DNA of 33,900 nucleotides from the NCBI GenBank assembly GCA_018398765.1, contig JAHBMJ010000377.1, positions 15,001 to 48,900 on the forward strand, in the 5' to 3' direction. Within the stretch, counting starts at the first letter, position 1. Each line of letters begins with the position of its first letter. Source of the stretch: Chromera velia (lineage: Eukaryota; Sar; Chromeraceae). A program made the position numbers and the translations under genes. A model generated the notes under the pieces. It was not told where the DNA came from and made no database searches. It was given only the letters and a program-made list of their open reading frames with translations. Positions 1 to 33,900 of the stretch are shown one piece after another.

Positions 1-584
1 TATCCATGAATATCTTTGTGGAATGAATGCGTATGGGGGCAGAGCACAGTAAGGAACAGAAAAGCAATCAATGTGAGGCAGAGCTACACATATAGAGGAA
101 CAAGGCGCGGAGGCAGGTCCAAAATGATAGGCAGAACAAACGAAGAGGGCAGGTTTCTTTCCGTGTTTTTTGTGTTCCTGTGCAAGAGGGGAGACTCGGA
201 TCGAGAGGAAGAGAAAAAAAGGAAAATGTCTTCGCGCAAGGAGGGGATCTGATGGATGGCTCCGTTTCCCTCCCCTCCCGTCCCGCCCTCTCCTCTCTGG
301 CGCCTTCCTGTCTGCATGCCTCTTCTCCTCTTGTCCTCCAAATGCTTCGCTTCTCCACAAGTCACTAGTCGAGCAAACATCGTCAATCTACCCCCTCGCC
401 GCATGTATCCCTTCCACCCGGCCGATCACTAGAGTTTTGCATGCATTCACACAGCCAGCCAAATCAAAAGCAAAGGAAAGGGAATGGAGGGCATGAGAGC
501 GAATGAAGCCATCCCTCACTGATCGATCGTACCTGCTTCTTTGTTTGTTTGCCTCTCTCCCTCCATGCATCTGAATTCGTTATT

Positions 585-725
585 TGTTTTCTTTCTTTCT
601 TTCTTTCTTTAAATTTCTTTCTTTCTTTCTTTCTTTCTTTAAATTTCTTTCTTTCTTTCTTTCTTTCTTTCTTTTTTTCTTTCTTCCTTCCTTCGTTTCT
701 TTCTTTCTTTCTTTCTTTCTTTAAA

Positions 726-757
<32 letters not shown>

Positions 758-765
758 TTCCTTTT
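585..765. repeat. (CTTT)n microsatellite with AAATTT interruptions
   Basis: A pyrimidine-only CTTT array is interrupted at least three times by the same TTTAAATTT word, giving a higher-order pattern of about 35-40 bp. Its long open frame of Phe/Leu/Ser codons is a product of the repeat, not a gene. Confidence 0.95.
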
Positions 766-1040
766 ATGAGTTCACCTCTCTGATTGTTTCTTTTTCTCTT
801 CCTTTTATGAGTTCACCTCTCTGATTGTTTCTTTTTCTCTTTCTTTCATGACTTCACCTCTCTGATTGTTTCTTTCTTTCTTTCATGACTTCACCTCTCT
901 GATTGTTTCTTTTTCTCTTTCTTTCATGACTTCACCTCTCTGATTGTTTCTTTTTCTCTTTCTTTCATGACTTCACCTCTCTGATTGTTTCTTTCTTTCT
1001 TTCTTTTATGACTTCGCGTCTCGTCTCGATGTATTTATCG
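766..1040 (+). repeat. 41-bp minisatellite, seven copies, ending next to an exon
   Basis: The unit contains ATGACTTCACCTCTCTGATTG followed by a T/C-rich spacer. Units start at 766, 807, 848, 885, 926, 967 and 1008, so the spacing is 41 bp with one 37-bp unit. The last unit diverges and runs to the acceptor TCTGCAG at 1041-1047. The array would supply the pyrimidine-rich end of the intron before the first visible SDR exon. Confidence 0.9.
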
Positions 1041-1047
1041 TCTGCAG

Positions 1048-1228
1048 GTGCGTGTCCAGAATCTCCACGGAGACGGGTGATCGAGTGGACGTGGTGGTCC
1101 ACTTCGCGGGCATCACCCAGCCGTTGAAGTTTTTGGAGATCTCAGAGGATGATTACAGGAAAGTTGTGGACATCTCTCTGAAGGGGTCCCTCTTGGTCTC
1201 CCAGGTCAGTCAGTCAGTCTGTCAGTCT

Positions 1229-1259
<31 letters not shown>

Positions 1260-1876
1260 AGTCAGTCAGTCAGTCAGTCAGTCGGTATAATGGATCGATC
1301 ACTCATGTCATGCTGAGAAGAAAATCAATCTTTCAAAAAGGGGGGGTGACAGATGCATGTTGGCTCGTAGACAGAAAGCTAGTCGTGTGGATTCTTGGGT
1401 GGGAGTCACCTGCAGAATCCTGCCCTGCTTCTGGCGCCTGCATGCCTTCTTCCGCTGCCCTAACTGTATAATTGTTCGCATGAGGGTCGGACACCGTGAC
1501 AGTCAACGAAAAACAGACTGGTCCTTTCTTTCATCCTTTTGACTTCCTCCACGAGACTGACAGACTGGCTTTTTAAATTCTTTGCGAGGGAGCTCCCTTT
1601 ATTCACGCTTGTTCCCCCTGTGTGTTCATTGTTCGCTGCTTCCCCCCTTCTTTTGATCGATCGATCGATCAGGCTGCGATTCCACTGATGAAGGCTCGAG
1701 GAGCGGGGTCTCTGGTGTTCATCTCGAGTGTCTCTGCTCAGCAGGGAGGGGGGATCTTCGGGGGGCCTCATTATTGTGTGAGTGGAGGAATCGAGGGGGG
1801 GAAGCTAGAGGGTGCATGGTTGTGGGGGGCGGCTTTGTTTTGTATTAGAACAGTACATCTTTCATGTATGTATGTA

Positions 1877-1918
<42 letters not shown>

Positions 1919-3138
1919 TATGAACAAGCGAGTTAGTAACAGAGCGACCGAGAGAGAGANGGGGGGGAGAGGAAGAGAGAGAGAGAGAGAGAGAGAAGGC
2001 GACAGAGACAGAGACAGAGAGAAGCAGAGAGAAGCAGAGAGAAGCAGACACAGAAGGGGATGGAAGAGGACAGAGAGAGGCACAGAGAGGGAGGGGGGGA
2101 GGGAGGGAGGGAGAGAGAGGCAGAGAGTTTGCCTGCCTCTCTGTCTGTCCGTCTGTCTGCAGGGAGCCAAGGCAGGCTGTTTGGGCCTGATGCGCGCGTG
2201 CGCAAAAGAGTTCGGGTCTTCGGGTATCCGTGCGAACGCGATTTGCCCCTCCTTGGTTGAGACAGGTCAGTCAGTCAGTCAGTCGTGGTGTTTGTTTGGT
2301 GACACATGCAGAACCTCTTCTTCGGTCGTCCCTGGCGGTAGTCAGTACAATCGTGTGTTGCCCGCAGTTCGCCAAGTGCTTATTTTTCACGATGCTCAAA
2401 GTAGACGCTCGTGTGCTAATGTGAAAATATGCACTTCTGAACATCATCTTTTCTTGATCATGCAGGAATAGCGAAGGGGATGACAGAGGAGACTCGCGAG
2501 AAGATCAGAGGGGGTATTCCTCTGGGAAGAACTGGTCAGGGAGGATACGAAGAAGCGGAAAAGGAAGGAGGGATAAAAGGAAGGAAGAAGGGAAAGGGAG
2601 AAAAGGGAGGAGGCAAGCAGGGCCGTCGTACCGATTGCAATCGAAGTTATTTGGCTCTCTCTGGATTTATTTTTAAGTTAGAAAGGGCTGAGTAAAGCGC
2701 TTCATTTTGTGCCCCCCCTCCCCCCCCCCTCAGTGTGCGTGTATGTGTGTACTCGTGCGTGTGTGCATCCATGTGCGAGTCGGTGCTTGTTTTTTGGGGG
2801 GGTGGGGGTATTATTGTGTCGTTCTCGTTGTTCGTGCAACTGGCAATTTTGTTCTGTGCAACTGTCTGTCTGTTCAGGTTTCTCGGGTTGCATATTTTTG
2901 AGGTCGTGTTGTCATTTGTAGTTGGCCATCTGTCTGTTTGTGCTGATTTTTGTATATGCAGGTCCATGTACGTGTAAAGGGAGGCATGTAGATGAATGAA
3001 TGTTGACACACACGTTTGCATCGATCCGCAGGAAAACCCGACGACGTCGCGGGGGTCTGTCTCTTCTTGGCATCTGACCTTTCGGCGTACGTATCGGGAG
3101 CAACCATCGACGTCAACGGGGCGAGCTACTTCCGGTAG
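1048..3138 (+). CDS. Short-chain dehydrogenase/reductase (SDR, FabG-like), 3' five exons
   Basis: NAD(P)-dependent oxidoreductase of the classical SDR family; substrate unknown. Exons by splice motif and continuous phase are 1048-1204, 1673-1777, 2163-2265, 2466-2534 and 3032-3138 (TAG), giving 179 residues. Seen in order: VVVHFAGIT, equivalent to the NNAG region but with H-F replacing N-N; SLVFISSVSAQQG with the catalytic Ser; Y-C-G-A-K, the YxxxK pair, split by the second visible intron exactly after Cys; GIRANAICPSLVETG; PLGRTGKPDDVAG; and a typical SDR C-terminus, YVSGATIDVNGASYFR. A usual SDR has about 245 residues, so roughly 65-75 N-terminal residues with the TGxxxGIG nucleotide site are missing, presumably in exons before 1048 or before the window. 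Three of the four donors begin GTCAG and two sit in AGTC repeats. The family call is firm; 3-oxoacyl-ACP reductase is only one option. Confidence 0.9.
1205..1283 (+). repeat. (GTCA)n array starting at the splice donor
   Basis: The first visible SDR intron opens with GTCAGTCAGTCAGTC and continues as GTCA/GTCT repeats for about 75 bp, so the GTCAGT donor hexamer occurs many times in tandem. The third visible intron (from 2266) opens the same way with about four units. Confidence 0.9.
1863..2130. repeat. TATG/TG then GA-rich microsatellites in an SDR intron
   Basis: 1863-1921 is TATG/TG repeat and about 1950-2130 is GA-rich purine repeat with GAGACAGA and GAGAAGCA variants. The only ambiguous base in the window, N at 1960, lies at the junction with a G run and marks a sequencing or assembly difficulty. 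Confidence 0.9.
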
Positions 3139-3416
3139 CTGTATACCCAGCAAGCAACCAGCAATTGAGTGTTAAACGAAAACCGATCAAACGTAGCAGG
3201 GGGCGGTGGGGACTGGGGCAGCGGCTTGTATCCTATAATATAAAACAACGCGTCAAATATCAAGGGTGTTTACAGAGGCTGAAGGCTAGGCTATAGAGTA
3301 AATTGGCTAGTCACTAGACACAGTCACGCCGCGACTCACGCGGCAGTGCGGTCGACCCCGGCGGCCGCAAATCTACCTAAATAATATATATATTTCTGGG
3401 CATATTTCAATGTGTT

Positions 3417-3434
3417 GTACCCTAGCTAGGGTAC
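3417..3434. repeat. Perfect 18-bp palindrome
   Basis: GTACCCTAGCTAGGGTAC equals its own reverse complement and is followed by GCTAGCGTAG. It lies alone in AT-rich DNA; I found no matching terminus to make it a transposon end. Confidence 0.9.
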
Positions 3435-5137
3435 GCTAGCGTAGTCTTTTTTTACTTTGATAATAAGTTTAATTCCAGGCTAGATTTTAAGAAGTTTAAA
3501 CACCGATAAGAACTCAATTCAAATTAATTTATTCAAAAAAAAAAAAGAAAATATTGTAGAAGTCCATATCGTAAATGAAACTTAAAACTTCAATGGCAAA
3601 AAGTTTGTATCTTACTAAGTTTCTTAATATGACATTAAGCTCCCTGCATACGTGTGTTTCTAAATTACAGACTGCCAGACAGACTGCCTAAGGCTAATGA
3701 CTTATTACTAGACTTATCCGATCGGAGTCATTACCAGTACGTATATTACCAGTTAAAGTTGTTTAATCATGGAATATATTTATTCACTAGTTAGTCACTT
3801 TAAAAGTAATATAATCAGGAATATATTCAGAAATATATTCCTAAATTAATTAAGGGGGGCTCCGCCCCCGGGCTACATTTTTAATTTTTTTTTTTTAAAC
3901 ACAGTTTGTGACTATAAAAAATTGGTTTTGAAAAAGATAAACAGGGGCTTCACTGAAGAAGGAAATGGAACCTGACCCTCTATGGTGGTGGAGATAACGT
4001 GAGGAAGCAGAGTGGCGTTATCTCCCATCTTTACAATTTTGTTTTTAAGCTCATTCTGATGCTGGGTAGCGATTGCTTTTTTGATTTCTTCTGTCTTCTT
4101 TTTGCAGCTTCGAAGGTGAGTCCAAAGATTGGACGTCCCTCTACTGCTTTTGGCTGTCGTCCCGCAGGAATTGCATGTATACGATTCTACAGGTTTGCCG
4201 AGCGGTGGCTAAACTGCTTTGAAGAAGTCTTGTACGTCTACTTGACTCCTAGACTTGACTCATTTTCAAACTATAGAGTTAATCGTCTGAACATATCAGG
4301 CCTCAGTCATTTCAGACTGGTATCATGGGTTGCTGTGACTTTAAGTTTGCATCTTACCTTGTGTTTGAAACTCATGCATGAAGACCCAATTTTTGATGCA
4401 ACATGTATAATTGGCTATTCAGCTCCGAATGCATGTACCGATGGCCGCGGCCGCTAGTAGGAGCGGTGGGCCGCGCCGGCGCATGCATGGCTGGCCCGGG
4501 CTGCATGGGCTGGGCCATGCATGCAGTGCACTGGATATGTACAAGCCTCTAGGCTACTCCCAAAATATTTGTTTTTATAATGTAAAAAAAAAATCATGCA
4601 CCATTAGAATGACTAAAGGTATTAAAGACTAGTAAGAATCGGACTTTAGCTAATTAATCACTTTATTCAATCACATTCAATCACTTCATGGAATAATTAA
4701 ATATATTCTAATCACAAGTGACTAAACACCTTTGTTACCAGTGAATCATATACTCTAGCATATACTATTCAATAAATTTGATAACTTATCATTCAAGTTA
4801 GTTGTTATTAAAGTTATTCAATAGTATGATTGAGACTGTCATGGTACTAGAGACTGTATCACCTAGGGCACCAATTAAATCACTATTACTATCATTATGA
4901 ATGCGTAGCATTTAATTTCATACATTGTGGTACGTAACATTAAATTAACAGTGATACCTATACTATAGACTGATACACTTAATTGTACCTAAAGCTAGAC
5001 CTAGCGAAAGCTTAATTTAAAGTTGGTGATATTAAACTGAATTAATTTAAATTAAAAACTGAAATAAAACAAATTTAAAAGTTATAGAAATTGTAAACTA
5101 ATTAAATTTAATTTGGATTTAATTACTTGAAATAATT

Positions 5138-5255
5138 ATAAATTATACATGTGATCATTATTTTGTTTTGTAATGCAGCGTGTATCCCTGCATATAATAA
5201 ATTATACATATGATCATTATTTTGTTTTGTACTGCAGCGTGTATCCGTGCATATA
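5138..5255. repeat. 59-bp tandem duplication
   Basis: Two adjacent copies (5138-5196 and 5197-5255) start ATAAATTATACAT, contain GATCATTATTTTGTTTTGTA and end TGCAGCGTGTATCC plus CGTGCATATA or CTGCATATA. They differ at only a few bases. They lie immediately after the stop codon of the minus-strand gene at 5275, so they may be part of its 3' region. Confidence 0.9.
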
Positions 5256-5274
5256 TTCGTACATCAATTGATGT

Positions 5275-7548
5275 TCACCCTTCTTCTGCCAGTACCAAAA
5301 TTTGTTCTAACGCTTCAATCACCCTCTTCCTCAGCATGACTCCCTTCATCATAATTGCATACTGCTCCTTTTGATACTCCCGCCGCCCGACCTCGTTCTC
5401 CACCATGACGGGAGACGTCACAATTTCGATTTTCCATCGGTCCTCTGAGTCCCCCAGCTCGTTCTCCTTCTCCTCTCCGCATCCCCCCACAGAGTCTTCC
5501 TTACCATGATCCGCCCCCACCATCTCGGGAGGAGGAGAAGAAGCACTTTGCGTTTCCCCATGCACCACGACTCCTCGGCCTCCTAAGACGCCCTCACGGT
5601 CATCAGGTACTACGAGATCTTCCAGCTGCACAGTCGGAGAGAAAGCTGCAAAGCACCCCTTTCCGCTTCCATTTGCACAGGAACCCGTGGCACAAATCGC
5701 ACCTGAAATTTCATGCGGACGAATGTGGGCCCTCTCTGTGTGTCTTTTTTCTTCCCCCGCTTCCTTTTCTTCTGGTAGGAATCTTCCTTTCAAAGAGAAA
5801 TCTTCAACTATCTGCGTAAGAAAAGAGGACGATACCGTCCTTGGCTCTGTCTCCTTTCCTCTTCCCCTTCCTTTTCTTTTCTCCTTCTCGTCTTTCGTTG
5901 CCTCCCTCTCTTTTCTTCTCCCCTCGTTCTGCTCCTCCCACGCCTCCAGGTCATACGGTGACGCACGCATGTCCAAAATTCGGGCCCGGATGGCAAGGTG
6001 TAAAGCCTCTAGGACCAGATCGGAAGGTACGAGAGGTGCCAGCTTGATGAGCCATTTGAATAAATCCATGGACGCGTGCAAGCAGGCGGGCTGCTCGTTC
6101 TCAGCCGCGTCTACGGTCTGCCGAGAGAGCTGGAGAGGATTGAGGGCTTTGCCTTCTGGGGGAAAGAAGCGATAAGCGTCATAGTGAGTGCAGCTGAGCA
6201 AACCGTTCTCCACCACCTGCATGCATACATTCGTGCATGCGTGCAGATATGAATGAAATAGAAGAACAAAAGAAAAGGGTCGCGAAGAAGATCTGAGGTC
6301 AGGGGGGAGGGGAAAACCCACGCGGGAAAAAAAGAGAGAGAGATCCCTTTGAAACAAAGAGTTGATCCCTCTCGAAACGCTCCTTCTGTTTTTTCCATCG
6401 CTCGCTTCTCGCATTTATATATTTTCCTTTTTTTTTGCTTCAAGTCATCCTTTTCCTAATTGTCCCCGACTGTTCGTTTATTTTTGTTTCCTCCGACTCC
6501 ATCTGCGCGTCCTTTTCTCTTCTTTTCTCTTTTCTTTTTTCCTCTTCTTTGCTCTTCTCTTCTCTTCGCTTCTCTGCTCCTCTCTTCTCATGCAGAGATT
6601 GCATGCAAAGATGCATTCATGGATTCGCACTTGTCTGCCTGTCAGATGCCCCACTGATCGACCGACCTCGTTGATTTTGGTTTGCGGAATCCTCAGAGGC
6701 AAATTTTGGAAACGAGAGGAGGAGGGGGGGGCTCCATCGGGCCTGTAGAGCATGGCCCATTCGTGTAAACCGAAACAGGTCATCTTGGGGGGGCGTGACT
6801 GGGTGGCTTTGAGCAGACCTATCTGCCATCTGACCGCAGACTTCCTTTCCTCAGACAACTTTCGGGGGTCAATGTAGACGGCTGCCTGTGTGGATCGATT
6901 GACGGTGCAGGCTGTGCCTGTCTCTGTGTGTGTTTGGACACAGGCTGTTGGGTTGGTTTCGATGGTTCCAGTTGAAAGGAATCTCTGCATCCTCCGACTG
7001 AAACCGTCTACTTCCGCTCGGACAACTCCCACCCCGACGCCTGGAGACCAGTGCTTGAGATCTGCAGGGTTGAAATGGTAATACTCAAAAAGGAAGTTGA
7101 ATATTGGGTGCACGCGGTCGTGCTCCAGCTTTGCCCCTTTCTTCTTCCTACTTGAACCGTTCCCGTCTCCTTCTTTCGAAGTGAACTGAGAGGGAAGGAG
7201 CCACTGCAACCTCCGACTGTGGAGGTCTTGTCTCCTTCCGAATTCTCCCAGAGACAGAACGGAATCAACACCAGCAGGCACAGGGAGGAGAGAGGAAGGC
7301 GGCTCGTCCTTGCAACTGCTTCCCTCCATCTCTGCCACCAAAGAAACCTCCGAGTCTGCCACGCCCGAGAGCACACCCCTCTTTACTGGTCTTTGGAAGC
7401 GAGTCACACCGAGGAACGGCGAAGGAGTTCTTTCTCGCCTTCCAAGCAGAGCCTTCCGTTTGTGAGCAACAATGGTGGAGCACACTGAATGGGAGCTCAA
7501 GAAAAGAAGACAGAGAAGGTACTCTGAGGTGCACCCAATCATCTGCAT
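5275..7548 (-). CDS. Conserved protein of a bacterial-type family auto-labelled 3-methyladenine DNA glycosylase
   Basis: Two exons join in phase 0: 7548-6667 and 6216-5275. The intron (6217-6666) has donor GTCGGT and acceptor CATGCAG. The product has 607 residues. Residues 147-380 carry the family's signature blocks: HPIFNFLFEYY, NPADLKHWSPG, SRPPKMTCFGLHEWAMLYR, LPLRIPQTKINEVVE (across the splice), CTHYDAYRFFPPE, EQPACLHASMDLFKW, VPSDLVLEALHLA and LDMRASPYDL. I recall these from actinobacterial proteins of about 300 residues often named 3-methyladenine DNA glycosylase; I know of no experiment that proves this activity. An insertion of about 160 residues, rich in Glu, Lys and Arg, separates ASPYDL from a short conserved C-terminus (REYQKEQYAIMMKG). 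The first ATG gives a hydrophobic leader (residues 8-23), possibly a signal or plastid bipartite leader; a later Met could be used instead. Confidence 0.85.
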
Positions 7549-8090
7549 CCCCAAGGAGACGCCTGCAGCCTTTCACTGCCAGGCCTGCGCATTCGGATCG
7601 CACCACTCGTCTGTGAGTCTGACATATACACGCGTCAGAACGCGGAACTTCATTCAGGAAGCCTAGCTGTCAATCTATAGCATTTAGTAACATGCCGTCT
7701 ACAAGAGAATTGATGAGAATTTAAAGAGCTATATATAGGGAGGCAATGGCACGTAAAACTCTGACCTTGATTCGCCATGCATCGCGACGCGCGGCCGTTT
7801 TACGCGCGCCGCGCGGGCTCGGACCATGCATGCATGCAAGCATGCAACAGTGCAACATGCAACAAAATGCAAAAAAATATATACGCACGGACCTAGCTAC
7901 AGCTGACTGCACACAACAGTGACAACAAACCGATGCAACAACCCCTGACTGCAGGCTCTGAGCTCATGCTTAATGTCCAAACACTATGTATACACAACTG
8001 TGCCATATATATGAATACACAACATTGAATGGATGTTTGATCACCCAGATGTCGATCGACAAACTACTGAGAACCTAGCTGAGAACCGCA
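7549..8090. other. Upstream region of the preceding gene; no gene seen
   Basis: This is the 5' side of the minus-strand gene. It includes a GC-rich patch around 7780-7850 with GCGCGCCGCGCGGG and GCATGCATGCAAGCATGC words inside otherwise AT-rich DNA. I see no coding signal. Confidence 0.6.
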
Positions 8091-8097
8091 GTCGTTT

Positions 8098-9029
8098 TAA
8101 AACAGAAGCTTACTTCATTTTTCTGTTTGTGCTTTCAATCAATATACTTTGGCTCAGTACTGCCTTCCTTCTCGTAGCAAAGACAAGCTCCTTTTTTCAC
8201 CTCCTGAGGATCCGTGGCGAAGTCTTCCTCTTTGGAGGGTGGCTTGTGGTTCGATATCTTTCCCTCTTACTGAAACGGACTGGAGACTCGTTCCGACTAA
8301 GCAGACAGTCAGGGTCTACATTTTGAGACTTCCATGGTACTTCGGCATTCCTCTTCTTCTGATTGGTGGCGCATCGATCTTCGTTTTTAAGGAACCGATC
8401 ATCAATTTCTTCACAATGATGAGTGTCCCAATATAACCGGTATCCTATTTGTTCCAAGCTTGTTTCGATCTCTCACTTTGTCTGCTTGATTGCGTCATTG
8501 GCTAGGTCATTGGTTGCGCAGGTAATCGAGGCTCTCAAAAAGATACTTCGCGCTTTTGCTGCTGTGGCTGGCCCAAAACAATTCTTCCAGTTTCCATCGT
8601 AATTTGCTCCCTTGAATTGAAATCAAGTTCCTGCCCTTCTGAACGCATTGCAGAATGCCGAAGAGCTTCAGAGCGTGAAGATACAGGTAGATACAGGCAA
8701 GGCAGCGCCTCCCAGTCATTATGAAACAGAAGTTTGCTTTAATCTTCTGTTTGTGCTGTCGATCTATTTTGGCTTCAACACAATCACTGCCGCTTTGGCA
8801 CTGATTCGGCTAAGCAAGACAACGACCTCCTTCCGTCTGCTAAGAACGCGTGGCAAGATCTCGCTGTTTGGAGGCTGAATCATGGTTCGATGCCTAGACT
8901 AAGTTCGATGCTTCACTCTGACGGAGAAAGACTGCAGACTCGTTCGAAACAAGGGGACAGTCAGGGTCTACGTTTTGGGACTTCCATGGTATTTTGGTCT
9001 TCCTCTCTTCTTGATTGGCGGAGCCTTAT
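8098..9029 (+). repeat. Two diverged copies of a repeat of about 300 bp
   Basis: Copy 1 (about 8098-8375) and copy 2 (about 8722-9029) share ACAGAAG-TT, TTCTGTTTGTGCT, GACTCGTTC, CAGTCAGGGTCTAC and GACTTCCATGGTA in the same order, with substitutions and small indels. Short open frames in both would encode related hydrophobic peptides (FLFVLSI and LLFVLSI), but neither is intact: copy 2 meets a stop within about 80 codons. This looks like an old dispersed element or dead duplicated gene rather than a working one. Confidence 0.7.
8591..8690. repeat. Dispersed repeat copy related to 13234-13330
   Basis: Both sites share, in order, ATTTGCTCCCT, TTGAATTGAA or TGATTGAA, TCA-GTTC-TGC, GC-TTGCAG-ATGCC, AGAGCTT and GCG-AAGAT. 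Similarity over about 100 bp, 4.6 kb apart, indicates a multicopy family. No termini are visible. Confidence 0.6.
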
Positions 9030-9193
9030 TCCGACGTACTTCTAGCTCGATTGGCTAGATAGTACGTCAGAAGGTATGTATATATATTTAAAGCTCAGAC
9101 AACTTAGCCTTAAACCACTCTTCAGTCTTCAGTTAGTGTTCAGACAGTGTTGTAGAGGTCTTTGATTAGGGTCTTTTCAAGTTTTTGTTGCCG

Positions 9194-9395
9194 AAGTCGT
9201 TTCTAAGGAAACTACTTGTACAGAGGTCCTTAGTCCAGAAGTAGTTTCCAAAGGAAACTACATATCAAAAGTCGATAGTTAGAAGTAGTTTCCAAAGGAA
9301 ACTACTTGTCAGAGGTCGATAGTTAGAACTAGTTTCCAAAGGAAACTACTTGTAAGAGCTCGATGGTTAAAAGTAGTTTCCAACAGAAACTACTT
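9194..9395. repeat. Tandem array of hairpin-forming palindromes, 44-bp period
   Basis: Five palindromes begin at 9194, 9239, 9283, 9327 and 9371. Each has arm AAGTAGTTTCC and its inverted complement GGAAACTACTT around a 3-nt loop, some with one or two mismatches. They are separated by about 20 bp of similar sequence (GTCAGAGGTCGATAGTTAG-like). The spacing is 44 bp (45 for the first). Single half-palindromes GGAAACTACTT follow at 9411, 9538, 9579, 9597 and 10044. A TATATATATTTAAAG word at about 9080-9095 could be a promoter element. Function is unknown. Confidence 0.9.
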
Positions 9396-10020
9396 GTAAG
9401 AGGGTCTTTTGGAAACTACTTGTTATGGAGCTATAAAGCCTTCCAGAAGAGGAACAAGAGGTTAGAAGTCTTTATTGGAGACAACGGACGTCTAAACTTC
9501 TTAGATTGTCTTCTTAGAGGTTGTTATATGTAGAAGTGGAAACTACTTCCGAGAGTGACTGGTCAGTAGATCCTTGTTGGAAACTACTTGCCAATTGGAA
9601 ACTACTTAAGAGGTAAAAGGTTATTTTTGCTCAAAAATTCGCTTTCAAGGAAGTTCTTAATGATAATCCAAGTGCCACTTTTTGGTTGGTCCATCTCCGG
9701 AGAAGTTTAGGCTCTCGTGGAAGACTTACAATTTTCTGAGTCTTCCAACAGTGTTTTGGTTTATGCTACAGTCCATCATTTTATAATACAGGCCATCATT
9801 GTCGTTTTGGCATAGCTACAGGATATGATTTTGTAGTTTTAGTACCTTTCACATGGTAGGAAAAAGAGGGGTGACCGGGGATTGAACCCGAGACCTTCTG
9901 ATTATTAGTCCTGTGTCTTAACCACTATAATATACATACTAGGCCGCTTGCCCATTTTTATTTAGCTTAGTCTTCCTGACTCTTGTGTCTCTCAAGCCTT
10001 GAAAGTTTGACAGAACAGCC
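9396..10020. other. Half-palindrome zone and tRNA-like element; no protein gene seen
   Basis: The stretch after the palindrome array contains scattered GGAAACTACTT half sites up to 9607 and a tRNA-like sequence at 9861-9930. Otherwise it is unremarkable AT-rich DNA. Confidence 0.6.
9861..9930 (-). pseudogene. tRNA-like (tRNA-Ile-like) Pol III element, degenerate
   Basis: Read on the minus strand, TAGTGGTTAAGACA resembles a D-arm/A-box and CTAATAA resembles an anticodon loop with AAT (Ile). TCGGG-TTCAATC-CCCGG makes a good T-arm with a B-box (GGTTCAATCCC), and TCACCCC then a T run follows as a Pol III-type terminator. The anticodon stem does not pair beyond two base pairs and no upstream 7-mer pairs with TCACCCC. 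It is therefore not a normal tRNA; a pseudogene or tRNA-derived SINE head is more likely. Confidence 0.55.
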
Positions 10021-10088
10021 TTGATTTTCATTTTAAAATTTAAGGAAACTACTTCCGTATTGATTTGTAAGCATCGAAGGAGAAGGGA

Positions 10089-10440
10089 AGACAGTCACTG
10101 TAAAGAATGTGAAGAGCAGACAGAGGCTGGACAAGAAAACCAAGCCAGAAATGAAAGTGTGGGGAAAGAAAGAGAAGTAGACGGAGAGGAAGACAAGGAT
10201 GGAGACAGAGATGGAAACAGAGATGAAGAGGCATACAGAGAGGAAGAAGCAGACAGAGAGGAAGGCATAGATGGAGATGGAGACGGCGATAGAGAGGAAA
10301 AAGCATACAGAAAGGAGGGCATTAACAGAAGTAGAGATGAAGAAGCAGAAAGGGAGGAAGGCATGGACCGGTATGGATGGAGACGAGAACGGGAACAGAG
10401 AGGAAGAAGCAGATAGGGAAGAGGAAGAGGAAGTTTTAAA
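10089..10440 (+). repeat. Imperfect purine-rich repeat encoding acidic/basic low complexity
   Basis: Repeated GAGGAAG, GATGGAGA and GAAGAAGCAGACAGAGAGGA words give open frames of Glu, Asp, Arg and Gly on this strand and Ser/Leu/Phe-rich frames on the other. I cannot find splice sites joining it in phase to the exons at 11117-12865, so I call it repeat. It could still be an upstream acidic exon of that gene. Confidence 0.6.
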
Positions 10441-11116
10441 GATTGAGTGGTGTAGGGGGAGGAGGGGAGATGACGGAAGGTCAGTCGTGCATGGGGAAGC
10501 AAGGATGAAAGGGAAACTTTTTTTACCTGCAGTCATTGATTCATTCATACACTTTCTTTGTTTCTTCCATGCGCCTCGCTGTTTTACATTTTTCATCTTA
10601 ATGTTGACCTGTTTGGCTGCTTAATTTCTTCTTCTAGTTTATCTATCCATCCATCCATCATCATTCAAGAGATGGTTGACAGAAGTGCCCATCATTATCA
10701 CCTCTCCTTGCATACAAGCAATCCGATTCAGTCTTAGAGATTCCTATGCATTAGCCTCTCTGCACTTTTTACTGGCTCATATTCTCTCTTGTTCTATCAG
10801 CACTCCATCACATGCATATATGCTGCCTTCTCTCCCTGCCTCCCTCCCTGTACATGCAGGAAACCGCGACATGATCCTCCTGGCAAACAGTCAAAGGTGG
10901 TCAGTCTTCAGCTATTTCCCTTCTGGATTTTTTTCTATAAAACAGCTTTCTTCATGTAGTGAGGCCTCGATCACTTTAAGGCACCCGAAGCTGGTCAGCT
11001 TTCATCTGTACACTAGATGCAAGTCCTGCTCTTGTATGTCCTTCATCTAGAAACGCACCTGTGCGGGAGACGTCCCATCCTTCAAGCAAGATACTCGTGC
11101 ATTGATTACCATAAGC
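10441..11116. other. Region without a supported gene
   Basis: Mixed DNA upstream of the Lys-rich gene model. It contains a possible small exon-like segment at 10860-10898 (after acceptor CATGCAG, reading NRDMILLANSQ), but its donor is weak and I could not join it in phase. Confidence 0.4.
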
Positions 11117-11874
11117 ATGGATGTCAGAGGTCAGAGCAACAGAGGGAAAGCTGCACAGGGTATCATTACATATATGCTCGTGCGCCTACTGCAGTACGTG
11201 TGTGTAGGGTGTGCCTCTAGAGGAAGAGGAGGATGAGGACGAAGAAGAGGACAAAGACCGTGCAGGTACGTTTTTTTCCTTCACTCGTACCTGCAGTGCA
11301 TGTTTGCGTGTAGGCAGGTATACATCGAGAGCGAATGGTCCTGCCTGTGTTGTGTATGAATGATCTATCTGGTTTGGTCTCGGGAGGGAATTCAGGATTG
11401 AACCATATAAATTAAATCGATGTGCTTTCTTTTTACATTTTTCTCATCTTGGCAGTCAGACAGGAAGCTAAACAATAAAAAATTACCGGAGAGGTCCATT
11501 TATTTGCACACCTTGTTGCCTTTAAAAACAATAAGTAGTTGTTTTAATGTGTCTCCCTTCTTAAAAGGTTACGCAGTGATCAAGCTAAAAGATAGATATG
11601 AGAGCATGGAGACATTACTCGATGTTGTTGAGGTTGAAAAAAAAACAAGTAACCCTGCTATTCGAAAAAGAATGAAGCGCTACTTGTACCTACCTGAGTG
11701 AGGGACTGCATGCATGTGTGCAGGGGACTTGGAGTCCGAGTTCCACCAGTCATTGTCCCGTGTAGGACTGACGAAGAGGAGGATCGAAAGGGAAGCGACA
11801 GTCAATACGGGTCAGTGAAATTTAAATATTTCTCTCTCTTTCGTTTCTTTCTCTTTCTCTTCTCTCTTTTTCAC

Positions 11875-11945
<71 letters not shown>

Positions 11946-12865
11946 TTCTCTTTTTGTGCCTCTTTCTGTTTTCTGTTCTGACTAAAAGAACAACAGAGAA
12001 TAAAGTACAGCAAAATCTTTTATGCATTTGCTCAGTGTGAATGCACAGCATCATTTGTAGATACAAACGAAAAGCTCAACGCATGCACGTGCCTAGGCAC
12101 GTACTTGATTGGCTGCAGGCCCCCCAGAGAGGGCGGGAGGCCAACTGGGAAATGGAACGGATCTTGTAAGAAAGGCAAAACTTTTTCCGGCAGGATCCCG
12201 CCATTTGGGAGCAGAACCCCCTTTGGCAACTCTGAAAGTTGAGGAAAACGCCGCTGGGCCCAATCTCGCTGAGTAATATAGGGAATGCATGGTGTGATCC
12301 ATGTATGATATGCTGAAATGGTCATCTATGCGTCAAGATATGCATTCATGAGTGTTGAAGCCAATAAGTGGCTTGTGGCAGTCCGTTATTGTCAAAACAT
12401 GGAAAAAAACACCTCATAATTTCTTTCCTTCTCTTACTTAATTTGTTATGTGGTCCGATGTGAATAGAATGAATCAGATGTAGCTCGATATTGGAAACAG
12501 TGAAAAGAATATGTGAAGTCTGTGTATCATAAATTGCTATTCTTATTCACTCTTTTGTGCATTGTCTCTGGCCTTTTATACAGGAGCCCCCAAAAGAGAC
12601 AGACAAACGGAGCTGGTCTCCCAAGAGGATGGGGGATATGGTGTCCAAAGAAGCCCTGGCAAAGTTCAAACCGGCATCCAACGCACCCCCACCCCTCAAA
12701 AAAAGAATGACAGACGAGTACGAGACGACGAGGAAGAAGACAGAGGAGAAAGAGCGCATGGAAAAGAAAAAGAAGTCCGAGAGGAAGAAGAAAAAGAAGT
12801 CCAAGAGGAGGGAGAAGGATAGTGTGGAAAGGAGGGGACACACAGGCAAGGGTGGGGAGTTTTAA
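11117..12865 (+). CDS. Small Lys/Glu-rich, probably nuclear protein (five-exon model)
   Basis: I do not recognise the family. The model joins 11117-11159, 11221-11265, 11724-11810, 12119-12165 and 12584-12865 (TAA). Phases match at every junction and total 504 nt, 167 residues. Seen in order: short N-terminus MDVRGQSNRGKAAQ; acidic run EEEEDEDEEED; DLESEFHQSLSRVGLTKRRI; linker PPERAGGQLGNGTDL; KRSWSPKRMGDMVSKEALAKF; APPPLKKRMTDEYETTRKK; then a Lys/Arg tail with several KKKK and KKSKRR clusters that would serve as nuclear or nucleolar signals. The first donor (GTATCA) is weak, so the start is uncertain; GTACGT, GTCAGT and GTAAGA are good. An AT-rich open frame at 11447-11697 lies in the second intron but is out of phase. 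Charge and layout suggest an RNA- or chromatin-associated role, which is inference only. Confidence 0.5.
11830..11945. repeat. (CT)n microsatellite in an intron
   Basis: A TTTCTC-rich lead passes into a long CT dinucleotide run just after the donor at 11811, inside the third intron of the Lys-rich gene model. Confidence 0.95.
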
Positions 12866-14438
12866 GAGATAATCCGCAAGTCATCAAGCACGAAGAGATC
12901 GAGAAGGAGAAAGTGAACGTCAATAATTACAAGAGAGTGAAGAGAGTCGCAAAAGGAAGAACTCAGACAGGCTTGTCGAATCTATTAAGGGCAGAACTCC
13001 CAGGTGAAAGAACCCTGTATGCCTTCAAGTATATCAAGTACTCTTCCTAGTATTCTTCCCGTCGATCGATTCTATTTAGGTGAGCCTATACCCAGCATGC
13101 TTCAATCCCTTGTTTCTCAGCAACTTGAAGCTTGTTTTGCTTCACTTCGGCTTCATAGGTGATATAGGCGGTCAAAAAGGATCATCTGTGAGCTTTCGTC
13201 CTAGGCTTTCGCCCCTTCTGATTCCTCTTGCGCCATGATTTGCTCCCTCTGATTGAATCACGTTCTTGCTCTTTAAGCGCCTTGCAGCATGCCAATTCAA
13301 GAGCTTGGCAGGGCGAAGATGCAAATTATAGCTCTTCTGAATCAGTAACAAAAGAATTTTAAGCGTCCCAAGAACAAGGTGACTATGGTAGGAAGAGTTA
13401 GTATAAAATGGTCTAAGCTACTTGAAAGGCACTCTCAGACATATCTATCACTTCCCATTCACGTTTTTTCACAAGAATATTTGCAGCCACTGCTGAAGCT
13501 TATCTCTCACTTCAAGAACCGTCTGGCATTTCTGGAAAGCCAGCTATCAAAGGTAAGGATTTCTTTGTCAATTTATGAAAATCTAGGGTTCCATTCAATC
13601 AAGTCCTGGCCAAAGAAATTGGAACAAAGAAGTTACGACGGACTGACTTTTTGACATACAAGCATCAGTTTTGGCTCTCTATATCAAATTAAGTCGAATT
13701 AAGTATATTTTGATAGAGTGTATGACATGCAATGACGTGACTATTGATGATGTGAAGCCCAAGAAGCAGTGAGGCGCCTTCTGATATCTTCTGATTCCGA
13801 GGCTGACTAAATTGTCAATGATTGATCCAGCATGTTGTCATATTTTTCTTTGCGTGTATATAAGTTAGTGTGAGTATACATACACAGTTGTATCACAACC
13901 ATCCTTTTTTTTCCATTCTTTGCATGTACTGCGCTTGTCTATGTATGAAGAGTCATGCTTCTGTCTTGCGTGCTTCTGTCTGATCGATTGGCAGTGCCGT
14001 CTTCATCCCTCTAGCGTACATCCATTCTAGTTGGACAAATTGTGGACGCTGCCTGTTTGGTTCGCCCTTGTTTTCTCTTCTCCTCTAAATATACCATGCT
14101 ATATTATACGACTCTTGAAAGATACTAGTTTTAAAAGTCTTCCTAGCTCTTACATGTCTGTGTTGTTTATCTTCTTGCAGATGTGACACTATGGTGACTA
14201 GCTGTACTGCTTGGCTGACTGGTTGGGGTAGGTTAGGGGTCTATGGACTGGAAGCGGTAATCGTTGCCAAAGTGAAGAGGTAGCTAGAAGAGGCTGCACG
14301 GCCTGGGGGTGAAGCAGTATAACTGTTTTAGACGGCACTCTGACATGTCTATCTTCGAGGGTTTTAGTCATCAACAAGCCTCGGGTTATCGTCAACTTTT
14401 TTTTTGTTTCTTTGTAAAAATGTAGATCGATTTCTAGA
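12866..14438. other. Gene-poor AT-rich region
   Basis: Downstream of the Lys-rich gene. It holds a dispersed-repeat copy at 13234-13330 and some short open frames (12823-13050 and 13379-13654, the latter with LKLISHFKNRLAFLESQLSK). These match nothing I know and have no clear splice partners. No supported gene. Confidence 0.5.
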
Positions 14439-14803
14439 CTAGGCTTCGCACTATAAAATTCTAATAAAAAAAATCAAGGACCTCATTTTTTTTTTTTTAA
14501 GAATTTTAAAATTTCAGAACAAAATCAATAGGAATACCCAATAAAAAACTAAAAAACTTTGAAAGATGAAACGAAGTAAAACGGGGTTTAGATTGAAGTG
14601 TATATACACATATTTTTAAAAGATCTATATTCTAGAAACATTTTAACACTGGTACATTCTTTTTTTTTTAATTGACAATCTCTGAAGACTGAAATCAACC
14701 GATTGAGGTACTTTTCAGTTTTGTAAAATTCAAAAAAAAAAAAAAGACTTCTATTTTTTTATTTTTTTTTTTTAATTTTTTAGTGCGAAGCCTAGTTTCT
14801 AAA
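14431..14803. mobile_element. 357-bp MITE-like element with 15-bp inverted ends and 8-bp target duplication
   Basis: The element (14439-14795) starts CTAGGCTTCGCACTA and ends with the exact inverted complement. It is flanked by TTTCTAGA on the left and TTTCTAAA on the right, an 8-bp direct repeat with one mismatch. The inside is A/T-run-rich with no coding capacity. Eight-base duplications are typical of hAT-superfamily DNA transposons, so I infer a non-autonomous hAT-like MITE. The similarity of the inner flanks (poly-A against poly-T) may extend the inverted repeat. Confidence 0.75.
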
Positions 14804-15020
14804 TCAAGATGCCGCAAGATGTATCGGCTTTATGCAACACCTTAGGCAACAATTTGCCGTACCTTGTAATAGTAAACTAAAAAAAAACAACTTAAAAAGT
14901 TGCACAGCGTGGCCTCAACTGTAGCAGCAGTATAAAAAAGATTGTTGTATTAATATTATTTAAAGAGCAAAACAATCCAAAAAGGAACCTTACTTTATGA
15001 AATGATTATAATAGTTAAAC
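14804..15020. other. Short AT-rich spacer between two transposon-like elements
   Basis: About 220 bp of AT-rich sequence between the two inverted-repeat elements, with no other feature seen. Confidence 0.6.
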
Positions 15021-17547
15021 AACTTCAATAAGGACGGGAAAAGGTGCGTAGGTGCAAGGTGCAAGGTGCTTTGGATGAATACACCTGAATTCAGGTGCAT
15101 TTCAGGTGCATTCATCAGGTACACTGTTTGTACTATAAAACCATAAATTAAAGAGCCGTCTCCTAGGGTTTCTAGCGATTAAAAGGCGCCTAATTCAATG
15201 CTTGAACACACTTTTTCATATAGTATAGCTGTACAATCTTTTACTGATTGATTGATTGATTGATTGATGCCAAACCCTAGGTGGAGTTAGAACTCCCGGG
15301 CGGCGTATACATGCATAGGTTTGTTCAATTATGCCAGCTGCAAGCTAAGTGGACGACAGTTATTCAAACTTAATCCAATCAATCATTTACTATAATATGA
15401 CGAGAAATCATAAAGAGAGAAGAGGGTTGAGAGCGCGAAAGCGATATGATGAACTTGCGAACCCCCAAATTAGAAAAGGAGGCAGATACAAAAGGTGAGT
15501 CACAACGAGTGAAGCGGTTTGATTAAATTAATGCCAACCACTGCAAAAAGCCTTGTTCGGCAGTCCATCGGGGGCAGACAGAGAGCCGATAAATAAAATC
15601 ATCTACACACCGGCAGCAGGCTTCATAGGTGCACAGCTTTCTATCAGAGCAACCAATAGGCAGCCCACCTTGCCCGCCTATCGGGTTGTATGTCAGCATG
15701 CGCAAAAAAGAAAAGATCAAGCCATCTGTAACCGACAGGGCAGAACGGGGTCGGAAGGGCAGAGACGGAAGGAACACTGGAGGACGACTTGCTGCACAGG
15801 AGGAAGACAAACATACGGCGGGAGGACGGGAAGTCGCGCTGCAGAGGGATGAGTCTAGCAAGGAGGGGAAAGTGAGAGGAAGATTGCCCATCATCCTCAG
15901 AAGCCTTCATGCAAGAAGACTATAAGAATTTGATTGAAAAACACATAAAAAGTTGATAAAAATATACAGCAAGTCTCGTTTTTTAATTATGAAAACGATC
16001 CTTTGAACTGGATTCAACTACACTGCAGCATTTCACTTCTTGCAAACATGTTTGCAAATGCATTCTCATGTCATTCATCAATAAATTAAAAAACAGCAAA
16101 AGCATTCCAACGATGGGGAATCTTCTCAATTTTGTGGAGAAGCCGGTGCTGTCCGAAGCATGAAAAACATCCCGCTGCCTAAGCAAAGAATAAAAGAGGT
16201 ACAGTCATGTTGCTAACTGAGTAGAGAGTGGAAGAGACGGAGATATGCTGTTGACTGAGTACTAGAGAATGAAAGAGGTGCGGTGACACCGTCATGCTGC
16301 TGATAGAGCAGAGAGTGAGATAGATGGAGCCACGCTGCGGCCTGAGCTAAGAATAAGAGAGGTGCAGTCATGCTGCTGTCTGAACTCAGAATAAAAGAGG
16401 TGTAGTCGTGCTGCTGCCAAAGAGATGCCGACATGCTGTTGCTTGAACAAAGAATGAAAGAGGTGCGGTCATGCTGCTAATAGAGCAGAGAGTGAGATAG
16501 ATGGAGCCACGCTGCGGCCTGAGCCAAGAATGAGAGAGGTGCAGTCATGCTGCTGCCTGGGCAGAGAGTGAAAGAGGTATAGTCCTGATACTGACTGAGC
16601 ACTGCCAGAGAGTGAGAGTGATGGAGTCATGCAGCTGACTGTGCAAAGAATGAAAGAGATACAGTCATGCTGCTGCCTCGGCAGAGACTGAAAGAAATGC
16701 AGACGTGCCACTTATGGGCAGAGAGTGAGACGGAGTGAGAGGGATGCAGTCCGGCTGCTCGTGAGTAGAGAATGAAAGAGATGTGGTCATACTGCTGTCT
16801 GAGCGGAGAATGAAAGAGGTGCAGTCATGTTGTTGTCTCAGCAAAGAATGGAAGAGGTGCAGTGACTGTCATATTACTGACTGAGCAGAGAGTGAGAGCG
16901 ATGGAATCATGCTGTTGCCTGAACAAAGAATGAAAGAGGCGCAGTCACGCTGCTGCCTCGGCAGAGAGTGAAAGAAAAGTAGAGGTGCCGCTCCTGGGCA
17001 GAGAGTGAGACATGCAGAGAGAGAGGGACTGCGTCATGCAGTCAGGCTGCTGGCTGAGCAGAGAATGAAAGAGATTCGGTCATGCTGCTGTCTGAGCAGA
17101 GAATAAAAGAGGTGTAATTATGCTGTTGACTCAGCAGAGAAAGAAAGAGGAACAGTCATATTATACTGGTCGACTGCAAGAGCTGGATGCACGGTTTTAA
17201 TTTGTGAGGATCTGCATGCATGCATGCATGCGCTTGCATGCGAGACTGGCGGCGCACAAGACCCAGCGCTATATAGAGGTGCGGCACGGGCGCCGCGCCA
17301 GTGAAAGGCCCCGTCAGCTGCTGCATCTTCACCTATATATAGACATTACTCATATATGGGGACGCGGCATACATGAAAAAACCCTCAATCATCATATAAA
17401 CATTCAACTCTTAAAACAATCTCTTTGCTCCACACAATGCACCTATCAGGTGCATCCAGGTGCATAGGTGTAAATCAGGTGCATCAGGTGCATTTTTCAA
17501 GAATGCACCTTTTTTGGAATGCACCTTTTCCCGTCCTTAAACTTCAA
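15021..17547. mobile_element. 2.5-kb non-autonomous hAT-like transposon
   Basis: The ends carry a perfect 19-bp inverted repeat, TAAGGACGGGAAAAGGTGC (15029-15047 and, inverted, 17521-17539). They are flanked by an exact 8-bp direct repeat AACTTCAA (15021-15028 and 17540-17547), as expected for a hAT-type insertion. Both subterminal zones are packed with CAGGTGCAT and AGGTGC words in both orientations (15041-15121 and 17440-17525), resembling transposase-binding repeats. The interior has no transposase-like frame: 15130-16180 is unique sequence with short frames, 16180-17170 a degenerate minisatellite, and 17200-17340 GCATGC-rich. It is therefore probably mobilised in trans by an autonomous relative elsewhere. 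Confidence 0.85.
16180..17170. repeat. Degenerate minisatellite of about 40-45 bp inside the transposon
   Basis: Roughly 23 units share the order GAGCAGAGAGTGAAAGAGGTGCAGTCATGCTGCTG with heavy substitution. A higher-order repeat is visible: the segment with AGATAGATGGAGCCACGCTG recurs 177 bp later (16322 and 16499), so multi-unit blocks have been duplicated. Open frames across it are repeat products. Confidence 0.85.
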
Positions 17548-18107
17548 CAGCATAAAAACTAACAAGTCAATTCAAGCTATGTATATCTGTGTATCAGTAC
17601 AAAACCTTATTAGTGGCTTGGGATTTCGCGTCGCTAAATTTAGGATTTAACCCTTAATCATCATTATCATCATCGGAGTCCAGAGTCAGTACTATAAAAA
17701 AAAAGCTTTGATTTGATAGCTTTGATCCTAGGATTGTGTTATTTACAATTGCTTCATAGCAGATGATGAATTGACATTGATACAAGTTTCATAAAATAGA
17801 ATTAAAATTTGTATTATGTGCATATAAATTTTATTGAAATCAATCGAAAGGTCATAGAAAACAATCAATTAATTAATTAATTGACGTACTATAAAAGGTA
17901 TAGAAATTTGAAAGATTTCAATACATTTTTTATGACATAATATCTGTTGATTTCAAGGCCGCCAGACATTTCTCATAAATTCTATGACCTAGTCTATGAC
18001 ATTTGTATCGGATTAATTTCTATAGCATTTTTATGACCTTTTGCGACTGCTACAAGCTGGTGATGAAGCATCCTCTCTGTCAACGGAGCACTGTGCAGTG
18101 ACTTTAT
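17548..18107. other. AT-rich spacer 3' of CLN3
   Basis: No gene seen. Several TACTATAAAA words (17690, 17887) and repeated TCATAGAAAA/TATGACCT words occur; possible weak inverted ends AAAGGTCATA (17851 and, inverted, 18031) are too short to call an element. Confidence 0.5.
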
Positions 18108-18862
18108 TCAAATGATCGGGCAGCCGAACTCGAGGTTGCCATCCACATTCCACTTTTTGTACACGCACGCTTGGACAAAGAGGCCTGTGAAATCGGCCAG
18201 CGTGACTCCGAGAGAATCTCCAACCCCCGCTGCCGTGAGGGCAAATTCTCTCTTTTCTCCCTCCTGGAAGTCGCTCGAGATCAGAGTGTACACCCCCACG
18301 TACACCCCCCCTCCGAACAGACCGGCCACGAAGGTTAAGGAAAGAAGCCACCAGTCGTATACCACGGGAGGGTGGGTCCATGCAGCCCAACAGAAGAAGA
18401 CCAGAAGCACGCACTGCGCAAGCGGCATGGGCCACTTCAGCTGCTGCCAGGCGCTCATCGGCAGGAACGCCCCAGAGGACCGGGACACAAGCACCCCGAC
18501 CTGCATGCATGCATGTGCGGAATTAAGGAAATTGGATGAATGAATCGCAGGATGCACATATGGACGTGCACTTCTTCCTTCAGTCTGTCGCCTGAATCCA
18601 CCACCTGACGCACTGAAGCGAGCACTACGCAATCGTCACGTGTTGGTCAACACTATTAGGGGCGGCCAGCCACTTATGTGCTGCAAAAAGGAGCAACTAC
18701 CAGTACACAAGGAAAGCGAGGCATGCAGAGAGGTAGACAGACAGGCAGATACTATAGCATTCACAACGGAAGGTAGAGACAAAGATGACTCAGCTGACAG
18801 GCCCGACAAGTAACCGAAGAAGCGGTACAGACAGACAGACAGACAGACAGACAATTAGACGA

Positions 18863-18894
<32 letters not shown>

Positions 18895-18938
18895 TTAGAC
18901 GAACAGAAAGACAGACAGACAGACAGACAATTAGACGA

Positions 18939-18970
<32 letters not shown>

Positions 18971-19984
18971 TTAGACGAACAGACATACATACATACATAC
19001 AGACAGACAGACAGACAATTAGACGAACAGACAGACAGGCAGGCAGACAGACAGACAGACAGGCAGACAGACAGGCAGACCTATGCATTGTCGGCTATGG
19101 ATACGCTCCAATGGAGTTGGCAAAAAACGACACACCAGCGCTATCTCACACTAGGCTTATGAGAAGATGTCTGCAACACCTAGGCGGGCGGGCGCGCTAG
19201 ATTGGTCAGAACAATCTGAGTGGACCGATCGACCGACGAACCTGATAGAGCCAGTTGGAGATGAAGTAGAACTTCTTTCTTGCCTCCTTGTTGTTCACCG
19301 AGGGAAATCCAATCGCAGCCCAGGTACCCGACTGCACGTCCGCATCCGCACAGGCAGACAGAAAAGAATCTTTGTGTCCTCCTTCACAGCTTTTTCTTCA
19401 CTGCTTTCATGGTTTTTGTCAACAATGCTCGTCTCATGTTTTCAATCTCACTATCTTAATTGTGCCTCTCGGCATGTCTTGCTCGTCCTCCCCCTCCCCC
19501 TCCCAGGGAGGCTGTCCATGCACCTGAATTAATTGTCAGATGAAGAACGCCGCATCGGAGTGTGTCGAGTCTGGCCGCAAGGAGAACGAACGGCGTAAAA
19601 GAGCCCAGTTTATTCTTTTAAAAACTCTAGAGTATGCCTCCACTTCTTGCACGATCATACAACTCATTGGGAGAGTTGCTTTCCGCTTTCTCCAACTGAA
19701 TTGTGAAACCTCTCTGAATGCCACACCCTCCCGATCGATCTGCCACCTTTTTCCATGCATTTTTCATCGGCCATCCCTTTATTCTCTTATCTGCTCTCTG
19801 TCTGCATGCATGTCCCATCCGGGTTATCTGCTCTCTGTCTGCATGCATGTCCCATCCACCCGGATTGTGTACTCTCTCTGTGTGTATGCATGTTTGTGTG
19901 TGTCCCATGCACCCGGATTGTGTACTCTCTCTGTGTGTATGCATGTTTGTGTGTGTCCCATGCACCTGCAATGCACCTGCATTG

Positions 19985-20020
<36 letters not shown>

Positions 20021-21099
20021 ATACAGTCTGTGTGTATGCATGTTTGTGTGTGTCCCACCCACCTGCATTGTGTACTCTGCAAAGTACACGAGGGCCAGAG
20101 GAACGATGTAGTGCCACAGGGAGAGGAAGAAACGGAACTTTTCTCCTCCGGAGGCGGGAGATCCGGAATCCGACTCCGACACTGTCGCAGTGACCGTCTC
20201 CCCTCTCTCTGCCGTCTCGCTCTGCAACGCCGTCATGGACGCGACGGAGGAGACCGGCCGGACGGCCGAAGCCTCTCCTGGAGGGTGGCAGGCGAAAGAC
20301 GAACGCTGGCGGACCTGCATCCACAACCATGCATGCGTTTATTTTCATACAGAATTCTTATACAAAATAAAAATAAAAGAATGAAAATACACGCAGACAG
20401 GCGAAAGACGAACGCTGGCGGACCTGCATCCACAACCATGCATGCGTTTTTTTTCATACAGAATTCTTATACAAAATAAAAATAAAAGAATGAAAATACA
20501 CGCAGACAGGCGAAAGAGGAACGCTGACGCACCTGCATCCACAACAATGCACGCGTTTATTTTCATACAGAATTCTTATACAAAATAAAAATAAAAGAAT
20601 GAAAATACACGCAGACAGGCGAAAGAGGAACGCTGACGCACCTGCATCCACAACAATGCATGCGTTTATTTTCATACAGAATTCTTATACAAAATAAAAA
20701 AATAAAAGAATGAAAATACACGCAGACAGGCGAAAGAGGAACGCTGACGCACCTGCAACCGCACACAAGCAGGCATACAACCGTTCAGTCTTTCTCCGCG
20801 TTAGTCAGAAAGTCATGGGAATAATCATGGAGTGCAGCTCAATCTAAAATGCCAGCCAGCTGACCATAGCTTGTCCCTGGGGTGTCTCTGAGTCTCTCCC
20901 CTCTGTCCCTTGGGGCGTTTGCTCTTCTCTGTCTCTGGGTACAGGGTGGAGGAGGCCGAAGAAGAAAGTGGCCAGCCAGCAGAGAGGGAACACGCAGGTG
21001 ATCAGCATCATCCAGGTCAGCCCCAAGTTCAGGGCCTCCATCAGGACGAAATTCCAGAGGAAACCGAAAGGACCTGCATGCAGGAAGAGGCAAAAAACG

Positions 21100-21131
<32 letters not shown>

Positions 21132-22724
21132 AGTAAGTGGTCAGACTGAAGAAGACCAGAGCAAAGGAATAGAATGGTGCTCCGCTGACCCCAAAGAAAG
21201 ACATCAGGTGTGCCTCAGGAGAGCATTTTGATTGAATGAAAAAATGCTACACATACTCATGCACACGACCTTGCAGATGAGGTAAACGAGGAAGAAAGGA
21301 CTACACGAGACTGAGGCAGAGGCCTCCAATGACCTCAACACGTGCACACGCAAAAAAAGTACACGAAAAATACGGAGACATCAGACACCGTGGAAGAAGC
21401 AGACACCATGGCTTCATGTGAGCCAGAGAGACGGACAGACGGACCAGCAAGTCCGGTTCCCGAACTCCAGCACGTCACGGTGGTTCTGCCATCGTAGAAG
21501 GAGGTGTATGCGATCATGGACACCTCCCCAAGGGCCTGCTGGAGACTTGCACACCCGACCCCGACCAGCTGGAAGGGTACACTTTTGGAGAAGGCCACCA
21601 TCAGAAACGAGGCAGTCATCAGACAGGCGCAGCATCCCACTCGAATGCGGTAGGAAACTTTGTGAGCCTGCATGTGAAATTGCATCAATGGAAAATCAGG
21701 CGCAGCATCCCACTCGAATGCGGTAGGAAACTTTGTGAGCCTGCATGTGGAATTGCATCAATGGAAAATCAGGCGCAGCATCCCACTCGAATGCGGTAGG
21801 AAACTTTGTGAGCCTGCATGTGAAATTGCATCAATGGAAAATCAGGCGCAGCATCCCACTCGAATGCGGTAGGAAACTTTGTGAGCCTGCATGTGAAATT
21901 GCATCAATGGAAAATCAAGCGCAGCATCCCACTCGAATGCGGTAGGAAAATTTGTGAGCCTGCATGTGAAATTGCATCAATGGAAAATCAGGCGCAGCAT
22001 CCCACTCGGATGCGGTAGGAAAATTTGTGAGCCTGCATGTGAAATTGCATCAATGGAAAATCAGGCGCAGCATCCCACTCGAATGCGGTAGGAAACTTTG
22101 TGAGCCTGCATGTGAAATTGCATCAATGGAAAAACAGAGAGCAATTGCCGACGTTCCCAAGAATCTGAATTCAGAAAATGCGACCAAGAAGATGCACTTC
22201 TCAAGCAACCAAGGTCAGTTGTTTTGCTGGTTTAGAAAATGCATGCAGCTGGCGGAGTCCCTCCTGTTTCACACCAGTCAGCGCTCACCTAAGGCAACCA
22301 CATAGATTGAAGCCGACTGAATGAAGCAGAAGGACGGCTGACAGACAGACAGACAGATTCGGATGCGTCTGTCAACGACGAAGAGTGTGCAACAATGTGC
22401 GAGCATGCTGCGTGGTGAATGAAGAGCCGTTCCACTTACCCAGTAGGGAATGGTCAGTTTGACCATGAAAGAGGGCAGGATGGAGGCGATGAAAACGAGC
22501 CCCACCGACTGCTCTGAGATCTCTTTGGCAGCTGCCAGGAAGACCACATAGGGGAAGTTGTTGAAGAGTCCCAACAGGAAGAACGCAATCAAGTTCTGCA
22601 TATTCTCCTTGGGGGCCTCAGAGGGGGGAGAGGACGCTCCCGAATGATCAGTCAGATCCAACATCGGCATCTTGGCGTCGCCACCCTGAGGGGCAACTGA
22701 GTTCTCTTTGCCGGGGGGCTGCAT
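18108..22724 (-). CDS. CLN3: CLN3/battenin family lysosomal (vacuolar) membrane protein, complete, six exons
   Basis: CLN3 is a polytopic protein of lysosome/vacuole membranes (yeast Btn1), linked to lysosomal homeostasis and glycerophosphodiester export. Exons are 22724-22440, 21667-21445, 21073-20865, 20314-20063, 19331-19242 and 18500-18108 (TGA); all phases agree and give 483 residues (human about 438). Family blocks in order: FFLLGLFNNFPYVVFLAAAKEI (starting near residue 48), SILPSFMVKLTIPYW, SVPFQLVGVGCASLQQALGE, TSFYDGRTTVTCWSSGTGLAG (residues about 150-170), a cytosolic low-complexity loop (about 215-300), WHYIVPLALVYFAEY, FYFISNWLYQVGVLVSRSSG, LFGGGVYVGVYTLISSD and REFALTAAGVGDSLGVTLA. 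The glycosylated lumenal loop of animal CLN3 after the first helix is short, as in fungi. Donors are GTAAGT, GTCCGT, GTCAGC, GTGGGT and GTTCGT; all acceptors end TGCAG. Repeats in the first, third and fourth introns copy exon edges. Identification is very secure. Confidence 0.95.
18830..19080 (-). repeat. (ACAG)n array with a regular interruption in CLN3 intron 5
   Basis: ACAG tetranucleotide runs are interrupted about every 37-48 bp by ACAATTAGACGAACAGA (about 18850, 18890, 18926, 18967 and 19015), with ACAT and GGCA variants near 18985 and 19040. The interruptions make it a higher-order satellite rather than a plain microsatellite. Confidence 0.9.
19803..20062 (-). repeat. Tandem copies of the CLN3 exon 4 donor edge in intron 4
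   Basis: The exon 4 end and donor read, on the minus strand, GAGTACACAATGCAG|GTGGGT. Downstream in the intron AGAGTACACAAT followed by GCAGGTGCATGGG or CCGGGTGCATGGG, plus a CA-rich spacer, recurs. The ATTGTGTACTCT words on the plus strand lie at 19864, 19917, 19981 and 20067 (spacings 53, 64 and 86 bp, the larger ones from inserted CT repeat). Thus 12-15 coding bases next to the donor were duplicated into the intron. Confidence 0.8.
20290..20768 (-). repeat. 109-bp tandem repeat carrying the CLN3 exon 4 acceptor
   Basis: Units start at 20290, 20400, 20509, 20618 and 20729 (last partial; one unit 2 bp longer through extra A). On the minus strand each contains GGATGCAG|GTNCGNCAGCGTTC, i.e. 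the acceptor plus the first nine codons of exon 4 (VRQRSSFAC), followed by an AT-rich segment with TTTTATTTTTATTTTGTATAA. Only the copy at 20314 continues into the real exon; the upstream ones run into TAA. Confidence 0.9.
21624..22134 (-). repeat. 73-bp tandem repeat carrying the CLN3 exon 2 acceptor, seven copies
   Basis: Units start exactly every 73 bp at 21624, 21697, 21770, 21843, 21916, 21989 and 22062 and are nearly identical. On the minus strand each has TTTCACATGCAG|GCTCACAAAG and the first 14 codons of exon 2 (AHKVSYRIRVGCCA), then TGATTTTCCATTG. Only the last copy (acceptor at 21667/21668) reads on into the exon; the other six reach TGA directly after the 14 codons. Confidence 0.95.
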
Positions 22725-24128
22725 GTTCTCTGTCAGTCAGGAACTCTTGTGTGGCGGCTATAGCCAGGCGTGCGGATTCTGATTCTACGGGACGCGCTGT
22801 CCACTTTTATATATATTATACGGAATTGCGCGTGTGTGGTCAAGTTGTGTCACAAATTGCTTCTGTGTGCATGAGCTGCGTGCTGCTGTCAGATTCGTCC
22901 AATCGATGCTTTGCTTCATGGACTCTTGCATCTGCATGGTGAACATTAGTTGGACAATTAAGACTCTGACAGACTCGGTGCATGCATGCATTCATGCATG
23001 TTCGATCGTCTGACCTGCATGCATGCATGCATGCATGCATCAGAGTGGCCCCGGAAAGCCATGCAACGCGCCACGCACGCGCTTGCGTGCATGCATGCAC
23101 GATTCATGCATGGACACAGCTGCTATAGCGCGCGCGCGATGCGCGCCCGCGCGTCCGACGGCCGGGATCGACTCGGATCATCTCGATCGATCGAAGCTCT
23201 GTCAGAGCTCTTTGAGCCTTTCTCTCGTAATGAACGAAGTCCGCTTTGAAAAATCCCAGCTAGAGTACCCCATACTCCTCCAGCATGTTGTTCACAAAGA
23301 GAATCGGTTGCACGCTTCCAGTGACTAGGCGGGCGAAGATTTGATTTCTCATCTGCATGAGAGAATCATGAACCGTCCCCTGGGAGAAGCTAAAAGCCGT
23401 CTCCGCAGAGAGAGGCTGAGAGACCTGGCCACTCGAGTCAGGCTGCCGCCTGGGTGGAGACGGGTGGACATGTGCTTTGTCAAGTCAGTCTGTCACTACT
23501 TGCTGACTCATTCATTCATTCGTTGAGTCAGTCAGTCAGTCAGTCAGTCAGTCAGTCGTTCGGTCTTCAGTCTGTTATTCAGCCAGTCTCTGAGTCAGAT
23601 TGTCCGTCTACCAGTAAGTCCATCTGCCAGCCAGTAAATAAGCCCGCCATCGTGTGTCACTGCTTCTGCTGCAGATAGTCCAGTCAGCAGTCTGCCCACT
23701 GCATGCATGCATGCATGCATGCATGGCGTCCCTCCTGCAGCTCTGTGTCGTTCCTCGCTCGTTACTCGTTCGGCCCTCACAGTGTCATGCGCATGCAATC
23801 CGTCCGTCTGTCCGTCGCGTATTTATCGTTTGTTTCATCAATCCGGCCTTTCGTCAGACTGTTTGTTCGCGTGCACATACAGAGAGAGAGAAGTGCATAC
23901 TGAGGAAGAAACTCCGGATTGCTTGGGGAGTCAATCCTTCAGCCGGGGGACCAGCCTGCCTGCCTTCCTCGCAGCATTATTCCTGTGGACGCCGCAATGG
24001 AACTTCAGAAAGAATGATCGCCCGAATCAGAAGCTCATCTGACTCACGCAGACTCTGCCCGTCTGTGGAACAAACTCGTGTAGCATCTCCTCTTGCATTT
24101 GGTTGGGTCGTCTGCTGCTGTTTTGCAG
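22725..24128. other. Intergenic region between divergent genes, GCATGC-rich
   Basis: This lies between the CLN3 start (minus strand) and the PNKP-like exon (plus strand), so promoters of both should be here. GCATGCATGC runs occur at 22980-23040, 23085-23112 and 23700-23725, a GTCA array at 23526-23560, and CGCGCGCGATGCGCGCCCGCGCG at 23129-23151. A plus-strand frame from ATG 23369 (MNRPLGEAKSRLRRERLRD) followed by a GTCAGT donor at 23484 could be an upstream exon of the PNKP-like gene, but I cannot prove the junctions. Confidence 0.5.
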
Positions 24129-24708
24129 ATTCCCCCGTCTTCGGAAGTGGCACCTGTACCGAGCTGTGAAACTGGGTGCGATTGAGAATAGTCAGAAAGA
24201 AGACTGCAGATCCACGCACAGCCAGGCGAGACCGATAGCTGCTCTCTGTCTGGACAAGACATTGGTGTTGCAGAGCCGGGAGGGAAACGCGGGGGGGTGG
24301 CGAGTGGCTGCCGAGGGCGTCGCTCAGGCAGTACGAGGCTTCCGAGAGAGAGGGTACCGTCTGGCGCTGCTCTCGAAGCAGAGCCGACTTGGACGCGCAC
24401 GGCTGGTTGATGAGAGTGAGGAAGCCATACGGCTAGTCTCTGCGCAATTGTCTGCTCTGAGTAACGCTATGGGGATGGGCAAGGAGGCGCAGATCTACTT
24501 CTCAGCAGCAGCGTCGTCAGTGGATGAACCCGACGATCCCCCCTATCTGGGGCTGTGGGAGGTGATGGTGGGGTTGAATGGGGCAATGGGGGGGGTGGAC
24601 TTGGGGAGGTCTGTGATCGTGGCAGATCTCCCGGAAGCTGAGACAGTGGGGGGCGCTAAATGGGAAGAGGTCAGGTCTCTTCTAGCTGTGAATTGGAAGA
24701 AGAAGAAG
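24129..24708 (+). CDS. Diverged PNKP-type 3'-phosphatase (HAD-like) domain, partial, likely inactive
   Basis: Polynucleotide kinase 3'-phosphatase removes 3'-phosphates at DNA breaks. This exon keeps the domain's order: PIAALCLDKTLV against the family's DxDGT motif; GGWRVAAEGVAQAVRGFRERGYRLALLSKQSRLGRARL against the long GYKLVIFTNQ..IGR block; DDPPYLGLWEVMV against the YRKPxTGMWD block; and VIVADLPEAE against the VGDAAGR block, then VRSLLAVNW. The nucleophile Asp is Cys (24247-24249), the following acid-base Asp is kept (24253-24255), Gly of DGT is Lys, and the motif III Lys is replaced. An inactive or repurposed domain is inferred. The 5' end is uncertain: reading may start at the acceptor at 24128 in either of two frames (a 34-nt intron at 24176-24209 is improbably short). 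The 3' end runs into CTGT repeats and no kinase domain follows. Confidence 0.65.
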
Positions 24709-24727
24709 AGATCGTCGGTCACGCCAT

Positions 24728-24749
24728 CTATTCTGCCTGCCTGTCTGTG

Positions 24750-24783
<34 letters not shown>

Positions 24784-24966
24784 CCTGCCTGCCTGCCTGC
24801 CTGCCTGTCTGTCTGTCTGTCTGTCTGTCTGCCTGCCTGCCTGTCTGTCTGTCTGTCTGTCTGCCCACTTTGTCTGAGTTGTCATGATGTTCTTTTGTCT
24901 TTGTTGCTTTCTTTCTTTTTGTGTATTGTGTTGATGAAGAAAAGGAGGGAGAAGAAGACACATATA

Positions 24967-25010
<44 letters not shown>

Positions 25011-25125
25011 TTACCCTTCAACTGAGAGAGCGCGCCAAAAGAACAAAGAAAAAAGCAGAAGGGAATGAAGAAAGAGAAAGACGATATGGTCTGTCTTTCT
25101 TTCTGTCTGTCTGTGAAAGAAAAAG
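24728..25125. repeat. (CTGT)n/(CTGC)n arrays
   Basis: Long CTGT and CTGC tetranucleotide blocks lie at 24735-24865 and 24967-25011, with shorter runs near 25090, separated by purine-rich segments. The open frame continuing from the PNKP-like exon through them (Cys-Leu-Ser-Val repeats) is a repeat product. Confidence 0.9.
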
Positions 25126-25869
25126 AAAAAAGAGGTCATATATTAATATACAGTCTGTCTGGTGTATGCATGTTTGCGTGTCTGTTAGTTGCGTTCGTCT
25201 GTTAATGCTTCACTTGCTTTTCCGTCGTTTGGGCTCCCTGGCTACCTTGGGCATTTCTTCTTTCTTCGATCCGTCGTTGGATCTTGAATGCTTCATGTCT
25301 ATTTTCACTTCATTCTTTGCACTGCCTGCCGATGGATTTAATGATCATTTTGATGACCGAGTGACTGCAGCTGCACAGAAGGGCCTCGGTCCCTCTCCTG
25401 GTCGACTCTTCTCACCTTTGGGAACCCTCTGCTCTCTTCGAGCGATTGGACACTCTTCAAATTGAGGGTAAAACGAGCGGGACACAGGTTGGAATTGACA
25501 GCAGATACGGATTTGGATGAAAGTTTGAGCTGTGTATACCGTCTCGATCAATGAATGGGCCGGCGCCTCATGATTATAATTAAGCCTTAAGAATTCGATC
25601 CTACTACAGTGTTGTGACTATAGTATGTGTATAGTACTTTGTTATATAACTTTGCTGCTATTTATAGTTTGCAATGTACTGATATTGAGCTAGTAATTTG
25701 ATAGTTAACAGTGCTATATTTACGCTATATCTAGTATCTAGTTTAGTATACTCTAGAGTATACTATAGTAGCAACACTAATAGCAATAATGCTTTACAAT
25801 TCTAGTTACAATTAACTTGGTACAGAGTTGCCGTACAACATTTTATATACCATTTCATTTTTATATCGA
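25126..25869. other. Region without a supported gene
   Basis: 25166-25465 has a 99-codon open frame (FFDPSLDLECFMSIFTSFFALPADG) that could hold a terminal exon of the gene before it, but there is no family match. From 25560 the DNA becomes AT-rich with TATAGTA and CTAGAGTATACT words. Confidence 0.4.
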
Positions 25870-26110
25870 CGTATTATTTAGGCGCCGGCTAGAGAAAAAA
25901 AAAAAAGATCTCCCTAGATCGTCTATTTTTTTTTTTTTCTTTTTCAGTCAAACAACTGTTGTTCAACTGTTGCACAAGTGTTGTTTGTGTGTTGTACAAC
26001 TGTTGTCAAGTGTTGTTCAGGGTCAAAAAGTAAAAATTAAAGAAAAAAAAAAAAGAGCTCCCCAAATCGTCTACTTTTTTTTTTTCTCTAGCCGGCGCCT
26101 AGCGTATTAT
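25870..26110. mobile_element. 225-bp MITE-like element with inverted ends and 8-bp target duplication
   Basis: The ends read TTAGGCGCCGGCTAGAGA (left, from 25878) and the inverted complement of CTAGGCGCCGGCTAGAGA (right, to 26102), each followed by an A-run, GAGCTCCCC/GATCTCCCT and a second A/T run. The exact 8-bp repeat CGTATTAT flanks both sides (25870-25877 and 26103-26110). The centre repeats CAACTGTTG-like words. No coding capacity. An 8-bp duplication suggests hAT-type mobilisation. Confidence 0.8.
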
Positions 26111-27091
26111 ATCGTAGTAATTTTATATCTGGATTTATATTTGAACTCGATTGCAAGTAGCCTACTTACGAGTACTTATATAAGCCATGCAAGTTACGGT
26201 AATACGGTCCAACTTACGGATACTAAATACGTACATCCTAGCATATATTAAGGGCACCAGAGGCCCACCACAGTACCGGGTCAGTCTTCTAAAAAGGGAC
26301 TCCCTGGCCCTTAAGGCAGAGACAGAAGAGTTCAGCGCAGTACGCTCATCCTCTTGGAGAACTAAAACGTAAAAAAGGGTATGAAGTGTAAGAATTTGGG
26401 GAATTGATAGATTAGATTCATTAAAAGCCAATACGAGAGCGTTGAACACCTAACTAGGAAATAGAAATGTCTTAAGGCATTAAAGGCAACGGTGGTAGGA
26501 ACTGACAGTAAGATACTATTTTCTTACTAAAAAGATGCCCCCCCTTCAGATAATAATTCTTTTGAAACGAATGAAATAGAACCAACAATGACAATTACTA
26601 GAATAATTAGACTAGTGTAATTAGATAAAATATAACAGAATTGAATCGATTTCTTTCCACACAGTGCTGTTATATTTTTTTTTTTTGCATGAACACGTTT
26701 TTTTTTTCATTTTTGAATACAGATATCTTGAAGCTAAGAAGCTTAATAGCGAACCGACAAATTTGGATAAAGCCATGATCGGCGCAAAAACAAATTCTTT
26801 CGGAATTTGTCAGCTTTTTTTTGTTACTATCGGTTCACCTGCAATTAAATTGGGCATGCTTTCAACAAGAAAGACGACAAAATGTTCTTCTGGACACATG
26901 AAAGAGGGATCGAGCTGGAGCATACACAGGTGCTGCAGACATGGACACACGCACTCTCACACGCATGCATGCACGCGGGAAAAGAGAACAAGAGAGAGAG
27001 AGAGCGCGCGCGGAAGACAGAGAGAGAGAGAGAGCGCGCAAGAGAGAGATGGAGAGGGAGAGGGCCAGCGAACGAAGAACGTGAGACGACA
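26111..27091. other. AT-rich region, no supported gene
   Basis: The minus strand at 26162-26449 has a 95-codon frame (SLFRRLTRYCGGPLVPLIYARMY) that reads like a decayed coding remnant but starts with GTG and matches nothing I recognise. 26990-27065 is a GA/GC-rich AGAGAG-CGCGCG microsatellite. Confidence 0.4.
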
Positions 27092-27310
27092 ATGAAAATT
27101 TCTCACTTACCCCAATCTTCTTCTACTCCGACATTTCGACTCAATGAAGCCCCACAAGCACCCTTCTCTCGCTTGACTATTTTTGTAAAAAGACTGATTT
27201 TCTTTATTTTCTTGACATCTTTTGCGTTGATTGCACGAGTGGAAAGCTCCTGTAATGCCGACCTTTCTATCAATGGCCTTTTGAATTCTTCGCCTTATGA
27301 ATCAGTGTGA
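27092..27310 (+). CDS. Possible small membrane or secreted protein, 72 residues
   Basis: ATG at 27092 and TGA at 27308-27310. After a Ser/Pro/Thr-rich N-terminus a hydrophobic segment (residues 33-46, IFFIFLTSFALIARV) is followed by ESSCNADLSINGLLNSS. It could be a single-pass protein or a first exon with a signal anchor; there is no family match. It may equally be chance, since flanking DNA is low in coding signal. Confidence 0.25.
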   Translation: MKISHLPQSSSTPTFRLNEAPQAPFSRLTIFVKRLIFFIFLTSFALIARVESSCNADLSINGLLNSSPYESV

Positions 27311-27777
27311 CGTTTTCGCTTTCAAATACAACGAATGCGCTCAAGACAGAATGCAAACGAGAAGTCGGTTTGTGCGACATTTTTTCTGATTTTGGCGCTC
27401 TCTCTCTCCTTCCGTCTGCGCGCGCGCGCGTGTGTGTGTGTGTGTGCTACTGCCCGTCACCGAACTAGGCTGATTTACCGTTTGCCGAAAAACCCTTCGA
27501 GGGTCTCTCTGAATTTTGCGGCTTAGACCTTTTTGTTTTCTCTTCTTCCCTCTTTGTCATTCGCACCAGTCCCTCTCTTCCTTCTTTGGATCATTGCTTT
27601 TGGAATGCCGCCACGCTATTTGAGAGGACGGAAGGAAAACAGAAACACATTCAAACCTGCTCAGCGAGTGAGAGAGAGATCAGTCAGTCACTTGATGGAC
27701 AAGTCCTTGCACAACAAAAAAGGTCCGACTGAACATTGCCAGCCCGCATTTGTCTCTCTCCATTTCTTTTTCTTCCT

Positions 27778-28669
27778 TCAGTCGAGGGCTGCCAGTCTCT
27801 TCAGTCTTTGCCTCTCTGCCACTGGCAGACGTCGGAACTTCTGCGGAGAGACCCCCAGCAGCTCCTTGAAATCGGACGGGTGGAGATACTCTTCTCTTCT
27901 GCAATCAAACAAGATCGAAGAAAAATGAGGGGGCTAATTCTAGCTCCGCTCACCTGTCTGACCCTAACGACTCAAATAGTCACACATGAAGACTAGGAGC
28001 ACCCGCATACAGGGAGGGTGTCTACGTAGAAGGTCTGAATAAGAAAACTCAAGTCTGACGGACAGAGAATCTGAATGCAAAACACCGCCCCTCCTCGATT
28101 CCTCACTAGAAGAATATCGACTGACGGACCTGGAAGGATCGACCCACAGTGCCGCCTCCCCAGTCGCACACCTGCCCCCCGAGTTCACCAGCACAGCTGC
28201 AGGCAGAAAAATGCGGCATCCCACAGGAGACCCGAGGAAGGACTCCCCGTGAGGGGCCACGGAGTTCTCATCCGACACCACAGGGTCCAGACGACTGGCT
28301 CCCTCGGCTCCTCTCCCCTCCTCCGCCTCTGCTTCCTTCTCCTCTTCTGCCTCTGCGGCGTGTGAAGGCAGACCGACAGATGCACTCTTGTGTACAGACC
28401 CTGACCCTCCCCTCCCACAGAAATCAGCACTCTGTCGGGAGCTGTGGATCCTTGGGGGAGCCCCCCCCGAGGGACTTCTTGTTGCGGACGTAGCGGGCCA
28501 GACGGGCGACTCTCCTGATCCTCCCCCACTTGCAGCCAGGCCCAGAGGGAACCGTTCGGAACGGAAAGTGACTGCATCAACACACACCGACAGACAAGCA
28601 GGCAAGAAAAGCAAACGTCGAGTGAAAGCATAATTAAGGAAAGAGAAAGGAGGGAAGGAGGGAGGGAGG

Positions 28670-28708
<39 letters not shown>

Positions 28709-31700
28709 GAGGAATGATGAACGAATCGAATCACTGAACAAAACGCCTGAACCGACCAGCGGAAAATGTCTCTCATGACAGAGGATAGGCAAGGGGATGT
28801 TGAAGGAAGGAATCAAATCGAATGACCCCTCGGGGTGCTACAATCAACAGCATCCATTGTGCAGATGATGAGGTGCAGTACAATTCGTTCGAACAGAGAG
28901 GGGGCGGAACCTCAGCTAGACGGTCACTACAAGAATTCGCGCCAGAGGCTTACTCACCTTCCGCGTTCCCTCCTGAATGTTGCATGCTGCCGATTCGCTG
29001 TGGTACAGACAAAATATTTCCATAAGGCGGACTATGGCTCATCACCCCCGACAGTCTCTGCACCAATCCCGATCCAAGTCTCGAACCTCTTTCCTCTAGC
29101 AGACTCGGGTAGGGATCTCCGAGCTCTCTCACCACCGCCGCGCCCGTGCCTGCTGTCTGGGGGGGGGAGGTGAACCACCGGCAGACTGCACTGAGGGCTG
29201 TTGTGGGGGGATGAAGTGGAAGGGGATGTCGGGGGGGGCTGTAGTGCACTTGCACCGGAGGGGCGCCAGTGGGCACACGGACAGGAGTACAGCCATATGA
29301 GAGATGCATGCCCCATGCGGGTTGATGGACTGGACGGGGGGCGAGGGGGTTCGTGAGAGCCTGTATAGGCACAGGTGGTGAGGGTGAGACAGTGGGTGGT
29401 TGGACGACTGTGAGGGGTCGTTGTGGTGCAGGAATGTAAGGGGCGGGCCGGACTACCGGACCCCAGTTGTATCCGTTGAAGTTTTGAAGCGGTAGTGAGG
29501 GTGTGTGTGTTCCTGTGGGGAGGCAGGTGAACGTAGGTGGAGGGGGGCAGGGTGAGAGAGAAAATCCGCCCGTGGGTGCGAGAGAGGGAAAGGGGGGGGA
29601 TGCCGCTGAGATCGGTGGCATGGGTTGCATGGGGATGGCTCTCGGTTGAAATTCTCTTTGTGAGGGTGGCGTGACGGTGCGGACACTACGAGACCTGCGG
29701 AGGTTCCTTCCGGGCGGCGTTGTCTTCTGCACGTACACACTCTCGTAACAAGCGGCAGGGGGCTGTGTTGCGAGGGCGTCGACTGGGTGAGGTTTGGGGG
29801 GGGGAGAAAGCCCTGGTGAGTTCAGATGAGGAGGAGCTGGTGGTGGGGGAATACAGAAAGAGGCGTCGGCGTCGTCTAGATCTCTCTGAGGAGTAGTTTC
29901 TGTTTTGTGACTCTGAGTGTTGTTTTCCTTCTCTGGTTCTCTCTGCTCCTGTTGGCTGGTCTGTGTCTGAGCGGACTGAGATGGAGGGAGGGCTGGAGGA
30001 GGTGCAGATGCAACAACAGGAGGGGGGGTTCTCTCATCCTTGATGACCACTCGGACGGTTGTGCGGCAGGGGAAGGGAAGAGGAACTCTCATTGTGTTGG
30101 TCTCACTTTCCTCCAAAATGCCTTCATATCTGTCTGTCTCTTCTCCTTCTTCTTCCTGTTCTTCTCTTTCAGATACTGAACAGACCGGAGCGTGCTCGAA
30201 GGGCTCCTCCACTAGAGATCGGGTCCTCCCCTTGTGAGAGTGTTTGTCTTCGATCACTCTCTCTTCCTCCCCTTGACTCTCCTTGAGTGTTCCGACAGAA
30301 TCCCTGGAGCGTCTCGCTGTCTGACGGTTTCGTTCGGAGGTGACGCTCTGACGAGGGTCTGTCGAGAGCCCGTGCTGCTCCCCTTGCTCGACAACGTGCC
30401 CTCCTTCTCTTTCTTCTTCTTCTTCTTCTTCTTGGGCCTCCTGGACTTCCGCATGATGGTGGAAGCTCCCGTATTCGTGTGAGCGTGATTTTCTTTTTTG
30501 TTCTCTTCCGGTATGACTCTCTCGGCCGTGTTCGCCCGATGCCAGTGCAGGGTGACACTGTGACGACACACGCCGACGCAAGCCGACAGAGGAAAAGGTG
30601 CCCCCTCCCGCAGACGACGCCACGTTGCGAATTGGGACAGAGGTGATGGATTGCCCTCCTGAAGGGGTGCGGAGGGGCACGGAGGCAAGTGAGTTGCTCA
30701 GGGATGTCTCTCGCAACGGAACCGAAGAGAACGTGCCACCTGCAGACTGTTTACGCAACGGCACAGATTCGATTGACTTCCTCACAGAAGCTCTGTCTCT
30801 GCGCAATGGCACAGATTCGATTGACTCCCTCACAGAAGCTCTGTCTCTGCGCAATGGCACAGATTCGATTGACTCCTTTACAGAAGCTCTGTCTCTGCGC
30901 AATGGCACAGACTCTATCGACGCACCGACAGAGGCTCTGTTGTGGCGCAAGAGGGAAACAGACGGAATTGCGTCCCCAACCGACGCAGGTCGAACAGGGA
31001 CTGAGGCAAGAGAATGGGAGCCTCCTGATGACTTTCGCTGCCGTACTGCTGGTGCAGCTGCTGCAGAGAGAGACTGCCTAGCGGTCTGACTTTTGTCTGG
31101 CCCTCCAACTGCGCTGAATGCGCGCGAGTGTGATCTGGATTGGGTTTGTGACTGGGAAACACTCTGCAGTCTTCTTTCCTTTCCCATCGAATTTTGAGAA
31201 TCTTTTCTGTCTCCCCTGAAGGATCTAGTCCTTCTTTCTTCCTTCTCCTCCTCTTCTCCATCCGCATCTCCCTGCTCCTCCTCTTCTTCTTCCACATGAA
31301 GGACGCCCCCCCCAGAGGCACAGACAGATCGCCGTCCCCCGAGACGCACACCCCCCTCCTCGACGTCGCCGTCCTCTCCTGAGTTGGTCTGTGAGAAGAC
31401 CGAAGGGCCCCGGCATGTCCCTCCAGAGACAGACGCGGAAGGGCCCCGGCATGCCCCTCCTGAGACAGACACGGGGCGGCCCGGTTGGGAGGTCCTTCTG
31501 CATGGGGGGAGTTCGGAAGAATGTTCGGCCCCGGAAAGCCGGTGTGCCTGCCCACTCCCACTCCCCTCCCATGCCTCTGTTCGGCATATGGAATTATTCC
31601 GGGGAGAGAGCGAATTCGACTGATTTCTTTGGGGGGGTGCGAAGACCCTGGGTTCCTCTGTCACGTGTCTCTTTTTGGTCTTCGGATACGGATTGGCTTC

Positions 31701-33900
31701 TGCTTCTTCTGTCCACACACTCATGATGAGATCTTGATGATCACCCCCCCTTGGGGTGGAGAGCAATTGGGGGGATTTGGGATTGACAAACCGGGGTGTG
31801 CTTATGACCTCAGTGGTCCACTCAGAGTCCCTCCCCAAGGTCATCGAAGCCCCCCCTTTTCCTTTGGAGTGCAGAACCTGATGCTGGTTGGATTTTGAGT
31901 GCAACCCGCTGAGAGAAGGGGAACCTGCCCCGAGTTGGGATCTTGTGGAGACGCTGGCTACTGTCCTGCTCTGTTGTTTTGTGTCCCCGTTGAAAGGGAG
32001 GACCCGTTTCTTCGTCACGACATCGAATGACATTGGGGTCTCTGCATGATCATCATCCTCCTCGTCTTGTTCTTCTTGTCTCATCACCATCATTGCGGTG
32101 CTGCCATCATCTACAGGATACTCCTCAAGAACGTAATCCCGTTCTCCCTCCGCCTCCTCCTCCTGCTGTAGGTGTCCTTCGTCCTCTCCCTCATGCAATG
32201 CGAGAGGCAGAGGCAGCTCGAAGAACGACGTCAAACCGACAGCCCCCGGGGAAGCAGACACAGGACTGGCGGCAGCCATCACAGCCGCCTGCTTCTGCTG
32301 CCACGCCCGCTCACCTGCCAGCACCTCCTCAGGCAGACCCCAATTGCCGTCCCCTTTGTCCCCAAACTCTCCAGTGGGGGGGCGGTTGAGAACCACACTG
32401 CCGATGTTGGAGGAAAGGGGTACCAGATGGCCGTGCAGACTCAAACGCTGCAGGCTGCCGTTTTGGGATTGGCGGCTTTGGGATCGGCTGCGAGAGGGTG
32501 CGAGGGCACTTCTCGAATGAACGCTCCCTGCTCTGACCATTCCTTCTCCTCCTCTGTGGAAAGCATCATCATCTGCGGGTTGGTTTGATTGGCTTCTGTC
32601 TGCTTCTTCTGGCAGATGAATGTCGGCAGGGGTGGAGCGGGTTCGGCGGCCGCCCTCTGTTTGGTCTGCAAAGATGACTTGGTTTTCTTCTGACCGGTAC
32701 TGTCTTCGCTTTCCCGGACCATTCAGGAAAGGACCAGAAACAGTTTTCCGGGACGAGACGTCGCCTGAGAAGGTCCCTGAGGGAGCTGGGGGAATGGAGG
32801 AACGAGGAGAAGAGGGAATCTGTATGGCAGTCCCTTGGGGGGAATAGTCGGCCTGCTGTCTCATCTGACGAGGAGACGCCCACTGACTGGGGGCTGTCTG
32901 TCTTCTTCTGTGTGAGCTCGTGAGAGACGTGATGCTGTAGCTTCTGTTTTCTGTGGATTGTTTTCTCTGTTTGGCCTGGAGGGTTCCAGTGAGGTCTGTT
33001 TGGAATCTTCTGCCTGTCTGTGTGCTGGTGACTGGGAAGGCATAGGGGGGATTGGAAGTGGAGAGGCGAGGTGGGATACCCGCTGGGGGCCCTGACATTC
33101 TCTTGAGGTCTTCTTTCAGAGGGAGAGAGGAACTTTGGTCTGGCTGCACTGAGACTCTCTGAGCTTCTCTTTGGTTTGATGAATTGATTGGGTTCTGCTG
33201 CGGAAGGAACGAAGGATTTTCTTGCCTGTGACTCTTTCTTGGCACAGTCTGACTGACATGTTTGCTTGCTGGGAGGGAGAGGGCACGAGTGTGAGCAAGG
33301 GCGTTGATCGAGCCCCTCGTTGATGAGTTCTGAGCCGTCATCGTGGTGCGTCGCCTTTCTTTCTTTGCCGACAGAAGAGCCGCCACAGACAGACGAGGCC
33401 GGGTTGCTGGATTTTGGCTGTGCTTCCTCAGAGAGTGCATGGCAGCGGGAGCAGAAGAAATCGAGCATCGATTCTGAGAAGGGGAACCTAGTGAGGGTAT
33501 GAGACAGTAAGATGATCGGCTGGCTACCAGAGCGGCAGCAACCGAAGGAGGCAGAACCTCCAAAGCTGCCGAGACTTCCATTTCCTTCCTTTCAATCTCA
33601 TCCTCCTCCTCTTCTTCTCCCTCAGGCTCTCCCCCTCCTTCGCGGTTGGGATTCCAGACTTCTTCAACCTCCGCTCCATCGTCCTCGGGTTCTCCTTCTT
33701 CGTCACTCAGAGCAAGCAACACCGCGGCTACAGATTTCTTCTTCGGGGATGATCTTCTTCGGTTGCTGTCCCCGTCTCCTCCAGACACAGACTGTCTCTG
33801 CAAGTGCAAGTTCATCTCCCTGCTGTCTCCAGAGAATGTCGGGAAGACCCAGCCGGAGTCTCTTGCAGGGGGAGTTCTGCTGCCCCCCCCCCCCCCCCCC
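27778..33900 (-). CDS. Giant, mostly disordered protein with C-terminal villin headpiece (5' end possibly outside window)
   Basis: Villin headpieces bind F-actin at the C-terminus of cytoskeletal proteins. Exons are 33900(or beyond)-28958, 28571-28011, 27963-27954 (10 nt) and 27898-27778 (TGA). From ATG 33815 this gives 1,849 residues with all phases consistent, but the frame is open to the window edge, so the start may lie upstream. The headpiece (last 55 residues) reads FSYSDLL... then W-SDRREEYLHPSDFKELL... RRLPVAERQRLKRLAALD, matching plant villin FSYDQL...RREAYLSEEEF. The usual C-terminal LF and the WKQ of the actin-binding face are replaced. The rest is Ser, Arg, Gln, Pro and Glu-rich: acidic patches, a 16-residue SVPLR repeat at about 945-1075, and a Pro-rich tail (about 1370-1600). 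No gelsolin repeats are visible. In exon 2 the frame is chosen by phase; a second frame (RIRRVARLARYVRNKK) is also open locally. Confidence 0.8.
27954..27963 (-). other. 10-nt microexon of the villin-headpiece gene
   Basis: The minus-strand GGTCAGACAG is preceded by acceptor CGTTAG and followed by the strong donor GTGAGC. The upstream exon ends with one spare base (CCC T|GTATGC) and the last exon needs two; the 10 nt fit exactly, giving PP-W-S-D-R-REEYL. The introns on its two sides are about 47 and 55 nt. Without it the headpiece frames do not join. Confidence 0.6.
28640..28706. repeat. (GAGG)n/(GA)n microsatellite in an intron
   Basis: GGAGGGAG units pass into a pure GA run of about 17 repeats within the 28572-28957 intron of the villin-headpiece gene. 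Confidence 0.95.
30600..31000 (-). repeat. 48-bp coding repeat (16-residue SVPLR unit)
   Basis: Near-identical 48-bp units start at 30761, 30809, 30857 and 30905 and encode SIESVPLRRDRASVRE. More diverged units with the core SVPLR or SVPIR (about 15-18 residues apart) extend the array down to 30600. Substitutions keep the frame and the core, so the array is under coding constraint. Confidence 0.9.
33887..33900. other. Terminal C run at the window edge
   Basis: A run of at least 14 C ends the window after TGCTGC. It may be a real homopolymer or the edge of an assembly gap; it blocks reading further upstream of the villin-headpiece gene. Confidence 0.6.

Follow-up and report, generated by a model that had tools for sequence, protein, structure and literature searches.

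What does it take to read a gene correctly when one of its splice acceptors stands seven times in a row, and how do such copies come about? The question is raised by a 33,900-nt stretch of the Chromera velia genome (C376:15001-48900, hereafter the window). The genome searched comprised 177.8 Mb in 4040 contigs.

The CLN3 gene and the 73-bp array at exon 2

The minus strand of the window carries a gene with six coding exons and five introns, all of the latter bounded by GT and AG. When the exons are joined, the reading frame stays open for 461 codons, and codon 5 is the first ATG. Matches to the Pfam family PF02487 (CLN3) exceed the curated cut-off in exons 1, 2 and 6 and fall below it in exon 4; exons 3 and 5, for which no Pfam match of their own was found at E ≤ 1, were placed by frame and order. 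The profile matches and the open model bear out the assignment of the gene to CLN3 in the initial annotation. The exons are as follows.

22440..22736, minus strand: coding exon 1, PF02487 profile 1-65 (the query running into the intron), open spliced frame; first ATG at 22724, donor TGG followed by GTAAGT
21445..21667, minus strand: exon 2, PF02487 profile 53-126, spliced frame
20943..21073, minus strand: exon 3, placed by its frame and its location within the open spliced model
20063..20314, minus strand: exon 4, PF02487 profile 200-251 (E 4e-4), spliced model; donor CAG followed by GTGGGT
19242..19331, minus strand: exon 5, from the open spliced model
18108..18500, minus strand: exon 6 with stop TGA, PF02487 profile 285-390 (E 5e-19), spliced model

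The PF02487 match on exon 2 begins with the residue directly behind the AG, and the first 44 nt of this exon form the exonic part of a 73-bp tandem repeat. TRF placed the repeat at 21624-22137 (period 73, 7.0 copies, 97% matches, score 986); the seven copies themselves fill 21624-22134 (about 511 bp). In each, 29 nt of intron, closing with ATGCAG, precede 44 nt of exon 2 (14 codons plus 2 nt), as had been described from the sequence at the outset, and the comparison of copies upholds that description. Numbered from the exon 1 side, they are:

21624..21696, minus strand: copy 7, exon-proximal, with the acceptor that is productive by frame; exon start at 21667
21697..21769, minus strand: copy 6, decoy acceptor; exon-like part from 21740
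21770..21842, minus strand: copy 5, decoy acceptor at 21813
21843..21915, minus strand: copy 4, decoy acceptor at 21886
21916..21988, minus strand: copy 3, decoy acceptor at 21959
21989..22061, minus strand: copy 2, decoy acceptor at 22032
22062..22134, minus strand: copy 1, decoy acceptor at 22105; first base differs

Copies 4, 5 and 7 are identical, and the mean difference among all seven is 1.6 of 73 positions. As each of the other four carries only one or two changes relative to these three, the expansion looks recent, in support of an earlier proposal. The same annotation had spoken of seven identical 3' splice sites: seven acceptors do stand in a row, but copy 6 (21740) carries C instead of T at the position 10 nt upstream of the exon, and copy 1, the most upstream, departs in its first base.

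Only the acceptor at 21667 keeps the frame that leads to the full protein. From each of the six upstream acceptors the spliced frame reaches a TGA after 14 codons, AHK(V/F)SYRIRVGCCA, just as predicted when the exon-proximal copy was first named the only productive one. In the exon-proximal copy a branch-point-like TTGAT (YTRAY-type) begins at -21; it is invariant in all copies. With ATGCAG behind it, each 73-bp unit has the appearance of a full acceptor module. Each decoy unit also holds GTGGGA 27 nt after its acceptor, and it is conceivable in principle that decoys are spliced as in-frame microexons of nine codons (AHKVSYRIR).

The two edges of the array share CTG (CTCTCTG before TTTTTCC on the intron side, GCGCCTG before TCTG on the exon side), which would fit a tandem duplication at 3-nt microhomology. 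By its anatomy, that of a minisatellite spanning a 3' splice site, we file the array as a mirage, the name given in amphioxus to minisatellites that straddle exon-intron borders, whether 5' or 3' (PMC3087553, in the part consulted). The explanation that we hold to be highly probable as a whole joins three things: a mirage born of tandem duplication at CTG microhomology, splicing at the exon-proximal acceptor, and splice borders as preferred places of duplication. We infer the duplication mechanism, the splicing choice and the border preference from the sequence. The duplicated segment would have reached 29 nt into intron 1 and 44 nt into exon 2; it would first have been doubled in tandem between breakpoints sharing CTG, and slippage or unequal exchange would then have raised the number of copies to seven. 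The array would be tolerated because a whole acceptor is still attached to the exon body in its outermost copy, with the six inner copies falling within the intron. Splicing would occur mainly at the exon-proximal acceptor, use of the others would lead to premature stops, and the decoys would be silent or give degraded transcripts.

Further CLN3 arrays and a dispersed palindromic element

The initial annotation saw one array. CLN3 has two more, at the intron 3 acceptor and the intron 4 donor, and altogether 3 of its 10 splice sites are multiplied.

20289..20757, minus strand: second border array (TRF: unit 109 bp, 4.3 copies), carrying the exon 4 acceptor five times
19824..20078, minus strand: third border array, in which the end of exon 4 and the intron 4 donor recur in four degenerate copies of 52 nt

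In the second array the acceptor copies read TGCAG followed by GT(G/C)CG(T/C)CAGCG, and the four upstream acceptors lead to stops. The 26-nt exon part shows 3 differences between the three distal copies and the two nearer ones, all of them silent changes at third codon positions, as expected if the exon-proximal copy codes. In the third array, the start-to-start spacings are 53, 53 and 97 nt, and one copy shares just 65% identity with the reference copy; of the four, two read ACACAATGCAG before GTG and two ACACAATCCGGGTG, and two lack CAG before GT.

It is exceedingly improbable that a single border was multiplied by mis-assembly. The evidence does come from a single assembly and, if this is the same as the published Chromera assembly, from one scaffolded from 13,987 contigs and rich in low-complexity repeats, as stated in the part of PMC4501334 at hand. 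Against an artefact, however, four of the seven 73-bp units carry private or shared substitutions, and the gene holds three arrays that differ in unit length.

The 109-bp unit is composite: about 46 nt are local border and about 63 nt belong to a palindromic element that is dispersed in the genome. The 17-mer ATTTTCATACAGAATTC has 319 exact genome matches, each tandem copy being counted separately (134 forward, 185 reverse), against 0 for the reversed control. By BLAST, the element part occurs on other contigs, often in tandem and with a period set by the locus (119 bp at C3687, 97 bp at C3776); among the loci examined, the periods of element-bearing arrays range from 66 to 120 bp, apart from one of 28 bp at L044. 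The hairpin fold z-scores of three element copies were -4.4, -4.9 and -2.6, compared with -1.2 for the 73-bp unit. A long tandem array of the element with a 119-bp unit, at least 24 copies among the BLAST matches listed, lies at L049/L050 (C3687:11246-14613).

A search of the loci examined for the element core gave 29 rows. Most of these places had been picked as tandem or CLN3-like and thus form a selected sample, in which 26 of the 29 rows have a direct repeat on both sides of the first element, against 97 of 600 random places; under a stricter rule the counts are 25 of 29 and 18 of 600. The rows without a flanking repeat are L019, L053 and L054, the last with its element beginning at the locus edge, and at L041:797 the repeat measures 12 nt only. 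The L019 'element' was rejected as a chance match within kinase coding sequence. Its removal leaves 28 places, 26 with flanking repeats; L049 and L050:77 are the two ends of one array, which brings the number of distinct places to 27. All five places from stretches chosen when the element had yet to be recognised (L004, L005, L006, L007 and L015) have a flanking repeat, and of these L004 and L015 alone are at a border by open-frame reading. The repeats are mostly about 25-50 nt long, with aligned lengths from 12 to 76 nt, some of which take in element ends. At L041:250-620 and L044:300-560 the element, with flanking repeats of about 30 nt, stands beside or inside apparent coding sequence, and these may be new introns.

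At some places, then, the element would sit between duplicated copies of a border. A tentative possibility, which we rate as somewhat doubtful, is that the element family itself multiplies splice sites: insertion, with a preference for borders, would copy about 25-50 nt of target, the element would remain as intron between the copies, and tandem expansion would follow. In this way several alternative acceptors or donors would come to line an exon, examples being CLN3 and the actin exon described below, which is affected on both sides.

Could the 73-bp array be an old by-product of such a mobile element with long target duplications, from which the element has since been lost? The intron 3 array holds the element, and strong flanking repeats accompany it in 25 of the 29 rows. 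We nevertheless regard this origin as quite unlikely, for the 29 nt of intron in the 73-bp unit are absent elsewhere in the genome, all seven of their matches at ≤3 mismatches lying inside the array, and no element was seen among the intron 4 donor copies in the sequence inspected. The 73-bp array itself shows no trace of the palindromic element. Membership of the 73-bp unit in a dispersed family was rejected, as all the matches of its intronic part are local.

Border duplications in other genes and the question of preference

Protein homology backs the border position of 4 of the 29 element rows: the CLN3 intron 3 acceptor, an acceptor array in a DnaJ gene (L038), and both the acceptor and the donor of an actin exon (L052, C2378:9800-10800). 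Joining the DnaJ exons at the inferred border gave a match to PF00226 with E 5.7e-6, just under the curated cut-off. In actin the acceptor is duplicated around a single palindromic element, and the donor of the same exon lies in a 2.4-copy array with the element, in which one donor copy has TT for GT; joined to the next exon, this exon matches PF00022 (E 1.1e-10).

Duplicated borders in actin, DnaJ and probably other genes favour a mutational process over control specific to CLN3. On the latter account, which follows the initial annotation's suggestion of tuning through nonsense-mediated decay, six upstream acceptors would compete with the productive one, early-stop transcripts would be degraded, and copy number would tune the CLN3 level. 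All six decoys indeed keep the AG and the branch-point-like TTGAT and stop after 14 codons, and the four intron 3 decoys likewise lead to stops. Copies this young would, however, retain AG without selection, and in amphioxus RT-PCR and the Adh3 data suggested that mirages leave regular splicing undisturbed (PMC3087553, as far as the part consulted goes). A regulatory role of the decoys thus appears very unlikely.

Nine more rows (L004, L015, L039, L043, L045, L051, L054, L055 and L056) are probably at borders, on the evidence of open frames beside AG or GT; for L039, L043, L045, L051, L055 and L056 no Pfam match was obtained at E ≤ 1. The remaining 16 of the 29 rows are unclear, non-border, a chance match or a double count. 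Two more border duplications were recognised by reading. One lies at L004:7597-7708, with a filler that starts like the element; in the other, at L006:9492-9665, an acceptor-bearing direct repeat of 39 nt flanks a 96-nt ATAC-rich filler unlike the element (0 Pfam matches).

Are splice borders preferred, or do duplications arise anywhere, those inside exons being purged while some survivors cover a splice site by chance? CLN3, with 10 splice sites in 4629 bp, sets a bound of 5-10% on the chance that a duplication covers a border. The 4 firm and 9 probable rows together (13 of 29) would lie far beyond this bound, and the 3 of 10 CLN3 splice sites likewise argue against chance; the four homology-backed rows of 29, taken alone, are not significant (P 0.07-0.31), and for this reason the general claim that splice borders are preferred duplication places in this genome is likely, not proven. 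Neutral minisatellites would also agree with arrays that spare borders by reading (L031:1314-1526, which is intronic, window 746-1022 and L005:314-652). They would agree as well with the 20 kinase loci (74.5 kb), in which no copied border was found among the seven repeats inspected (L031 and six others, short or low-complexity repeats being left out). Border arrays in most genes were not borne out by these loci, and the effect is therefore not everywhere. On balance we find a purely neutral origin unlikely.

Coding measures around the element gave mixed results. A codon-score test for exon edges was applied to 15 element arrays. A score of ≥5 was reached by 4 of them, compared with 6.9 expected from random places, and a score of ≥12 by 2, compared with 1.2 expected; since the scores of the known CLN3 acceptors were low too, this test has little power. 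A side-by-side coding score for 22 of the 29 rows (L019, L041:797, L047, L049, L050:77, L054 and CLN3 being left out by hand) gave a modest excess, with a better-side median of 3.7 against 0.93 (P 0.006), and no significant difference between the sides in the same 22 rows (P 0.08). TGCAG was present in 10 of 16 units against 4.3 expected, and AGGTRNG in 2 of 16 against 1.2 expected.

Relation to mirages, introners and other border repeats

Mirages are known from amphioxus Adh3 and the globin genes BflGb6 and BflGb9 (PMC3087553, part consulted). As there, the tandem unit in CLN3 holds intron and exon on the two sides of a splice site, here in seven copies, and both types of border are affected: donors in CLN3 intron 4 and actin, acceptors in CLN3. 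Unlike the amphioxus cases, the present ones occur in a photosynthetic protist, three of them in one gene, are elsewhere tied to a dispersed palindromic element, and are known from sequence alone.

Introners of algae, dinoflagellates and fungi are described, in the excerpts of PMC9860276 and PMC7789003 available, as short dispersed hairpin-forming elements beside splice sites with flanking direct repeats, and target duplications of 3-9 bp are given there for earlier families. The intron 3 element resembles them in being short, dispersed and hairpin-forming, in adjoining splice sites and in its flanking direct repeats. Introners, however, make up introns, whereas in CLN3 and actin the element is one part of longer introns and is flanked by variable repeats of about 25-50 nt rather than by a 3-9 bp target duplication. 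Dispersed copies were found for the intron 3 element alone; the 73-bp array is no introner, because it is not dispersed and forms no intron. With MITEs the element shares its shortness, palindromic form, many copies and a length too small for coding a protein, and the fold z-scores agree with the terminal inverted repeat or hairpin of that class. It differs from them in having no target-site duplication of fixed length and in being often arrayed in tandem together with flanking DNA.

Rogers and Bendich (2025), in the part of PMC11782384 consulted, report direct repeats at intron borders or close to them above chance level; those repeats measure 4-30 bp, with a mean of 11.4 bp, whereas here one whole border is copied. 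Among the literature matches listed, no title dealt with border-spanning arrays in Chromera, and an alveolate precedent is possible. Dinoflagellates are relatives of the host. Repeated intron boundary sequences are mentioned for them, and these may be of the same kind as the CLN3 arrays. Profile searches of the genome gave 58 matches for the light-harvesting family PF00504 and 11 for the alveolin family PF12314, which also matched one bacterial control; both counts agree with a photosynthetic alveolate, and a light-harvesting protein compared with PDB entries pointed to no single species.

Splice sites in this genome may be spots at which DNA repeatedly duplicates. If borders are preferred duplication sites, they would offer a route to longer introns, shifted splice sites and new alternative exons or introns. 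Chromera is a culturable alga, in which the idea of border preference is open to a direct test, and the CLN3 arrays provide a natural test of how the spliceosome chooses among seven near-identical acceptors.

Two other repeats in the window were noted. Downstream of CLN3, a degenerate 38-bp minisatellite of about 800 bp occupies 16334-17149. On the plus strand, an exon read at 1048-1204 directly abuts a GTCA tetranucleotide array (1205-1283), which presents many donor-like GTCAGT sites spaced 4 nt apart.
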